Assembly: GCA_021199795.1 (NCBI GenBank) | Contig: JAJQHJ010000024.1 | Coordinates: forward strand, 62,001-126,000 | DNA: 64,000 nucleotides | Reading direction: 5' to 3' | Source: Oscillospiraceae bacterium | GTDB lineage: Bacteria > Bacillota > Clostridia > Oscillospirales > Ruminococcaceae | Shown here: piece by piece, positions 1-64,000 of the stretch | How positions within the stretch are numbered: position 1 is the first letter of the stretch | Layout of the letters: each line of letters opens with the position of its first letter | Notes under the pieces: model-generated | What the model was told of the DNA's origin: nothing | Databases searched by the model: none | What the model saw: only the letters and a program-made list of their open reading frames with translations | Made by a program: the position numbers and the translations under genes

Positions 1-448
1 TAGCACCTCTGACATCACCATTCCCGATGCCATGTACGAGTGCACCTATGAGAACGCCCACATGCTCCAGCATTCGACCTATGAAGCAGAAGACCTTGGT
101 TCATGGAAGAAAAAGAGCTCAGGTTATCACTATTCAGACGGCTGGACAAAGACCTACGACGAGTCGAACGATCCGCTTGTCTTCACATTCACCGGCACGA
201 ACGCCTATGTTGTATATCCGACCTCATCCGGCTCGGAATACGGCACACTTGAAGCAAAAGTCTACTTCAACGGCGAGCTTGTGAACAGCGAAATCTTCAA
301 TGAATACGATTCCAGCGGCTGGATGTGCCCGTCAGTCGGCATTCTCTACAAAGCCGAAGAATCCGGCGAATTCCGCATAGAATTCACCGCCTATGGCGAC
401 ACCGTCAAGTGCGATTTGCAGGTTCTGGCGGTGGCGTATACGGATTAA
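1..448 (+). CDS. hypothetical protein, 3' end only
   Basis: The reading frame is open from the left edge of the window to TAA at 446-448, so the gene begins upstream and about 148 C-terminal residues are visible. They are rich in Thr, Ser, Tyr and Glu and look like an extracellular beta-sandwich: alternating hydrophobic strands, a short Lys stretch (WKKKSS), and no membrane segment near the end. I do not recognise the family; a C-terminal domain of a secreted esterase or carbohydrate-binding protein is possible but unproven. A dispersed double-hairpin repeat starts 7 bp after the stop and separates it from the convergent proC gene. Confidence 0.7.
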   Translation, partial: STSDITIPDAMYECTYENAHMLQHSTYEAEDLGSWKKKSSGYHYSDGWTKTYDESNDPLVFTFTGTNAYVVYPTSSGSEYGTLEAKVYFNGELVNSEIFNEYDSSGWMCPSVGILYKAEESGEFRIEFTAYGDTVKCDLQVLAVAYTD

Positions 449-454
449 GGGAAA

Positions 455-499
455 CCTCTCAGTCAGCTTCGCTGACAGCTCCCCTTATCAAGGGGAGCC
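455..499 (+). repeat. dispersed double-hairpin repeat, copy 1
   Basis: The unit is CCTCTCAGTCAGCTTCGCTG continued by ACAGCTCCCCTT, a short loop and AAGGGGAGCC. It holds two hairpins: GTCAGC-TTC-GCTGAC and CTCCCCTT-ATC-AAGGGGAG. Three more copies lie at 3223-3266, 4673-4717 and 29535-29579. Here it sits between convergent genes and may end transcription. Confidence 0.9.
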
Positions 500-504
500 T
501 GACA

Positions 505-1320
505 CTACTTGCCCATCAGCTGTGATTTATCGGCACACGCCTTGACAGCCTGCACAACAATATCCTCAAATCCCTGCTCTTCCAGCACTTTCACCGCTTC
601 TATAGTGGTGCCGCCGGGGGAGCAGACGTTTATTTTGAGCTGTTCGGGGGAGACGTCAGACTTAAGCACCATTTCTGCCGCACCTTTAACCGTCTGCGCG
701 GCGAAGAGCTTGGCGGCAGCTTCATCCATCCCGCCTTTGACCCCAGCCTTTATGAGTGCGTCGATGAACATATAGACATATGCGGGACCCGAGCCGCTGA
801 TTCCGGTCACGATGTCCATGAGGCTTTCATCCACGACCGCGGTTTTCCCGAAAGATGAGAAAATCCCGACCACAGTCTCAAGCTCCTCATCGAAAACATT
901 CCCATTCCCCGAGATTCCGCTCATCCCGACGCCTACAAGTGCCGGAGTGTTTGGCATGACCCGGACAATTTTTGCGTCTTTGCCGAAGCAGCCCTCAAGC
1001 GTCGAAATCTTCTTTCCGGCGAGGATTGAGACGATTACTGCCGACTTTTTGACCGAGCCAATTTCAGCCATGAGTGCCTCCAGCGACTGCGGCTTGACGG
1101 CAAGAATCACTAAATCTGCATCCGAAACCGCAACACTAACGTCCGGAACAGCCCTGACTCCCAGCTTCTCCGCCTTAGCCCTGCAAGCCTCCGCCTTGTC
1201 AGCTCCGACAATAGCCTCAGCCGGCAATATTCCACCCGAAACGACCCCAGAAAGAATCGCCCCGCCCATATTTCCCAGACCTATAATAGCGGTCTTTTTT
1301 ATTGTATTAGTATTACTCAT
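505..1320 (-). CDS. proC: pyrroline-5-carboxylate reductase
   Basis: This is the last enzyme of proline synthesis, reducing 1-pyrroline-5-carboxylate to proline with NAD(P)H in the cytosol. The 271-residue product has the Rossmann motif GLGNMG at about residues 14-19, MPNTPA near 122-127 and the family signature ISGSGPAY near 174-181, and is of normal length. The frame stays open further upstream, but those codons would translate the ribosome-binding site AAGGAGG (complement of 1328-1334), so ATG at 1318-1320 is the start. It stands alone, convergent with the preceding partial gene; no other proline genes are nearby. Confidence 0.95.
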   Translation of the reverse strand: MSNTNTIKKTAIIGLGNMGGAILSGVVSGGILPAEAIVGADKAEACRAKAEKLGVRAVPDVSVAVSDADLVILAVKPQSLEALMAEIGSVKKSAVIVSILAGKKISTLEGCFGKDAKIVRVMPNTPALVGVGMSGISGNGNVFDEELETVVGIFSSFGKTAVVDESLMDIVTGISGSGPAYVYMFIDALIKAGVKGGMDEAAAKLFAAQTVKGAAEMVLKSDVSPEQLKINVCSPGGTTIEAVKVLEEQGFEDIVVQAVKACADKSQLMGK

Positions 1321-1398
1321 CAGATGACCTCCTTTTTTAATAGAATAGCACAAACGGGAGAAAAAGGCAAGATATTTTCAAAACAGCTCCGAAACCAC

Positions 1399-1428
1399 TT
1401 GACAAGAGGGAATACTTTATGGTATAAT
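1399..1428 (+). promoter_or_regulatory. sigma-A type promoter of the surface protein gene
   Basis: TTGACA at 1399-1404 and TATAAT at 1423-1428 are separated by 18 bp. The ATG of the surface protein is about 165 bp further on, leaving a long structured leader. Confidence 0.85.
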
Positions 1429-1490
1429 TAGGTGAGGGAATTAAAATAAGTGAGTACTTATTATTCCTGAAAACCATAAATCTTGTGGGG

Positions 1491-1587
1491 GGGGTAACGC
1501 GCTTCGCGCGTAACCCACAAAAACCTCCATACGACAGTATAGGAGGTTATAATTATAGCCTCCTGACCAAGCCAATATTAAGGAGGC
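1491..1587 (+). promoter_or_regulatory. structured mRNA leader with alternative hairpins that can mask the Shine-Dalgarno
   Basis: A first hairpin lies at 1492-1516 (GGGT-A-ACGCGC / GCGCGT-A-ACCC, loop TTC, one A-A mismatch). Then come four CCTCC/GGAGG segments: S1 AACCTCC 1522-1528, S2 AGGAGGTT 1541-1548, S3 GCCTCCT 1558-1564 and S4 AGGAGGC 1581-1587, which is the Shine-Dalgarno. S1 pairs with S2 (11 bp with one bulge), S2 with S3 (10 bp with one G-U, loop AATT), and S3 with S4 (7 bp, hiding the ribosome site). Only neighbouring pairs can form at one time, as in an attenuator. The pairing is seen directly; a switching function is inferred. Confidence 0.6.
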
Positions 1588-1594
1588 GTTTTTA

Positions 1595-3190
1595 ATGAAA
1601 AGAAGAAAAGTATTAGCAGTGATTTTGAGTCTGTGTCTGCTCATAACTACAACTGTAGGGATGACGACGGTAGCCAGTGCTGATGAGCTTGAGATTACGG
1701 CTGGAATTCGTGTAGCATATAACTTTAGCTATAGTGACTATATAAACAATTATACATATGCATTGTGTAAAAAAGGTAGTACACACGATTTAAGATTGGC
1801 TGCAGCATGCAGAATCAATAGTGCAAGCGTTGACGTCACAGTAAATTGGTATATGAATCAAACAGATAGTACGGAGGGAGGCACATGGATTATATCGGAT
1901 ACTGATTATATAATAGTAAACAACGGTAAATATGACGCCGAAGCAGGGACTACGACATATTATTACTATATTATGACTGTTACCGATTCATCTAGTGGAG
2001 AGGTGCTTGCCACGAGAACGGTGGGTCCGATTGCTTTTACTGTAGTGGATCATAATTACACATCGGAGGTTACAAAAGAAGCAACTTGCACAGAAGCGGG
2101 AGAAATAACTTACACCTGCACAGAATGCGGAGAGACAAAGACCGAAACGGTTGCGGCGACAGGTCACAGTTGGGATGAAGGTGTTGTCACAAAGGCGGCA
2201 ACCTGCACGGAAGATGGCGTGATAACCTATACCTGCAAGGTATGTGGTGAGACTAAGACTGAATCCGTTTCCGCGACCGGTCACTCCTACGAATCAGTCG
2301 TAACTGAGCCGACTTGCACCGAGGGTGGGTATACTACCTATACCTGCACTGTTTGTGGTGCCTCATATACTGCCGATGAGACTGAGGCACTTGGTCACAG
2401 CTACGAATCAGTCGTAACTGCTCCTACTTGCACCGAGGGTGGTTATACTACTTATACTTGCTCTGCTTGTGGAGATAGTTATGTGGCTGATGAGACGGAA
2501 GCGACAGGTCACAGCTGGGATGAGGGCATTATCACCAAATCGGCTACTTGCACCGAAGCTGGCGAGATAACCTATACCTGCGAGGTATGTGGCGAGACTA
2601 AGACTGAATCCGTTTCCGCAACCGGTCACACCTACGAATCAGTCGTAACTGAACCTACTTGTACCGAGGGTGGGTATACTACCTATACCTGCATTGTTTG
2701 TGGTGATACATATACTTCCAATGAGACTGAGGCATTGGGTCACAGCTACGCATCAGTCGTAACTGCTCCTACTTGCACCGAGACCGGCTACACTACTTAC
2801 ACGTGCTCGGTTTGTGGAGACAGTTATGTGGCTGATGAGACCGAGGCTACTGGTCATAGTTACGTGGTGACAGCTTTCGCCTGGAACAGTGGCTACAAGT
2901 CGGCAACGGTGAATCTTCTCTGTACAGACTGTGGGGAAGAGCACGCTGAGGCGGTGGATGCAGATGCGTCACAGTATATGACTGAAGAAACTGCTGAGGA
3001 AGAGACCGCTGATGAAGTCGCAATTGCCGAACCGGTAGAAGACACCGACACCGAACCTGAACCGGAGGAAGAGCCGGAAGAGACTGAGACTCCAACGGAG
3101 ACCAACCCGACAACCGGCATGGTGCTGGTATTGTTGCCGATGGCAATAGCGTTGGCGGGAGCTGTTGCAGGGAAGAAGCGACTTGGCTGA
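1595..3190 (+). CDS. sortase-anchored surface protein with Cys-rich repeats
   Basis: The 531-residue product has a signal peptide (about residues 1-29, MKRRK then a hydrophobic core ending ASA), a beta-rich domain to about residue 150, then seven tandem repeats of 38-39 residues with the pattern TCTExGxxTYTCxxCG plus a degraded eighth (CTDCGEE). An acidic EP-rich spacer follows, then an NPTTG sorting motif at 504-508, a hydrophobic stretch and the tail GKKRLG, the layout of a wall-anchored protein. Each repeat has three Cys, two as CxxC, suggesting metal binding or disulfides. The start is fixed by AAGGAGG at 1580-1586. Its binding partner is unknown; such repeat proteins are common in gut Clostridia and are usually labelled hypothetical. 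Confidence 0.88.
   Translation: MKRRKVLAVILSLCLLITTTVGMTTVASADELEITAGIRVAYNFSYSDYINNYTYALCKKGSTHDLRLAAACRINSASVDVTVNWYMNQTDSTEGGTWIISDTDYIIVNNGKYDAEAGTTTYYYYIMTVTDSSSGEVLATRTVGPIAFTVVDHNYTSEVTKEATCTEAGEITYTCTECGETKTETVAATGHSWDEGVVTKAATCTEDGVITYTCKVCGETKTESVSATGHSYESVVTEPTCTEGGYTTYTCTVCGASYTADETEALGHSYESVVTAPTCTEGGYTTYTCSACGDSYVADETEATGHSWDEGIITKSATCTEAGEITYTCEVCGETKTESVSATGHTYESVVTEPTCTEGGYTTYTCIVCGDTYTSNETEALGHSYASVVTAPTCTETGYTTYTCSVCGDSYVADETEATGHSYVVTAFAWNSGYKSATVNLLCTDCGEEHAEAVDADASQYMTEETAEEETADEVAIAEPVEDTDTEPEPEEEPEETETPTETNPTTGMVLVLLPMAIALAGAVAGKKRLG
2047..2855 (+). repeat. in-gene tandem repeats of about 114-117 bp
   Basis: Seven units encode the Cys-rich repeats of the surface protein. 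Two flavours recur, one starting HSWDEG and one starting HSYESVV, in the order W, Y, Y, W, Y, Y over repeats 2-7, so a three-unit block appears to have been duplicated. Such near-identical DNA is prone to unit gain or loss. Confidence 0.85.
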
Positions 3191-3222
3191 TGCCAGGTCG
3201 GTGCCTCCCGTTGGTCGGCACA

Positions 3223-3266
3223 CCTCTCAGTCAGCTTCGCTGACAGCTCCCCTTGACAGGGGAGCC
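3223..3266 (+). repeat. dispersed double-hairpin repeat, copy 2
   Basis: Same unit and orientation as at 455-499. The second hairpin (CTCCCCTT/AGGGGAG) is followed directly by a T run (3267-3272), so this copy looks like an intrinsic terminator for the surface protein gene. Confidence 0.9.
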
Positions 3267-3288
3267 TTTTTTCGCGTCAGCGAACTGC

Positions 3289-3317
3289 TTGACACCGACC
3301 CCGATTTCCTCTATAAT
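3289..3317 (+). promoter_or_regulatory. consensus promoter of tatD
   Basis: Perfect TTGACA (3289-3294) and TATAAT (3312-3317) with 17 bp between, 23 bp after the repeat-borne terminator. Confidence 0.9.
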
Positions 3318-3345
3318 ATCTACAAAACCATTTCTGGAGGTAACC

Positions 3346-4113
3346 ATGCTCTCCCACATTTTTGACACCCATTCCCATTATGACGACCCGAAGTTTGATG
3401 GGCTTCGGGACTACCTGATTCCTGCGCTGTTTGAGCTGAATATTTCGGGGATAATGCACGCTGCGACCGACTTCAAGTCCTCCGAATTCGGCGTTGCTAT
3501 GGCTGAAAAATACGATAAATATTACACCGCCGTCGGGGTTCATCCCGAGAATCTCTATGACGCTACAGGCGATTATATTGACCGCCTCCGGGCTCTTGCT
3601 GTCTCCGGAAATGCGAAAGCCATAGGCGAAATCGGGCTTGATTATCACTATGAGGGCTATGACCGTGACGCTCAGATCAAGGCTTTCCGGGAGCAGGTTG
3701 AGCTTGCAAACTCGCTTTCATTGCCGGTAATAGTCCACTGCCGGGACGCCACGGGCGACTGCATGGAAATCCTCCGGGAACTGAAACCGAAAGGCGTCAT
3801 GCACTGCTTCTCCGGCTCAGTCGAGACGGCAAAAGAGATAATCAACCTCGGCATGTATGTCAGCTTCACCGGCGTCCTGACGTTCAAAAACGCGAAAAAG
3901 TCGGTTGAGGTTCTCAAGTCCATCCCGATAGACAGATATTTACTCGAAACCGACTGCCCCTACATGTCCCCCGAACCACACAGAGGAAAGATATGCGACA
4001 GCGCGATGATAAAATATACCGCCCGAAAAGCGGCGGAGGTCCTCGACATGAGCTATGAAGAATTGGTTATCAGGACGGAAGAGAACGCAAAGAGACTGTT
4101 TTTAAAAAATTGA
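3346..4113 (+). CDS. tatD: TatD family metal-dependent DNase
   Basis: TatD-type hydrolases are TIM-barrel metal enzymes with 3'-5' exonuclease activity, also linked to D-aminoacyl-tRNA clean-up in some species. The 255-residue protein shows the full metal set: H9 and H11 (DTHSHYDD), E95 (GEIGLDYHY), H131 (HCRDA), H153 (HCFSG) and D203 (ETDCPYMSP). The ATG at 3346 has GGAGG at 3336-3340; earlier in-frame ATGs lie in the promoter and repeat and are rejected. It has its own consensus promoter. Confidence 0.93.
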   Translation: MLSHIFDTHSHYDDPKFDGLRDYLIPALFELNISGIMHAATDFKSSEFGVAMAEKYDKYYTAVGVHPENLYDATGDYIDRLRALAVSGNAKAIGEIGLDYHYEGYDRDAQIKAFREQVELANSLSLPVIVHCRDATGDCMEILRELKPKGVMHCFSGSVETAKEIINLGMYVSFTGVLTFKNAKKSVEVLKSIPIDRYLLETDCPYMSPEPHRGKICDSAMIKYTARKAAEVLDMSYEELVIRTEENAKRLFLKN

Positions 4114-4115
4114 GG

Positions 4116-4144
4116 TTGACAAATGCTCAAAAGTATGCTATTGT
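4116..4144 (+). promoter_or_regulatory. probable promoter of the ACT-domain gene
   Basis: TTGACA at 4116-4121 and TATTGT at 4139-4144, 17 bp apart, just after the tatD stop. Confidence 0.65.
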
Positions 4145-4203
4145 ATTCATGCTGAATACAGTTGTACTCGGTACGTAAACTCTCAGGCGAGAAGGTGACC
4201 AAT

Positions 4204-4650
4204 GTGGACTTGGGCGAAAAATATGTCGTTGTCAGGGCAGATGTCCTGCCGGATGTTATCGTGAAAGTAATAGAGGCAAAGAAGCTTCTCGCGACCGGCG
4301 AGTGCAAGTCATCATCCGAGGCTTGCCAGGCAGCCGGTATTTCGAGGAGTGCTTTCTATAAATACAAGGATTCTGCATTCAACTATAGCGACGGTTTCGG
4401 CTCCCAGATTGTCACCTATTATCTCACTCTTTGCGACCGTGCAGGAGTTTTCAGCGAGGTACTCAGGTGCCTCTATAGCCACGGCGCGAATATTCTTACC
4501 ATGAATCAGAACATTCCCATCGACTCAGCCGCCACCGCCACCGTCACCGTCCGTTTCGACGACAATGGCGAACATAACGCCGCCGCCATCTGCGAAGAGC
4601 TTTCGGGGATTGACGGAGTAATTCGGGCAGGAACATCATACGGTCGATGA
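4204..4650 (+). CDS. pheB: ACT domain protein of the PheB (UPF0735) family
   Basis: The 148-residue protein has the PheB layout: an N-terminal helical region with a helix-turn-helix-like segment (SEACQAAGISRSAFYKYKD) and a C-terminal ACT domain that normally binds an amino acid (DRAGVFSEVLRCLYSHGANIL). GTG at 4204 is preferred because AAGGTGA (4192-4198) lies 5 nt upstream and the length then matches Bacillus PheB; a TTG at 4162 would add 14 residues with no ribosome site. PheB-like genes often sit beside aromatic or threonine-pathway genes, and homoserine dehydrogenase follows here, so a role in sensing an aspartate-family amino acid is likely. The exact function is unproven. Confidence 0.85.
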   Translation: MDLGEKYVVVRADVLPDVIVKVIEAKKLLATGECKSSSEACQAAGISRSAFYKYKDSAFNYSDGFGSQIVTYYLTLCDRAGVFSEVLRCLYSHGANILTMNQNIPIDSAATATVTVRFDDNGEHNAAAICEELSGIDGVIRAGTSYGR

Positions 4651-4672
4651 TTTTTAATGCAGGAGCACAACT

Positions 4673-4717
4673 GGCTCCCCTTTCTAAGGGGAGCTGTCAG
4701 CGAAGCTGACTGAGAGG
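4673..4717 (-). repeat. dispersed double-hairpin repeat, copy 3 (inverted)
   Basis: Reverse-strand copy of the unit at 455-499, placed between two co-oriented genes (pheB-like and hom). Both hairpins are intact. Confidence 0.9.
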
Positions 4718-4747
4718 TTCCGCAAATATATTTCGGAGGAAAAAACA

Positions 4748-5998
4748 ATGGCAGTAACACAAGTAGCAGTAATGGGTTTTGGAGTCGTCGGCTCCGGAAC
4801 CGTTGAGCTTTTTTATCAGAATAAGGACGTTATCGAGAAGCGTTGCGGGCGGGAGCTCGACATCAAGTATATTCTCGACTTAAGAGACTTTCCGGGAAGC
4901 CCGTTTGAGTCTAAATTCACGAAGAACTTTGACGATATCTTAAACGACCCGGAGATAAAGGTTGTCGCCGAGGTAATGGGCGGGAAGACCTTTGCCTATG
5001 ACTACACAAAGCGGCTTCTCAGCAAGGGCGTAAGCGTCGTCACTTCAAATAAAGAGCTCGTCGCCACTCACGGCGCAGAGCTCCTGAAAATCGCTAAGGC
5101 GAATAACTGCAATTATCTCTTCGAGGCGAGCGTCGGAGGCGGAATCCCAATTATCAGACCGCTTCACCAGTGCCTCGCCGCAAACAGATTCTCAAGGATT
5201 GCGGGAATTCTCAATGGCACAACAAACTATATCCTGACAAAGATGATTTACGACCAGCGTTCGTTCGACCAGGCTCTTTCCCAGGCTCAGCAGCTCGGCT
5301 ATGCCGAGAAAGACCCGTCCGCAGACGTCGACGGTCATGATGCAACAAGAAAGCTCTGCATTCTGGGCTCGCTTGCATTCGGCAAACATATCTATCCCGA
5401 ATATGTCCACTGCTCCGGTATCCGTGAGATAACTCTTGATGATGTTGAGTATGCCGAGAGTGCCGGCTATGCAATCAAGCTTATCGGTCTTATCGAGAAT
5501 ACCGAAACTGGAATTGTCGCGACAGTCTGCCCGAGACTTGTCAGCGTCAACAACCCTCTTTCGAGCGTCAACGATGTTTACAATGCCATCATGGTGACCG
5601 GCGATGCAGTAGGTGACTGCCTCTTCTATGGCAGAGGAGCCGGCAAGTTCCCGACCGCCTCGGCTGTTGTCGGTGACATTATCGATGCCGCCAAGCATAA
5701 GGGCAAGGATATTGTCTCCCTGAATTGGGAGGAGAGCGAGTCGAGCGACTTCATCCGCCCCTATAAGTCCGCCGAGGTCAGCATTTATGCAAGGATCCGC
5801 ACTGAAAACCAGGACGCCGACACCTTGAAGTCAGAAATCACCAATCTCTTCGGCTACGTTGACTTCATCCCCCGCAAGCAACGCTCCCAGCACGAACTTG
5901 CATTCATCACTCCCGCAATGGTCGAAAGCGAAATCGACGAGAGGCTCAATATGCTCACAGAGAGCTGTAAGCTGATGAAGAAAATAAGATTGCTGTAA
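4748..5998 (+). CDS. hom: homoserine dehydrogenase
   Basis: It converts aspartate semialdehyde to homoserine with NAD(P)H, at the branch to threonine and methionine. The 416 residues show the dinucleotide motif GFGVVG at 10-15, the substrate-domain segments GGGIPIIRPL and GILNGTTNYILTKM, and a C-terminal ACT domain from about residue 345 (VSIYARIRTENQDADTLK), the usual long form under threonine feedback. Start ATG 4748 has GGAGGA at 4735-4740. The aspartokinase of the same pathway is encoded separately at 21.2-22.6 kb. Confidence 0.95.
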   Translation: MAVTQVAVMGFGVVGSGTVELFYQNKDVIEKRCGRELDIKYILDLRDFPGSPFESKFTKNFDDILNDPEIKVVAEVMGGKTFAYDYTKRLLSKGVSVVTSNKELVATHGAELLKIAKANNCNYLFEASVGGGIPIIRPLHQCLAANRFSRIAGILNGTTNYILTKMIYDQRSFDQALSQAQQLGYAEKDPSADVDGHDATRKLCILGSLAFGKHIYPEYVHCSGIREITLDDVEYAESAGYAIKLIGLIENTETGIVATVCPRLVSVNNPLSSVNDVYNAIMVTGDAVGDCLFYGRGAGKFPTASAVVGDIIDAAKHKGKDIVSLNWEESESSDFIRPYKSAEVSIYARIRTENQDADTLKSEITNLFGYVDFIPRKQRSQHELAFITPAMVESEIDERLNMLTESCKLMKKIRLL

Positions 5999-6006
5999 TA
6001 AATAAT

Positions 6007-6039
6007 CCCCAAGCCGATGTGGTTTGGGGAGTTATTTTT
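6007..6039 (+). terminator. terminator between hom and htrA
   Basis: CCCCAAGCC pairs with GGTTTGGGG around loop GATGT, followed by GTTATTTTT. The genes converge and the reverse strand also has an A/T-rich tail, so it may work both ways. Confidence 0.85.
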
Positions 6040-6048
6040 GATTGTGTT

Positions 6049-7446
6049 TTATTCCTCCGTCGTCGCCTGAATCGAACTGCTCGTATCCTCTTCAAGCTTG
6101 AACGTTATTTCAAACTCATCCCAGTTGCCGTCGTCGTCCATTCTCATGACGGTGGCGGTCATTTCGTCGCCGGGGTTGAGATCAAAGATTATCGCGTAAA
6201 CATCATCTGCCGAGGTTACCTTGGTGCCGTTCATTTCGGTGATGACGTCGTCAATCTGCAGGCCGGTATTTGCAATGTCGCAGTCTTCGTCAATAGCGGC
6301 GATATAGAGACCGGCGGGGAGACCATAGATTGAAGCCATGGTGTCAGAAATGGCGTAGAAGCTGATTCCGACCTTTGGTCTGCCAAGAACTGCGCCATTC
6401 TCGATGAGCTGTTCTATAATCGGGATCGCAGCGTTGATGGAAATAGCAAAGCCGATGTTGTCGTACTCGACAGCCTCAAGCTTGGAGGAAGTGATTCCCA
6501 CCACCTGCCCCCACATGTTGACAAGCGCACCGCCCGAGTTGCCGGGGTTAATTGCGGCGTCAATCTGGATGCACTCCATACTTATGTTGTCCGACTCAAC
6601 GCTTATCATTCGGTTAAGTCCCGAAACGATGCCGGTTGTGACTGTGGATTCAAGCCCAGCAGGGGAGCCGAGGGTTACAACCTGCTCCCCAAGCTCAAGC
6701 TGGTCTGAATCACCGAACTGGGCGGGAGTCAGGTCAGTTGCATTTATCTTGAGGACGGCGAGGTCTGTTCTCGAATCGCTTCCGATAACGGTTGCATTGT
6801 ATTCCGAGCCATCATAGAGCCGGACGAGAATCGTCAGGTCGGCATCTTCAATGACGTGTGCATTTGTGATGATGTAGCCATCGGAGGTCATTATGATCCC
6901 TGAGCCCTGAGAATAGGACGCAAAAATTGTGCTTCCGGTGTAGGCTTCGATGGTGACGATGGATGGAAGACATGTCTTGGCAACGCCCTCAACGGTGTAT
7001 CTTCCGTCATCCTGATAGTACTTCTCTTCAAGCTCCTCATGCTGGACAACGGGGATGGTGAATGTCTGGAAGTTCCCGGTGCCGTTTATCATGTTCTTGA
7101 TCCAACCCTTGCCGAAAACGCTGTTAGCCGTGACGAAGAAGAGGACTACAAACAGTATGAAGAAGAACAGAAAGCTGAATATAAACGGGTGACCATTTCT
7201 TCTCACTTTGGTTATCGGCTTCGGGAGATAGTCGAGGTCGGCAGCCTCCATATAGGCGAGCTCCCTGAGTTCATCCTCAACCGACTGCTCCTGTTTTGCT
7301 TTCTTTTTCTTAGCCGGCTTTCCCTCTGCTACGGTTTCTTTGGGAGCATCTGCCCGAGTCTCCGTTACTGGAGCCTCGGGGGAAGCAGTATCAGTCGCCT
7401 CAAGGGCTTCGTCCATCTTTTCATTCTCTTGGGTAAATTCGTTCAT
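6049..7446 (-). CDS. HtrA/DegP-like trypsin-type serine protease
   Basis: This is a membrane-tethered quality-control protease of the S1C family. The 465 residues comprise a charged cytoplasmic part (KPAKKKKAK), one membrane segment at about 87-110, a trypsin-like domain with the catalytic triad H197 (TNAHVIED), D228 (RTDLAVLK) and S304 (PGNSGGAL), and one PDZ domain at about 355-450. Length and order match Gram-positive HtrA. It is third in an operon after the response regulator and the EP-repeat protein (27 bp gap), which suggests an envelope-stress module. The ribosome site is weak (GGAAAGG, 12 nt before ATG). Confidence 0.93.
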   Translation of the reverse strand: MNEFTQENEKMDEALEATDTASPEAPVTETRADAPKETVAEGKPAKKKKAKQEQSVEDELRELAYMEAADLDYLPKPITKVRRNGHPFIFSFLFFFILFVVLFFVTANSVFGKGWIKNMINGTGNFQTFTIPVVQHEELEEKYYQDDGRYTVEGVAKTCLPSIVTIEAYTGSTIFASYSQGSGIIMTSDGYIITNAHVIEDADLTILVRLYDGSEYNATVIGSDSRTDLAVLKINATDLTPAQFGDSDQLELGEQVVTLGSPAGLESTVTTGIVSGLNRMISVESDNISMECIQIDAAINPGNSGGALVNMWGQVVGITSSKLEAVEYDNIGFAISINAAIPIIEQLIENGAVLGRPKVGISFYAISDTMASIYGLPAGLYIAAIDEDCDIANTGLQIDDVITEMNGTKVTSADDVYAIIFDLNPGDEMTATVMRMDDDGNWDEFEITFKLEEDTSSSIQATTEE

Positions 7447-7473
7447 AAGTGGTGTTGCCTTTCCGGAAATCGC

Positions 7474-8235
7474 TTAGTCGTCGTCTTTCCTGTCGAGTAG
7501 CTTTACAGCAGCGGCAGTAGCCGCAACGATTGCGCCGACCTGCAGGAGAGTACGGGTGTTCAGACTGACGGTGTGATCGTTTTTCTTCTTGGCGGTCTTC
7601 TTGACTGTAGTCTTTTTTGCAGTAGTTTTCTGCGGCTTCTTGTATAACTCGGGATACTTATAAGCAGGGGTCTCCTCCTCAGCGAAATATCTGTCGTCAT
7701 ATTCATAATTGAATCCGGATTCCTCTGCCTCTGGCTCTGAGCTTTCCTGAACAGCTGTGGCTCTTGCCTGTTCCAGAGAATCGACCGTCTTTTCCATGCT
7801 GTCGAGCTTTTCAAGAAGCCTCTGGAGCTCTTCATGAAGAGAATCGTCCTGCTCTTCGGGAACTTCTTCTGTAGCCTCCGGAACTTCTGGCTCTTCCGAC
7901 TGCTCCGGCTCTGCATGCTCTTCTTCAACTGGCTCAACAACCGGCTCAACCGGCGGAAGAACTGCTTCACCGATTACGTCGTCAATGCTTTCGTCGGAGA
8001 ATGATATATTCACGTCGGGAACATGCTCTTCAACGACCGGTTCAGGTTCAGGTTCAGGTTCAGGTTCAGGCTCGGGCTCAGGCTCTTCTGCCTCCGGCTC
8101 CTCTGTGGCAACCTCGTCGAGAGTGGCTTCCGCTTCTTCGAGAGCCTTTTTCTCTTCCTCAAGCTTCTTCTGCTGCGCCAGCATTTCTTCCTGCTTTTTC
8201 GTCAATGGGAAATCTTCATCAAAGAAATCTATCAT
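7474..8235 (-). CDS. acidic EP-repeat membrane protein of unknown function
   Basis: The 253 residues are not recognised as a family. In order: an N-terminal charged coiled coil rich in Glu and Lys (to about 45), an EPEP dipeptide tract, a Pro/Glu-rich stretch, a second likely coiled coil near 130-165 (LHEELQRLLEKLDSMEKTVD), a Lys-rich region (KKTTAKKTTVKKTAKKK style) and one C-terminal hydrophobic segment (LLQVGAIVAATAAAVKLL) ending RKDDD. It is probably tail-anchored. Its ATG overlaps the response regulator stop as ATGA (8232-8235), so the two are translationally coupled, and htrA follows. A scaffold or sensor role with the regulator and protease is inference only. Confidence 0.75.
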   Translation of the reverse strand: MIDFFDEDFPLTKKQEEMLAQQKKLEEEKKALEEAEATLDEVATEEPEAEEPEPEPEPEPEPEPEPVVEEHVPDVNISFSDESIDDVIGEAVLPPVEPVVEPVEEEHAEPEQSEEPEVPEATEEVPEEQDDSLHEELQRLLEKLDSMEKTVDSLEQARATAVQESSEPEAEESGFNYEYDDRYFAEEETPAYKYPELYKKPQKTTAKKTTVKKTAKKKNDHTVSLNTRTLLQVGAIVAATAAAVKLLDRKDDD

Positions 8236-8966
8236 GGCTTTTTCCTTTCCTGTTCGTTACCTGAGTCCGAGCTGCCTGATTCGGTCAGCTCAAACTTGTA
8301 TCCGACGCTCCATACCGTCGTCAGCTTCCAATGCTCTGAAACTCCGTCAATTTTCTTGCGAAGCCTTTTTATGTGGACGTCTATTGTCCGTGAGCTCCCG
8401 TAGTAGTCATATCCCCATACCTCGTCGAGAAGCTGATCGCGATTGAACACCGTGTTCGGATGAGACGCCATATAATATAACAGCTCAAGCTCCTTTGGCG
8501 GCGTCGGGATAATTTCACCTTTCACTTTAAGCTCGTAACGGTTCATGTCGATGTCGAGGCTTTCGTAGTGAATCTCTTTTTTGGGCTCAGATGGTTTTGA
8601 GAGACCATATCTCCTGAGGACTGCCTTGACCCTTGCCACGACCTCGCGTGTGTCGAACGGCTTCACGATGTAGTCGTCTGCTCCGAGCTCAAGTCCAAGA
8701 ACCTTATCGAATATCTCCGATTTTGAAGTTATGAATATAATAGGTATGTCGGATTTCTTTCTTATTTCCCGGCAGACCTGCCAGCCGTCGACCGATGGGG
8801 GAGTTACCTCCAGGAGCACCAGGTCAGGCTTGAGAGCGGAGAACTGCGTGAGCCCCTCTCCTCCATCAAGAGCAATCATAACGCTGTAGCCTTCCTTTTC
8901 AAGGCAAAGCCTCATCATTTCGCATATATTTCTGTCACTGTCTATTATAAGAACTCGCCCGTTCAC
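8232..8966 (-). CDS. OmpR/PhoB-type response regulator with atypical receiver
   Basis: The product has an N-terminal receiver domain (1-120) and a C-terminal winged helix (about 135-235: YELKVKGEIIPTPPKELELL, then RTIDVHIKRLRKKI). The phosphorylated Asp is replaced by Glu: the motif reads PDLVLLEVTPPSVDG with E53 (codon 8808-8810). The second Asp of the usual Asp pair is Ser (IIDSD), while T80 and K102 are kept. It may therefore be constitutively active or controlled without phosphorylation. No histidine kinase gene is adjacent. GTG at 8966 is preferred over TTG at 8975, which nearly touches the GGAGGG ribosome site; this gives 244 residues. It heads the operon with the EP-repeat protein and htrA. 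Confidence 0.9.
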   Translation of the reverse strand: MNGRVLIIDSDRNICEMMRLCLEKEGYSVMIALDGGEGLTQFSALKPDLVLLEVTPPSVDGWQVCREIRKKSDIPIIFITSKSEIFDKVLGLELGADDYIVKPFDTREVVARVKAVLRRYGLSKPSEPKKEIHYESLDIDMNRYELKVKGEIIPTPPKELELLYYMASHPNTVFNRDQLLDEVWGYDYYGSSRTIDVHIKRLRKKIDGVSEHWKLTTVWSVGYKFELTESGSSDSGNEQERKKP

Positions 8967-9013
8967 AAATACCAACTCCCTCCGGATTCGGGCTCCCTAT
9001 TTTTCTACCATAT

Positions 9014-9042
9014 ATTATAGACTATAATTCGCTCTTTTTCAA
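9014..9042 (-). promoter_or_regulatory. promoter of the response regulator-htrA operon
   Basis: On the minus strand TTGAAA (9037-9042) and TATAAT (9014-9019) are 17 bp apart, about 50 bp before the gene start. Confidence 0.85.
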
Positions 9043-9243
9043 GCCTTTTGTCACAATTTGTTTCTAAAAGGTTAATAAATATCAAAACGCCCAATATTCA
9101 CATTCCAGGCAGAAGTATTGCCCGAATCGGGTATTTAAACACTTTCAGGAGAGTCTGACGGTGCAATTTGGGAGTTTTTGATAGTAATGAGACCTGATTT
9201 GTTGTGCAATCCGCCGAAAATCGAGTTTTCACCCAAATATCCC
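9043..9243. other. AT-rich intergenic stretch without a gene
   Basis: This lies between the divergent promoters of the regulator operon and groESL. I see no supported reading frame or conserved RNA; the only structure is a small hairpin GCCCGAATCGGGT near 9120-9134. Confidence 0.6.
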
Positions 9244-9271
9244 TTGATTTTTCTGCAGGGCGTGGTACAAT
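9244..9271 (+). promoter_or_regulatory. groESL promoter
   Basis: TTGATT (9244-9249) and TACAAT (9266-9271), 16 bp apart, immediately upstream of the CIRCE operator. Confidence 0.85.
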
Positions 9272-9275
9272 ATAT

Positions 9276-9302
9276 TTAGCACTCGGGAGCGAAGAGTGCC
9301 AA
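9276..9302 (+). promoter_or_regulatory. CIRCE operator (HrcA binding site)
   Basis: TTAGCACTC, 9 nt (GGGAGCGAA), GAGTGCCAA: the CIRCE inverted repeat with a single deviation in the right arm. It overlaps the expected transcription start, so HrcA repression with heat induction is expected. hrcA itself is not in the window. Confidence 0.95.
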
Positions 9303-9344
9303 AACTAAGATTTTATATTATAATCCATAAAGGAGGAAACAATC

Positions 9345-9629
9345 ATGACATTAAAACCGTTGTTTGATCGTGTTGTTGTCAAGATGACCGAAGCCGAGGA
9401 AACCACAAAGGGCGGAATCATCCTCACAGCATCCGCTAAGGAAAAGCCCCAGGTAGCTGAGGTTGTAGCAGTAGGAGACGGCTCTCCGAGAGACGGCAAG
9501 GAAACCGCTATGAAAGTAAGCGTTGGAGACAAGGTTCTTCTTTCCAAATATTCCGGAACCGAAGTCAAGGTTGATGGAGAAGAATACACAATAGTCAGCA
9601 TGGGAGACATCCTTGCAATAGTTGAGTAA
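9345..9629 (+). CDS. groES: co-chaperonin GroES
   Basis: The 94-residue protein caps the GroEL ring. It has the typical opening TLKPLFDRVVVKMTEAEETT, the mobile-loop region (KGGIILTASAKEKPQ) and the end GDILAIVE. Start ATG has AAAGGAGG upstream. It is first in the CIRCE-controlled groESL operon, 33 bp ahead of groEL. Confidence 0.97.
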   Translation: MTLKPLFDRVVVKMTEAEETTKGGIILTASAKEKPQVAEVVAVGDGSPRDGKETAMKVSVGDKVLLSKYSGTEVKVDGEEYTIVSMGDILAIVE

Positions 9630-11291
<1,662 letters not shown>

Positions 11292-11323
11292 TAAAACAAA
11301 ATAGCAAGTAAACCGCCATATAG

Positions 11324-11364
11324 AATCCGTCGTCTCCTACAAACGGGGATGGCGGATTTCTTTA
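11324..11364 (+). terminator. terminator of groESL
   Basis: AATCCGTCGTCTCC pairs with GGGGATGGCGGATT (14 pairs including G-U) around TACAAAC, followed by TCTTTAA. Confidence 0.75.
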
Positions 11365-11381
11365 ATGCCTGGTTGTGTAAA

Positions 11382-11445
11382 CTTGCACATGTACAAATTT
11401 TAATATGTGCAAGATGCACAAAAAACGGGTTTTTATTTGTGCAAG
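11382..11445 (+). promoter_or_regulatory. three TGTGCAAG-type boxes upstream of the CBM9-like gene
   Basis: CTTGCACAT (11382-11390) is the inverse of ATGTGCAAG (11405-11413), and TGTGCAAG recurs at 11438-11445, about three helical turns on. All lie just upstream of the promoter, as expected for a regulator-binding array. The cognate regulator is unknown. Confidence 0.5.
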
Positions 11446-11472
11446 TTGTCAATGGAATATCCCGACGATTTG

Positions 11473-11481
11473 TGTTATAAT
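11473..11481 (+). promoter_or_regulatory. extended -10 promoter of the CBM9-like gene
   Basis: TGTTATAAT contains the TGn extension and a perfect TATAAT (11476-11481). No good -35 lies 17 bp upstream, as is usual for extended -10 promoters and for activated ones. Confidence 0.7.
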
Positions 11482-11517
11482 ATATCTCGCCAAATACTTT
11501 TAGGAGGTATTATAATA

Positions 11518-13233
11518 ATGAAGAGGCTAATTGGTATTATCTGCGTAGTTCTGGCTTTGACCTTAACTATGACAGCTATCTCATTCGCCGCAACAGCAGA
11601 CATCGTTAACGAGTCTGTTGAGGGAACCGCCACTGTTGACGGTACCAAGGACGAGGCTTATGACGCTGCTACTGCTCTTGAATTTGTTCAGAAGGGCTCA
11701 AGCAACGGCGGAAGCGAAGTCTTAGACGAACCGATAGGACGCGCATACATCATTAACGACGCTGAGTGGGTATACGTCTGGTTTGAGGTCTATGACGACT
11801 CTCTTGATCAGGGCTCAGCTAACACCTATGAGCAGGACTCTGTTGAGTTCTTCTGGATGGACAACAACTCCAAGTATCAGCTCCGTGTTCGTTACGACGG
11901 CTCCATCTCTGCTGATACCGGCTCTGACTGGGCTGACAAGGGTGCTGAGTTCGTAGCAGTTGAGACCGACAACGGTTTCGCTGTAGAAGCTAAGTTCCCG
12001 ATCACCGACGTCAAGGACAACCAGATTGAAATGACCTTGCAGATCAACGCCTGCACCGACGGAGCTCGTGACTACACCTGCTACATCCTCGGCAATGACG
12101 ACGCTGATAACGCATATCAGAGAACCAGCCGTGACACCGATTACGATGTTTGGTGGACCCTCACCCTCGCTGGCGAGTTTGAAGACACCAGAGTTGAGAC
12201 TTCTGATCTTCCTATGGAACTGACTGCTGACAACTATGCAGAAGTTCAGTCTGTTCCTTTCCATGTTCAGGGCTACATGCAGGATCATGTTAACTGGTCT
12301 TGGAACTCTGCCGGAGCCTACACCACTGGCGTTCTGGGCGACACCCTCGACATCAGCTGGGATTATGACCAGTATTCATTCGACGGTTATCTTTCTTCCG
12401 ATAACACCGCTGAGTGGACATCCAACCCGACATTCGCTATTTCCGTCGGTGACGGTGGATATCTCCAGCTTCCCGATGGAGCCGAGGTTGGCGACACCGG
12501 TGATTCTGCAAGATACAGCTTCACCTATTCCGACATCACTGTTACTGCAACCGGTTATGACGATGTAGTTATCTCCGGCGGCACAATTGATGCAACCAGA
12601 TTCACAATCAAGCAGGAGAGCGGTTACACCTCTGGTACTTCCAAGGATATCGATCTTCTCTCCGGAATTCTTACCCAGACTGGTTTGACTTTGGAGCAGT
12701 TTGCTACAGATTATCTCCCGAACGTCACCAACATTTCGTTCAGCATCACTTTCGACGCTTATGAGCTCGTAACTGTTGCTGACATCGAAGAATTCCTGGT
12801 TGAACTCGATGCTGAGGACGAAGAAGTACTCGCTTCCTTGCAGGAATACATAGACAGAGTTGACGCTGCTGAGGAAATCATCAACAATTCCGAATCCACC
12901 GCTGAGGAAATGGAAGACGCTCTTGACGATGCTAAGAAGGCTGCCAACCGTGCAACCAAGGCTGCTGAGGGCTACACCAAGGCTACCGCTGCTGCTGACG
13001 AACTCCAGTCAAGAGTAACTGAGCTCACCGCTGCAGTTGAGGCTGCAACAGCTGATACCACTGAAGAAGAGGTTGCTGAGGATACAACAGATAATACTGC
13101 TGACTCCAGCTCCAGCTCATCTTCAAGCTCCAGCTCATCCACCGGCGTAGTTGTTGGAATCATCATTGTTATCGTAGTAATCGTTGTCGTTGTCGTCGTA
13201 GTAGTCGTCACCGGCAAGAAAAAGAAGAAGTAA
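11518..13233 (+). CDS. secreted, membrane-anchored protein with CBM9-like domain
   Basis: The 571 residues start at ATG 11518 behind AGGAGG (11502-11507). In order: signal peptide (about 1-26, ending ISFAATA), a CBM9-type sugar-binding domain at about 30-220 (VDGTKDEAYDAATALEF, AYIINDAEWVYVWFEVYDDS, EQDSVEFFWMDN), a second beta-rich region to about 415, an Ala/Glu coiled coil to about 520, a poly-Ser linker, one membrane segment of Val/Ile and the tail GKKKKK. It is probably held on the cell surface to bind polysaccharide. Codons are strongly biased (GCT, AAG, CTC), hinting at high expression. The natural ligand is unknown. Confidence 0.85.
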   Translation: MKRLIGIICVVLALTLTMTAISFAATADIVNESVEGTATVDGTKDEAYDAATALEFVQKGSSNGGSEVLDEPIGRAYIINDAEWVYVWFEVYDDSLDQGSANTYEQDSVEFFWMDNNSKYQLRVRYDGSISADTGSDWADKGAEFVAVETDNGFAVEAKFPITDVKDNQIEMTLQINACTDGARDYTCYILGNDDADNAYQRTSRDTDYDVWWTLTLAGEFEDTRVETSDLPMELTADNYAEVQSVPFHVQGYMQDHVNWSWNSAGAYTTGVLGDTLDISWDYDQYSFDGYLSSDNTAEWTSNPTFAISVGDGGYLQLPDGAEVGDTGDSARYSFTYSDITVTATGYDDVVISGGTIDATRFTIKQESGYTSGTSKDIDLLSGILTQTGLTLEQFATDYLPNVTNISFSITFDAYELVTVADIEEFLVELDAEDEEVLASLQEYIDRVDAAEEIINNSESTAEEMEDALDDAKKAANRATKAAEGYTKATAAADELQSRVTELTAAVEAATADTTEEEVAEDTTDNTADSSSSSSSSSSSSTGVVVGIIIVIVVIVVVVVVVVVTGKKKKK

Positions 13234-13288
13234 TATCGATTAGCCATCGATAATATATTTCAAGCGAAACAAGTTTCACTGGAAATGC

Positions 13289-13321
13289 AAAGAACCGCCG
13301 CCCTTTGGGCAGTGGTTCTTT
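13289..13321 (+). terminator. hairpin terminator after the CBM9-like gene
   Basis: AAAGAACC...GGTTCTTT with inner GCCC-TTT-GGGC, followed by GATTTACTT. Confidence 0.75.
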
Positions 13322-13376
13322 GATTTACTTAAAAACAGGGATTAACCACGAATTTTGGCAGTTTCAAAATTTGAGA

Positions 13377-13406
13377 TTGACTTTGGAACCCCCAATATGC
13401 TAAAAT
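13377..13406 (+). promoter_or_regulatory. promoter upstream of the MATE gene
   Basis: TTGACT (13377-13382) and TAAAAT (13401-13406) with an 18-bp spacer. A terminator-like hairpin lies between it and the gene. Confidence 0.7.
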
Positions 13407-13423
13407 GCATAAGTCGAACAGCG

Positions 13424-13463
13424 AAGGAAGCGTAGAATCACGACAGGTTCTGCGCTTCTTTTT
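13424..13463 (+). terminator. terminator-like hairpin in the MATE leader
   Basis: GAAGCGTAGAA (13427-13437) pairs fully with TTCTGCGCTTC (13448-13458), one pair being G-U, followed by TTTTT. It sits about 20 nt after the predicted transcript start and 64 bp before the MATE ATG, so it could be an attenuator or the end of a tiny RNA. Confidence 0.65.
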
Positions 13464-13526
13464 GCGCGTTTTACGGCTAATTTAGCCATATCAGACAAAT
13501 TATGTATCTTTAAAGGAGTCAATCTA

Positions 13527-14927
13527 ATGGAACAAAGCAATTATTTGGGAACTGAAAGGGTAGGAAAGCTTCTCAGGCAGTTCGCCATCCCCTGCATCTG
13601 CTCTCTCATCATTTCCTGCCTCTATAACATCGTCGACCAGATTTTCGTCGGAAACATGATAGGCTACGTCGCCAACGGTGCGACGGGAATCATCTTCCCA
13701 ATAACGGTTGTCGGTTGGGGAATGTCGCTCTTCTTTGGAGACGGAGTCGCAGCAATGCTTTCAATGTGCCTTGGCAGCAACAAAACCGAGGATATTCATA
13801 AGTATGTCGGAAACGGTATTATATGGACGGTCGTTTCAGGACTTGTTATCATCCTCATCAGCTATACAGCTGGCGACAGCCTCCTCTGGCTTATCGGTGC
13901 AACAAGTGATAACATTGAAATGGCTCATGCCTACGGCTTCATAATCTATGCCATGATGCCTCTTGCAATGCTCCAGAACTGCCTTGCCGCCATAATCCGT
14001 GCTGACGGAAGCCCGAAGTATTCGATGCTAGCTATGACAGTCGGCGCGGTCATCAATATTGTTGGCGACCCCATCTGCATTTCGTTCTGGGGAATCAGGG
14101 GAGCCGCAATTGCCACAATCGTCGGTCAGTTTGTCAGCTTCTCAATCTGCTTCGCATATCTTTTCAGAAGCAAGAACTTCAAGCTCTCGCTTAGTAGCTT
14201 CAAGCCAAGCTTCCATCTTACAAAGAAGATCATGTCCCTCGGCACTTCGAGCCTGTTGACACAGCTCTTCATCATGATTATAACCGTTGTAAACAACATT
14301 CTTCTCGTCAAGTTCGGCGCAATGTCCCAATACGGCTCTGATATCCCGCTTTCGGCATTTGTTGTAATCATGAAGCTCTTCCAGATTGTTCTCAATATTG
14401 CAATCGGAATCGCCGCAGGTGCGCAGCCTATTGTCGGCTATAACTACGGTGCAAAGAAGTATGACAGGGTCATGGATCTCTTGAAACTCGTCATCAAGTG
14501 GACAGCAGTCGTCTGCATTGTATGCACAGTCCTCTTTGAGGCAATCCCGCAGGTATTCATCCTCATGTTCGGTGCGGACAGTGAGCTTTACCTTGAATTC
14601 GCTGTTCAGTGCCTGAGAATCTACCTCTCACTCATCCTTTTCACCTGCCTGCAGAAAGTATGCGCCATATTCCTCCAGTCAATCGGTCATGCCAAGGAGG
14701 CGGCACCGCTTTCAGCTTTAAGAGACGTACTTCTCATAGTCTTCTCCCTCGTCGCAACTCAGCTTGTCGGAGTAACCGGAGTGTTCTGGGCAGCACCGCT
14801 GGCTGATGTAATTGCAATGGCAATCACGGTATTTGTCATGGCGAAGCTTTGGAAATCCCTGAAACTAGAAAAGTTGGCGGAGGAAAAGGCACAGATGGTT
14901 CTAAGACCTCTTCCCTCGAAGCACTAA
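13527..14927 (+). CDS. MATE family efflux transporter
   Basis: The 466 residues form about 12 membrane helices in two similar halves, the multidrug and toxin extrusion layout that exports cationic compounds against Na+ or H+. The opening resembles MepA/NorM-type Firmicute proteins (LGTERVGKLLRQFAIPCICS, NIVDQIFVGN). Start ATG 13527 follows AAAGGAG. The substrate cannot be predicted. A second MATE gene lies at 32.1-33.5 kb. Confidence 0.93.
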   Translation: MEQSNYLGTERVGKLLRQFAIPCICSLIISCLYNIVDQIFVGNMIGYVANGATGIIFPITVVGWGMSLFFGDGVAAMLSMCLGSNKTEDIHKYVGNGIIWTVVSGLVIILISYTAGDSLLWLIGATSDNIEMAHAYGFIIYAMMPLAMLQNCLAAIIRADGSPKYSMLAMTVGAVINIVGDPICISFWGIRGAAIATIVGQFVSFSICFAYLFRSKNFKLSLSSFKPSFHLTKKIMSLGTSSLLTQLFIMIITVVNNILLVKFGAMSQYGSDIPLSAFVVIMKLFQIVLNIAIGIAAGAQPIVGYNYGAKKYDRVMDLLKLVIKWTAVVCIVCTVLFEAIPQVFILMFGADSELYLEFAVQCLRIYLSLILFTCLQKVCAIFLQSIGHAKEAAPLSALRDVLLIVFSLVATQLVGVTGVFWAAPLADVIAMAITVFVMAKLWKSLKLEKLAEEKAQMVLRPLPSKH

Positions 14928-14931
14928 AAAT

Positions 14932-14960
14932 AAAAGGCAAGCTTTTGCGGCTTGCCTTTT
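14932..14960 (+). terminator. bidirectional terminator between MATE and rpoD
   Basis: AAAAGGCAAG and CTTGCCTTTT form a perfect 10-bp stem; both strands end in a T-rich run, fitting the convergent genes. Confidence 0.9.
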
Positions 14961-14972
14961 CTTATATCAAGA

Positions 14973-16097
14973 TTAATCAATGAAGTCCTTGACCTTATTG
15001 GAGCGGTTCGGATGTCTGAGCTTCCTTAAAGCCTTGGCTTCAATCTGTCGGATACGTTCACGGGTTACGTTGAACATCTGCCCGACCTCTTCGAGTGTGC
15101 GGCTTCTGCCGTCTTCAAGACCGAACCTGAGCCTTAAAACTTTCTCTTCACGCTCAGTAAGTGTTCCCAAAACCTGGTTGATCTGCTCTTTTAAGAGCAC
15201 CTGGGAAGCGGCTTCTGTGGGCTCAGGGGCGTTGTCGTCGGGGATGAAGTCGCCTAAGTGGCTGTCCTCCTCCTCGCCGATAGGAGTTTCCAGGGAAACG
15301 GGATCCTGAGCTATCCGCATAATCTCTCTGACCTTGTCAACAGGCATGTCGAGCTCTTCGGCAATTTCCTCAGCCGTCGGGTCTCTTCCATTCTGGTGGA
15401 GAAGAGTGCTGGAAGCTTTCTTGACTTTCGTGATCGTTTCGACCATGTGGACAGGAACTCTGATGGTTCTTGCCTGGTCGGCAATTGCACGAGTGATAGA
15501 CTGGCGGATCCACCACGTTGCGTAAGTAGAGAACTTGAAGCCCTTGGTGTAGTCGAACTTCTCAACTGCCTTGATAAGACCCAGGTTGCCCTCCTGGATG
15601 AGATCCAAAAAGCTCATTCCTCTTCCGCCGTATCTCTTGGCAATGGAAACAACAAGTCTTAGATTTGCCTCAGCAAGACGCTTCTTTGCTTCCTTGTCGC
15701 CCTGCTGGATTCTCTGGGCAAGCTCAATTTCCTCTTCGGAAGTGAGAAGCGGAACTCTTCCTATTTCCTTGAGATATATCTTGACCGGGTCGTCAATTGC
15801 TATTCCCTCAGCCAGGGAGATATCGTAGTCGTCCTCGTTTACGTCGGGAACTTCTGCGTCGTCCGGCATATCTTCAAGCTCCATATCGATGTCGATTTCC
15901 GAGAACGGATCCGGCTCGACCTCGACGTCGTCGATTATCTCGATTCCGTTTGTTGAGCAGGCATCATAGAATTTATCAATCTGCTCGGCATCGAAATCAG
16001 CGTCTTCAAGGGCATCTGTTATCTGCTGAGTTGAGAGCTTTCCGGTTGCCTTGCCGGTTTCTATGAGGCTGTCAATTATATTTTTCTTATCGCTCAT
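14973..16097 (-). CDS. rpoD: RNA polymerase primary sigma factor
   Basis: This is the housekeeping sigma factor (SigA/RpoD). The 374 residues have a region 1.1-like head, region 1.2 near 95-130 ([20 protein letters not shown]), region 2 ([32 protein letters not shown]), region 3, and region 4 with the -35 helix-turn-helix ([20 protein letters not shown]). GGAGGA precedes ATG 16097. It follows dnaG by 19 bp, the standard dgt-dnaG-rpoD order of many Clostridia, and the many TTGACA/TATAAT promoters here are its targets. Confidence 0.97.
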
Positions 16098-16116
16098 GTT
16101 TTATTCCTCCATTTTG

Positions 16117-17883
16117 TCAATTCTTTTCCCGCTGAAGCTTCGAGAAGTAGTCAGAGAAATCGTCATCCGACATCTTTGAAGCGTCCTCGGGAAGAATTCT
16201 TTCAGTGTTAAGAAGTCTGATATAGTCCGCAAGCGTATTTTCATCAATTATTATTTCGTTCGATATAATTGAAATATGGCTTATTCTGTCCATATACTCG
16301 CCGTAAAATTCGTTTTCGAGAGTTGTGACGGTCGCATATCCGCCATTTTTGTGGGTGTTCTGGATGATTTCGTAGGCTCTGCGGTTGAATTCGTCTAAGA
16401 ATCTGCCCGCATCCAGCTGTGAAAATATCCAGTCCTGATGCTCATGATGCCTGAGAAGCCAGGCTATAACGCCCTCCTCGGCTTTCTCACGCCTTGAAAG
16501 CGTCCTGTGCGGATTGGTTGAAGAGCTGCTCCCGACCGTTCTTATAAGCTCACGGTCGTCCTTTTTCTTTGCCTCTCTTGATTGCTTTCTTAGGTAGGCG
16601 TTGACCTCAGCCGTGAGAGAATCTTTTGTAACCCCGTTTTCAAGAGCCACTTTTGAAATGTAAACCTCTCTCTGAACCCGGCTTTCGATGCCAGCCAAAA
16701 CTGCAACCGTCCGCTTAAGGTATTCAACCTTGCCCATGTCCGTCTCAATGTCTAGTCCCTGCTTGCACTTGGCAAGCTCAAATTCAACAGAGCCCTCTGA
16801 GCCGTTGAGAAGCAGCCGGAACCGGTCTGCACCCAGCTTATTTATGTAGTCGTCGACGTCTTTGACCCCGTCGCCAGAAATCCTGACGACTTTAGACTTG
16901 AGCCCAGCCGCCGAGAGTAGACTGATAGCAGCCGAGGTGGCTTTCTGCCCGGCAGAGTCAGCATCGTAGCAGATGTAAACCTCGTCGCAATATTGCGCCA
17001 TGAGCCTTGCATGTTCTGAGGTGATAGCCGTTCCGCAGGTGGCGACAGCCTCCGTGAAGCCTGCCTGATGAAGAGTGATTACGTCGAGGTTACCCTCGCA
17101 GAGGATAAGCCTTTTCGACTTCGTAGCCGTGTTCTTTGCAAAGTTCATCGCAAAAAGCGTCCGGCTCTTCTCGTAGACAAGGGTTCCGCGGGAATTTAAA
17201 TACTTCATCCCCTGGGGATTCGCTTCAAGCGTTCGTCCGGAGAACGCAACCACGTTTCCTCTTAAATCGAAAATGGGGAACATGACCCGGTTCACAAAAA
17301 AGTCAAAGCATCTGCCGTTCTTCTTGCTGATGAGTGACGCTCCGAGAAGCTCATCCTCGGTGTAGCCAAGCGACAACATGTGATTCGTAAGGCTTGTCCA
17401 CCGATTCACTGCAACTCCTAGACCAAAATGCTTTATCGTTTCCGGTCGCAGGTGCCGTTTCTGAATGAGATATTCAAGCCCGGCTTTTCCGTCAGGGGTC
17501 TTAAGGTTAGAATAGAAGAACTTTGCGGCGTCCTTGTTCATCTGCAAAAGCCGCTTTTTTGATTCTGCCCTTGCGTCCTCATAGCCGTTTTCAGGGATGG
17601 GAATCCCGGCTCTGTCGGCTAAAAACTTCACCGATTCAGCAAAGTCGAGGCTTTCAATTTTGCTTATAAATGTGATAACACTACCGCCTGCACCGCAGCC
17701 GAAGCAATAGAAGCTTCCGTCATCAGGATAAATCATGCAGGACGGAGTTTTTTCCGAATGGAAAGGGCAGTTGCACTTATAGAGCCTGCCTGCACGCTTG
17801 AGGTCGACATACTGCCGGGCAACGTCCTCAATCCTGTTGGCGTCCTTGACCCTCTCCAAAAAATCGTCCGAAAACCGCGGCAT
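16117..17883 (-). CDS. dnaG: DNA primase
   Basis: It makes RNA primers for replication. The 588 residues comprise a CHC2 zinc-binding domain (C39, H42, C60, C63), the catalytic TOPRIM domain at about 258-340 (CEGNLDVITLHQAGF, and the DADSAGQKAT acidic motif), and a C-terminal helicase-binding region. The usual EGYMDV reads EGNLDV here; the catalytic Glu and Asp are kept. It lies in a dgt-dnaG-rpoD macromolecular synthesis operon. Confidence 0.97.
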   Translation of the reverse strand: MPRFSDDFLERVKDANRIEDVARQYVDLKRAGRLYKCNCPFHSEKTPSCMIYPDDGSFYCFGCGAGGSVITFISKIESLDFAESVKFLADRAGIPIPENGYEDARAESKKRLLQMNKDAAKFFYSNLKTPDGKAGLEYLIQKRHLRPETIKHFGLGVAVNRWTSLTNHMLSLGYTEDELLGASLISKKNGRCFDFFVNRVMFPIFDLRGNVVAFSGRTLEANPQGMKYLNSRGTLVYEKSRTLFAMNFAKNTATKSKRLILCEGNLDVITLHQAGFTEAVATCGTAITSEHARLMAQYCDEVYICYDADSAGQKATSAAISLLSAAGLKSKVVRISGDGVKDVDDYINKLGADRFRLLLNGSEGSVEFELAKCKQGLDIETDMGKVEYLKRTVAVLAGIESRVQREVYISKVALENGVTKDSLTAEVNAYLRKQSREAKKKDDRELIRTVGSSSSTNPHRTLSRREKAEEGVIAWLLRHHEHQDWIFSQLDAGRFLDEFNRRAYEIIQNTHKNGGYATVTTLENEFYGEYMDRISHISIISNEIIIDENTLADYIRLLNTERILPEDASKMSDDDFSDYFSKLQREKN

Positions 17884-17923
17884 TATTCTCCCTCCTTCGC
17901 GCGTCTATGGGACTAAAATTATT

Positions 17924-18934
17924 CTAGCAAACGCTCCAGCTCTTCGGAACGTATAGATCCATGAAGAGATTGATGCAGTACTTGTCGGTCATTCCAGCGA
18001 TATAGTCGCAGACTGCCGTGTCGGCATCAAACCTGTTCGCAAGCTCGATATAGTCGGGCGGAAGCCGCTTCGGGTCATCTAGGAAATACTTATACAGCTT
18101 TTCAAGCATAACCCTGGCTTTCTTCTCCTCCGACTTGCAAAGTGGATTGGTGTAGACCTGTTCATACATGAATTTGTGGAGAATATTTTCCGCATTCCCG
18201 ATGTCATCATCAAAGTGGATGTTTTCAGCACCGTTTTTGACAAGATTCGACACCAGTGTCGTGATTCTCTTTGATTTTGTATCGCCAAGGACTTCAACAG
18301 CCTCTTTCGGCAGGTCTTTATCCTTAAGGACTCCAGCTCTTATGGCGTCCTCAATGTCGTGGTTGATGTAGGCGATAACGTCCGCAAGCCGGACGACGTA
18401 GCCCTCGCGTGTTTCGGCGATCTCGTTTGTGTGCTTAAGGATTCCATCCCGCACTTCATATGTAAGATTAAGCCCCAAGCCGCCCTTTTCGAAAACGTCA
18501 ACAACCCGGAGGCTCTGCTTGTAGTGCTTGAAGCCTTTGGGGGAGAGCTCGTTAAGAACTGCCTCGCCGGCATGTCCGAAAGGGGTGTGCCCGAGGTCAT
18601 GTCCAAGAGCGATAGCTTCAGTCAGGTCTTCATTGAGCCTGAGTGCCCTCGCGATGGTTCTTGCAATCTGGCTCACTTCAAGGGTGTGCGTGAGCCGGGT
18701 TCTGTAGTGGTCGCCGGTCGGATTTAAGAATACCTGTGTCTTCTGCTTTAAGCGGGAGAACGCATTGCAGTGAATGATTCTGTCCCTGTCCCTTTGGTAG
18801 CATGTCCTGAGCGGGTCGGGTGCTAAATATCTCTGCCTGCCCTTGGAATCTTTCGATTTCGAGGCAAATTCGCAGAGCACATTTTCTTCAACCATTTCTG
18901 TATAAACACGTGCTTCTTGCATATTTTCGCTCAC
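17924..18934 (-). CDS. dgt: dGTP triphosphohydrolase-like HD protein
   Basis: dGTPase-like proteins remove triphosphate from dNTPs and help set nucleotide pools. The 336 residues contain the HD-domain metal site (THTLEVSQIARTIARAL, then ALGHDLGHTPFGHAGE) and a second conserved Asn-His-Asp segment (VIAYINHDIEDAIRAG). Start is GTG 18934, 6 nt after GGAGGG. It heads the operon with dnaG and rpoD. Confidence 0.92.
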   Translation of the reverse strand: MSENMQEARVYTEMVEENVLCEFASKSKDSKGRQRYLAPDPLRTCYQRDRDRIIHCNAFSRLKQKTQVFLNPTGDHYRTRLTHTLEVSQIARTIARALRLNEDLTEAIALGHDLGHTPFGHAGEAVLNELSPKGFKHYKQSLRVVDVFEKGGLGLNLTYEVRDGILKHTNEIAETREGYVVRLADVIAYINHDIEDAIRAGVLKDKDLPKEAVEVLGDTKSKRITTLVSNLVKNGAENIHFDDDIGNAENILHKFMYEQVYTNPLCKSEEKKARVMLEKLYKYFLDDPKRLPPDYIELANRFDADTAVCDYIAGMTDKYCINLFMDLYVPKSWSVC

Positions 18935-19039
18935 GTATATCCCTCCTTTTGTGGTTCTATTACTTTATACAAAATAAATAACGAATCTCCTCTATTCGGT
19001 TAGCGTAAAAAGAGAAAATTCGTATGAATAGACAATTTC

Positions 19040-19660
19040 TCAGGAAAAATCAATCGTGGTTTCGTCAGATTTGCATAATGATACTCCGCCATTAGTGATG
19101 TCCACAAGTGTTTCCATCAGCCGCTCACAGGCTTCCGCTTTGATAGCGGCGGTAATCTTCACGTTTTCCGCAAATTCGGTGTTGTCAACTCTCGCACCAT
19201 GTTCCCCGAGACACCGGATGATTCTTTCGTATCTCGAATAGTCGCTTTCGATTGTCAGGTAGTACCCCGATAGCATTTCGACCACTTCCGAGGCGATTAC
19301 AGCGAGACTTGCCGCATTTGAATAAGCCCTTGTGAGCCCACCTTTTCCAAGAAGAATCCCGCCAAAGTATCTCGTGACGACAATGCAAACATCAGTGAGC
19401 CCGGTTTTCTTTAGGACATCTAAGATTGGAAGCCCTGCAGTGCCCTGTGGCTCGCCGTCGTCGGAATACCTCGAAATAAAATTGTCCCTGAGAATATAGG
19501 CATAGCAGTTGTGCCTGGCTTTACGATGCTCAGACCTGACGCTTTCGATGAATGCTACCGCTTCCTCATCGGTTTTTACAGGACATATAACGCCTATAAA
19601 CTCGGATTTTTCAATGGTTATGCTATCCGTTGCGCGATTGCGAACCGTTTTATAGCTCAT
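19040..19660 (-). CDS. yigZ: YigZ/IMPACT family protein
   Basis: The 206 residues match the UPF0029/IMPACT family: an N-terminal domain (EKSEFIGVICPVKTDEEAVAF, HNCYAYIL, SDDGEPQGTAGLPIL, VTRYFGGILLGKGGLTRAY) and a C-terminal DUF1949 domain. The bacterial function is not settled; a link to translation or RNA binding has been proposed from structure. It stands between dgt and rpmE with no clear operon partner. Confidence 0.9.
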   Translation of the reverse strand: MSYKTVRNRATDSITIEKSEFIGVICPVKTDEEAVAFIESVRSEHRKARHNCYAYILRDNFISRYSDDGEPQGTAGLPILDVLKKTGLTDVCIVVTRYFGGILLGKGGLTRAYSNAASLAVIASEVVEMLSGYYLTIESDYSRYERIIRCLGEHGARVDNTEFAENVKITAAIKAEACERLMETLVDITNGGVSLCKSDETTIDFS

Positions 19661-19744
19661 TATATAGCCCCCAATTCAGAATCTGAAATGAACAAAGCGG
19701 CAAACCAGGGAACGGCTGCCGCTAACGTCATCTTTTCGAGCAAA

Positions 19745-19960
19745 TTACTTGTTGTCCTTGTTAAGACCGTAACGCTTGTTGAAGCGGTCAACACGTCCGC
19801 CGGTGTCTACAAGCTTCTGCTTGCCGGTGAAGAACGGATGGCACTTTGAGCAAATTTCAACCTTGATGTCCTTCTTGGTGGAACCGGTTTCAATAACATT
19901 GCCACAAGCACAAGTGATTGTTGTTTGCTGGTAGTTGGGATGGATACCTTCCTTAGCCAT
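19745..19960 (-). CDS. rpmE: ribosomal protein L31 (zinc form)
   Basis: The 71-residue large-subunit protein has CxC (TCACGN) and CxxC (CSKCHPFF), the zinc-binding type. GGAGGA precedes ATG 19960. It is a single gene with its own strong promoter. Confidence 0.96.
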
Positions 19961-20072
19961 GAAATTTCCTCCTTTCTGAACTTATAAACATAGTAGCCCA
20001 TCTTCCTAAGTTCAGACAGTAGTACTATGGAATTTACATTATAAACTGCATACGCAATTTCACACGCTATAT

Positions 20073-20101
20073 ATTATATCACAAAGCAAAGAGAAATGCA
20101 A
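20073..20101 (-). promoter_or_regulatory. rpmE promoter
   Basis: On the minus strand TTGCAT (20096-20101) and TATAAT (20073-20078), 17 bp apart, about 115 bp before rpmE. Confidence 0.85.
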
Positions 20102-20144
20102 GCACTTTTTTCTTAATTCCGGAGGAATTAATAGTCCGGAGGAA

Positions 20145-21209
20145 TTAATCCGCTCCAATATTTATCGCATCGAGATTCACATTCTTGAGGCTGCTCCTAT
20201 CCACCGCAACCGCCAGGAGATACCACTGTGTATTTGCCTCGTCAAAATCGTAGCTAAGATTATCCACGGTTATGAACGTCTGGTAGTTGTAGATGAAGAC
20301 ATCGGTAACTTCCGGTTTCGGCAGGGTTTTGTCGAACGGTAGAACCATTACAAACAGAACATACTCCTCAAACATCGCTTCGTCGAAAACGGAGCCAAAG
20401 TATTTCACAAACAGCGTGTCGAGATCAAAATCGTTTTTATAGGTCTCATAAAAGCCGAGCATTTCTTCATATGTTTCAAGAGCACTGACATGGGTGTCGA
20501 CATCCTGAATCAGTGCTGGGGTGCTGAATGTGAAAGACCAGAATTCGGGGTAGCTGTAGATGAATCTTTCCGAGTCGTAGGCTCCGACGGCTTCATCGTC
20601 GATGAGCTCGGTTATTTCGACCGAGATATTGTCGGTGTCGACGTCGTCAAAGCCGCCTTTCGGAGCTGTGAAGACCAGGTGATATATAGTTCCGTCGCTT
20701 ATGGGAGCGTTTTCGGGAATATGGCGGGTGATGCTTATTCTGAATGAACCGTCGGAGGAAAGCTCCAGCTCGTCAACCGAATGGCTCACATAGGTCGATG
20801 GCTCGCTTATTACGACGATAAGAACGTCGTTGTCCTCAAAAAACTCATCCGAAAACGAAGCCATAGTGATGGTGAACCGGGCACCAAAGGAATAGGTTCT
20901 CTCTGTGGCGTAGTAGTACTCCTCGATTTCCGAGTAGGAGTGCATGACATATGCCATAGGATAGGTGCTTGTGCCGCTTGAACTGAGAACCATTGTAAGA
21001 AAGCTCCCATAGAAGCTTCCGTCGTGCTCTACTCCTGAAATGGAAACGACGTCTTCCGGGTCGGCGACAGATGCCGTTTCCCCGGAAGTATCTTCTGTGG
21101 TCAGTTCTGTGTTGTTCTGAACCCGGGAGCAACTGCTGAAAAGCGACATTATAATCAGGTAGGCGGCGAAAACTGCCACTATTCGATTAAAAACAGCTTT
21201 CGTAGACAT
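20145..21209 (-). CDS. putative lipoprotein of unknown function
   Basis: The 354 residues start with a hydrophobic signal and a lipobox-like LFSSC (Cys at about 27), then a Thr/Ser/Glu-rich linker and an acidic, aromatic-rich beta domain with no recognised motif. It is probably tethered to the outer face of the membrane. It lies 19 bp after the aspartokinase stop on the same strand and may be cotranscribed. The stop codon lies in a 15-bp tandem duplication (TCCGGAGGAATTAAT twice, 20120-20150). Confidence 0.75.
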   Translation of the reverse strand: MSTKAVFNRIVAVFAAYLIIMSLFSSCSRVQNNTELTTEDTSGETASVADPEDVVSISGVEHDGSFYGSFLTMVLSSSGTSTYPMAYVMHSYSEIEEYYYATERTYSFGARFTITMASFSDEFFEDNDVLIVVISEPSTYVSHSVDELELSSDGSFRISITRHIPENAPISDGTIYHLVFTAPKGGFDDVDTDNISVEITELIDDEAVGAYDSERFIYSYPEFWSFTFSTPALIQDVDTHVSALETYEEMLGFYETYKNDFDLDTLFVKYFGSVFDEAMFEEYVLFVMVLPFDKTLPKPEVTDVFIYNYQTFITVDNLSYDFDEANTQWYLLAVAVDRSSLKNVNLDAINIGAD

Positions 21210-21228
21210 CGCCTTCTTTCGGTTATGT

Positions 21229-22554
21229 TTACAGTCTCTCTGTTACAAAGATATCGTAGATAGCCTTGATTGAGGTCTCGAAGTCCTCATTTGAAATACC
21301 TACTATGATGTTGAGCTCGCTTGAGCCCTGGTCTATCATCTTTACGTTTACCTTTGCATGGGCTAGTGCCGCAAAGATTCTCGCAGCAGTACCACGCTGC
21401 TTGCGCATACCGCGTCCTACTATAGCCACAAGTGCGACATCCCTGTCGACATCGATTCTGTCAGGGCGGACGGATCTTTCAAGTGCACGGATAATCTGCT
21501 CTTCCTTTTCCTCATACTCGCTCTTGTGAACGACAATGCTCATGGTGTCGATGCCTGAGGGCATATGCTCGAATGATATGCCATAGTTCTCGAACACTTC
21601 CAGGACCTTTCTGCCGAAACCGAGCTCTGAATTCATCATGTCCTTTTCGATGGTTACAGTGACGAATCCGTAGTGACCGGCAATACCGGTGATGACATAA
21701 TCGCTTGAATCTCCGCCGTCGTTCTCCACAATCATGGTTCCCGGATCGTCCGGCTTATTTGTGTTCTTGATGTTTATAGGAATGCAGGATTTGCGGACAG
21801 GGAAGATAGCGTCCTCGTGCAGAACTCCTGCGCCCATATATGAGAGCTCTCTTAATTCCTGATAGGTGATGGTCTTTATTGGAACCGGGTCGGGGACAAT
21901 TCTTGGGTCGCATACCAGGAACCCGGATACATCCGTCCAGTTCTCGTATAAATCCACACCCATTGCAGCCGCAACTATTGAACCGGTTATATCCGAGCCG
22001 CCGCGTGAGAACGTCTTTATGGTATCGTTCGGCATGGAGCCGTAGAAGCCGGGGATAACTGCATTTCCGACTTCATCGAGTCTCTCCTTGACTGCATGGC
22101 AGGTCTCTTCAAGCTTTAATTTCGAGTCGTTCGCAAAGAATATGACCTCCGCTGCATCTACAAATGCAAAGCCTAAGTAAGCGGCTAAGATCTTGCCGTT
22201 AAGGTATTCTCCTCTTGAAGCGGCATAGTCGCGTCCGGCTCTTGCCTTGAAGCCGCGCTCTATAGTCTCGAACTCTTCATCTAAGCTCATGTTGAGCCCG
22301 AGTCCCTCGATTATGTCCATATACCGGCTCTTGATAGCCGAGAACATGCCCTCAAAGTCTCCGCCACGGGTTGCCATGTCATAGCACGCATAGAGCATGT
22401 CGGTGACTTTTGTGTCTTTCGAGTTTCTCTTTCCCGGAGCAGACGGAACGACATACTTTCTTGCCGGGTCGGCTTTAATTATATTTGCAACCTTTATAAA
22501 CTGGTTGGCATCGGCAAGCGAGCTTCCGCCAAACTTGACTACTTTTACTGACAC
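21229..22554 (-). CDS. aspartate kinase
   Basis: It phosphorylates aspartate, the first step to lysine, threonine and methionine. The 441 residues show KVVKFGGSSLAD at the start, the kinase-core SRGEYLNGKILAAYLG and FSRGGSDITGSIVA, and two C-terminal ACT domains (about 290-440) for feedback control. Start is GTG 22554 behind AGGGAGA. No lysine riboswitch is recognisable in the leader. A clear promoter lies at 22622-22650. The inhibitor type cannot be told from sequence. Confidence 0.94.
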   Translation of the reverse strand: MSVKVVKFGGSSLADANQFIKVANIIKADPARKYVVPSAPGKRNSKDTKVTDMLYACYDMATRGGDFEGMFSAIKSRYMDIIEGLGLNMSLDEEFETIERGFKARAGRDYAASRGEYLNGKILAAYLGFAFVDAAEVIFFANDSKLKLEETCHAVKERLDEVGNAVIPGFYGSMPNDTIKTFSRGGSDITGSIVAAAMGVDLYENWTDVSGFLVCDPRIVPDPVPIKTITYQELRELSYMGAGVLHEDAIFPVRKSCIPINIKNTNKPDDPGTMIVENDGGDSSDYVITGIAGHYGFVTVTIEKDMMNSELGFGRKVLEVFENYGISFEHMPSGIDTMSIVVHKSEYEEKEEQIIRALERSVRPDRIDVDRDVALVAIVGRGMRKQRGTAARIFAALAHAKVNVKMIDQGSSELNIIVGISNEDFETSIKAIYDIFVTERL

Positions 22555-22621
22555 ACTGAAATCTCCCTTACGTTATGTTGGATGCGTATCATGAGAATCC
22601 ACTCAAGACACGACTCATAAC

Positions 22622-22650
22622 ATTATATTATTTTGCGCGCCCATAGTCAA
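22622..22650 (-). promoter_or_regulatory. aspartokinase promoter
   Basis: Minus-strand TTGACT (22645-22650) and TATAAT (22622-22627), 17 bp apart. The leader carries an outer inverted repeat GTTATG/CATAAC of unknown meaning. Confidence 0.85.
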
Positions 22651-22769
22651 CAGAAATCGGCTTGAAATTTCAAAAAAATCTTTCAAGGGAGTGCAACTGT
22701 CCACCACTGAAACACAAATCCTCCGATTCGTCTTCGGCAGCTACATATTGCAATCTGTAGTCTATGGCT

Positions 22770-23249
22770 TTACTGCTGACCCTGTTCGTCGCTTACTTTC
22801 TTGCCAGCGGCTTTGACGGTCTCGCGTGCTGACTTGATTTCATTAAGGGACTTCACGAGGGACTTCTCTGTGTCGCCTAAAATTCCGTCTAGCTTTTCAA
22901 CCATGGCTCTCTTGATCTGAAGATCCATGGCATGTGACTGAGCGGTGATGTCCTGAGCCGCAGCCTTAGCCTGCTTGACAATTTCCTCTTCCGAGACAAT
23001 CTTCTTTGCCTTTTCCTCAGCGTCCTTGATAATCTGCTCCGCCTTTTCGTTGGCATCCTGGATTATACTAGATCTATCTGCAACCATTTCCTTGGCTTTT
23101 CTTATTTCAGTTGGCAGGTTGTAGCGGATATTGTCGATGCAGTCACGAAGCTGGTCGGTGTCAACCATGCTCTTTTTGTTTGAGAACGGAACGGTAACCG
23201 CCTTGTCTAAAATTTCGTCCATCATCTCAAGGATTTCATCAATAGTCAT
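22770..23249 (-). CDS. coiled-coil protein (DivIVA/ATPase-stalk-like)
   Basis: The 159 residues are almost all helical with long Lys/Glu heptads (IIQDANEKAEQIIKDAEEKA). Clostridia often carry such a gene right after coaD, annotated loosely as ATPase or cell-division protein; the real role is unknown. Its ATG shares one base with the coaD stop (TAATG), so the two are coupled. Confidence 0.8.
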   Translation of the reverse strand: MTIDEILEMMDEILDKAVTVPFSNKKSMVDTDQLRDCIDNIRYNLPTEIRKAKEMVADRSSIIQDANEKAEQIIKDAEEKAKKIVSEEEIVKQAKAAAQDITAQSHAMDLQIKRAMVEKLDGILGDTEKSLVKSLNEIKSARETVKAAGKKVSDEQGQQ

Positions 23250-23785
23250 TAGTTTTCTACTCCTTCATTTGTATTAACGTCCACATTCAGTTTAGTTATC
23301 CTTGCGGCAATTCTATCTTTGATTTCAGCCGGAACGAAGTCAGAAATGTCACCGTTAAAGTAGGCAATCTGCTTCACCACGCTTGAGCTTAAGTACATGT
23401 TTTCCGAACGGGTGACAAGAAATATCGTCTCTGCCTCGGGGCAAAGCTTCTTGTTGGCAAGAGCCATCTGGAACTCATATTCAAAGTCTGAAACAGCCCG
23501 GAGTCCCTTGACAATAGCGGTGGCTCCGCTCTTTTTCACGAAGTCGGCGAGAAGCCCTCCGTATGTCTCGACCTCCACGTTCGGGAGGTTCTTCGTGACA
23601 GTCCTTATCATATCAACTCTTTCCTCAGACGAAAACATCGGCTCCTTGGTCGGGTTAATCGAGACCAGAACTATTACCTTGTCGAAAATCGCTGCTGCAC
23701 GCTGGATTATGTCTACGTGACCGAGTGTAACGGGGTCAAAGCTTCCTGGGCAGACTGCAATTCTCGGTTTACCGAGTTCATTCAT
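23249..23785 (-). CDS. coaD: phosphopantetheine adenylyltransferase
   Basis: It makes dephospho-CoA from 4'-phosphopantetheine and ATP. The 178 residues hold the nucleotidyltransferase motif GSFDPVTLGHVDII, the conserved VKGLRAVSDFEYE and the ATP-site SSSVVKQIAY. ATG 23785 is chosen because GGGGAGGG (23794-23801) lies 8 nt ahead; earlier in-frame ATGs give extra residues MMGRAKV. It overlaps rsmD by 8 bp. The rsmD-coaD pair is a widespread gene order. Confidence 0.95.
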   Translation of the reverse strand: MNELGKPRIAVCPGSFDPVTLGHVDIIQRAAAIFDKVIVLVSINPTKEPMFSSEERVDMIRTVTKNLPNVEVETYGGLLADFVKKSGATAIVKGLRAVSDFEYEFQMALANKKLCPEAETIFLVTRSENMYLSSSVVKQIAYFNGDISDFVPAEIKDRIAARITKLNVDVNTNEGVEN

Positions 23786-24350
23786 CACTTTCGCCCTCCC
23801 CATCATCTTTTATGAACACGCTTAGAGCCGTCTTTTTGCCGCAGCTGTATCTCTTTCTTAGCTTCAAGCCTGCCATCTTTTCTGGAAGAACAAGTCTAGC
23901 TTCATGCTCGCAGACGACAATGCACTTTTCGCTCATAATCGGCTCACATAACTCAAGCGACTTTTCCGTCAAGCCCTCCTCGTACGGGGGATCCATCAGG
24001 ATGATGTCAAACTTTTCGTGCCCGCTTGCCGCCATCTTGAGATAGTTGATGGCATCGGTTGTAATTATTTTTGACTGATCCAAAAGTCCGCAGGCTTTCA
24101 CGTTCTCTTTTATGATGCCCACTGCGTCTCTAGCTCTTTCAACGAATACTGCACTGTTCGCGCCTCTCGATAACGCCTCGATTCCAAGCTGTCCGCTTCC
24201 CGCATAGAGGTCAAGAACCCTTGTGTAGGGGATGTCAAACTGTATTATCGAGAATATTGTGCCTTTTAATTTGTCGGTTGTAGGTCTTGTCTCTTCGCCC
24301 TCAAGGGCTTTGAGCTTTCTTCCTCTCAGACTGCCGGTAATAACTCTCAT
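23778..24350 (-). CDS. rsmD: 16S rRNA (guanine(966)-N2)-methyltransferase
   Basis: The 190 residues have the opening MRVITGSLRGRKL, the SAM-binding motif VLDLYAGSGQLGIEAL and the catalytic DPPY (ILMDPPYEEG), all typical of RsmD. It modifies 16S rRNA in the 30S subunit. It sits between the TIM-barrel gene and coaD. Confidence 0.94.
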   Translation of the reverse strand: MRVITGSLRGRKLKALEGEETRPTTDKLKGTIFSIIQFDIPYTRVLDLYAGSGQLGIEALSRGANSAVFVERARDAVGIIKENVKACGLLDQSKIITTDAINYLKMAASGHEKFDIILMDPPYEEGLTEKSLELCEPIMSEKCIVVCEHEARLVLPEKMAGLKLRKRYSCGKKTALSVFIKDDGEGESDE

Positions 24351-24375
24351 ACCTGAGCCGCCTTTCTTTTATAGT

Positions 24376-25059
24376 TTATTGGTTATTGCTGTTATTGTAT
24401 CTTTCGCGATATTTTCTCATCGATTCCGCGAAAACCTCTCCGTTCGACGGAGGAGTGTAGGTTATGACATTAGCTCCCGCCGCGATGGTCTCGGAAATGG
24501 ATTCGTCCGTTGGACCGCCTGTCGCGATGATGGGGAAGTCGGGATATTTCTCCCTGATCATCCTGACTAACTCAGGAGTCTTTGTCGATGCCGCAACGTT
24601 GAGTATGTCGGCACCAGCCTGAATACGTCTGTCGATATCTTGCTTATCGGAAACTATGGTTGCAACGACGGGGATATCTATCTTGGTTTTGATCTGTGTT
24701 ATGATTTGCGGGTCGATAGGAGCGTTCACAACAACTGCAAATGCTCCCTGGTTCTCAGCAGTTTCAGCGAGCCGAACCGACCTTTCTCCGCCGGTGACTC
24801 CGCCTCCGACTCCAACGAACACCGGAACGTTCGAGACTTCTATAATCGCCTGTGATATAACCGGCTGAGGGGTGAACGGATAGACCGCGATGACAGCGTC
24901 CGCATTGATATTATTGATGATGGCTACGTCGGTGGAGAAGACAAGCGACTTTATGCGCTTGCCGAATATCACTATTCCCGAACACTGGTAAATTGTATCT
25001 GGCACGCTGAGTATATGGCTTCTTAAAACGCCTGAGTATTCGGGTATCTTTTTTTGCAT
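24376..25059 (-). CDS. predicted beta/alpha-barrel protein
   Basis: The 227 residues alternate strands and helices as in a ribulose-phosphate-binding type barrel, with Gly-rich loops (VFVGVGGGVTGGERSVRL, IIATGGPTDESISETIAAGA) that could bind a phosphate group. Clostridial homologues are usually just called hydrolase. The substrate is unknown. It lies between uvrC and rsmD with short gaps (33 and 25 bp), so it is probably in that operon. Confidence 0.75.
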   Translation of the reverse strand: MQKKIPEYSGVLRSHILSVPDTIYQCSGIVIFGKRIKSLVFSTDVAIINNINADAVIAVYPFTPQPVISQAIIEVSNVPVFVGVGGGVTGGERSVRLAETAENQGAFAVVVNAPIDPQIITQIKTKIDIPVVATIVSDKQDIDRRIQAGADILNVAASTKTPELVRMIREKYPDFPIIATGGPTDESISETIAAGANVITYTPPSNGEVFAESMRKYRERYNNSNNQ

Positions 25060-25092
25060 TATAGTTCCTTTCCCTGAAAATTTGCCTGGGGT

Positions 25093-26943
25093 TTATTGTA
25101 ACTGGTCGATGAACTTTTCTTTTACCTCTTGAGCCTTTTCTGGGCTTATCTTCATAACTGCCGCTATGTCTTCTATTGTCGCTGATTTCAACTGTTGCTT
25201 CGTCTTGAATTCGTTTAAGAGTGCCTGCGCCTTTTTCTCTCCGATGCCGTAAATTTTGGTTAATTCCGTTTCATGAGTGTGAACAGAACGCTTCTGCTTC
25301 TGGAATGTGATAGTGTAACGGTGCACCTCGTCCTGGAGCTTAGTTAAGAGTGCGAAAACGGAGCGTGACTTTGAAATCGCGATTTCGCTTCCGTCAGCCG
25401 TGACGACAGCCCGTGTGTGGTGCTTGTTGTCCTTTACAAGTCCGAACAGGGGAATATCGACCCCATATTCCTCAAGCAGCGGCAGAACTGCCGAAACATG
25501 CCCTTTTCCGCCATCGAGGAAGATAACATCAGGCAAATGTTTGAAGCCCTCGTCCGTGCATTCAGGGTCTAAGTAGTTCTCAAGCCGCCTGGAAATGACT
25601 TCACGCATACTGGCATAGTCGTTCTGCTCCACAACCGTCTTTATGTTGAATTTCTTATAGTACTTCTTTGCAAACCGGCACTTGTCCATCACGACCATCC
25701 CGGCTACCATGTCTTGGGAACCCAGGTTAGAGATATCGTAGCATTCAATATAGTTCGGAGTTTTCCTGAGCCCCAGGAGCTCTCCGAGCTCTTCCAAAAC
25801 TGCAACTTCTTTGCCGGTTCTTCCGATTCTGACTGAAAGCTGCTCAACTGCATTCTTTTCTGCAAGGTCAAGTAAACCTTTCATTTCTCCGCGCTTCGGG
25901 TTCGCAATGCTGACAGCATGACCCGACTTCTCGGCGAGGAATCGCCTTATGTTGTCAGTCTCTCTTAATTCTTCATCGATATAAATCTCACGCGGAATCT
26001 TGACAGCCCGGTCGTAATACTGTATGAGAAACTCCTCCCGGGTGGAAATGTCGTCGGTGGTCTCACCCAGGATGAAATCCTGCTTGTCATATAGTCTGCC
26101 CATCCGGTAGTTGAGAACAGAAATGCAGGTGATTCCGCCGTTTTTGGCGAGGGCGAAAATGTCCGTGTCGGGCATATTTTCCTCGAAAATCTTCTGAGTG
26201 TCGGCAGAACGGTTGATGGCGGCGATTCTGTCACGAATAACTGCTGCTTTCTCGAATTCGAGATTCTCGGAAAGCCGGTTCATTTCCTCTGTAAGTTCTT
26301 CTACAGACTGCTTGCTTCCGCTCTTTATATAATCGACCGCCTGGTTGATAATCTCGGCATAGTCCTCTTTTGAAAAGCATCCCCGGCAGAGCCCGATGCA
26401 CCTTTTGATCTGGAAGTTGAGGCAGGGCCGTTCTTTTCCAAAGTCCCTCGGGAAAACCCTCTTGCAGGTCGGAAGCATGAAAACCCTGTTGACCTCTTCG
26501 ACAGCCTGACTGGAGGTGAATCCGCTTGTGTAGGGACCTATAAACGTTCCAGGACCCTTTTTCTGCATTTCCCGGGTGATACGTGGATAATCCTCATCCG
26601 AAATCCTGATGTAGGAGTATCCCTTGTCATCTTTTAAGAGGATATTATATTTCGGCTTGTGCTGCTTGATAAGGGAGGCTTCGAGGACAAGAGCCTCATA
26701 GTCGGATGATGTGCAGATGAAGTCATAGTCCCAGACATTCGAGACCATTTTCGCCACTTTCGGCAGATGGTCGTTGTCGTGAAAATAGGTCTGCACGCGA
26801 TTTCTAAGATTCTTTGCCTTGCCGATATATATGATGGTGCCGGCATGGTTTTTCATGATATAGCACCCGGGCGAGGTCGTAAGCCCACGGGTCTTCTCCC
26901 GGAGGTATTCAAGCCTCGGGTTATCCTCTATAGTCACGCGCAT
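25093..26943 (-). CDS. uvrC: excinuclease ABC subunit C
   Basis: This nuclease makes both cuts in nucleotide excision repair. The 616 residues have the GIY-YIG domain (PGCYIMKN, IIYIGKAKNLRNRV), a Cys cluster near 150-175, a UVR helix pair for UvrB (about 200-235), the RNase H-like second nuclease (ECYDISNLGSQDMVAGMVV) and the C-terminal helix-hairpin-helix (KIYGIGEKKAQALLNEF). Length is normal. uvrA and uvrB are not in the window. Confidence 0.96.
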   Translation of the reverse strand: MRVTIEDNPRLEYLREKTRGLTTSPGCYIMKNHAGTIIYIGKAKNLRNRVQTYFHDNDHLPKVAKMVSNVWDYDFICTSSDYEALVLEASLIKQHKPKYNILLKDDKGYSYIRISDEDYPRITREMQKKGPGTFIGPYTSGFTSSQAVEEVNRVFMLPTCKRVFPRDFGKERPCLNFQIKRCIGLCRGCFSKEDYAEIINQAVDYIKSGSKQSVEELTEEMNRLSENLEFEKAAVIRDRIAAINRSADTQKIFEENMPDTDIFALAKNGGITCISVLNYRMGRLYDKQDFILGETTDDISTREEFLIQYYDRAVKIPREIYIDEELRETDNIRRFLAEKSGHAVSIANPKRGEMKGLLDLAEKNAVEQLSVRIGRTGKEVAVLEELGELLGLRKTPNYIECYDISNLGSQDMVAGMVVMDKCRFAKKYYKKFNIKTVVEQNDYASMREVISRRLENYLDPECTDEGFKHLPDVIFLDGGKGHVSAVLPLLEEYGVDIPLFGLVKDNKHHTRAVVTADGSEIAISKSRSVFALLTKLQDEVHRYTITFQKQKRSVHTHETELTKIYGIGEKKAQALLNEFKTKQQLKSATIEDIAAVMKISPEKAQEVKEKFIDQLQ

Positions 26944-26983
26944 ATAATCACCATTTTAATACCTTTTATTGCTAACGCTAAAA

Positions 26984-28966
26984 CTATATCACATCTGCTA
27001 ATCTAATGCCATCATAATCCCAATATTGGACACCGCGGTATGCACCGGATGAGTTGCCCTCACCTCTGCGATCTTGAATTTCCTTTGTCAGAGGAGATAA
27101 TTTCCACCTTTTTCCTTCAAATTCAACCTCATTATCAGAAACAACCAAAGCAGATATAGAAGGATCTTTGTGGAATTGAATATATTCACCGACGATCTGC
27201 AGTTCGTTGAAAGAGAGTACGTGCTTTTCTTTTATTGAAAAGTTGTTTATCTTTCTCATTGCATCGGGGATGGGTAATACATCTTTCACAAGAAAGTCAA
27301 CTATCCATGAGCGTCTGTTTATGATTGTATCCTTTCCCCAATAGTCTTGGTCTACTATTTTAGTCTTTGCGATTTGCAAACCAGCCTTATTTTGGTAGGT
27401 GTTCTTCTTTTCGCTGAAAGGCTTCTGCCCAAGTTCTTGATTGTGACGAATTAAAGTCAGATTGCCTATGTTGTGAACATATTCCTGATGCACAGATTCG
27501 TAGTCATTACCTAGTTCTTGCTTCCAGGCATCATTCAATGTTTGGGGCATAATGTGTTCAATTTGCAGGTTCTTATCAGTAATATCCGGACGACTTTTTG
27601 TAATCTTTTCTTCAATTAGTGCGAGGAAGAACTTACAATATTTAAAATTGAAGAAGTTTGCACTGCTAAGAGTGTTCACGATTTCAATGTCATTTGGTAA
27701 GCGTAGATTACTTTCTTGATTGGACAGAATTCTGAAAGTTTCCATGCGCTTATCATCAGCTTTTTCTAATCTACTGATTTGTCGTACAAGAGTTGGAAAC
27801 GCCTTATTTTCCGCTTGGGCTAAACCGATAAGACGACGCCTCATACAGTAAATGAGAAATGTATCAAGAATTTCTTCAATGCTACTGTTATTCATTTTTC
27901 CATTTTGCCATTCAACTAGAAGAGCTAAAAGGAAAGAATATGCCGTTGTGACACGAAGATACCTGATGTCAGATAGTGTTTTGTCTACTCTGCAATTTCC
28001 AGTTGACCGATCAGAAATAATACAGCTGTAGAGTTCAGCATATTTAGATAAATCGCTAAGAATACTTTCCGCACTTCTACCACTTGCAATTTTATTTTTG
28101 AATTGGGCGTATAACTCTTTATAGTTAGTTTCTTTCGCTTGTTTAAAAGAATCTCCTACTTGCCATTGCATGTAGTCCCTTATATATCCTGATACTTGCG
28201 CAGGCAGAGTTTTTTCGATGTGCAACCAGTACTTTTGATAGTATTGTTCTTGTGTTTTTGCATTTAGCCCCAAAAGTAAGTAATTTCTTACAAGGTCTGC
28301 AAGTGAAAGCGGCTTTCCGAGGGAGTTCATCGACTCGAATATTTCCTGCGGGTTTTCCCATGGATTTTGGACGGGTTTAAGTTCAATAGTAATGACGCTG
28401 AATTTATTGATACCATTATCAATTAAGCTTTCGATTTTGTTGCCATTGTTACCAAACTCGCTGAGACGTGCTTTGAAAAGATTATAATTGCTGTATACTC
28501 TTGAAGTTTTCTCACTTCCGGATAACTCTTCTCCAAGAATAATCTTCTTGTAGGCACCCCAATCGGTTTCAACTTGCTTTAGCTTTATCTTGTATTCAGA
28601 GTCGCCGATGACATTATCATTTTTTAGATACCTTGAGTCAATAAATTTCTTAAGCTTATCGTCTTGCAACAAATCACGAAGTGCAGTTAGAAATAGCATA
28701 GTCGTGGTAATTCGCTGTTGCCCGTCGATCAAAATCAGCTTATTTGGCTGTCCGAAGACAGAATCTTCTTGAAAATAAGTGATTGTTCCAAAGAAGTGCT
28801 CAATAACGGTTCCTGATACGTTTTTATCGCTTGTCTTAACAACGTCTTCAAAAAATACATTGCATTGTTCTTCTGTCCACTCATAATTTCTTTGATATGG
28901 TGGAATAAAGAATGTAACATCATTATTAGACAAAAGATTTAATAATTTTTGCTCCAGTGGTATCAT
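26984..28966 (-). CDS. GmrSD-like protein (DUF262 + DUF1524)
   Basis: The 660 residues combine an N-terminal DUF262 domain (PPYQRNYEW, LIDGQQRITT at 81-85) with a DUF1524 HNH-type nuclease (IEHIMPQ near 470, HNIGNLTLI near 498), as in fused GmrSD type IV enzymes that cut modified phage DNA using NTP. A C-terminal extension (from about 585) ends with a Gly/Trp segment (AYRGVQYWDYDGIRLADVI) weakly like RAMA or DUF4357 modules. The DNA is visibly more AT-rich than its neighbours and it sits alone between uvrC and a cyclophilin gene, which suggests horizontal gain. Anti-phage activity is inference from the family. Confidence 0.88.
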   Translation of the reverse strand: MIPLEQKLLNLLSNNDVTFFIPPYQRNYEWTEEQCNVFFEDVVKTSDKNVSGTVIEHFFGTITYFQEDSVFGQPNKLILIDGQQRITTTMLFLTALRDLLQDDKLKKFIDSRYLKNDNVIGDSEYKIKLKQVETDWGAYKKIILGEELSGSEKTSRVYSNYNLFKARLSEFGNNGNKIESLIDNGINKFSVITIELKPVQNPWENPQEIFESMNSLGKPLSLADLVRNYLLLGLNAKTQEQYYQKYWLHIEKTLPAQVSGYIRDYMQWQVGDSFKQAKETNYKELYAQFKNKIASGRSAESILSDLSKYAELYSCIISDRSTGNCRVDKTLSDIRYLRVTTAYSFLLALLVEWQNGKMNNSSIEEILDTFLIYCMRRRLIGLAQAENKAFPTLVRQISRLEKADDKRMETFRILSNQESNLRLPNDIEIVNTLSSANFFNFKYCKFFLALIEEKITKSRPDITDKNLQIEHIMPQTLNDAWKQELGNDYESVHQEYVHNIGNLTLIRHNQELGQKPFSEKKNTYQNKAGLQIAKTKIVDQDYWGKDTIINRRSWIVDFLVKDVLPIPDAMRKINNFSIKEKHVLSFNELQIVGEYIQFHKDPSISALVVSDNEVEFEGKRWKLSPLTKEIQDRRGEGNSSGAYRGVQYWDYDGIRLADVI

Positions 28967-28977
28967 CTTAATCAGTC

Positions 28978-29007
28978 ATCCTCAATTCTTGTCGTCTTTA
29001 CCTTAAC
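28978..29007 (-). other. duplicated remnant of the cyclophilin gene end
   Basis: Right after the cyclophilin stop the minus strand reads codons for VKTTRIEDD then stop, close to the gene's own end IKTIRIENYFDQ. At DNA level 16 of 22 bases match 29026-29047. It looks like an old recombination scar next to the AT-rich GmrSD-like gene. Confidence 0.5.
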
Positions 29008-29493
29008 TCATTGATCAAAATAGTTCTCAATCCTTATTGTCTTGATTCTCTGGGGAACGACGGGTCTGTCGTTCACGTCAGTCTTGACGGAAGCTATTCT
29101 GTCGACAACGTCCATTCCCTCGACAACATTTCCGAAAGCTGCATAGGAGCCGTCGAGATAGAGGGAATCCTTGTGGACGATGAAGAACTGGGATGATGCA
29201 GAGTTAGGATTCTGGCTTCTCGCCATGGATATGGTTCCTCTTGTGTGCTTGAGGGTGTTGTTGACGCCGTTCAGCCTGAATTCGCCGCGGATATTCTCGT
29301 TTGAGCCGCCGGCACCAGTTCCTGTCGGGTCGCCGCCCTGAATCATAAAGTTCTTGATAACCCTGTGGAAGATGAGCCCATCATAGAAGTGCTCATTAAC
29401 AAGCTTCTCAAAGTTTGCAACCGTCAGAGGTGCCTCTTTCGGACAAAGCTCAATCTTGATCTTCCCGCCGTCTTCCATTTCAATTACTACCAT
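29008..29493 (-). CDS. peptidyl-prolyl cis-trans isomerase, cyclophilin type
   Basis: The 161 residues show the cyclophilin core: FHRVIKNFMIQGGDPTGTG, the Gln/Ala/Phe active-site segments (SSQFFIVHKDS, YAAFGNVVEG) and no signal peptide, so it is a cytosolic folding helper. Start ATG 29493 follows AAAGGAG. Confidence 0.95.
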   Translation of the reverse strand: MVVIEMEDGGKIKIELCPKEAPLTVANFEKLVNEHFYDGLIFHRVIKNFMIQGGDPTGTGAGGSNENIRGEFRLNGVNNTLKHTRGTISMARSQNPNSASSQFFIVHKDSLYLDGSYAAFGNVVEGMDVVDRIASVKTDVNDRPVVPQRIKTIRIENYFDQ

Positions 29494-29534
29494 AATATCG
29501 TCTCCTTTATTATAAATTCGTATAGTGCACTTAT

Positions 29535-29579
29535 GGCTCCCCTTGATAAGGGGAGCTGTCAGCGAAGCTGACTGAGAGG
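29535..29579 (-). repeat. dispersed double-hairpin repeat, copy 4 (inverted)
   Basis: Reverse-strand copy of the unit at 455-499, between the lipoprotein gene and the cyclophilin gene, both on the minus strand. Read on the minus strand it falls 7 bp after the lipoprotein stop. Confidence 0.9.
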
Positions 29580-29585
29580 TTCTCC

Positions 29586-30437
29586 TCAGAATTCACTTGC
29601 TGTGGTTTCAGTTAATCCATCCGGTATTGTCATATCCATACCACTCACATTGCTCTCGGCAACGTCGAAATAGTACTTGGTGAACGAGCCGGAATCCGGG
29701 TTTTCGTCAACAACTGTAAAGGTTCCGTCTGTATAGAACGTCCAGGTGGACGAAATAGTGCTTCCATGCGACACGACAGTGTATTCCTCGATAACGCAGT
29801 CGCTCCCTTCGCTGGTCGAAACGAGAGTATAGTACTCCTTGCTGTAGCCGAACTCGATTTCAGAAGCGGTCGAGGTTCTCGCATACGAATAATAAGTATA
29901 TGCATCAAGGTCAATAACCGTAACGGTGTCAGCCGTCATGACTATCTTCTGAGAATTGTTTATGTAGACCTTGTTGACGCCGCTTATGTAGTATTCCCGC
30001 TCATACATGACGACCGTCTCGCCGTCGTAGGACACAGCCTCGGTGAGCTTGGCATGGACTTGTGTAGAGTTAAGAAGAGTCAGATAGTCCATAGCAACAG
30101 TGTCGGGAATATAGGTTACCTCTTCTTCACTAAGGTCGACCGAATCCTCGTCGTCGGCAGTGGTGGTTGTAGCTTCACTTGAAGAGCTTTCCGAGGTAGT
30201 TGTAACAGCAGGCTCCTGCGAGGCTTCGGTTTCAGAGGTGGTGTCAGTTTCTGTATAATCTACAGAGGTCACCGCCTCGGCTTCGCTGCCGGTTGTGCCA
30301 GTGACAACATTATCAGGGACTCCGTTATAGGACGTGGTGGCTTCGCTCTGGGAATTCTCTTCTGCGGAGGAATTGCCGCAGGAGCACATAGTTATAAGCA
30401 TACAAAAAGCCATTAAGACTGCAACTGTTCTCTTCAT
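29586..30437 (-). CDS. putative lipoprotein with Ser/Thr-rich linker
   Basis: The 283 residues have a signal with lipobox-like TMCSC (Cys near 20), a long Ser/Thr/Glu linker to about 100 and a beta-rich C-terminal domain (YDGETVVMYEREYYISG, KIVMTADTVTVIDLDAYTYY) of unknown family. It is expected on the outer membrane face. It has its own promoter and is divergent from spoVAD. Confidence 0.78.
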   Translation of the reverse strand: MKRTVAVLMAFCMLITMCSCGNSSAEENSQSEATTSYNGVPDNVVTGTTGSEAEAVTSVDYTETDTTSETEASQEPAVTTTSESSSSEATTTTADDEDSVDLSEEEVTYIPDTVAMDYLTLLNSTQVHAKLTEAVSYDGETVVMYEREYYISGVNKVYINNSQKIVMTADTVTVIDLDAYTYYSYARTSTASEIEFGYSKEYYTLVSTSEGSDCVIEEYTVVSHGSTISSTWTFYTDGTFTVVDENPDSGSFTKYYFDVAESNVSGMDMTIPDGLTETTASEF

Positions 30438-30490
30438 AATAACCGTCCTTTCCGGTCGGGACTGCTGTTTCTACAGAAAATACCAAGCTT

Positions 30491-30519
30491 ATTATATCAC
30501 AGTCTTTTCGATAATTCAA
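30491..30519 (-). promoter_or_regulatory. promoter of the lipoprotein gene
   Basis: Minus-strand TTGAAT (30514-30519) and TATAAT (30491-30496), 17 bp apart. Confidence 0.8.
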
Positions 30520-30598
30520 GCTTTCATATTTCAAAACGCATAATTTAACCTTATCCAGGGAAAATAAGAACAAAATCAAGTGTAGGGGAGTTGTTTTC

Positions 30599-31618
30599 AT
30601 GTCACAAAGACTAGGGCAGGCTACAATCATGATGGACAACGCAGTTTCGATAAAAGGCTGGGCGTCTGTCGTCGGCAAAAAGGAGAGCGAGGGACCTTTC
30701 GGCGACTGCTTTGATTATGTCGACAAAGACGACCGCTTCGGTCAAGAAAGCTTTGAAAGAACTGAGAGTGCAATGCAGGGTCTTGCTTTGCAGACTGCAC
30801 TCGAAAAGTGCAAGCTTACTCCATCCGATCTGTCGTTCATGTTCGGAGGAGATCTCTTGAATCAGTGCATCGTGACGAGCTTCGGAATGTCTGGCTTCAA
30901 TGTGCCTTTCCTGGGCATATATGGCGCATGTTCAACCATCGCCGAGGGAATTCTTCTGTCAGCACTGACTGTGGATTCAGGAGCCGGGGACATAGTCGCG
31001 GCAGTGACCTCCTCCCATTTCTGCACAGCTGAAAGGCAGTACAGATTCCCTCTCGAATACGGTGGACAGAGAACGCCAACCTCACAGTGGACAGCAACCG
31101 CTTCCGGAGCAGTTATCCTTGAAAGAGGCAACGTCTCGCCGTTCGTCCGTGCCGTAACCATCGGAAAAATTGAGGACAAGGGCATAAAGGATGCAAACAA
31201 CATGGGTGCCGCAATGGCTCCTGCGGCGTATTCCACGATAAAGCAATTTCTTACAGACACAAAAAAATCGCCGGACGAATTTGACCATATCGTCACCGGA
31301 GACCTGGGAAGTGTGGGTTCAAGAATTCTTGTGGAGCTTCTCCACAGAGACGGCATAGAAATTGCCGACAGGCATTTAGACTGCGGCTGTATGCTCTATG
31401 ACAATGAGAATCAGGATGTCCATGCCGGAGGTTCAGGTTGTGGTTGCTCAGCAAGCCTTTTAGCCGGTCATTTTCTTCCGGAGCTGAAATCCGGAAAGTT
31501 AAAAAACATCCTGTTTGCAGCAACGGGAGCATTACTCTCAACCACTTCAAGCCAGCAGGGGATGACCATCCCGGGAATCTCGCACCTCATCTGGCTATCA
31601 AGCGAAATCGGACTTTAG
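30599..31618 (+). CDS. spoVAD: stage V sporulation protein AD
   Basis: SpoVAD is part of the inner-membrane SpoVA channel that moves dipicolinic acid into the forespore and out at germination. The 339 residues have the thiolase-like fold of the family (GDLLNQCIVTSFGMSGF, GACSTIAEG, SSHFCTAERQYRFPLEYG, AGGSGCGCSA). GGGGAG precedes ATG 30599. spoVAE follows, but no spoVAC is found ahead of it: the upstream gene is divergent. Confidence 0.95.
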   Translation: MSQRLGQATIMMDNAVSIKGWASVVGKKESEGPFGDCFDYVDKDDRFGQESFERTESAMQGLALQTALEKCKLTPSDLSFMFGGDLLNQCIVTSFGMSGFNVPFLGIYGACSTIAEGILLSALTVDSGAGDIVAAVTSSHFCTAERQYRFPLEYGGQRTPTSQWTATASGAVILERGNVSPFVRAVTIGKIEDKGIKDANNMGAAMAPAAYSTIKQFLTDTKKSPDEFDHIVTGDLGSVGSRILVELLHRDGIEIADRHLDCGCMLYDNENQDVHAGGSGCGCSASLLAGHFLPELKSGKLKNILFAATGALLSTTSSQQGMTIPGISHLIWLSSEIGL

Positions 31619-31629
31619 GAGGAATCACA

Positions 31630-31989
31630 ATGCAGTATTTATGGGCATTTCTGGTGGGAGGAATCATCTGCGCCATCGGTCAGCTTCTTATAGACTTCAC
31701 TAAGCTCACCCCGGCAAGAATTCTGACCCTATACGTAGTCGTAGGAGTAGTCCTCAGTGGATTGGGAATATATCAATACCTCGCCGACTTTGCCGGAGCA
31801 GGTGCAACTGTTCCCTTAACCGGCTTCGGAAACTCTATAGCCAAGGGAATCCGTGAAGCCATCGACGAAAAGGGCTTCCTTGGCATATTCACGGGAGGCT
31901 TGACAGCCTGCTCGGGAGGAATCACGGCGGCAATGGTATTCTCTCTCCTGGCAGCTCTCATTTTCAAGCCGAAGCCGAAATCGGCATAA
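31630..31989 (+). CDS. spoVAE: stage V sporulation protein AE
   Basis: The 119-residue integral membrane protein of the SpoVAC/SpoVAEB family has about four helices (MQYLWAFLVGGIICAIGQLL, ILTLYVVVGVVLSGLG, FTGGLTACSGGITAAMVFSLL). ATG 31630 follows TAGGAGGA, which overlaps the spoVAD stop, so the pair is coupled. An in-frame upstream extension lies inside spoVAD and is rejected. Confidence 0.93.
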   Translation: MQYLWAFLVGGIICAIGQLLIDFTKLTPARILTLYVVVGVVLSGLGIYQYLADFAGAGATVPLTGFGNSIAKGIREAIDEKGFLGIFTGGLTACSGGITAAMVFSLLAALIFKPKPKSA

Positions 31990-31991
31990 TA

Positions 31992-32031
31992 AAAGGCTCA
32001 CCATCACGTTTGGATGTGACGATGAGCCTTT
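31992..32031 (+). terminator. terminator between spoVAE and the MATE gene
   Basis: AAAGGCTCA and TGAGCCTTT form a 9-bp stem around a 22-nt loop with an inner TCAC/GTGA; the genes converge. Confidence 0.8.
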
Positions 32032-32060
32032 CTGGTGGAAACATGGGGCTGGCTGACATT

Positions 32061-33479
32061 TTACGGAACGGGTTCTTCTGTGGTTTCAAACTTCTTAAGA
32101 TCATTCTTTCTGATGTAGAAGTAGAAGCAAATGCAGATAAAGAGCTGTGTATAAGTCGCCATTGCACCGAAGAATCCGATCTGGAACAGCGTTGCGTTCG
32201 CCATCCTGGAGATAGCAAGTATTATCGGAATACGGACGCAGAATGCACCGATAAGTCCCTGAATCATCGAGAATGTCGAGTGTCCCTGACCGTTGAAGTA
32301 GCCGGTAATCATCAGTAACAGGCAGGCGACAACCGCATCCGCCGCATAGCCCTTTAAGTACTGAGCAGCATAGTAGATTGAATCTTTATCGGATGTAAAG
32401 ATGCTCGCCATCGCACTTCCACCAAAGTAGCAAAGAAGTGATAGTAAAATACCTGCGCCGAGGGCTGTGAAAATCATGTAGCGAAGTCCCTTTTTGATTC
32501 GGTCGGGGTGCTTTGCTCCGACATTCTGCGAAGTGAACACCGACATAGTTTGCAGGAATGCTACGGGAATAGCCATCATAAACGCCGTCAGCTTGTTGTC
32601 AACCGAATATCCCGAAGCAATAGCCGACCAGACGGTTGAATCGCTTCCCAGATGGTTTGCAACCGAGTTGATAACTACAAACGAGAAGTTTGTAAGGAAG
32701 TCTTGAGCCGCAAGAGGGCAACCTGCAAGGAGTATCGACTTTGTTTCGCCGGGATGGAAGCGGATGCTCTTTTTGTTTACGTCAAACGGAAGCTTTTTTC
32801 TTGCAATGATAATGAGCGAAAGAACAACGCTGACCGCCTGTGCGCTGATGGTTGCGATTGCAACACCGGCAACGCCCAATCCGACAACGATAACTAAAAT
32901 CAGGTCGAGGGCGATATTGACAACGCAGGCAATTCCGACGAATACAAGCGGCAAATTCGAGTTCCCTATGCCCTTGAACAATCCGCTTATACCGTTATAA
33001 GCAGTGATGAATATAAGACCGCCACCGCATATTCTCAGGTATAAGGTGCACATTTCAACATCAGGCGCATTCATCCATCTTGCAAAGTAGGGTGCGCCTA
33101 TTTCCATGATCACCGTCAGACTGACTCCCATAACTGCGAATATGCAGATTGCAGAGCCGACGGTTCTTGTGGCACCGTCTCTGTCTTTGGCACCGATAAA
33201 TTTGCCCAATGTGACGGTAATACCTGCTGTAAGTCCCTGAATTACATATGTAATCAGCGTCATAATCATACCGCCGGTTCCGACGGCTGAAGTTGCATTC
33301 TGAGTTATTGTGGCATCTGTGGAAACAAACTGTCCGATGACCAAAAGGTCAACAGCGGCATACATCGCCTGCAGGAATGTTGCAGCCATAACCGGCAACA
33401 TGAATTTTATCATAGGACCGTAAATTGCTCCTGACGTGAGCGTGCTTTTCTGTTTTGTTTTTGCTAAAGTGTTACTCAT
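32061..33479 (-). CDS. MATE family efflux transporter, TetR-linked
   Basis: The 472 residues form about 12 membrane helices in two halves (MIKFMLPVMAATFLQAMYAAVDLLVIGQF, and PLAAQDFLTNFSFVVINS in the second half). It follows the TetR gene by 56 bp on the same strand, so the operator at 34172-34196 probably controls both, the usual drug-induced arrangement. The substrate is unknown. Confidence 0.92.
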   Translation of the reverse strand: MSNTLAKTKQKSTLTSGAIYGPMIKFMLPVMAATFLQAMYAAVDLLVIGQFVSTDATITQNATSAVGTGGMIMTLITYVIQGLTAGITVTLGKFIGAKDRDGATRTVGSAICIFAVMGVSLTVIMEIGAPYFARWMNAPDVEMCTLYLRICGGGLIFITAYNGISGLFKGIGNSNLPLVFVGIACVVNIALDLILVIVVGLGVAGVAIATISAQAVSVVLSLIIIARKKLPFDVNKKSIRFHPGETKSILLAGCPLAAQDFLTNFSFVVINSVANHLGSDSTVWSAIASGYSVDNKLTAFMMAIPVAFLQTMSVFTSQNVGAKHPDRIKKGLRYMIFTALGAGILLSLLCYFGGSAMASIFTSDKDSIYYAAQYLKGYAADAVVACLLLMITGYFNGQGHSTFSMIQGLIGAFCVRIPIILAISRMANATLFQIGFFGAMATYTQLFICICFYFYIRKNDLKKFETTEEPVP

Positions 33480-33535
33480 TATAGCCTCCTTTGTTTATAA
33501 CAGCATGAGCGGACTGTTAGTGTCGGGCGGGCTTA

Positions 33536-34159
33536 TCACCATTCCTTTTTGATCCCCGCAACTCTGTAGAGCTGTTCTTTCGCCTTGAGCGAAATCCCAA
33601 GTGTAACCTCAAGCGTGTAGAAAAACGCTTTCACTTTTTTGTAGCGTTCCTCCTCGCTCCACTTAAAAACGCCCGGATCATAAAGCTGGGATGAACAAAA
33701 CAGAAGCTGAACGGTCTCTTCGGGATATGGCGTTGAGAACTCGCCACTCGAAATCCCCTCGTTTACCATCCTTGTCAGAATGTCAGTGTAACGAAGAAGA
33801 CTCCGTTTAAAAGTCTTCTGGTGAAGCTCCGAATTGTCCGGGCCGTGCAAGCTGTCATCAAGAACGCTGCTCTGCGACAGAAGCCTTATAACTTTGACGA
33901 GCTTCTCGGTGGCGGTGATGGAGCCGTCATCTGAAATTTCGGTAAGAGAAACGACGTTCTCATCAATCTTCCGGTCGATAATTGCCGAAAGGATGTCTTC
34001 CTTGCTTCTGAAGTAGTAGTAGAGCGTGCCCTTGGCAATTTTGCATTCTGTTATAATGTCCTCAACGGTGGTTTCAGAGTAGCCTTTCTCATGAAAGAGA
34101 CGTTGGCTTATGTCCAGTATTTCACTTCTTCTTTCGTCGGCATCTTTAGTGATTCTCAT
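33536..34159 (-). CDS. TetR family transcriptional regulator
   Basis: The 207 residues start with the TetR helix-turn-helix (ILDISQRLFHEKGYSETTVEDIITE, AKGTLYYYFRSKEDIL) and a variable helical ligand domain. Its own promoter contains a 25-bp palindrome, so autorepression and control of the downstream MATE gene are expected. The inducer is unknown. Confidence 0.93.
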   Translation of the reverse strand: MRITKDADERRSEILDISQRLFHEKGYSETTVEDIITECKIAKGTLYYYFRSKEDILSAIIDRKIDENVVSLTEISDDGSITATEKLVKVIRLLSQSSVLDDSLHGPDNSELHQKTFKRSLLRYTDILTRMVNEGISSGEFSTPYPEETVQLLFCSSQLYDPGVFKWSEEERYKKVKAFFYTLEVTLGISLKAKEQLYRVAGIKKEW

Positions 34160-34171
34160 CGTCGTTCCTCC

Positions 34172-34196
34172 TTATCGACCGACCGTCGGTCGATAA
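34172..34196 (-). promoter_or_regulatory. TetR-type operator palindrome
   Basis: TTATCGACCGA, CCG, TCGGTCGATAA: a perfect 25-bp palindrome with a single central base, lying between the -10 box and the ribosome site (AAGGAGG) of the TetR gene. Confidence 0.92.
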
Positions 34197-34200
34197 CATT

Positions 34201-34229
34201 ATTATAACGCCACAGTCACAACAATTCAA
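34201..34229 (-). promoter_or_regulatory. promoter of the TetR-MATE operon
   Basis: Minus-strand TTGAAT (34224-34229) and TATAAT (34201-34206), 17 bp apart, directly upstream of the palindrome. Confidence 0.85.
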
Positions 34230-34280
34230 GTGTTGATTGCTACAAAAGTTATTAACATAGGGGTGGGCAGAATTGTTATG

Positions 34281-34312
34281 AAAAAGCGGGACTGAGCACC
34301 AGTCCCACTTTT
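34281..34312 (-). terminator. terminator of the XRE regulator gene
   Basis: On the minus strand AAAAGTGGGACT pairs with AGTCCCGCTTTT around GGTGCTC, with a T-rich tail. Confidence 0.85.
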
Positions 34313-34322
34313 CTATTCATCT

Positions 34323-34829
34323 CTATTCTTCGCAGTCATACATATGCTTCTCAACATAGCCCATCATCCGATTATTGAGAACTATGTACTCAATCAGCAC
34401 CACAATCGGCGTGAAGGCGGACATCATCGGCTCTTCGAATATTATCGGTGCCGCAATCAGGAAGACGAGAGCAACCACCGCCGAGATAACGAAGTCCGCA
34501 ATATGCTCTTTCCTCCATTTTTTCTTCCAGTAGTCGCTTTTCTCTTTGCTTGAGAACACTTCCGAGCGTGCAAGTCTCATGACGTTCTCGTCTGCCTTTC
34601 GGCGGAAGCTGTTATCATCAAGAATCTCGCCTGCAAGAAGCTCGTTTATGCTGACGTTAAAGGTTTCTGCTAACACCTCAAGCATATCAATGCTCGGCAT
34701 ATAGCTTCCGGTCTCCCAACGGGAGATTGTTTTATTGGTAACGCCAATCCGCTCGCCAAGTTGTTCCTGAGTGAGACCGTTCTGCTTGCGAAGCTCTGCA
34801 ATAAATTTGCCGGTTTTGACCTGATCCAT
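34323..34829 (-). CDS. XRE family regulator with membrane segments
   Basis: The 168 residues have a Cro/C1-type helix-turn-helix at about 8-63 (LRKQNGLTQEQLGERIGVTNKTISRWE) and a C-terminal part with two hydrophobic segments (FVISAVVALVFLIAAPIIF, FTPIVVLIEYIVL), so it may be a membrane-bound repressor. Targets are unknown. It is divergent from the Rrf2 gene. Confidence 0.88.
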   Translation of the reverse strand: MDQVKTGKFIAELRKQNGLTQEQLGERIGVTNKTISRWETGSYMPSIDMLEVLAETFNVSINELLAGEILDDNSFRRKADENVMRLARSEVFSSKEKSDYWKKKWRKEHIADFVISAVVALVFLIAAPIIFEEPMMSAFTPIVVLIEYIVLNNRMMGYVEKHMYDCEE

Positions 34830-34935
34830 ATCATCACCTCGAACTAATCATATCCGATTTCCCGTGAGAATTCAACCCCGCAAACAGCGAATCGGCTTGT
34901 TTTAGCATGGGATTTTCGCATTTTTCGCTTCCCAA

Positions 34936-34974
34936 ATTGTAACCCTTGAATTTACACCCGACTCGTGCTATAAT
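34936..34974 (+). promoter_or_regulatory. promoter and operator of the Rrf2 gene
   Basis: TTGAAT (34946-34951) and TATAAT (34969-34974) are 17 bp apart. The -35 box lies inside ATTGTAA-N9-TTACACC (34936-34958), the same inverted repeat found at the two promoters downstream, so autoregulation is likely. Confidence 0.75.
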
Positions 34975-35005
34975 ATTCTCATCAAACTTAGGGAGCACCT
35001 GTAAA

Positions 35006-35452
35006 ATGCAGATTTCAAGCAGATTCACAATAGCTATCCATATTTTCGCCTGCATCGAGACGTTCAAGGACCAGTACAAAATCACGAGCGAGTTCCTGGC
35101 GAGCAGCATCAACGTCAACCCGGTCATAATCCGCCGTATTTTGCAGCAGTTAAAGGCTGCCGGGCTTATTACAGTTGCCCGTGGCAGCGGTGGAGCGTCG
35201 ATTGCGAAGCCGCTTGAGGAGATTACTTTCCTTGACGTCTACAATGCTGTTGAGTGTGTCGAGAGCGGCGAGCTCTTCCATTTCCACGAGAACCCCAACC
35301 AGGCTTGCCCCGTCGGCAGGAATATTCACGCTGCCCTTGACAGCAAGCTCATGACCATCCAGCAGGCAATGGAGGACAAAATGCGTGAGATAACCGTCGC
35401 AGATGTCGTAAATGACACCAAAATTTGCATAGAAAAAGAGTCCGAAAGGTGA
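35006..35452 (+). CDS. Rrf2 family transcriptional regulator (YwnA-like)
   Basis: The 148 residues have the Rrf2 winged helix (MQISSRFTIAIHIFACIETF, ITSEFLASSINVNPVIIRRILQQLKAAGLI) and the wing ARGSGGASIAKPLEEI. Only one Cys (NQACPVG) lies in the region where Fe-S types such as IscR have three, so a classic Fe-S site is unlikely. Bacillus pairs a similar regulator, YwnA, with the NAD(P)-binding YwnB, matched here by the gene at 36.3 kb. ATG 35006 follows TAGGGAG. The last codons lie in a 16-bp direct repeat that also flanks the far side of the next gene. Confidence 0.9.
   Translation: MQISSRFTIAIHIFACIETFKDQYKITSEFLASSINVNPVIIRRILQQLKAAGLITVARGSGGASIAKPLEEITFLDVYNAVECVESGELFHFHENPNQACPVGRNIHAALDSKLMTIQQAMEDKMREITVADVVNDTKICIEKESER
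35433..35448 (+). repeat. 16-bp direct repeat, left copy
   Basis: AAAAAGAGTCCGAAAG at the end of the Rrf2 gene, repeated exactly at 36109-36124 on the other side of the AT-rich gene. Confidence 0.9.
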
Positions 35453-35456
35453 TTTT

Positions 35457-36089
35457 ATGACAGACAAGTATATAGAATATATTTATAATGTCAGGAAGAT
35501 GTATCAACCAATCTACAGAGATAGCTATTTCGCAAAAAATGAGCCTGTGTTCAAGTTTTCATACGCGCCGCTTTACAAATCATTGGATAGCCAATTTCCT
35601 TGGAGAAATGATTCTGAACAGACTGAACTGATGACGAAAATATGTTCTGATTTTAAATTTTCGGAGGACTATTCTGAATTGGAAAAGAGTGCTGAAGCGA
35701 TGGCGACAGCTGCAAAAGAATGGGCTTCCAGCGAGTATAATCTGATGATGCAACAACAGCATAATGGTCTGACGGACTCATATATCGATGCGGCATTTAG
35801 CCAAATAAAGAATTGCTTGGAAACAGCCATGAAGCTAGGGAATATAGATGCTCTTTGCGCTATGGGATGGTACTATAAAGAACGAAGTTCTTACGGTTCG
35901 AGCTCTTGTGACATATACAAAAGTCAGGAGCACAAAAATTATAGATGCTTAAGCATTGCGTATTACAAAGTGGCGGCAGAGTATGGGCATTTGTACGCAA
36001 TAGAAGAAGCAACGGCAGATTACATTTTGAAAAACCAATCATTGGCGGATTATTTAAGATACTCGAAAACAATCCACCGTGGCTATTGA
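35457..36089 (+). CDS. AT-rich cargo gene, Sel1-like repeats, unknown function
   Basis: The 210 residues are mostly helical with two Sel1/TPR-like units in the second half (CLETAMKLGNIDALCAMGWYYKE, YYKVAAEYGHLYAIEEA), a fold used for protein binding. No enzyme motif or signal is seen. It is clearly more AT-rich than the genes around it and is bounded by a perfect 16-bp direct repeat, so it looks inserted. Its ribosome site (AAAGGTGA) straddles the left repeat, so it would be read together with the Rrf2 gene. Function is not known. Confidence 0.75.
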   Translation: MTDKYIEYIYNVRKMYQPIYRDSYFAKNEPVFKFSYAPLYKSLDSQFPWRNDSEQTELMTKICSDFKFSEDYSELEKSAEAMATAAKEWASSEYNLMMQQQHNGLTDSYIDAAFSQIKNCLETAMKLGNIDALCAMGWYYKERSSYGSSSCDIYKSQEHKNYRCLSIAYYKVAAEYGHLYAIEEATADYILKNQSLADYLRYSKTIHRGY

Positions 36090-36108
36090 AATAACACTAT
36101 TTGTTCTC

Positions 36109-36124
36109 AAAAAGAGTCCGAAAG
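36109..36124 (+). repeat. 16-bp direct repeat, right copy
   Basis: Identical to 35433-35448. In the Rrf2 reading frame this copy continues GAGTCCGAAAGCTAA, a stop, and runs into the terminator hairpin, so it probably preserves the original Rrf2 gene end. Confidence 0.88.
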
Positions 36125-36147
36125 CTAAATTTCCGGACTTTTCTTTT
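36111..36147 (+). terminator. terminator, probably the original end of the Rrf2 gene
   Basis: AGTCCG (36115-36120) pairs with CGGACT (36134-36139), extended by A/T and G-U pairs, followed by TTTCTTTT. Confidence 0.75.
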
Positions 36148-36185
36148 ACTGATATAGACGGATTTATACTTCTTGAAAAAATTTC

Positions 36186-36250
36186 GTTGTAACTCTTGAC
36201 ATTACAACTGAGATGTGATATACTCATGCTGTAATCGAAAAGGTTACAAC
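36186..36250 (+). promoter_or_regulatory. promoter with two Rrf2-type operators (NAD(P)-binding gene)
   Basis: TTGACA (36196-36201) and TATACT (36219-36224) are 17 bp apart. Operator A, GTTGTAA-N9-TTACAAC (36186-36208), overlaps the -35; operator B, GCTGTAA-N9-TTACAAC (36228-36250), lies after the -10. Their centres are 42 bp apart. Confidence 0.85.
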
Positions 36251-36279
36251 AATACTTATTTTTTCGGAGGTAATCAATT

Positions 36280-36909
36280 ATGAAAATCGCAGTAGTATGT
36301 GCAAATGGAAAAGCAGGCAAGCTCATCACTAACGAGGCAGTAGCAAGAGGACTCGATGTAACAGCAGTAGTTCGCGGCGAGAACAAGACCGACGCCAAGA
36401 ATGTTCTCAACAAGGATCTTTTCGACCTTAAAGCTGAAAACCTCAAGGGCTACGACGTAGTTGTTGATGCCTTCGGAGCATGGACTGAGGACACTCTTCC
36501 CATGCACAGTACTTCTCTGAAGGTTCTCTGTGACGCTCTCAGCGGAACTGACACAAGACTCTTGGTAGTTGGCGGCGCAGGAAGCCTCTATGTTAATCCT
36601 GAGCACACTGTATGTGTCTCTGACGGACCCGATTTCCCTGACGTCTTCAAGCCTCTGGCAGCTGCAATGGCAAAGGCTCTTTCTGAGCTTCGCGAGCGCG
36701 GTGATGTCAAGTGGACATATGTAAGCCCTGCTGGTGACTTCCAGGCAGATGGTGAAAAGTCCGGCAAGTATATCTTAGGTGGCGAGGAACTCACCCTCAA
36801 TTCAAAGGGCGAAAGCATCATCAGCTATGCCGACTACGCTATCGCCATGGTCGACGAGATTGTTTCCGGCAATCATGTTCAGCAGAGAATCTCAGTCGTA
36901 AGAGAGTAA
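36280..36909 (+). CDS. NAD(P)-binding oxidoreductase-like protein (YwnB-like)
   Basis: The 209 residues form a Rossmann fold of the NmrA/atypical short-chain dehydrogenase type with the nucleotide loop ANGKAGK at the N-terminus and conserved VVDAFGAW and YVSPAGDF. No Tyr-x3-Lys catalytic pair is evident, so it may sense the NAD(P) state or reduce an unknown substrate. GGAGG precedes ATG 36280. It is transcribed alone from a promoter with two Rrf2-type operators. Confidence 0.88.
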   Translation: MKIAVVCANGKAGKLITNEAVARGLDVTAVVRGENKTDAKNVLNKDLFDLKAENLKGYDVVVDAFGAWTEDTLPMHSTSLKVLCDALSGTDTRLLVVGGAGSLYVNPEHTVCVSDGPDFPDVFKPLAAAMAKALSELRERGDVKWTYVSPAGDFQADGEKSGKYILGGEELTLNSKGESIISYADYAIAMVDEIVSGNHVQQRISVVRE

Positions 36910-36937
36910 TCTTAGAAAACCGGCAAATCGCTAAAAG

Positions 36938-36977
36938 TCAGGCGTTGCCCAATTCTTTCGGACAACGCCTGAAAAAT
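36938..36977 (+). terminator. hairpin after the NAD(P)-binding gene
   Basis: TCAGGCGTTG (36938-36947) pairs perfectly with CAACGCCTGA (36963-36972). The trailing sequence AAAAATTT is a poor U run, so termination may be partial. Confidence 0.55.
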
Positions 36978-36980
36978 TTC

Positions 36981-37045
36981 GTTGTAACTATTGACATTAC
37001 GTCCGAGATATGCTATACTACTGTTGTAATCTGAATGGTTACAAC
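36981..37045 (+). promoter_or_regulatory. promoter with two Rrf2-type operators (peptide operon)
   Basis: TTGACA (36991-36996) and TATACT (37014-37019), 17 bp apart. Operator A is GTTGTAA-N9-TTACGTC (36981-37003), operator B GTTGTAA-N9-TTACAAC (37023-37045), again 42 bp centre to centre. The core promoter matches the one at 36186-36250 closely. Confidence 0.85.
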
Positions 37046-37072
37046 TATAATTTTTTCGGAGGTAATTTAGCT

Positions 37073-37363
37073 ATGGCACTTTCTAATCTGGTTGGATGGA
37101 CTGATGAGACTTCTGTTGCCTCTGCATGTGGTACTGCTTGCGGAGCGGCTGACAAGGCTGAAGAGAAGCCCGCCGCCTGTGACTCTGCCTGTGGAGCGGC
37201 TGATAAGCCGGAAGAAAAGCCCGCAGCATGTGGCTCTGCCTGTGGTGCGGCGGATAAGCCTGCTGAGGCACCCGCAGCTTGCGGTTCTGCCTGTGGAGCA
37301 GCTGACAAGCCGGAAGAGAAGCCCACCACTTGCGGAGCTGCTTGCGGAGCTGGCGACAAGTAA
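37073..37363 (+). CDS. ACGX-repeat peptide, putative radical SAM substrate
   Basis: The 96-residue peptide has an 18-residue leader (MALSNLVGWTDETSVASA) and then four 17-residue repeats of the form CGxACGAADKPEEKPAA plus a last CGAACGAGDK. Each unit has two Cys as CxxxC, ten in all, and most read Ala-Cys-Gly-X. I recall NCBI families named ACGX-repeat peptide and radical SAM/SPASM domain protein, ACGX system; this pair fits them, though the product is not characterised to my knowledge. GGAGG (37058-37062) precedes ATG 37073. The SPASM enzyme follows 108 bp later. A modified peptide or metal-binding role is inferred. Confidence 0.85.
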   Translation: MALSNLVGWTDETSVASACGTACGAADKAEEKPAACDSACGAADKPEEKPAACGSACGAADKPAEAPAACGSACGAADKPEEKPTTCGAACGAGDK

Positions 37364-37471
37364 TTCTGTCCGCAACATTTTGCCTGATGAGCCGGTATCG
37401 GTTCATCGGGCATCTGCGAAATAGTGTCCGTTTATCGGATTTACACATAACTTCAGAGGAGACCGTGCAAT

Positions 37472-38518
37472 ATGAAACAATACTTTTCTTTTCAATGGCA
37501 CATCACAGACGAGTGCGACCAGCGGTGTAAGCACTGCTACATCTTTTCCGAAAACGTCTGTAAAGAACTGGATTCAATGAACTGGTCGGAGATACTAAAG
37601 ACGTTTAAGAACTGTCTCGATTTCTGCGAAACGTATCACCGCCTGCCGTATTTCTATATCACCGGCGGCGACCCCATTCTGCATCCCGACTTCTGGAAGC
37701 TCCTCGGACTGATGAAAGAGCATAACATTCCCTTTACGATCTTAGGCAATCCTTTTCATCTTAATGATGATGTGTGTCGCCGGATGAAAGAATATGGCTG
37801 TCAGAAGTATCAGCTCTCTCTTGACGGAATGAGAGAAACCCACGACTGGTTCCGCAAGCCTGGCTCTTTCGACATTACGCTCGAAAAGATTGGCTGCATC
37901 AACCGCGCAGGCATCCGCAGCGTTATCATGACCACTGTCTCCGGAACGAATATTGATGAAGTCCCCGATATCATTGACGCCGTGGTTGCGGCTGGGGCAA
38001 ACGTATTTGCTTTTGCCCGTTACTGCCCGACTTCTGAGGAAAAGGACACCGGCATCGAACCGCTCCGTTATCGGAAACTGCTGGCGGACTGCGATAAGAA
38101 ATTCAAGGAGTATGAAGCCGCCGGATGCCAGACCTATTTCAACAAAAAAGACCACCTCTGGACTCTTTATGAATACGAAATCGGTGAATTCAAAATCCCT
38201 GAAAATGCGAAAAAGGGAATGATTTATGGAGGCTGCAACTGCGGCAACTGTCATCTGACTATCCTGCCGACAGGAGATGTTTATGCCTGCCGCCGTGTGC
38301 AGAACAGCAAGGTCGGAAACGTTTTCGAAAACCGTCTTGCCGATTTGTGGGTCACGAAGCTGGAGGACTACCGGGATTACACGAAGTTTGAGAAGTGCTC
38401 CAAATGTGAGCTGCTGGCATACTGCCGAGGCTGTCCCGCCGTGGCAAGCGGCAAGGATGGGAACTTCTATGCCGCCGACCCGCAGTGCTGGCGCGAGATA
38501 CCGGAAAGCGAGGATTGA
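37472..38518 (+). CDS. radical SAM/SPASM enzyme, ACGX-type peptide maturase
   Basis: The 348 residues open with the radical SAM cluster motif CxxxCxxC (C15, C19, C22: CDQRCKHCY), the TIM-barrel segments YFYITGGDPILHPDF and LSLDGMRETHDWFRKPG, and a C-terminal SPASM region at about 253-345 with many Cys (CNCGNCHL, CSKCELLAYCRGCP, DPQC) for auxiliary 4Fe-4S clusters. Such enzymes modify ribosomal peptides, for example by thioether or C-C links. The gene directly upstream encodes the Cys-repeat peptide. It ends 3 bp before the nitroreductase gene, so they are cotranslated. Confidence 0.92.
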   Translation: MKQYFSFQWHITDECDQRCKHCYIFSENVCKELDSMNWSEILKTFKNCLDFCETYHRLPYFYITGGDPILHPDFWKLLGLMKEHNIPFTILGNPFHLNDDVCRRMKEYGCQKYQLSLDGMRETHDWFRKPGSFDITLEKIGCINRAGIRSVIMTTVSGTNIDEVPDIIDAVVAAGANVFAFARYCPTSEEKDTGIEPLRYRKLLADCDKKFKEYEAAGCQTYFNKKDHLWTLYEYEIGEFKIPENAKKGMIYGGCNCGNCHLTILPTGDVYACRRVQNSKVGNVFENRLADLWVTKLEDYRDYTKFEKCSKCELLAYCRGCPAVASGKDGNFYAADPQCWREIPESED

Positions 38519-38521
38519 GCA

Positions 38522-39109
38522 ATGAGTGAACTGATGGAAACAATTATACAGCGCCGTTCAATACGTCGCTTCGATACAAGGCAGATAGAAGAATCGGAGT
38601 TGCAGGAAATCTTGCGGGCTGGCTTGTATGCTCCGAGTGCAGGAGGAGGGCAGCGGGTGATTCTTGCCGTCTGTCAGGATAAAGAGGTTAATGAACGGCT
38701 TGGCAAGATCAAGCGGGCAAACCAAAATCCCCGGATGGCGACTGCAACAAGCTATGTCTCAAGAGAACAGCCCAGTATTGCGGACGATCCGAATATAAAG
38801 AACGCTTTTTACGACGCCCCGACGGTTATTACAATGTTTGCACCGAAAAACTTCCTCTTTTCAGCTGAGGATTGTGCGTGTGCCGCCGAAAACATGATGC
38901 TTGTGGCTGATTCCTTGGGAATTGGTTCCTGCTATCTGGGACAGGGTTGGGTGGCGTTCAGCGACCCATACGGGCAGGAAATTCTGAAAAAATGGAATAT
39001 CCGCACTGATTACTACGCTGTAATGCAGCTTCTTCTTGGCTATCCCCGTGAGGGTGACCGTCATCCTACAGCGAAGCCGAGAAAACCTGACCGTATACTG
39101 AGATTTTAG
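38522..39109 (+). CDS. nitroreductase family flavoprotein
   Basis: The 195 residues have the FMN-binding start IIQRRSIRRF, LYAPSAGGGQ, and the C-terminal LLGYPREGDRHPTAKPRK of the family. Members reduce nitro groups or quinones, or act as dehydrogenases on azoline rings in peptide pathways. Here its place directly behind the SPASM enzyme suggests it serves peptide maturation or electron delivery; this is inference from context. Confidence 0.92.
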   Translation: MSELMETIIQRRSIRRFDTRQIEESELQEILRAGLYAPSAGGGQRVILAVCQDKEVNERLGKIKRANQNPRMATATSYVSREQPSIADDPNIKNAFYDAPTVITMFAPKNFLFSAEDCACAAENMMLVADSLGIGSCYLGQGWVAFSDPYGQEILKKWNIRTDYYAVMQLLLGYPREGDRHPTAKPRKPDRILRF

Positions 39110-39124
39110 TTGGGAGGATTACTT

Positions 39125-39739
39125 ATGGACGCACAGACCTGTCTTAAGAAACTGCAATATGTAGGAGTGCTCGAATTTGCGACTGTGGATTCCGATGGAA
39201 ACCCGCAGATAAGAAATATCAGTGCCATTCACTATGAGCCCGACGGGATGTACTTTTTCACAGCAAGAGGGAAAAACTTCTGCCGTGAGCTGCTGTCTGA
39301 TGGTCGGGTACAGATTCTCGGCTACACCCGATATAAGGAAATGATCCGACTTTCTGCAAAGGCGACTCCTGTTTCCGAGGAAGAGCAGCAGAAGTGGACA
39401 GACACCATCTTCCAGGAACAGCCATATCTTAGCAATGTCTATCCCGGCGACACAAGAAAAATCGGCATTGTTTTTGAAATACATGATGCCGAAATCGAAT
39501 ACTTCAATCTCGGCGTCAATCCGATTTTCAGGGAGAGCTATGTGATTGGAAATGGCAAGGCTAATCCAAAAGGTTATTTCATAACTGATGCCTGTATCGG
39601 CTGCGGAAAATGCGTCAAGATATGTCCGCAAAGGGCGATCGAATTTGGCAAGCCGAGTGTAATCCATCAGGAACATTGTCTTCACTGTGGCAATTGCTTT
39701 GAAAATTGCCCGGTAAAGGCTATCGTAAGAAGAGGCTGA
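39125..39739 (+). CDS. flavin-binding (PNPOx-like) and 2[4Fe-4S] ferredoxin fusion
   Basis: The 204 residues join a split-barrel flavin domain of the pyridoxamine-phosphate-oxidase type (about 1-145: LEFATVDSDGNPQIRNISAI, MYFFTARGKNF) to a two-cluster ferredoxin (CIGCGKCVKICPQ and CLHCGNCFENCPV). It could pass electrons to the radical SAM enzyme. ATG 39125 has GGGAGGA ahead; the codons before it are within the ribosome site. Confidence 0.9.
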   Translation: MDAQTCLKKLQYVGVLEFATVDSDGNPQIRNISAIHYEPDGMYFFTARGKNFCRELLSDGRVQILGYTRYKEMIRLSAKATPVSEEEQQKWTDTIFQEQPYLSNVYPGDTRKIGIVFEIHDAEIEYFNLGVNPIFRESYVIGNGKANPKGYFITDACIGCGKCVKICPQRAIEFGKPSVIHQEHCLHCGNCFENCPVKAIVRRG

Positions 39740-39741
39740 AA

Positions 39742-40521
39742 ATGACCCAATCCGACCGCAGACTATACCTAATAAAAGAGCTTTTAGCCGAGGAGCCGCA
39801 GTACCAGGGCTACGAAATTCCTGAGGACGAATACTCCCAGAAGCGACTTTTACGGGCACTTTTCAATGTCCGGCTCCCGAAGCCGATTAGTGATGAGTTC
39901 CTGAAGATTCAGGATGAGTATCTCCAGGAGGAAACCTATAGAAAGGGAATTACAGATATAGCCGACCTGACGCCTGTTCAGGACGACATCTACCTCTGGC
40001 AGGGCGACATCACGACGCTTAAGTGCGGAGCTATTGTCAATGCGGCGAATTCCAGGCTTCTTGGATGCTTCGGACCAAACCACGAGTGCATCGACAACGC
40101 CATCCACACCTATTCCGGCATTCAGCTGAGACTTAAGTGCAACGAAATCATGCAGAAGCAGGGTCACGAGGAGGAGACCGGCAGAGCCAAGATAACTTCT
40201 GCATACAACCTCCCGAGCCAATATGTCATCCACACAGTTGGACCGATTGTTGGCTGGCGGCTCACGGAGAGGGACAAGAAGCTTCTCGCCCAAAGCTATC
40301 GCTCCTGCCTGGAATTGGCGGACAAAAATAGCGTTGGGAGCATCGCGTTCTGCTGCATTTCCACCGGCGAATTCCATTTCCCGAACGACAAGGCGGCGGA
40401 AATCGCGCTCAGAGCAGTGCTCGGTTATAAGAAAGAGACCCACAGTGAAATCAAGGTGATATTCAATGTATTTAAAGATGCCGACCTCGAAATTTATGAG
40501 AAGCTCCTCGGAACAGATTGA
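39742..40521 (+). CDS. macrodomain ADP-ribosylglycohydrolase (zinc type)
   Basis: The 259 residues have a helical N-terminal part and then a macrodomain from about 90 (LWQGDITTLKCGAIVNAANS, LLGCFGPNHECIDNAIH, HTVGPIVG, SIAFCCISTGEFHFP). The Cys/His in GC-x4-H-x-C match the zinc-dependent macrodomains that pair with SirTM sirtuins and remove ADP-ribose from proteins. It starts 2 bp after the ferredoxin stop and overlaps the sirtuin gene by 56 bp. Confidence 0.92.
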   Translation: MTQSDRRLYLIKELLAEEPQYQGYEIPEDEYSQKRLLRALFNVRLPKPISDEFLKIQDEYLQEETYRKGITDIADLTPVQDDIYLWQGDITTLKCGAIVNAANSRLLGCFGPNHECIDNAIHTYSGIQLRLKCNEIMQKQGHEEETGRAKITSAYNLPSQYVIHTVGPIVGWRLTERDKKLLAQSYRSCLELADKNSVGSIAFCCISTGEFHFPNDKAAEIALRAVLGYKKETHSEIKVIFNVFKDADLEIYEKLLGTD

Positions 40522-41335
40522 GAGTCTGAAAGAGGCACTTGACTCTGCCGATGCTGTCGTAATTGGTGCCGGAGCGGGGCTTTCGACCTCCGCAGGATTT
40601 ACCTATTCCGGCAAGAGATTTGAAGAAAACTTCTCAGATTTCGAGAAAAAATATAGCTTTCACGACATGTACTCGGGCGGCTTCTACCAATATGAAACCT
40701 TAGAAGAATTTTGGGCATTCTGGAGCAGAAATATCTGGCTGAACCGCTACACAGACGCCCCGAAGCCGGTCTACCAGGATCTGTTCGAGCTTGTCAAGGA
40801 CAAGGATTATTTCGTCCTCACGACCAATGTTGACCACTGCTTCCAGAAAGCAGGCTTCGACAAAAAGCGGCTTTTCTATACACAGGGCGACTACGGTCTC
40901 TTCCAGTGCTCTGAGCCCTGCCACCAGAAGACCTACGATAACGAAGAAGTTATTAAAAGGATGATGGAGACTCAGGAAAATATGCGTATTCCGTCTGATC
41001 TCGTCCCGAAATGCCCGATTTGCGGCAAGCCGATGAACACAAATCTTAGGTGTGATGATACTTTTTTCGAGGACGAGGGTTGGCATCAGGCTGCGGAAAG
41101 GTATTCCGAATTCCTCCGGAGGCACGAGGGCTTGACAACGCTCTATTTGGAGCTCGGCGTCGGGTTCAACACCCCCTCCATCATCAAATACCCGTTCTGG
41201 CAGATGACCCTGAAGAATCCTAAGGCGACCTACGCCTGCATAAACTATGGCGACGCCGCCTGCCCGTCTCAGATCGAGAGACAGTCAATCTGCATCGATG
41301 ATGACATCGGCAGGGTTCTGAAAAAGCTCCTGTAA
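40466..41335 (+). CDS. SirTM-type (class M) sirtuin, protein ADP-ribosyltransferase
   Basis: The 289 residues contain the NAD-binding motif GAGAGLSTSAGF, TTNVDHCFQKAGF, and a zinc-like CPICGKP. The segments FSDFEKKYSFHDMYSGGFYQY and EEFWAFWSRNIWLNRY are typical of class M sirtuins, which ADP-ribosylate a GcvH-like carrier in pathogens. ATG 40466 lies 6 nt after AAGGTGA inside the macrodomain gene; a later ATG at 40496 has no ribosome site. No lipoyl carrier or ligase gene is nearby, so the target here is unknown. Confidence 0.9.
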   Translation: MYLKMPTSKFMRSSSEQIESLKEALDSADAVVIGAGAGLSTSAGFTYSGKRFEENFSDFEKKYSFHDMYSGGFYQYETLEEFWAFWSRNIWLNRYTDAPKPVYQDLFELVKDKDYFVLTTNVDHCFQKAGFDKKRLFYTQGDYGLFQCSEPCHQKTYDNEEVIKRMMETQENMRIPSDLVPKCPICGKPMNTNLRCDDTFFEDEGWHQAAERYSEFLRRHEGLTTLYLELGVGFNTPSIIKYPFWQMTLKNPKATYACINYGDAACPSQIERQSICIDDDIGRVLKKLL

Positions 41336-41374
41336 AAGATTTTCCGCCCCAAGAAAATTTCCTGTGAAAAAGGC

Positions 41375-41403
41375 TTGATTTTTCTCGCCGGATGTGCTAT
41401 TAT
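41375..41403 (+). promoter_or_regulatory. tRNA-Ala promoter
   Basis: TTGATT (41375-41380) and TATTAT (41398-41403), 17 bp apart, 12 bp before the tRNA. Confidence 0.8.
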
Positions 41404-41415
41404 ATCCGAAGTACT

Positions 41416-41491
41416 GGGGTATTAGCGCAGTTGGGAGCGCGCCACACTGGCAGTGTGGAGGTCACGGGTTCGAATCCCGTATGCTCCACCA
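41416..41491 (+). tRNA. tRNA-Ala(GGC)
   Basis: A full cloverleaf can be folded: acceptor GGGGTAT/ATGCTCC, D stem GCGC/GCGC, anticodon stem CCACA/TGTGG with loop CTGGCAG (anticodon GGC), T stem ACGGG/CCCGT. G3-U70, the alanine identity pair, is present, and CCA is encoded. Confidence 0.96.
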
Positions 41492-41499
41492 CATTGAAG

Positions 41500-41531
41500 A
41501 AATCCGAACCTATCATGGTTCGGATTTTTAT
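41500..41531 (+). terminator. terminator of tRNA-Ala
   Basis: AAATCCGAACC (41500-41510) pairs with GGTTCGGATTT (41517-41527) around TATCAT, ending in T's. Confidence 0.9.
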
Positions 41532-41598
41532 TTCCAAGTTTTCCGCTGTTCCACCTCTGTGGCTTAACAAAGACTTGTAAGAATCTCTCACGAAATTA

Positions 41599-41627
41599 TA
41601 GACAAAAAAGCAGAAATATGATACAAT
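41599..41627 (+). promoter_or_regulatory. promoter of the following small gene
   Basis: TAGACA (41599-41604) and TACAAT (41622-41627), 17 bp apart. Confidence 0.7.
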
Positions 41628-41661
41628 ATATTTAGCCGAAAGAGAGGAGTAAAATACGAAA

Positions 41662-42069
41662 ATGAAATGTTATTTTATTGTTAACAAGGATGAAGATGGG
41701 GCTGTTCCGGTGAAGATATTCTCGGGGAAAGCGTTTATAAAGCCATGCGAGTGCCCGGAGGATTCAGCCCAGGAGGCTGTGGCTTTTTCCGAAAAATATG
41801 AAATCTGCATGGACAGTCACTGGAGCTGTTCCGCAAGGACGGACAACGGAATTGACTCGAACGAGGTCACAGGCAATGATGTGATAAAAATTGCCCCATC
41901 GCAGGTGGTACTTTCTGACGGCGAATTGTCGGGCGTGTATCTCCCAGACTACGGTGTCGTAATCGAGAAGACTGGCTCTGTGATCGTGAATCGCGAGGAA
42001 GAGGGCTACGAACCAGGCTGGGGAGACGTCAGCACCTATATGGAAATATACCTCAGGGCTTGCAAGTAA
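41662..42069 (+). CDS. hypothetical cytosolic protein
   Basis: The 135 residues have no signal, membrane segment or motif I recognise. Five Cys (for example KPCECPED, WSCSART) and an acidic overall composition are seen. A promoter and an AGAGGAG site ahead of ATG 41662 support it as a real gene. It stands alone between two tRNA genes. Confidence 0.7.
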   Translation: MKCYFIVNKDEDGAVPVKIFSGKAFIKPCECPEDSAQEAVAFSEKYEICMDSHWSCSARTDNGIDSNEVTGNDVIKIAPSQVVLSDGELSGVYLPDYGVVIEKTGSVIVNREEEGYEPGWGDVSTYMEIYLRACK

Positions 42070-42267
42070 ATTTCTTTCAGCTTTTCAAACGGCGACAAAA
42101 AATTGTAGTTCGCCATACATCAGGCTCCGCCTTTCGGGAATTCTGCCGACCTCGTAAACATGTCCGTTCCTGCAACCACCTCCGACGGAATCTGCCGGGC
42201 AACGACGGTAACGGGGGAGATCAAGCTGGAAATCGAATAATATCTTTGAAAATTTCGATTTTAGATA
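42070..42267. other. intergenic stretch with no supported gene
   Basis: No reading frame with a ribosome site or family likeness is seen between the small gene and the tRNA-Lys promoter. Confidence 0.6.
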
Positions 42268-42296
42268 TTGACAAATGCGCTCGCGTTTGCTATAAT
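42268..42296 (+). promoter_or_regulatory. consensus promoter of tRNA-Lys
   Basis: TTGACA (42268-42273) and TATAAT (42291-42296), exactly 17 bp apart. Confidence 0.92.
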
Positions 42297-42312
42297 AACG
42301 TAGTTGTGAACC

Positions 42313-42388
42313 GAGCCATTAGCTCAGCTGGCAGAGCATTTCACTTTTAATGAAAGGGTCTGGAGTTCGATTCTCCAATGGCTCACCA
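42313..42388 (+). tRNA. tRNA-Lys(TTT)
   Basis: Acceptor GAGCCAT/ATGGCTC, D stem GCTC/GAGC, anticodon stem TTTCA/TGAAA with loop CTTTTAA (anticodon TTT), T stem TGGAG/CTCCA, CCA encoded. Confidence 0.96.
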
Positions 42389-42396
42389 TAACCACT

Positions 42397-42426
42397 AAAA
42401 AGCATCCTATCCCGGGTGCTTTTTTC
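42397..42426 (+). terminator. terminator of tRNA-Lys
   Basis: AAAAGCATCC pairs with GGGTGCTTTT (one G-U), followed by T's. Confidence 0.85.
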
Positions 42427-42581
42427 TTTTTCTCAACAAATCGCCGCTTTCTTGTCCTACTTTTCAACAAAATCTGCATTTTTCTCCCGTCAAGAGCTTC
42501 AATTTTTCTTCTCAAAAAGCTTCATATTCAGTGCAAAAGAGCGAAAAATGAATCATCGGGCTTTTAAAAGCTTCATTTTGG

Positions 42582-42610
42582 TTGACTTTCTGAATTTCAT
42601 GTGATAAACT
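42582..42610 (+). promoter_or_regulatory. probable citrate synthase promoter
   Basis: TTGACT (42582-42587) and TAAACT (42605-42610), 17 bp apart. The AT-rich 150 bp before it holds no gene. Confidence 0.6.
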
Positions 42611-42678
42611 TACAAAGTGTAATAGTAAACTTAGCCGCAATAGAACAACTTTTAGGCATCTGGAAAGAGGAGATTATC

Positions 42679-44034
42679 ATGCAGTTAAAAATAGATGAAG
42701 CAACAAGGGACACATTCAGGCAGACGTTCCTGGAAAATAACCGGATAGATCCGAAGTACTATAATCGCTACGACGTCAAGCGTGGACTTCGTAACGCCGA
42801 CGGCACCGGTGTGCTTGCTGGGCTCACTAATATATGTAACGTTCACGGCTATGTCATGAACGAGGGCGAAAAGCAGAACATTGAGGGCGAGCTCTACTAC
42901 CGTGGGTATAATGTCAAGGACATCGTCGCCGGAATTCAGGGTGCAGACAGATTTGGCTATGAGGAGGTCACATATCTTCTCATAATGGGAAAGCTCCCGA
43001 CCGCTGAAGAGCTTGCAGGTTTCCAGAGAATTCTTGCCGCAAACCGTGAGCTCCCCGCCGGATTCTTTGAGGACATGATTCTCAAGGCACCGTCGAAGAA
43101 CATCATGAACAAGATTTCCCGTTCGATTCTCGCACTTTATTCATACGAGGAAGACCCCGAGGCTAAGGCTCCCGAGGATGAACTCTACTGTGCACTGTCA
43201 ATCCTGGCAAAGATGCCTGTCATCATGACATCTGCCTATCAGGTCAAGCGCAGGGCGTTTGACGGCGCAAGCATGTATATGCATCAGGTTAGACCTGAGG
43301 AATGCACTGCCGAAACGATTCTTTCTCTTCTGAGACCGGACAGACAATATACATATGATGAGGCGAAGCTACTGGATCTGATTCTTCTTTTGCACGCAGA
43401 GCACGGCGGAGGTAATAACTCCACATTTGCGTGCAGAGTCCTCACTTCTTCTGGAACCGACCCGTATTCAGCTTATGCTGCGGCAGTTGGCTCACTCAAA
43501 GGTCCCCGTCACGGCGGAGCGAACCTCAAGGTTCTCGAACAGCTCGACTATATAGAGGCTAACGTAAAGAACTGGAATGACGATGGTGAGGTTGCAGATA
43601 TGCTCACGAAGATCGTCCGCAAGGAAGCCTCCGACAGAACCGGTCTTATCTACGGCATGGGTCACGCAGTTTACACCCTGTCTGACCCGAGAGCTGTAAT
43701 TCTTAAGAGGACTGCACTTCAAATGGCAAAGGGAACCGAATTTGAGCCTCAGTTCTCACTCCTGAATTCAATTGAAAGGCTTGCGCCCGAGGTCTTCCAC
43801 CGCGAAACCGGCATTGAAAAGGCACTCTGCACAAATGTAGATATGTACTCGGGACTCTGCTATCGTATGCTCGGAATTCCGGAGGAATTGGCAACCGCAC
43901 TCTTCGCAACCGCAAGAATGGCTGGTTGGTCTGCGCATAGATTTGAGGAGAAAGTCACCGGCGGCAGAATCATCCGCCCTGCATATAAAGCAGTTGGTAA
44001 GCCAAAGGTGTATAGGGATATCACAGAGAGATAA
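42679..44034 (+). CDS. gltA: citrate synthase
   Basis: It condenses acetyl-CoA and oxaloacetate to citrate, in such anaerobes usually the entry to 2-oxoglutarate and glutamate. The 451 residues hold the active-site segments LHAEHGGGNNSTF, GPRHGGAN, MGHAVYTLSDPRA and the C-terminal GWSAHRFEEK. ATG 42679 follows GAGGAG (42667-42672). No aconitase or isocitrate dehydrogenase is adjacent. Confidence 0.95.
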   Translation: MQLKIDEATRDTFRQTFLENNRIDPKYYNRYDVKRGLRNADGTGVLAGLTNICNVHGYVMNEGEKQNIEGELYYRGYNVKDIVAGIQGADRFGYEEVTYLLIMGKLPTAEELAGFQRILAANRELPAGFFEDMILKAPSKNIMNKISRSILALYSYEEDPEAKAPEDELYCALSILAKMPVIMTSAYQVKRRAFDGASMYMHQVRPEECTAETILSLLRPDRQYTYDEAKLLDLILLLHAEHGGGNNSTFACRVLTSSGTDPYSAYAAAVGSLKGPRHGGANLKVLEQLDYIEANVKNWNDDGEVADMLTKIVRKEASDRTGLIYGMGHAVYTLSDPRAVILKRTALQMAKGTEFEPQFSLLNSIERLAPEVFHRETGIEKALCTNVDMYSGLCYRMLGIPEELATALFATARMAGWSAHRFEEKVTGGRIIRPAYKAVGKPKVYRDITER

Positions 44035-44083
44035 TATTCTCATATTTGACAGCTTTTCATGGGACACTTTAAAATTTTTGCGG

Positions 44084-44112
44084 TAGAATTTTGTTTGACA
44101 TCCTGCTATAAT
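44084..44112 (+). promoter_or_regulatory. extended -10 promoter of the ATP synthase operon
   Basis: TGCTATAAT (44104-44112) has the TGn extension; the -35 (TAGAAT, 44084) is weak. Confidence 0.65.
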
Positions 44113-44165
44113 AGTGGTAGAATTAAATTCGTATAAGCTGATTGTTTGGAAGCGAGGGATGAGCT

Positions 44166-44429
44166 GTGAAAGACATGAGTCTGCTTGTTATGATAGGACA
44201 GCTCGGGCTTTCGGCTGTCGTCCCACTTGCCGGGTGCATAATCCTTGCGGCTTGGCTGAGAAACAAGTTCTCGCTTGGAGTATGGGTGATATTCATTGGG
44301 GCAATCCTCGGCGGAATTCTTGCGATAAGCGGCTTCCGCTCAACCCTTAAGACGATGGAAGATATCACGAATAAAGAGGACGACAAGAGTGGGAAGCCCC
44401 CCGTAACCGGCTTCAATAACCACGACTAA
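44166..44429 (+). CDS. AtpZ/AtpI-type ATP synthase assembly protein
   Basis: The 87 residues have two membrane helices (LVMIGQLGLSAVVPLAGCII, LGVWVIFIGAILGGILAISG) and a charged tail, the layout of the small proteins encoded ahead of atpB that help build the rotor or carry divalent ions. The start is GTG 44166 behind GAGGG; ATG 44175 is an alternative. It is first in the operon. Confidence 0.82.
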   Translation: MKDMSLLVMIGQLGLSAVVPLAGCIILAAWLRNKFSLGVWVIFIGAILGGILAISGFRSTLKTMEDITNKEDDKSGKPPVTGFNNHD

Positions 44430-44447
44430 ACATAAGTAGGAGAAAAG

Positions 44448-44906
44448 ATGGATTCCCGTAAGGAAGTTTTGCACGAAACCTTGATAATAACAATAGGGCA
44501 GGTAATCTGTATTGCCGCAATGTTCGGAATCTTCGCACTACTCGGCTATTTTGACCTGACAGTTCTGTTCGGCGGAATTGTGGGCGGAATCTTAGCAATC
44601 CTGAACTTCATGTTCATGGCGATTTCAGTCTGCGTGGCATCCGACAGGGCAGTTGCCCAGGACGTCAAGGGCGGGAAGAGTCTCATGACATTCTCGATGG
44701 TTCTTCGGTACGCAGTCATATTCATAGTATGGGTAGCGGGAGCTGTGAGCGGGCTTTGCAATGCAATAGCACTCGTTTTGCCAATAGTGTTTGTAAGACC
44801 GACAATAACGGTCTGGGAGTTCTTCCGAAAGAAAGAGAATCCGGCGATCTCTGAGACTGCGGAAACATCTTCCGAAGAAGACCCCAAAGAAGAGGGTGAT
44901 ACCTGA
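44448..44906 (+). CDS. atpI: AtpI-like membrane protein
   Basis: The 152 residues have four predicted helices (IITIGQVICIAAMFGIFALL, LFGGIVGGILAILNFMFM, MVLRYAVIFIVWVAGAV, and one more) and an acidic tail. AtpI-type proteins aid c-ring assembly. It lies directly before atpB; the stop is one base from the atpB ATG. Confidence 0.82.
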   Translation: MDSRKEVLHETLIITIGQVICIAAMFGIFALLGYFDLTVLFGGIVGGILAILNFMFMAISVCVASDRAVAQDVKGGKSLMTFSMVLRYAVIFIVWVAGAVSGLCNAIALVLPIVFVRPTITVWEFFRKKENPAISETAETSSEEDPKEEGDT

Positions 44907-44907
44907 A

Positions 44908-45828
44908 ATGGATATTAGTATAAATGGCGCGTATATTTACTTCACGATCCCGATTTTCGGCGGAATCAATGTGACGCAGACAACTCTGTCGCTCTTACTT
45001 GTGACGATTTTCCTCTGCGTTGCGGGAGTGCTCTTGGGTCGCAATCTCAAGACCCACCCAGGGAAATTGCAGGTTCTTGTTGAAAAGGGCGTTGAAATGC
45101 TGAGGAATCTTGTGACCTCCTCGATGGGCGAGCACAATGTCGGCTGGACACCGTATATCGGGACAATATTCCTGTCCTCCATCTGTGGCTCACTTATCGG
45201 CATGTTCGGCTTCTTCCGTTCAACAACGGCTGATCTGAGCGTGGTTCTCACGTGGGCACTGATGACGACCGCCATTATCTGGTACAATAATATCAAGCGT
45301 AACGGCTTGCTCGGCTGGCTCAAGGGCTTCACTGAGCCGGTATTCATCATGACCCCGATGAACATAATCTCGGAGATAGCGCAGCCCATTTCGATGGCAT
45401 TTCGTCACTTCGGTAACGTCTTCGGCGGAAGCATCATCACCGCCATCGTCTATACGGCTTTGAGCGCGCTTTCAACGCTTCTGTTGAACCTTGTTTCCGG
45501 AACCGTCATAATTCCTATTGTGATTGTCTTGCTGGGAGCAGGAATTCTGATCTATCAGAAGCTCAAAAAGAAGAAAATAGGCGTCTTCAAGGGAATCCTT
45601 TTAGGCATCTTCATAGCATTCGGAGCTTGCGGAATCTTAGACGCGACGGGGCTTCTTTCAGGAATCCCGATTCTTTCACTCGGTATACCCGCAGTTTTGT
45701 CGGTGTACTTTGATCTGTTTTCAGGCTTTGTTCAGGCATTCGTATTCAGCCTGCTTAGCATGATATATATTGGACAGGCTTGCCCGCCACCGGCAGAACT
45801 TGCCTCTGGCAAAGCCGAAATCAAGTAA
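44908..45828 (+). CDS. atpB: ATP synthase subunit a
   Basis: This stator subunit holds the ion half-channels of Fo. The 306 residues include the essential Arg in SMAFRHFGNVFGG and the C-terminal helix FDLFSGFVQAFVFSLLSMIY. Compared with usual a subunits there is an extra stretch of about 50 residues between these, with a KKKK loop and another hydrophobic segment (LIYQKLKKKKIGVFKGILLG). ATG 44908 is preferred to GTG 44896, which lies inside atpI. Confidence 0.93.
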   Translation: MDISINGAYIYFTIPIFGGINVTQTTLSLLLVTIFLCVAGVLLGRNLKTHPGKLQVLVEKGVEMLRNLVTSSMGEHNVGWTPYIGTIFLSSICGSLIGMFGFFRSTTADLSVVLTWALMTTAIIWYNNIKRNGLLGWLKGFTEPVFIMTPMNIISEIAQPISMAFRHFGNVFGGSIITAIVYTALSALSTLLLNLVSGTVIIPIVIVLLGAGILIYQKLKKKKIGVFKGILLGIFIAFGACGILDATGLLSGIPILSLGIPAVLSVYFDLFSGFVQAFVFSLLSMIYIGQACPPPAELASGKAEIK

Positions 45829-45864
45829 ACATGTCCGGGACTATGTTCCGACAATAATATTTAA

Positions 45865-46131
<267 letters not shown>

Positions 46132-46165
46132 GACAGGTTCAGCTTTCTGAAGGGAGGAATTGACA

Positions 46166-46666
46166 TTGTACGAGGAGATTTTGGGAGTCAACGTGTGGAC
46201 TGCTCTGTTCACACTTGCCAACACTCTTCTTTTGTTCTTTGTCCTGAAGAAATTTCTGTTCAAGCCGGTTATGAAGATTATCGACTCGAGGCAGAAAGAA
46301 ATAGACGACCTCTACCAGAGTGCCGATACCGCAAAGGCTGAGGCAGATGAAATGCGTGACGAGTATCAGAAGAAGCTCGAAGAAGCCCGTGAAACAGGCG
46401 ACAAGATTATTTCGGATGCAGTAACCAGAGCCCAGAGCCGTGAGGAAGAGATAGTCTCAAAGGCTAACAAAGAGGCTAGTGCAATCCTCGAAAAGGCTCA
46501 GGAAGACATCGCCCTCGAAAAGAAGAAAGCTATGGGCGAGGTCAAGGACAATATCTCCGTCATTGCTGTGAGCATAGCAGGAAGAGTTGTCGAGCGCGAA
46601 CTCACCTCTGCTGACCAGAGCCGTCTTGTCGACAGTTTTATCGACGATTTGGGTGACCTGTCATGA
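46166..46666 (+). CDS. atpF: ATP synthase subunit b
   Basis: The 166 residues have one N-terminal membrane helix (ALFTLANTLLLFFVLKKFLF) and a long charged coiled coil forming the peripheral stalk. The start is TTG at 46166, 7 nt after AGGGAGGA (46151-46158); a TTG at 46160 is too close to that site. The stop overlaps atpH by ATGA. Confidence 0.93.
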   Translation: MYEEILGVNVWTALFTLANTLLLFFVLKKFLFKPVMKIIDSRQKEIDDLYQSADTAKAEADEMRDEYQKKLEEARETGDKIISDAVTRAQSREEEIVSKANKEASAILEKAQEDIALEKKKAMGEVKDNISVIAVSIAGRVVERELTSADQSRLVDSFIDDLGDLS

Positions 46667-47211
46667 GCAGCCTTGGTGGAAACTACGGCTCAGCTCTCTA
46701 TTCGGCTGCATTGAGCGAGAACCTCACTGATGAGGTCTATAATGAGCTGACTGAGCTTGAAGACGTATTCGCAAAAGAGCCACAGTATTTGAAGCTCCTT
46801 TCTGCGGCTAATGTCGCAAAGGAGGAGAGGCTTAAGCTGGTTGACGATTGCCTCAGCGGCAAGGTTCACCCCTATGTCATAAACTTTATAAAGATACTCA
46901 CTGAGAAGTCTTTAGCCACCCACTACTCTGACTGTGTCAAAGCCTACCGCGAGAGATACTATTTTGATAACGGCATCATGCCGGTTACGGCTGTAACTGC
47001 GGTGCCATTAAGCGATTCTCAGTCAAAGAGGCTGACGGATAAGATAGCATCTATAAGCGGCAAGAAGATAATTCTCACGAACAAAGTCGACCCGTCGTGT
47101 CTTGGCGGAGTCAAACTCAGCTATGACTCGAAGCAGATTGACGGCACCGTTTCACACCGCTTGAAAGAGGTTCAAGAGCTATTGAAGCTTGACGCTTCGC
47201 AGGCGACATGA
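46663..47211 (+). CDS. atpH: ATP synthase subunit delta
   Basis: The 182 residues match the OSCP/delta family: YGSALYSAALSENL at the start and the C-terminal VDPSCLGGVKLSYDSKQIDGTV. It joins the b stalk to the top of F1. It overlaps atpF by 4 bp. Confidence 0.93.
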   Translation: MSSLGGNYGSALYSAALSENLTDEVYNELTELEDVFAKEPQYLKLLSAANVAKEERLKLVDDCLSGKVHPYVINFIKILTEKSLATHYSDCVKAYRERYYFDNGIMPVTAVTAVPLSDSQSKRLTDKIASISGKKIILTNKVDPSCLGGVKLSYDSKQIDGTVSHRLKEVQELLKLDASQAT

Positions 47212-47229
47212 TTTAAAAGGAAGAAGCCA

Positions 47230-48738
47230 ATGGATATAAAATCTGATGAAATTGTAAAAATAATCAGCGACCGGATCAAGAACTACGAAACAAAGCTTGA
47301 GCAGGTCAATGTCGGAACTGTGGTTTCGGTAGGTGACGGCATAGCCAAGGTTTCGGGGCTCGACGGCGTTATGTATGGCGAGCTTGTCGAGTTTGAGAAC
47401 GGCGCGCACGGAATGGCGCAGAACCTCGAAGAGGACACCGTCTCTGTCGTAATCATGGATAACGACCAGGGAATCAAAGAGGGCGACTCTGTCAAAATCA
47501 CCGGCAATGTCGTATCTGTTCCCGTAGGCGATGCTCTTATCGGAAGAGTTGTAAACGCCCTCGGTCAGCCTATCGACGGAAAAGGTCCTATAGAGACCAC
47601 TGAAACAAGACCTATTGAGTCTCCTGCCCCCGGAATTATCGACCGTGAGCCGGTAACAGTGCCGCTTCAGACAGGCATAAAAGCTATCGACTCGATGATC
47701 CCGATAGGACGTGGGCAGCGTGAGCTCATCATCGGCGATCGCCAGACGGGTAAGACCACAATAGCTACCGACACCATCCTTAACCAGAAAGGCAAGGGAG
47801 TTATCTGTGTCTATGTTGCAATAGGACTCAAGCGTTCAACCGTTGCGCAGGTTGTTAAGAACCTCACCGACGGCGGAGCTATGGACTATACAATAGTTGT
47901 TTCCGCAACAGCGAGTGAGCTTCCCACCATGCAGCATATCGCACCCTATAGCGGCTGTGCTATGGGCGAATACTTCATGTATCAGGGCAAGGATGTCCTC
48001 GTTGTATATGACGATTTAAGCAAGCACGCAGTTGCCTACAGAACAATATCGCTTCTCATCCGTCGTCCGCCGGGACGTGAAGCCTATCCTGGAGACGTTT
48101 TCTATCTCCATTCAAGACTTCTTGAGAGAGCGGCGCACCTTTCAAAAGAAAAAGGCGGAGGAAGCTTAACAGCTCTTCCGATTATCGAAACCCAGGCGGG
48201 AGACGTTTCCGCATATATACCAACAAACGTAATTTCAATCACCGATGGTCAGATATTCCTCGAAACCGAGCTCTTCAATGCAGGAGTCATGCCGGCTATC
48301 AACCCGGGTATCTCTGTTTCCCGTGTTGGCGGCAACGCCCAGATCAAGGCGATGAAAAAGGTTTCGGGATCCTTGAAGCTTATCTACTCGCAGTATCGTG
48401 AACTCCAAAGCTTTGCTCAGTTCAGCTCCGACCTCGACCCCGACACCAAAGCTCAGCTCGATTTGGGTGAAAGAATCGTCGCTGTACTCAAGCAGAAGAA
48501 CAATTCGCCTATCGACGTAGCCCAGCAGGTCTGCATCTTCTATGCCACAACAAACGGCTATCTAAAGAACATTCCCGTCGAGAAGATTCCTGACTATGAG
48601 ACTGACCTCCAGGAGCATATGACCAATCATCATAATGGGGTTCTTGAGGCAATCAGAAGCACCGGCAAGCTTGAGCCGGAAACAGAAAACGAGCTCAAGA
48701 CAGCACTCAGCGAGATAGCGGTCAGGTATTCTGACTAA
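47230..48738 (+). CDS. atpA: ATP synthase subunit alpha
   Basis: The 502 residues include the P-loop GDRQTGKT and the family end signature [14 protein letters not shown]. It is the non-catalytic nucleotide subunit of F1. Ribosome site AGGAAG precedes ATG 47230. Confidence 0.97.
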
Positions 48739-48752
48739 TAAGGAGACATCTA

Positions 48753-51428
<2,676 letters not shown>

Positions 51429-51431
51429 ATA

Positions 51432-51465
51432 AAAATCCCGCAAGAAAATTTTTGCGGGATTTTTG
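51432..51465 (+). terminator. terminator of the ATP synthase operon
   Basis: AAAAATCCCGCAA and TTGCGGGATTTTT form a perfect 13-bp stem; the T run leads into the 12-bp direct repeat at 51465. Confidence 0.95.
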
Positions 51466-51476
51466 CAATAAAACCT
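51465..51476 (+). repeat. 12-bp direct repeat, left copy
   Basis: TGCAATAAAACC, repeated exactly at 54305-54316; the two copies bracket the AT-rich helicase gene. Confidence 0.85.
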
Positions 51477-51516
51477 AAAAAATTATAATTATCGAAAACT
51501 ATAGGAGATGAATAAT

Positions 51517-54303
51517 ATGTATATCGCTTTGGATAGTAATTTTAACAGAGTGCATATAGACGATATATCAGTGAAGCAAGACTATTATTGTCCTCAATGT
51601 CATGCATTACTACGAGTAAAAATGGGCGATATACGAAGACATCATTTTGCACATGTAAATTGTGAATGCAGCGATACTTGGTGCAAGGATAAAGATGTCA
51701 ATAGTTCAACATCGTGGCACCACGATTGGCAATGTACTTTTCCTAAAGAAAATCAGGAGATACCGTTAAGTCTTGGACAAGTTAAGCACAGAGCTGATGT
51801 GTTACTAGAACGCACCGTGATTGAATTTCAACACAGTTCTCTCAACGACACAAAATTTGCTGATAGAAACAAGTTTTATCATGAACTTGGATATAAGGTT
51901 GTTTGGCTATTTGATTATATAGAACAATATTCTACAGGAAAAATGGTTGAGTCAGAGACTGGAATATTCCATTGGAAAAATCCAAGTCGAACTTTTAAGT
52001 TTTATGACGAAGTGACAGAAAGCGGTCAAGCTGAATTGTACTTTCAGATTGACAATGACACATTGCTTCATATTGAAAAAGTCGGAGAGAATGGAATATC
52101 GGATTTTCATGCTTCAAAATGTAGCAAGACTGATTTTATTGATAATTTTAAGCTTGGAACCGGGAAATTTCCTGCGTCGGAAATACTTACAGATGAACTC
52201 AGTGATGAATATAAAAATTTTAAAGAGAAATACGGTATTGAGCTTAACTATCAGCAAGAAAGAGCTGTGCAGACAGTAACCGGTGCAAATCGTATTTTAG
52301 CAGTTCCTGGTAGTGGAAAAACTACGGTTCTAATCTCTCATATTGGGTATATGGTGCACGTTAAAGGAATTGATGCTTCTTCTATACTTGCAATAACTTA
52401 TACAAAAAAAGCAGTACAGGAGATGAGGCTGAGGTATAATGCAAAGTTTAACCAAGGCGAAGCGTATAAGGTTGAATTTAGGACGATAAATGCATTGGGT
52501 GATGAGATAATAAGGAAATACTGCGAAATCAAGAAAAGCGAAAGATTTGAGCTTATTAAAGATAACAACGGTTTTCTCAAAAGAGCATATTTTAATGTTA
52601 ATACAGAATATCCAACTGAGAGTGATATTAAGCAACTTGCTATTGAAGTTACAAGGAGAAAAATAGGTGATACTGATGAAATGGTCCCTGTAACTGATAA
52701 TTTTGAAAAGATATACAAAGAATATAAGGCACTCTTACACAAGGATAATAAAATGGACTATGACGATCAGGTTCTTTATGCTGTTAATATCTTAAAAAAT
52801 GCCGAAAATGTCGAAGTGTTAAAATTCTTTAAAGAAAAGTACAAGTATATTTGTGTTGACGAGGCTCAGGATACGTCAAAGAAAGCACATGAGCTTATCA
52901 GATTACTTGTGGGTGATAATGTTTTTATGGTTGGAGACGAGGACCAAAGTATCTATTCGTTCCAAGGAGCTTATCCTAGAGCTTTGACCAGTTTTAAAGA
53001 TAATTACAAGAACCCATATATCCTGCATATGGAAACCAACTATCGTTCCTATAAAGAGATAGTGGATAAAGCAAATAGTTTTATTCGTAGAAATGCAAAT
53101 AGAAATCCGAAAGCAATGTTTGCCAGTCGCGGGAACGGTGGTAAAGTAACTCAATTAGTTTATAAATCCAGAGAGGATGAGGTTAACTCTATTTTTGAAA
53201 AGATAAAGAATATCAGCAAAGATACGGCTGTGCTATATCGTGATAGTGACTGTGCAATCAGCCTTATTGCTATGCTTATAGAGAATAATGTTTGCTTTAA
53301 TCTGAAGCAAAACTCGACCACATTCTTTACAAACAATACCGTCACGGACATTTTGGCTTTTATAAAGTTCTCGTTCAATCCTTACGATGATAAGAGCTTT
53401 ATGCAGATCTATAATAAAGGTAGCGTGAAGATTAAGAAAGAAAAGGCTTTGGAAATTATAAATCTTTCTAAGATAAATGGAGCATCAATACTTGATGAAT
53501 ATGCGAAGACGAATAGTAGTGGGAAGCAGTTTAAGGTGATAATAGATACTATAAAGGTGTATACACCAGAACAGGCTATAAGATATATCTATGGAGAACT
53601 AACTGTAGCTTCTGATATTGGAGATAGATGTGCTGATGAACTTGCTTTGCTCGCAAGAAATGTTGCCGATTTGTGTAATTTTCCGAAATATATTGATGAC
53701 TTGCGAAAGAAGATTAAAAAAATAAGTGAGGATGAAAATCAGGATAATCTTCTTTCACTATCTACGATTCATTCTGCAAAAGGATTAGAATTCAAAAATG
53801 TTATTATTTTAGATGTTTATGAGGGCGTAATCCCTAAAAATCCGATATATGCAATAGAAGAGAATGAAGATAAAAAAGATTTGTATCAAGAAGAGCGCAG
53901 ACTGTTTTATGTTGCCATGACTAGGGCAAAGGATAATCTTGAAATTGTGAGAAGAGAGGATAAATCATGTCCGTTTGTTGATGAAATCTTTGACTCCTAT
54001 AAATCACAAAATTGTGTATTAAGGAACCGCAAAAAGCAATCACAACCGTTATCGTATAATTCCAAACAAACTATACAGGTTAGGGCTGATGATAAGTGCG
54101 TGTGTGTAAATGGTGTAACTTACGCTATCGGGGACGTGGTGATGCACACTGAACGAGGTGAAGCAGAAATATTGGGATTTTCTCAGATTGGAGAAACTGG
54201 TCGCCACGAAGTTATACTGAGACTAAAACAAAACAACGAAGAATTCAGATTTGATTTAGAGATATGTGTAATGAAAGGCATAATCCAAAAAAATCGATAT
54301 TGA
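51517..54303 (+). CDS. CoiA-like nuclease fused to UvrD-type helicase
   Basis: The 928 residues join three parts. Residues 1-140 resemble competence protein CoiA: a zinc-ribbon-like pair C25/C28 (YYCPQCHALLRVK), RRHHFAH, and a PD-(D/E)xK-type nuclease core with D94, E103 and Q105 (HRADVLLERTVIEFQHS). Residues 240-830 are a superfamily 1A helicase: Walker A AVPGSGKTT, DEAQD near 448, GDEDQSIYSFQGA, HSAKGLEFKNVI, ERRLFYVAMTRAKD. A C-terminal Tudor-like domain follows (YAIGDVVMHTERGEAEILG). ATG 51517 is 9 nt after AGGAG; ATG 51508 touches that site. The gene is much more AT-rich than its neighbours and lies between perfect 12-bp repeats. A defence role is plausible but unproven. Confidence 0.88.
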   Translation: MYIALDSNFNRVHIDDISVKQDYYCPQCHALLRVKMGDIRRHHFAHVNCECSDTWCKDKDVNSSTSWHHDWQCTFPKENQEIPLSLGQVKHRADVLLERTVIEFQHSSLNDTKFADRNKFYHELGYKVVWLFDYIEQYSTGKMVESETGIFHWKNPSRTFKFYDEVTESGQAELYFQIDNDTLLHIEKVGENGISDFHASKCSKTDFIDNFKLGTGKFPASEILTDELSDEYKNFKEKYGIELNYQQERAVQTVTGANRILAVPGSGKTTVLISHIGYMVHVKGIDASSILAITYTKKAVQEMRLRYNAKFNQGEAYKVEFRTINALGDEIIRKYCEIKKSERFELIKDNNGFLKRAYFNVNTEYPTESDIKQLAIEVTRRKIGDTDEMVPVTDNFEKIYKEYKALLHKDNKMDYDDQVLYAVNILKNAENVEVLKFFKEKYKYICVDEAQDTSKKAHELIRLLVGDNVFMVGDEDQSIYSFQGAYPRALTSFKDNYKNPYILHMETNYRSYKEIVDKANSFIRRNANRNPKAMFASRGNGGKVTQLVYKSREDEVNSIFEKIKNISKDTAVLYRDSDCAISLIAMLIENNVCFNLKQNSTTFFTNNTVTDILAFIKFSFNPYDDKSFMQIYNKGSVKIKKEKALEIINLSKINGASILDEYAKTNSSGKQFKVIIDTIKVYTPEQAIRYIYGELTVASDIGDRCADELALLARNVADLCNFPKYIDDLRKKIKKISEDENQDNLLSLSTIHSAKGLEFKNVIILDVYEGVIPKNPIYAIEENEDKKDLYQEERRLFYVAMTRAKDNLEIVRREDKSCPFVDEIFDSYKSQNCVLRNRKKQSQPLSYNSKQTIQVRADDKCVCVNGVTYAIGDVVMHTERGEAEILGFSQIGETGRHEVILRLKQNNEEFRFDLEICVMKGIIQKNRY

Positions 54304-54304
54304 A

Positions 54305-54316
54305 TGCAATAAAACC
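54305..54316 (+). repeat. 12-bp direct repeat, right copy
   Basis: Identical to 51465-51476, one base after the helicase stop codon. Confidence 0.85.
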
Positions 54317-54354
54317 GCCCTCTGAAGTGTATTACTAATAAAGGAGTGATTACC

Positions 54355-55560
54355 ATGAAAAGAATTCTACTGATATTAACCTGCCTCGCAATTCTTTTAA
54401 GCCTTGCCGGTTGTGCGGGAGCTAACGTAAGCGACTTCGTTGAAACCAACTACAGCGATTCACACGAAACTGAAGCCAAGGAGCCCGTTTCCGAAGTCTC
54501 AAATCCGCTTCTGAACGCCGATCTCACCGATTGCACGGTGACTGTCGCCAGAATGTACGATGTTCAGGCTCTTAATGATCCGATTACTCTTTCAGACGAC
54601 GAGCTTTCCGAGCTTGTCGGCACAATAGAAAGTGCTGAAATCAGCGAAGAGCCGGTGGAGCTCGAAGACTTTGATGCGGATTCTGTCACCACCCACTACA
54701 CCATAGCCCTTTCCGACGATTCGGAAATTGAGCTTAGCACCTATGAAGAGTATATCGTCATAAACGGAGAGCCGTTCACCATCGACGAGGACAGTCTCGA
54801 CGCGATCGAAAGCTATTTCCTCGAAACCTATTCTGAGGACTACAAGATTCATGAACTCTGCTATGCTGAGTATAAACTCCAAACCGGCGAGTGGACTGAG
54901 GCTTGCTATAATGAAGTAAGGTACAAAATCCCTAGAAACAGCTTTTATATTTCAGACCCGGACGGCAACTACTTTTCTACCGGCGATTGGGAAGAACGTA
55001 CTGCAAGAGAACAAGCCGAGCTTGACGAGATTTTAGCGGGAATCGATGACATCATGCCTTATATTCTTAAGGATGACGGCATCGTCAACGAGGACAGATA
55101 TGTCGGCGACGATGAAATGCTTCCGTACAAGATAGATGAGCCGGTTAATCCGCTTCTCACTGCCGATTTTGATGGATGCACGGTCTATATGATGACAAAT
55201 GACCATGTTCAGATGGACGAAGAGACAAAGAACGAGTTTTTAGAGCTCCTTATGAGCCTTGAAATGGATGAAACCCCGACTGTCGATGATAATATGTACG
55301 ATGGCGGAGTGTTTAATGCCGGCTACAAGATAGTTCTTTCTGACGGCTCCGAATACCGGATACGCTTCATGGCAGTTTCTGCTCCCGTCGGCAACGGTCT
55401 CAGCGGCAGTGCAAGATATGTCATTGTTAATGGTTACACATACTCTTCTGCAGTTGATGATGACCTGTTTGAGGAAATTATGAGCTATTATAATGAAATT
55501 GCTACATCAATCGATGATAATGATACTGTGACACTTGAGATTACAGATACAGAAGAATAA
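54355..55560 (+). CDS. lipoprotein with two related domains
   Basis: The 401 residues have a lipoprotein signal with lipobox LAGC (Cys 20) and two acidic halves that both start NPLL-x-AD-x-C-T-V and end in a Val-Ile-Asn-Gly strand and a helix, so an internal duplication. The family is not recognised. ATG 54355 follows AAGGAG. It is followed 20 bp later by a second lipoprotein with an almost identical signal peptide. Confidence 0.82.
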   Translation: MKRILLILTCLAILLSLAGCAGANVSDFVETNYSDSHETEAKEPVSEVSNPLLNADLTDCTVTVARMYDVQALNDPITLSDDELSELVGTIESAEISEEPVELEDFDADSVTTHYTIALSDDSEIELSTYEEYIVINGEPFTIDEDSLDAIESYFLETYSEDYKIHELCYAEYKLQTGEWTEACYNEVRYKIPRNSFYISDPDGNYFSTGDWEERTAREQAELDEILAGIDDIMPYILKDDGIVNEDRYVGDDEMLPYKIDEPVNPLLTADFDGCTVYMMTNDHVQMDEETKNEFLELLMSLEMDETPTVDDNMYDGGVFNAGYKIVLSDGSEYRIRFMAVSAPVGNGLSGSARYVIVNGYTYSSAVDDDLFEEIMSYYNEIATSIDDNDTVTLEITDTEE

Positions 55561-55580
55561 TTTTGAAAGGAGTACTTTCC

Positions 55581-56657
55581 ATGAAAAGAATTTTGCTGAT
55601 TTTAACCTCACTTGCGGTTCTTTTGGTTCTTGCGGCTTGTACGGTTGTTGAGCCTGTCGAGGAGGAAGAGGGAATTTCCGGCTGGGTTCGTGCCGATTCA
55701 GGTTGGAGCTACTATGTCGACGGCGAAATGTGCACCGGCACGGTCGATTTTGAGGGCGTCACATATACTTTCTCCGAAGACGGAATCTGGGACGGACAAG
55801 GTTATCTCTCGCTGACCTCAGTAACGGTTGATAATACCGGCGAGACAAAACCCGGAATTGTTGACGCAATCAAAAGCGTCGATGGTGCAGAGGAGATATA
55901 CAGCGGGTGCTATATTGATAACCTGTTGAGTGTAATCGTTTCGACGGATACTGAGAAGATGACCGAAATCATTTCTGAATTATATCCAGGCTATATTGAA
56001 ATTATAGTTGTTTTGGGCGACTATAATGAGGCACAACTACAAGCCACGAGGGATGCCATTAAAGAAAAGATTTCTGAGCTCAATATCTCCTGCTGGACTG
56101 ATACAGAGAATTGCCGAGTTATGATTGGAACAGAAGAAATCACCGACGAGCTCACGGAGTTCGTAAACAGCCTTGAATACAGTGGCTGTGTTGAAATTAA
56201 AATAGTTGGGTCGGCGGATATTGTCGATGATGACGAGACTGATCTTGAAATCCTGCCTACAGAATTTACCGAGGAAGAAATCTCCGAGTTCTGCAACCTG
56301 ATGGACTCCTGCTTCGGCGTTGGACCCGGGTCAGCCGGAAGCTCGCTGAGGTCTGTGTCCGCCGCAGGAAGTCTTCTTGACTGGGCGGAGGATCACATTG
56401 ACATGCTAACAGAAGAGTCGCTCGAAGAGCTTTTGAACGAGTGGGACGGTTATGACTGGGATTATGAGGATTTGGTGGAAAGCTGGAATTCGGTAGCTGG
56501 CTCGATCAACGAAATAGTTTCAGATCCGACGGACGAGTCTCTATTGGGACTGCTTGATGATTCCGGCTATACTTTGCAGCATGAATCCTACAGCGAAGAC
56601 CTGGCAGAACTGCTGATAACCGTAATCGGGAATCATTACGCCACAGAGACAGACTAA
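55581..56657 (+). CDS. lipoprotein with a cell-wall-binding-like repeat
   Basis: The 358 residues have lipobox LAAC (Cys 20) in a signal almost identical to the gene before. One unit at about 30-70 (GWVRADSGWSYYVDGEMCTG, then YTFSEDGIWDGQGYL) resembles the aromatic choline-binding/cell-wall-binding repeats. The rest is acidic with no known motif. ATG 55581 follows AAAGGAG. Confidence 0.8.
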   Translation: MKRILLILTSLAVLLVLAACTVVEPVEEEEGISGWVRADSGWSYYVDGEMCTGTVDFEGVTYTFSEDGIWDGQGYLSLTSVTVDNTGETKPGIVDAIKSVDGAEEIYSGCYIDNLLSVIVSTDTEKMTEIISELYPGYIEIIVVLGDYNEAQLQATRDAIKEKISELNISCWTDTENCRVMIGTEEITDELTEFVNSLEYSGCVEIKIVGSADIVDDDETDLEILPTEFTEEEISEFCNLMDSCFGVGPGSAGSSLRSVSAAGSLLDWAEDHIDMLTEESLEELLNEWDGYDWDYEDLVESWNSVAGSINEIVSDPTDESLLGLLDDSGYTLQHESYSEDLAELLITVIGNHYATETD

Positions 56658-56662
56658 AAAAT

Positions 56663-56698
56663 CAACCGTAAGGCGGGATCCTTACGGTTGTTTTATTA
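56663..56698 (+). terminator. terminator between the lipoprotein and activase genes
   Basis: CAACCGTAAG (56663-56672) pairs with CTTACGGTTG (56681-56690), then TTTTATT; the genes converge and the activase stop lies in the tail. Confidence 0.88.
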
Positions 56699-59600
56699 TG
56701 CCTTGATTTTTTCGGCTCGCTCTTTGGCAACCGCCTTTTGAGCAGATGTGAGCATCAGCTTGATGCGGTTGAACTGGTTGACCTCGGAGGCTCCGGGGTC
56801 GTAGTCTACTGCTACGATGTTCGCCTCGGGGTATTGCTTCTTGAGGGCTTTTATTGCACCCTTTCCGACGACGTGGTTCGGGAGGCAGGCGAACGGCTGG
56901 ATGCAGACGATGTTCGGGACTCCCATTTCTATGAGCTCCGCCATTTCACCGGTTAAAAGCCAGCCCTCGCCATATTGGTTGCCAATCGAGATAACCGGCT
57001 TGGCAAGGTCGGCTACGTGCCTGATGTCGCTTGGAGCTTCAAAGCGTTTGCTCTTCTCAAGGGCATCAGTAGCCGGCTTCCGGAGCATCTTTATAGCCTT
57101 GATGCCGGCTTCGTTCACAAACTGAGAACGATATGAGGCACCCAGGTACTTGTGCTTATAGACGGCGTTGTAGAGGCTGTAGTTCATGAAGTCCATGAGG
57201 TCGGGGACAACTGCCTCCGCACCCTCACTTTCTAGGAGTTCAACCAGGTGGTTGTTCGCAAGTGGCATGTACTTGACGAGGATTTCGCCGACAATGCCGA
57301 CCCGAGGCTTGATGATAGTCGGGTCGAGCGGCAGATTGTCAAATGCATCGACAATTCCCTGGCAGACTTTCTTATAGGACATTCCATTCTCGTTGTCGAT
57401 GAGGGAGTCGATGGCTATCTTCTGCCACTTGTCGTGGAGCTTGTTTGCAGAACCTTTTTCGAGTTCATATGGTCTTGTGCGATATAAGCACCTCATAAAC
57501 AGGTCGCCATAGACAATAGCCTTTGCCATGTCGAGGAGGAACGGCAGGGTAATCTTGAAGCCCTCGTTTGTCTCCATGCCGTTTGCATTGAGTGAGATAA
57601 CCGGAATGTGCCCGAGGTTGACTTTTTCAAGAGCTCTTCTTATAAATCCGACATAGTTACTTGCTCTGCAGCATCCGCCAGTCTGGGTCATGATGATGGC
57701 GAGGTGGTCGGTGTCGTACTTTCCTGAGAGCACCGCCTCCATAATCTGCCCGACAACGGTGATAGACGGGAAGCAGGCGTCGTTGTTGACGAACTTCAAG
57801 CCCATGTCAATAGCAGAACGGTTGTCGTTATCGAGGACGACTAGGTTATAGCCGTGCTTCTTAGCGACAGGCTCAATTATGTCAAAGTGGATCGGGCTCA
57901 TCTGAGGAGCTATGATGGTGTAGCCCTCTTCCCGCATCTTCTTCGTGAATGTAGCTCTGTTGTAGGCGGCAGTGCGTGGAATTGCCTTGATGCCGCTTCT
58001 GTCGCGCTGGTTCATGGCGGAAAGAAGACTGCGGATTCTGATTCTGGCGGCACCGAGGTTAGAAACCTCGTCAATCTTGAGAACGGTATAAAGCTTGTTC
58101 GAGCCGTTCAGGATTTCCTGAACCTGGTCTGTTGTGACCGCATCGAGTCCGCAACCGAAAGAGTTGAGCTGAATGAGCTCCAGGTCGTCCCGGTTTCTTA
58201 TGTACTCAGCGGCAGCATAGAGCCTTGAATGGAACACCCACTGGTCGTTAGACCGAAGCGGGCTGTCGGTCATGAAGTCGTTCGGGAGACTGTCCTCAGT
58301 GAGGACTGCCAAGCCATAGGAAGCTATCATTTCCGGAATACCGTGGTTTATTTCCGGGTCGACGTGATAGGGTCGCCCCGCAAGGACAATTCCCTTGCGA
58401 TGGTTATCCTCTATCCACTTAAGTATCTCTGCCCCCTTGGCTCGGATGTCAGCCTTAGCTTTGTGCTGCTCCTCCCAAGCCTCGTGGACGGCGGCTCTTA
58501 CCTCTTTTTCGGAAATATTCCACTCTTCGCGGCATACAGAAACCAATCTGTCAGCGGCGGTCTTCTCACTTGTGAAAGCGATAAACGGACGAATAAGCCT
58601 AACATCGCCGTCGATAACTCCCTCGACATTGTTCTTCAGGTTCTCAGGATATGAGATAACGATGGGACAATTGTAGTGGTTCTGAGCCGTCTTCGACTCC
58701 ATGTGCTCATAGAATACGCACGGGTGGAAGATGGTTTTGATTCCATTATCGATAAGCCACTGGACGTGACCGTGCGAAAGCTTCGCCGGGTAGCATTCCG
58801 ATTCGGAGGGGATACTCTCCATTCCAAGCTCATAAATTTTGTGGCTGGATTTCGGAGAAAGCTCAACCCGGAATCCAAGTTTAGTGAAGAAAGTCGCCCA
58901 GAACGGGTAGTTTTCGTAGATATTAAGTACTCTTGGGATTCCTATGACGCCGCGGGTCGGGTTCTCAAGCGGCTCATAGCCGAAAATACGCTCATACTTA
59001 TATTCCATCATGTTGGGACCCTTGTCGGTGGAAGCGGTGTTCCCGAGCCCCTTTTCACAGCGGTTACCGGTTATATGCCGTCTTCCGCCGGAGAAAGTGT
59101 TGATGGTGAGCATACAGCTGTTAGAGCAGCCGCGGCAGTGAGTAGTTGCAGTCTTGTATGTGAGATTCTCAATTTCAGAGATAGGAAGCATCGAGCTAGG
59201 TGTGCCGTCATAACGGTCTTTAGCGATAAGAGCCGCGCCGAACGCACCCATGATTCCGGCAATGTCGGGGCAGATTGCGTCCGCGCCGGAAATCTTCTCG
59301 AAAGCCCGAAGTACTGCCTTGTTCATGAACGTTCCGCCCTGAACAACTACACTTGATCCCAGCTCCTGCGCACTCGAAAGCTTGATAACCTTGAACAGTG
59401 CATTCTTGATGACAGAGTAGGCGAGACCGGCAGAAATATCCTCGACAGTCGCGCCCTCTTTCTGTGCTTGCTTGACGTTCGAGTTCATGAAGACGGTGCA
59501 TCTGGTTCCCAAATCAATCGGGTGCTTCGCATAAAGAGCCTTTTCGGCAAATTCCTGAGCTGTATAGCCCAAAGACTGAGCAAAGTTCTCAATAAACGAG

Positions 59601-60943
59601 CCGCAGCCTGAGGAGCAGGCTTCGTTCAAGAGAATAGTATCGACCGAGCCGTCTTTAAGCTTTATGCACTTCATGTCCTGCCCGCCGATATCTAAGACGC
59701 AATCGACTGAGGGGTTAAAGAACGCTGCAGCAGTGGTGTGCGCAATCGTCTCAACCTCGCCGTCGTCAAGATTAAATGCAGATTTCAGGAGCGATTCGCC
59801 ATATCCAGTCGAGCAGGCTCTTACAATCTTTGCGCCCTCGGGCATGTGCTTGCCCATATCCGAAACGGCTTCAATGGAGCTCTTGACGGGCGAACCCTGG
59901 TTTGATGTATAGTAAGAATAGAGGAGCTGACCCTCTTCGCCGATGAGGGCGATCTTAGTTGTGGTCGAGCCGGCATCTATTCCTAAGTAGCAATTTCCTT
60001 TGTAGTCTTCAAGCTTCTCTTTCTTGACTACTGCCTTGGCGTGTCTGTCGGTGAATTCTTTGAAATCCTCTTCATCCTTGAATAATGGATCGAGCCTCTT
60101 CAGTTCAAATGCCATTTCGATTCCGGACTTCAGCCGCTCTATTAAAACGTCAGGGTCAGTTAAGACTTCATCCCCAGCTTCAAGTGCCGCGCCCATAGCG
60201 GCAAACAAATGAGAATTGTCCGGGTCGACAACGTTTTCGGGCGTCAGCTTGAGCGTCCTTATAAATGCTTTCTTAAGCTCCGGGAGGAAGTGAAGAGGTC
60301 CTCCTAAGAACGCAACACACCCTCTTATCGGCTTACCGCAGGCAAGACCGGAAATGGTCTGTGTAACAACCGCCTGGAAAATGGAAGCTGCCAGATCTTC
60401 CTTAGCTGCACCCTCATTGATTAGCGGCTGGATGTCCGTTTTCGCGAAAACTCCGCACCGGGCGGCGATAGGGTAGAGCCTAGTATAATTTGCGGCAAGA
60501 TTATTAAGACCCTCTGCATCGGTTTGCAGAAGTGCCGCCATCTGATCTATAAATGAGCCGGTTCCTCCAGCGCAAACGCCGTTCATTCTCTCTTCGAGTC
60601 CACCCTTGAAGTAGATGATCTTGGCGTCCTCGCCGCCTAGCTCTATTGCAACGTCCGTCTGAGGTGCGATTAATTCGAGTGCCGAAGCAACCGCCGCAAC
60701 CTCCTGGACGAAGCCTATGTCAAGTGCCTTTCCGAGATTGATTGATCCTGAGCCGGCAATCTTGAGCCGAAGTTTGAAATCACCAAGTCTTTCTTTCGCC
60801 TCAGTTAAAAGCTCGCTCATTGCAGGCTGAATCCGTGCCTGGTGGCGACGGTATTCGCCGAAAATTATCTTATTGTCATCATCCAAAATGACCAGTTTTA
60901 TGGTCGTGCTGCCAATGTCTATTCCTGCACGATAGATATTCAT
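56696..60943 (-). CDS. giant acyl-CoA dehydratase activase-like protein
   Basis: The 1415 residues carry two BcrAD/BadFG (ASKHA) ATPase domains: first at about 1-265 (GIDIGSTTIKLVILDD, ELGGEDAKI, CAGGTGSF), second at about 315-585 (GIDAGSTTTKIALIGEE, DIGGQDMK, CSSGCGSF). Next come a four-Cys segment (CRGCSNSC, NRCEKG), a DUF2229 region near 660-880 and a C-terminal HgdB-like part. Single-domain relatives (HgdC) hydrolyse ATP to push one electron into 2-hydroxyacyl-CoA dehydratases of amino-acid fermentation. This fused form is frequent in Clostridia; its partner is not known and no dehydratase genes are adjacent. Confidence 0.9.
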   Translation of the reverse strand: MNIYRAGIDIGSTTIKLVILDDDNKIIFGEYRRHQARIQPAMSELLTEAKERLGDFKLRLKIAGSGSINLGKALDIGFVQEVAAVASALELIAPQTDVAIELGGEDAKIIYFKGGLEERMNGVCAGGTGSFIDQMAALLQTDAEGLNNLAANYTRLYPIAARCGVFAKTDIQPLINEGAAKEDLAASIFQAVVTQTISGLACGKPIRGCVAFLGGPLHFLPELKKAFIRTLKLTPENVVDPDNSHLFAAMGAALEAGDEVLTDPDVLIERLKSGIEMAFELKRLDPLFKDEEDFKEFTDRHAKAVVKKEKLEDYKGNCYLGIDAGSTTTKIALIGEEGQLLYSYYTSNQGSPVKSSIEAVSDMGKHMPEGAKIVRACSTGYGESLLKSAFNLDDGEVETIAHTTAAAFFNPSVDCVLDIGGQDMKCIKLKDGSVDTILLNEACSSGCGSFIENFAQSLGYTAQEFAEKALYAKHPIDLGTRCTVFMNSNVKQAQKEGATVEDISAGLAYSVIKNALFKVIKLSSAQELGSSVVVQGGTFMNKAVLRAFEKISGADAICPDIAGIMGAFGAALIAKDRYDGTPSSMLPISEIENLTYKTATTHCRGCSNSCMLTINTFSGGRRHITGNRCEKGLGNTASTDKGPNMMEYKYERIFGYEPLENPTRGVIGIPRVLNIYENYPFWATFFTKLGFRVELSPKSSHKIYELGMESIPSESECYPAKLSHGHVQWLIDNGIKTIFHPCVFYEHMESKTAQNHYNCPIVISYPENLKNNVEGVIDGDVRLIRPFIAFTSEKTAADRLVSVCREEWNISEKEVRAAVHEAWEEQHKAKADIRAKGAEILKWIEDNHRKGIVLAGRPYHVDPEINHGIPEMIASYGLAVLTEDSLPNDFMTDSPLRSNDQWVFHSRLYAAAEYIRNRDDLELIQLNSFGCGLDAVTTDQVQEILNGSNKLYTVLKIDEVSNLGAARIRIRSLLSAMNQRDRSGIKAIPRTAAYNRATFTKKMREEGYTIIAPQMSPIHFDIIEPVAKKHGYNLVVLDNDNRSAIDMGLKFVNNDACFPSITVVGQIMEAVLSGKYDTDHLAIIMTQTGGCCRASNYVGFIRRALEKVNLGHIPVISLNANGMETNEGFKITLPFLLDMAKAIVYGDLFMRCLYRTRPYELEKGSANKLHDKWQKIAIDSLIDNENGMSYKKVCQGIVDAFDNLPLDPTIIKPRVGIVGEILVKYMPLANNHLVELLESEGAEAVVPDLMDFMNYSLYNAVYKHKYLGASYRSQFVNEAGIKAIKMLRKPATDALEKSKRFEAPSDIRHVADLAKPVISIGNQYGEGWLLTGEMAELIEMGVPNIVCIQPFACLPNHVVGKGAIKALKKQYPEANIVAVDYDPGASEVNQFNRIKLMLTSAQKAVAKERAEKIKA

Positions 60944-61050
60944 TTCTAGTGGATTCCCCCAATTATTTTTTGAATATGCAACTCTAACAGGGCATAACCA
61001 TTTTCAGGCGATGCCCAGTTTTTACCAGCATTAAATTGTAAGTGTTTCTT

Positions 61051-61248
61051 TTATTCGACGTTAGTCTTGTCAGGAAGAATGAGAGCGCAAGCTATATATG
61101 CGATGATGCCAACAAGGAGAGCAAGAATGATAGTAGCCAGAGCCCAGACGACTCTTACGATTGTCGGGTCAATGTTAAAGTACTCAGCGATACCAGCGCA
61201 AACGCCGCAAATCATCTTATGTTCTCTGTCCTTACAAAGTTTTTTCAT
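61051..61248 (-). CDS. PspC domain membrane protein
   Basis: The 65 residues are a complete PspC domain: KKLCKDREHKMICGVCAGIAEY, then a hydrophobic helix (VWALATIILALLVGIIAYIACALIL) and a short tail. Such small proteins respond to envelope stress in some bacteria. A strong promoter lies upstream. Confidence 0.92.
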   Translation of the reverse strand: MKKLCKDREHKMICGVCAGIAEYFNIDPTIVRVVWALATIILALLVGIIAYIACALILPDKTNVE

Positions 61249-61284
61249 GTCAAAACACTCACTTTCAAATCATATTGTGATATC

Positions 61285-61313
61285 ATTATAACACGATGAT
61301 ATATGAAATGCAA
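61285..61313 (-). promoter_or_regulatory. promoter of the PspC gene
   Basis: Minus-strand TTGCAT (61308-61313) and TATAAT (61285-61290), 17 bp apart. Confidence 0.85.
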
Positions 61314-61325
61314 GAGGAAAAATAA

Positions 61326-61414
61326 GTAGGGGCGGATATTATCCGCCCGTTGTTATGTAGTCGCCTCGATGCGGGCGGGAAGTTAGTAAAGCTAACTGTA
61401 TATCCAGCTCCTAC
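61326..61414. repeat. small inverted-repeat element next to carB
   Basis: GTAGGGGCGG at the left is roughly inverted at the right (CCAGCTCCTAC). Inside are hairpins GGGCGGATA/TTATCCGCCC (61329-61348) and AGTTAG/CTAACT (61381-61396). It abuts the carB stop and may be a MITE-like repeat or the carB terminator. Only one copy is in the window. Confidence 0.5.
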
Positions 61415-61417
61415 AAA

Positions 61418-64000
61418 TTAGGCATCTATTGTAGAGATAGGCGGAATCATATCCTCTAAAACATCGAGTAGAATTCTCACCGTATCGAGCGATGTGAACG
61501 TTGTAACACCATTCTGTATCGCACAGCGTCTTATCTCAACGCCGTCCTCATAGTGGACGCCTGAGAGAACTGCACGGGTGTTTATGATGTAACTGACGTA
61601 ACCCGCCCGGATGGAATCGAGTATTTCGTCGCTTCCGTCGCTTATCTTGCCCTTGACACGGGTTCTGATGCCGTGCTCTTTTAAGAACTTAGCAGTTCCG
61701 GCAGTAGCCTCAATGTTGTAGCCGAGGTTGTAGAACCGTCTGATAAGCGGAAGTGCCTCTTCTTTGTCCTCATCGGCAACAGTTACTATAACCGTTCCAT
61801 ATTCTTTCATCTTGATGCCGGAAGCCTGGAGTGCCTTGTAGACGGCACGGTTCAGCTTGTCGTCGTAACCGATAGCCTCGCCGGTCGACTTCATTTCGGA
61901 AGACAGATAGGAATCCATGCCGGTGAGCTTCTCGAATGAGAACGCCGGAGCCTTGACATACCAGCGGCTCTTCTCCTTAGGAGTCATATCGGTGATTCCC
62001 TGCTCCTTAAGGCTGTGCCCGAGCATACATTTTGTTGCAACGCTTACAAGATTTATGCCGGTTGATTTTGAGAGGAACGGCACACTTCTTGAAGCACGGG
62101 GGTTGACCTCGATAACAGAAACGTTGTCCTCTTTGTCGACTATAAACTGGATGTTGAAGAGTCCGACAATTCCTATGCCCAAGCCGAGGCGGGTTGTATA
62201 ATCGTTTATGGTGTCCTTGACAGCTTGCGAAATGCTGAACGGCGGATAAACGCTCATACTGTCGCCCGAGTGGACGCCGGTTCTCTCAACCAGCTCCATG
62301 ATTCCGGGGATGAAGACCTCTTCACCGTCACAGATAGCGTCGACCTCGACCTCTTTACCCATGATGTACTTGTCAACAAGTACCGGCTTGTCAACGTCGA
62401 CTTCAACAGCATTCTTTAAGTAGTGCCTGAGCATTTCTTCTGTGGCAACAATCTCCATGGCTCTTCCACCGAGAACGAACGAAGGTCTGACAAGAACAGG
62501 GTATCCAATTCGCTCTGCAACCTTTACGCCGTCCTCGATATTTGTGACGGCATCGCCTGTTGGGTTCGGAATTCCGAGGGAGCGGATAACAGCGTCGAAA
62601 GCGTCTCTGTTTTCAGCCTTTTCGATGGCGTCGCAGTCGGTTCCAATAATCTTTACTCCGCGTTTTGTGAGAGGAGCTGCCAGATTGACAGCGGTCTGAC
62701 CTCCCAAAGTAGCTATAACGCCGATCGGATTCTCATGGTGGACAACGTTCATGACGTCCTCAACGGTCAGCGGCTCGAAGTAGAGCTTGTCCGCAGTGGT
62801 GTAGTCGGTGGAAACAGTTTCCGGGTTGTTATTGATAACAATAGCCTCATATCCTGCATCGCGGATGGTCTTGATGGCGTGAACAGTAGAATAGTCAAAC
62901 TCAACTCCCTGACCGATTCTTATGGGACCGGAACCAAGAACTATAATCTTCTTCCTATCAGATACGATAGACTCTTCTTCATCCTCATATGTGGAGTAGA
63001 AATAGGGAACATAGCTGTCAAACTCACTGGCACAGGTGTCGATCATCTTGTAGACGGGGTAGATACCTGCATTGCAACGCTCCTCGTATACCTCATCCTC
63101 AGTGGTCTTCCAGAGCTCAGCTATATACGAGTCGGAGAAGCCCATCTTTTTGGCTTCCTTTAAGAGCACCAACGAGTGAGGAGACTCTTCCAGTTCCTTT
63201 TCAAAATCAACTATGTTCTTGATCTTGTCTAAGAAGAACATGTCGATTCCCGTGATGTTGCATATCCTCGAATGGTCAACTCCCATCCACATAAGCTGTG
63301 AAATGGCGTAGATTCTGTCGTCTGTGCCCTCGCGGATGTAGTCGAGAAGCTCATCTGTGGTCATGTGCTCCGAATCAAACTTCGCCATGTGGATGTGGTT
63401 CTTGCCGTCCTCCAGAGAACGGATAGCCTTGAGTAAGCTTTCCTCCATCGTTCTTCCGACGCTCATGACTTCACCTGTAGCTTTCATCTGAGTTGAAAGT
63501 ACGTTTGAAGCACTCGCAAACTTGTCAAACGGGAACCGGGGCATCTTTGTGACGACGTAGTCAAGGGACGGTTCAAAGCAGGCAGGAGTGTTGACAAGCT
63601 GGATCTCGTCAAGATTCATTCCAACTGCAATCTTGGCTGAAACCCTGGCAATCGGGTATCCGCTCGCCTTTGAAGCAAGCGCAGAAGAACGCGATACTCT
63701 CGGGTTGACTTCTATAACATAGTATCTGAACGACTGCGGATCCAAGGCAAACTGAACATTGCAGCCGCCCTTGACCTTAAGTGCACGGATAATCTTCAAG
63801 GCACTGTTACGGAGCATGTGGTACTCTTTATTGGTAAGAGTCTGGCTGGGTGCTACAACTATTGAGTCGCCTGTGTGGATTCCGACAGGGTCGAGGTTTT
63901 CCATGTTACATACTGTGATGGCGGTGTCGTTTGCGTCACGCATGACCTCATACTCGATTTCCTTGTAGCCCTTGATGCTCTTTTCAACTAATACCTGGTG
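61418..64000 (-). CDS. carB: carbamoyl-phosphate synthase large subunit, 5' end missing
   Basis: About 860 C-terminal residues are visible; the frame stays open to the window edge ([13 protein letters not shown], as in CarB), so the start lies to the right. Seen are the end of the first ATP-grasp domain ([20 protein letters not shown]), the oligomerisation domain, the second ATP-grasp domain ([34 protein letters not shown]) and the MGS-like allosteric domain. It makes carbamoyl phosphate for arginine and pyrimidines; carA is not visible. Confidence 0.96.

Follow-up and report, generated by a model that had tools for sequence, protein, structure and literature searches.

In Lactobacillales and Staphylococcaceae, the extended operon of the class M sirtuin SirTM consists of GcvH-L, Zn-Macro, SirTM, LplA2, OYE and LLM, according to the available parts of PMC4518038 and PMC11490716; the available sections of the 2024 zinc-macrodomain paper state that no target of SirTM other than GcvH-L is known and call those of other SirTM/Zn-Macro systems elusive. 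In the ranthipeptide system PapA/PapB (freyrasin), as given in the accessible text of PMC9413430 and PMC10470005, a precursor with repeated CX3D stands beside a SPASM radical SAM enzyme, and PapB cross-links Cys to Asp within CX3D (PMC9413430, same text). In the HypR/YodB/CatR redox regulons, Rrf2 or HxlR/DUF24 regulators adjoin nitro-, quinone- or disulfide-type reductases (PMC6943732, accessible part). The ACGX system is known from NCBIfam entries that name a peptide and a radical SAM/SPASM enzyme only, and no product of it is described in the literature searched.

The window, a stretch of 64,000 nucleotides from an Oscillospiraceae bacterium, has both of these ACGX components at the head of a longer gene run, in the order 5' to 3' of ACGX peptide, radical SAM/SPASM enzyme, nitroreductase-family flavoprotein (NTR), PNPOx-ferredoxin protein, zinc macrodomain and SirTM (Table 1). 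The peptide ORF lies 108 bp ahead of the enzyme gene, and from there to SirTM the genes are 2-15 bp apart or overlap throughout: 3 bp before the NTR gene, 15 bp before the PNPOx-ferredoxin gene and 2 bp before the macrodomain gene, whose 3' end is overlapped by the SirTM ORF. The run from peptide to SirTM looks like one redox-stress operon. A preliminary description had placed the first four genes and the gaps of 108, 3 and 15 bp correctly to the base; its locus bounds of 37073..39739 were too short, as macrodomain and SirTM continue the run and promoter- and operator-like sites lie upstream (36981-37045). The macrodomain, SirTM, the regulator and the operators had been missed in that reading.

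Table 1. Features of the ACGX-SirTM locus (positions in the window)
Feature	Position	Strand	Remarks
Rrf2-family regulator, probable redox regulator of the operon	34946..35452	+	Pfam Rrf2 114 bits
Putative Rrf2-type operator 1, before NmrA-like gene	36186..36208	.	GTTGTAA-N9-TTACAAC
Putative Rrf2-type operator 2, before NmrA-like gene	36228..36250	.	42 bp from operator 1
NmrA-like NAD(P)-binding oxidoreductase, same putative regulon	36280..36909	+	Pfam NAD_binding_10 53.6 bits
Putative Rrf2-type operator 1, ACGX operon	36981..37003	.	overlaps -35 box
Promoter-like site TTGACA-17-TATACT, TG before -10 box	36991..37019	+	11/12 consensus matches
Putative Rrf2-type operator 2, ACGX operon	37023..37045	.	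9-pair inverted repeat; 42 bp from operator 1
ACGX-repeat precursor peptide	37073..37363	+	96 aa, 10 Cys, five CX3CX3D units; TIGR04341 86.4 bits, cut-off 28
RNA hairpin (14 bp) in the peptide-enzyme gap	37381..37412	+	
Radical SAM/SPASM maturase, ACGX system	37472..38518	+	TIGR04340 596.4 bits, cut-off 400
Nitroreductase-family flavoprotein (NTR)	38522..39109	+	PF00881 89 bits
PNPOx-like flavin domain fused to 2[4Fe-4S] ferredoxin	39125..39739	+	PF01243 38 bits + Fer4
Zinc macrodomain, predicted (ADP-ribosyl)hydrolase	39742..40521	+	NF003163 368.6 bits, cut-off 272
Class M sirtuin SirTM, predicted protein ADP-ribosyltransferase	40466..41335	+	start 40466 or 40478; PDB 5a3a match

NCBIfam profile search assigned the peptide to target_ACGX and the enzyme to rSAM_ACGX, both over the cut-off, confirming the ACGX family that the preliminary description had named. 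Its domain calls were likewise borne out by Pfam, which returned Radical_SAM and SPASM in the enzyme, Nitroreductase in NTR, and PNPOx_N with two 4Fe-4S stretches in the PNPOx-ferredoxin protein. In the peptide gene, Tandem Repeats Finder gave a 51-base unit in 3.9-4.5 copies (best score 234). Among 291 genomes, the enzyme exceeded its cut-off in 12, all with a peptide over cut-off, while the peptide did so in 14. A peptide occurring mostly without the SPASM gene had been named in that description as grounds against its reading; the enzyme passes its cut-off in 12 of the 14, and of the other two genomes one (G197) looks like a case of a deletion remnant and in the other (G215) the sequence ends just past the peptide. 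The motif and nearly all of the leader are kept across 79 distinct peptides from ACGX loci. Because of this, and because all 12 enzyme-bearing genomes also have the peptide, the peptide is not a product of chance.

In the 79 peptides, Asp stood at Cys+4 (CX3D) for 283 of the 296 core Asp residues following the first Cys, the repeated CX3D that marks PapA-type precursors, and CX3CX2C and the main SPASM Cys are intact in 84/84 enzymes compared. However, the ACGX system differs from PapA/PapB: i) membership of the enzyme in the PapB family is ruled out by its score (NF047865, 61.7 bits; cut-off 340); ii) an additional CX3C Cys precedes many ACGX CX3D motifs; iii) ACGX is linked to genes of ADP-ribosylation and to regulators of the redox type. 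After rSAM_ACGX, the enzyme scores highest in NCBIfam against SbtM (155.8 bits; cut-off 350), and Pfam search found no leader-binding domain in the enzyme. Two distant radical SAM relatives (L195 and L196) were discarded as a clue to the chemistry; their neighbour is an Agr-like cassette rather than an ACGX peptide. Strong hairpins recur at the peptide-enzyme gaps of relatives with differing sequences, and z was below -2 against mononucleotide shuffles in 63 of 76 such intergenic regions.

Two other settings for the operon were rejected. For a phage link, no PHROG family matched the peptide or the macrodomain, and the families matched by the enzyme and SirTM were just the general radical SAM and Sir2 ones. 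As to a secreted antimicrobial, inspection by eye of the 45 largest clusters of genes listed (93 loci; family search on two clusters) revealed no protease, and transporter-like clusters on the operon strand, also sought by eye in these 45, occurred in at most four loci each. A MATE-like transporter cluster lies near ACGX in nine loci, on the opposite strand in seven of them.

The macrodomain matched PDB 8rsi (E 1.6e-80) and SirTM matched PDB 5a3a (E 1.1e-74). The zinc-binding motif Cys109, His114 and Cys116, which aligns with 8rsi, was found in 92/92 macrodomains of 230-300 aa, and Asn111, Gln130 and Arg185, which align with 5a3a, in 109/109 SirTM proteins of 255-340 aa. SirTM has the class M hallmarks (QG in place of HG, catalytic Asn and Arg) as well as the zinc-macrodomain linkage of that class, the two genes overlapping in the window. 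The pair is predicted to be a writer and eraser of protein ADP-ribosylation. A downstream macrodomain was missing in 13 of the 46 ACGX loci with SirTM downstream; it lay upstream in two of the 13 and was not found in the locus in the other 11.

As far as the available parts of the sources describe the extended SirTM operon, the locus resembles it in the Zn-Macro/SirTM pair with signature residues, a candidate sulfur-carrying small protein, flavin oxidoreductases and an oxidative-stress setting; it differs in having a Cys peptide and a radical SAM enzyme in the place of GcvH-L and the ligase, and NTR/MDR and PNPOx-Fd rather than OYE and LLM. The GcvH-L and LplA2 that define the extended operon were not found in the 12 ACGX genomes: profile search found full-length GcvH in 0/12 and the lipoate ligase TIGR00545 in 0/12. 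GCV_H appeared only as fragments of 44-65 positions in four of the 12 (20.8-29.1 bits; three over the cut-off of 22.2), which we infer to be biotinyl-type carriers. Thus the only known target of SirTM seems absent from these genomes, and lipoyl-GcvH-L was rejected as the target here. Full-length GcvH was found in 3 of 39 searched SirTM genomes without the ACGX enzyme.

Upstream, the GTTGTAA-N9-TTACAAC pattern had a mean of 0 in 100 shuffles, and Rrf2-type sites in the genome of the window comprise four at the ACGX locus and one less regular site; promoter-like sites of the quality in Table 1 numbered 11 in the region versus 5.0 expected. The true start of the Rrf2 gene may lie 3' of the TTG. 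In 66 of 79 ACGX loci the regulator is a divergent HxlR gene, in place of which the window has Rrf2, and the box GTGCGTACTT stands exact before ACGX in 62 of 67 HxlR-linked loci. ACGX loci share with the HypR/YodB/CatR regulons an Rrf2 or HxlR regulator close to reductase genes; unlike in those regulons, the ACGX regulator precedes a peptide-modification and ADP-ribosylation operon, and the best NCBIfam match of the window's Rrf2, HypR (NF041852), is at 57.3 bits below the cut-off of 180.

In the 291-genome sample, SirTM lies 2.4-4.7 kb downstream in all 12 ACGX genomes (Fisher p 3e-10 at genome level; p 0.0096, 12/12 vs 11/19, within the four families holding ACGX). Against a tie to ACGX alone, 40 of the 279 genomes without the ACGX enzyme also have SirTM, which must therefore have other targets there. 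Of the ACGX loci, 66 extend far enough downstream to be scored; SirTM was downstream in 46 of them (45 within 5 kb), for the other 20 it was present elsewhere in the genome in 18, and in two no match was found anywhere in the genome. The SirTM tree shows repeated changes of ACGX adjacency, no fewer than 10 on branches with good support and 21 by parsimony, thus the two are not one inherited block. The adjacency label was at the same time clustered (21 changes vs 36.2 in shuffles), thus much of the adjacency is inherited. On balance we lean towards a thiol-stress operon in which a radical-SAM-modified polythiol peptide is coupled to a switch by reversible ADP-ribosylation.

A quite credible competitor, although not the reading we would choose, is that only a regulon is shared: one regulator would co-transcribe both thiol-stress modules, SirTM acting on, say, PNPOx-ferredoxin or an unlinked target. 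Consistent with this, the 40 SirTM loci outside ACGX operons had a macrodomain in 39 and, in 25, one or more of HxlR, Rrf2, NmrA-like and PNPOx-Fd in the vicinity (NmrA-like relatives with at least 80 aa aligned in seven), SirTM was apart from ACGX in 18 of the 20 genomes mentioned above, and the HxlR box preceded SirTM-module genes at 5 of 19 loci with SirTM apart. Against it stand the repeated gain or loss of adjacency and the rarity of genomes in which ACGX occurs and SirTM gave no match (2/66). For the thiol-stress operon itself, the box counts in favour where it precedes SirTM-module genes (these 5 of 19 loci and 7 of the 40 outside ACGX operons, one of which, L153, is an ACGX remnant) and against where its exact form is absent (14 of the 19 and 33 of the 40). 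No recurring Cys-rich peptide replacing ACGX was seen by eye when the 40 loci were scanned.

A metal role of the peptide, as a polythiol that binds or delivers metal with CX3CX3D as ligand sets, redox stress entering via metal release from thiols, is unlikely: the ten Cys in regular units and the SbtM score, itself below cut-off, would suit such a role, but the regulators are HxlR or Rrf2, and no recurring metal transporter or regulator was seen by eye in the 45 largest clusters listed (family search on two of them). The PNPOx-Fd proteins of ACGX loci form nearly their own subfamily, which fits a dedicated redox partner. Relatives of PNPOx-Fd also precede SirTM in loci without ACGX, which speaks against the full maturation unit with an oxidase that the preliminary description proposed. 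A self-contained RiPP maturation unit with the nitroreductase as oxidase on the peptide and a product unrelated to the downstream genes is improbable, for although peptide and enzyme co-occur and the PNPOx-Fd subfamily tracks ACGX, macrodomain and SirTM follow directly and a zinc-dehydrogenase-type reductase replaces the nitroreductase in 16 of 66 ACGX loci (both together never), an exchange that also undercuts that full maturation unit.

The sequence basis of the thiol-stress model comprises: i) gene order; ii) the repeated SirTM association; iii) the regulators and operator-like sites; iv) signature residues; v) the lack of a full-length GcvH and of a TIGR00545 match in the 12 genomes searched. 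Thiol or electrophile stress would act via the Rrf2 (elsewhere HxlR) regulator, and much ACGX peptide would be made; the radical SAM enzyme, with electrons from the PNPOx-ferredoxin protein, would modify the CX3CX3D units, most likely by linking Cys and Asp of CX3D through a thioether. As a polythiol the peptide would remain intracellular, acting as a redox or electrophile sink, and SirTM/Zn-Macro would switch the pathway by reversible ADP-ribosylation, for which the acidic residues of the peptide are the leading candidate site.

That the ACGX peptide is itself the ADP-ribosylated target of SirTM is a tentative hypothesis that we put forward with some doubt. Similarly speculative is its role in place of lipoyl-GcvH-L: a gene-encoded peptide, built up by the radical SAM enzyme, would carry sulfur redox equivalents, and its modified CX3CX3D units would be ADP-ribosylated by SirTM at the near-invariant Asp or a Glu close by and freed by the macrodomain. 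On the thiol-stress model the ACGX operon would be a second type of extended operon around SirTM, counterpart of the streptococcal/staphylococcal lipoyl-GcvH-L operon, and the peptide, if the target hypothesis is true, the first SirTM target besides GcvH-L and a peptide of the ACGX kind under reversible ADP-ribosylation. To the NCBIfam entries the present analysis adds the macrodomain, SirTM, the redox regulators and the CX3D rule. For the ACGX system, named but uncharacterised, thiol stress emerges as the likely setting and CX3D as the predicted chemistry, inducers can be predicted, and the operon gives a concrete candidate for the elusive SirTM/Zn-Macro target in gut Clostridia.

The operon in the window proved longer than the preliminary description had it. 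The positions given there for the peptide, radical SAM/SPASM, nitroreductase (NTR) and PNPOx-ferredoxin (PNPOx-Fd) genes were right, as were the gaps of 108, 3 and 15 bp, and the ACGX name was borne out by matches to TIGR04341 and TIGR04340 far above cut-off. Absent from it were a macrodomain gene, starting 2 bp after the end of PNPOx-Fd, and an overlapping gene for SirTM, a class M sirtuin. The macrodomain matched NF003163 (protein-ADP-ribose hydrolase) at 368.6 bits (cut-off 272); the nearest solved structures were the zinc macrodomain 8rsi (E 1.6e-80) and, for the sirtuin, SirTM 5a3a (E 1.1e-74). The SirTM signature (Asn, Arg, and Gln in place of the sirtuin His) was kept in 109/109 proteins (ORFs of 255-340 aa only), and macrodomain Cys109, His114 and Cys116 in 92/92 (230-300 aa only). 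Pfam detected no leader-binding domain in the radical SAM enzyme.

Features in and around the ACGX operon (window positions)
Feature	Position	Strand	Remark
Rrf2 gene	34946-35452	+	upstream of operon
NmrA-like oxidoreductase region	36186-36909		shares the operon's paired operator-like and promoter layout
NmrA-like gene	36280-36909	+	upstream of operon
ACGX peptide ORF	37073-37363	+	first gene of operon
tRNA-Ala gene	41416-41491		after SirTM gene

Related loci came from the best 80 of 287 named-genome relatives of the enzyme (78-95% identity, hence biased to close ones) and, in longer stretches, from 12 of the 291 genomes in a class sample. These longer stretches, or the window itself, took the place of L081-L092, and L093-L110 were left out as distant; of the resulting 93 loci, 66 have at least 5 kb of downstream sequence. 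Among these 66, SirTM lay downstream in 46 (7.9 kb off in L076, and as matches of 48-117 aa in L021, L024 and L059), a macrodomain in 33, and PNPOx-Fd was present in 47 (three matches below 40% identity). After the radical SAM gene stood either a nitroreductase (49/66) or a zinc-dehydrogenase-type reductase (16/66), never both; the two are mutual replacements. For the 20 loci lacking downstream SirTM, a match at E 1e-20 or better was found elsewhere in 18 genomes and in none of the other two, genome completeness being unstated. Thirteen of the 46 loci lacked a downstream macrodomain (L021, L022, L025, L035, L036, L038, L045, L046, L049, L051, L055, L059 and L064); it was upstream in L051 and L064 and not found within the other 11 loci. 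One locus, L069, comes from a record of Candidatus Brocadia; its contig is short and may have been binned wrongly, since the titles of most other records name Clostridia groups.

In the class sample, 52 of 291 genomes encoded SirTM (E 1e-50 or better), and all 12 genomes with an ACGX enzyme above cut-off were among them, with SirTM at 2.4-4.7 kb (Fisher p 3e-10). Within the four ACGX-holding families, SirTM occurred in 12/12 genomes with ACGX vs 11/19 without (p 0.0096, leaving out five genomes without a radical SAM match, which could not be placed). The other 40 SirTM genomes include G207, whose contig ends ~2 kb upstream of SirTM, and G197, which holds an ACGX remnant (L153): ACGX-like and nitroreductase fragments beside full-length PNPOx-Fd, macrodomain and SirTM matches; no radical SAM gene was detected, while the SirTM part was retained. 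When 109 SirTM proteins were arranged on a quick tree and labelled by presence in an ACGX locus, this label required 21 changes, of which at least 10 fell on well-supported branches, indicating that the association was repeatedly gained or lost; shuffled labels needed 36.2, so the label is clustered as well. On the PNPOx-Fd tree (73 proteins) only four changes were needed (15.6 in shuffles), and the PNPOx-Fd of ACGX loci is therefore close to its own subfamily.

Outside ACGX operons, 40 SirTM loci were compared (39 genomes plus a second locus of the ACGX genome G104; G048 left out). A macrodomain accompanied 39/40; HxlR was found in 18, PNPOx-Fd in 14, NmrA-like in 7 and Rrf2 in 5 (all at least 80 aa aligned), and one or more of these four in 25/40. 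Thus the SirTM module stands without ACGX.

Of the 79 ACGX loci with 1.5 kb or more of upstream sequence, 66 had a divergent HxlR gene, 6 had Rrf2 and 9 had neither, some loci having both. A conserved GTGCGTACTT box preceded the peptide in 62/67 HxlR-linked, 1/5 Rrf2-linked and 6/9 unassigned loci. Exact copies lay no more than 450 bp ahead of SirTM-module genes in 7/40 loci outside ACGX operons (L153 included) and 5/19 loci with SirTM apart from ACGX; at other places there were three copies per set (sets of 530 kb and 240 kb). In the window, the promoter-like site ahead of the peptide gene is flanked by two GTTGTAA-N9-TTAC copies, and a second pair with equal 42-bp spacing precedes the NmrA-like gene; the whole genome held one further, less regular site. 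The neighbouring Rrf2 product is likely the regulator at these putative operators, and the NmrA-like gene and the operon possibly form its two-promoter local regulon. According to one report, hypochlorite, quinones and diamide are sensed by HypR, YodB and CatR, regulators of the HxlR/DUF24 family; S. aureus has an Rrf2-type HypR that, like the related YwnA, belongs to this kind of response (PMC6943732).

The peptide was found in 87 loci, and the counts cover the 81 with a start (79 distinct). At the fourth residue after its 541 Cys stood Asp (283), Cys (248) or another residue (10), and of the 296 Asp located beyond the first Cys, 283 occupied this place; the divergent peptide of L092 has altered linkers and retains CX3D. 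PapB, as described in PMC9413430, links Cys to the Asp beta-carbon in CX3D. The ACGX enzyme, however, is not of the PapB family, so a CX3D-type cross-link is suggested by the shared motif alone. The peptide-enzyme intergenic region folds into a strong hairpin (z < -2 against mononucleotide shuffles in 63/76 regions, 80 measured), which suggests peptide in excess over enzyme. In L195 (G180) and L196 (G112), a radical SAM/SPASM relative that shares 38-40% identity with the ACGX enzyme directly precedes a cassette of what we take to be an AgrB-like protein and an AgrD-like peptide (54-55 aa), with a sensor kinase on the opposite strand, possibly for a radical-SAM-modified autoinducing peptide.

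Text searches gave no paper on the ACGX system, the listed matches to the bare word looking unrelated by title. Nor, judged by titles and term counts among the matches listed, supplements and most subscription papers aside, did any paper connect radical SAM or RiPP genes with SirTM or a macrodomain; "radical" occurs 0 times in the SirTM papers PMC4518038 and PMC11490716.

The known SirTM reaction, on lipoyl-GcvH-L, is described in those two papers for Streptococcus and Staphylococcus. It seems unavailable in the 12 ACGX genomes, because lipoate ligase TIGR00545 had no match in any and GCV_H gave only fragments, in four (three above cut-off). Among the 39 genomes with SirTM outside ACGX operons, 14 passed the GCV_H cut-off, three with full-length GcvH (>100 bits) and the rest with short fragments. 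We favour the peptide as a candidate target, ahead of PNPOx-Fd, by analogy with GcvH-L and from its near-invariant Asp; what speaks most against it is that SirTM persists where ACGX is absent.

Beyond gene order, the pattern of regulators and sites, and residue conservation, we infer the following mechanism as a whole: i) stress would open the operon; ii) peptide would be made in excess; iii) the radical SAM enzyme would modify it with electrons from PNPOx-Fd; iv) the product would be retained in the cell as a polythiol; v) NTR or the alternative reductase would remove electrophiles; and vi) SirTM and the macrodomain would switch one component via ADP-ribose.
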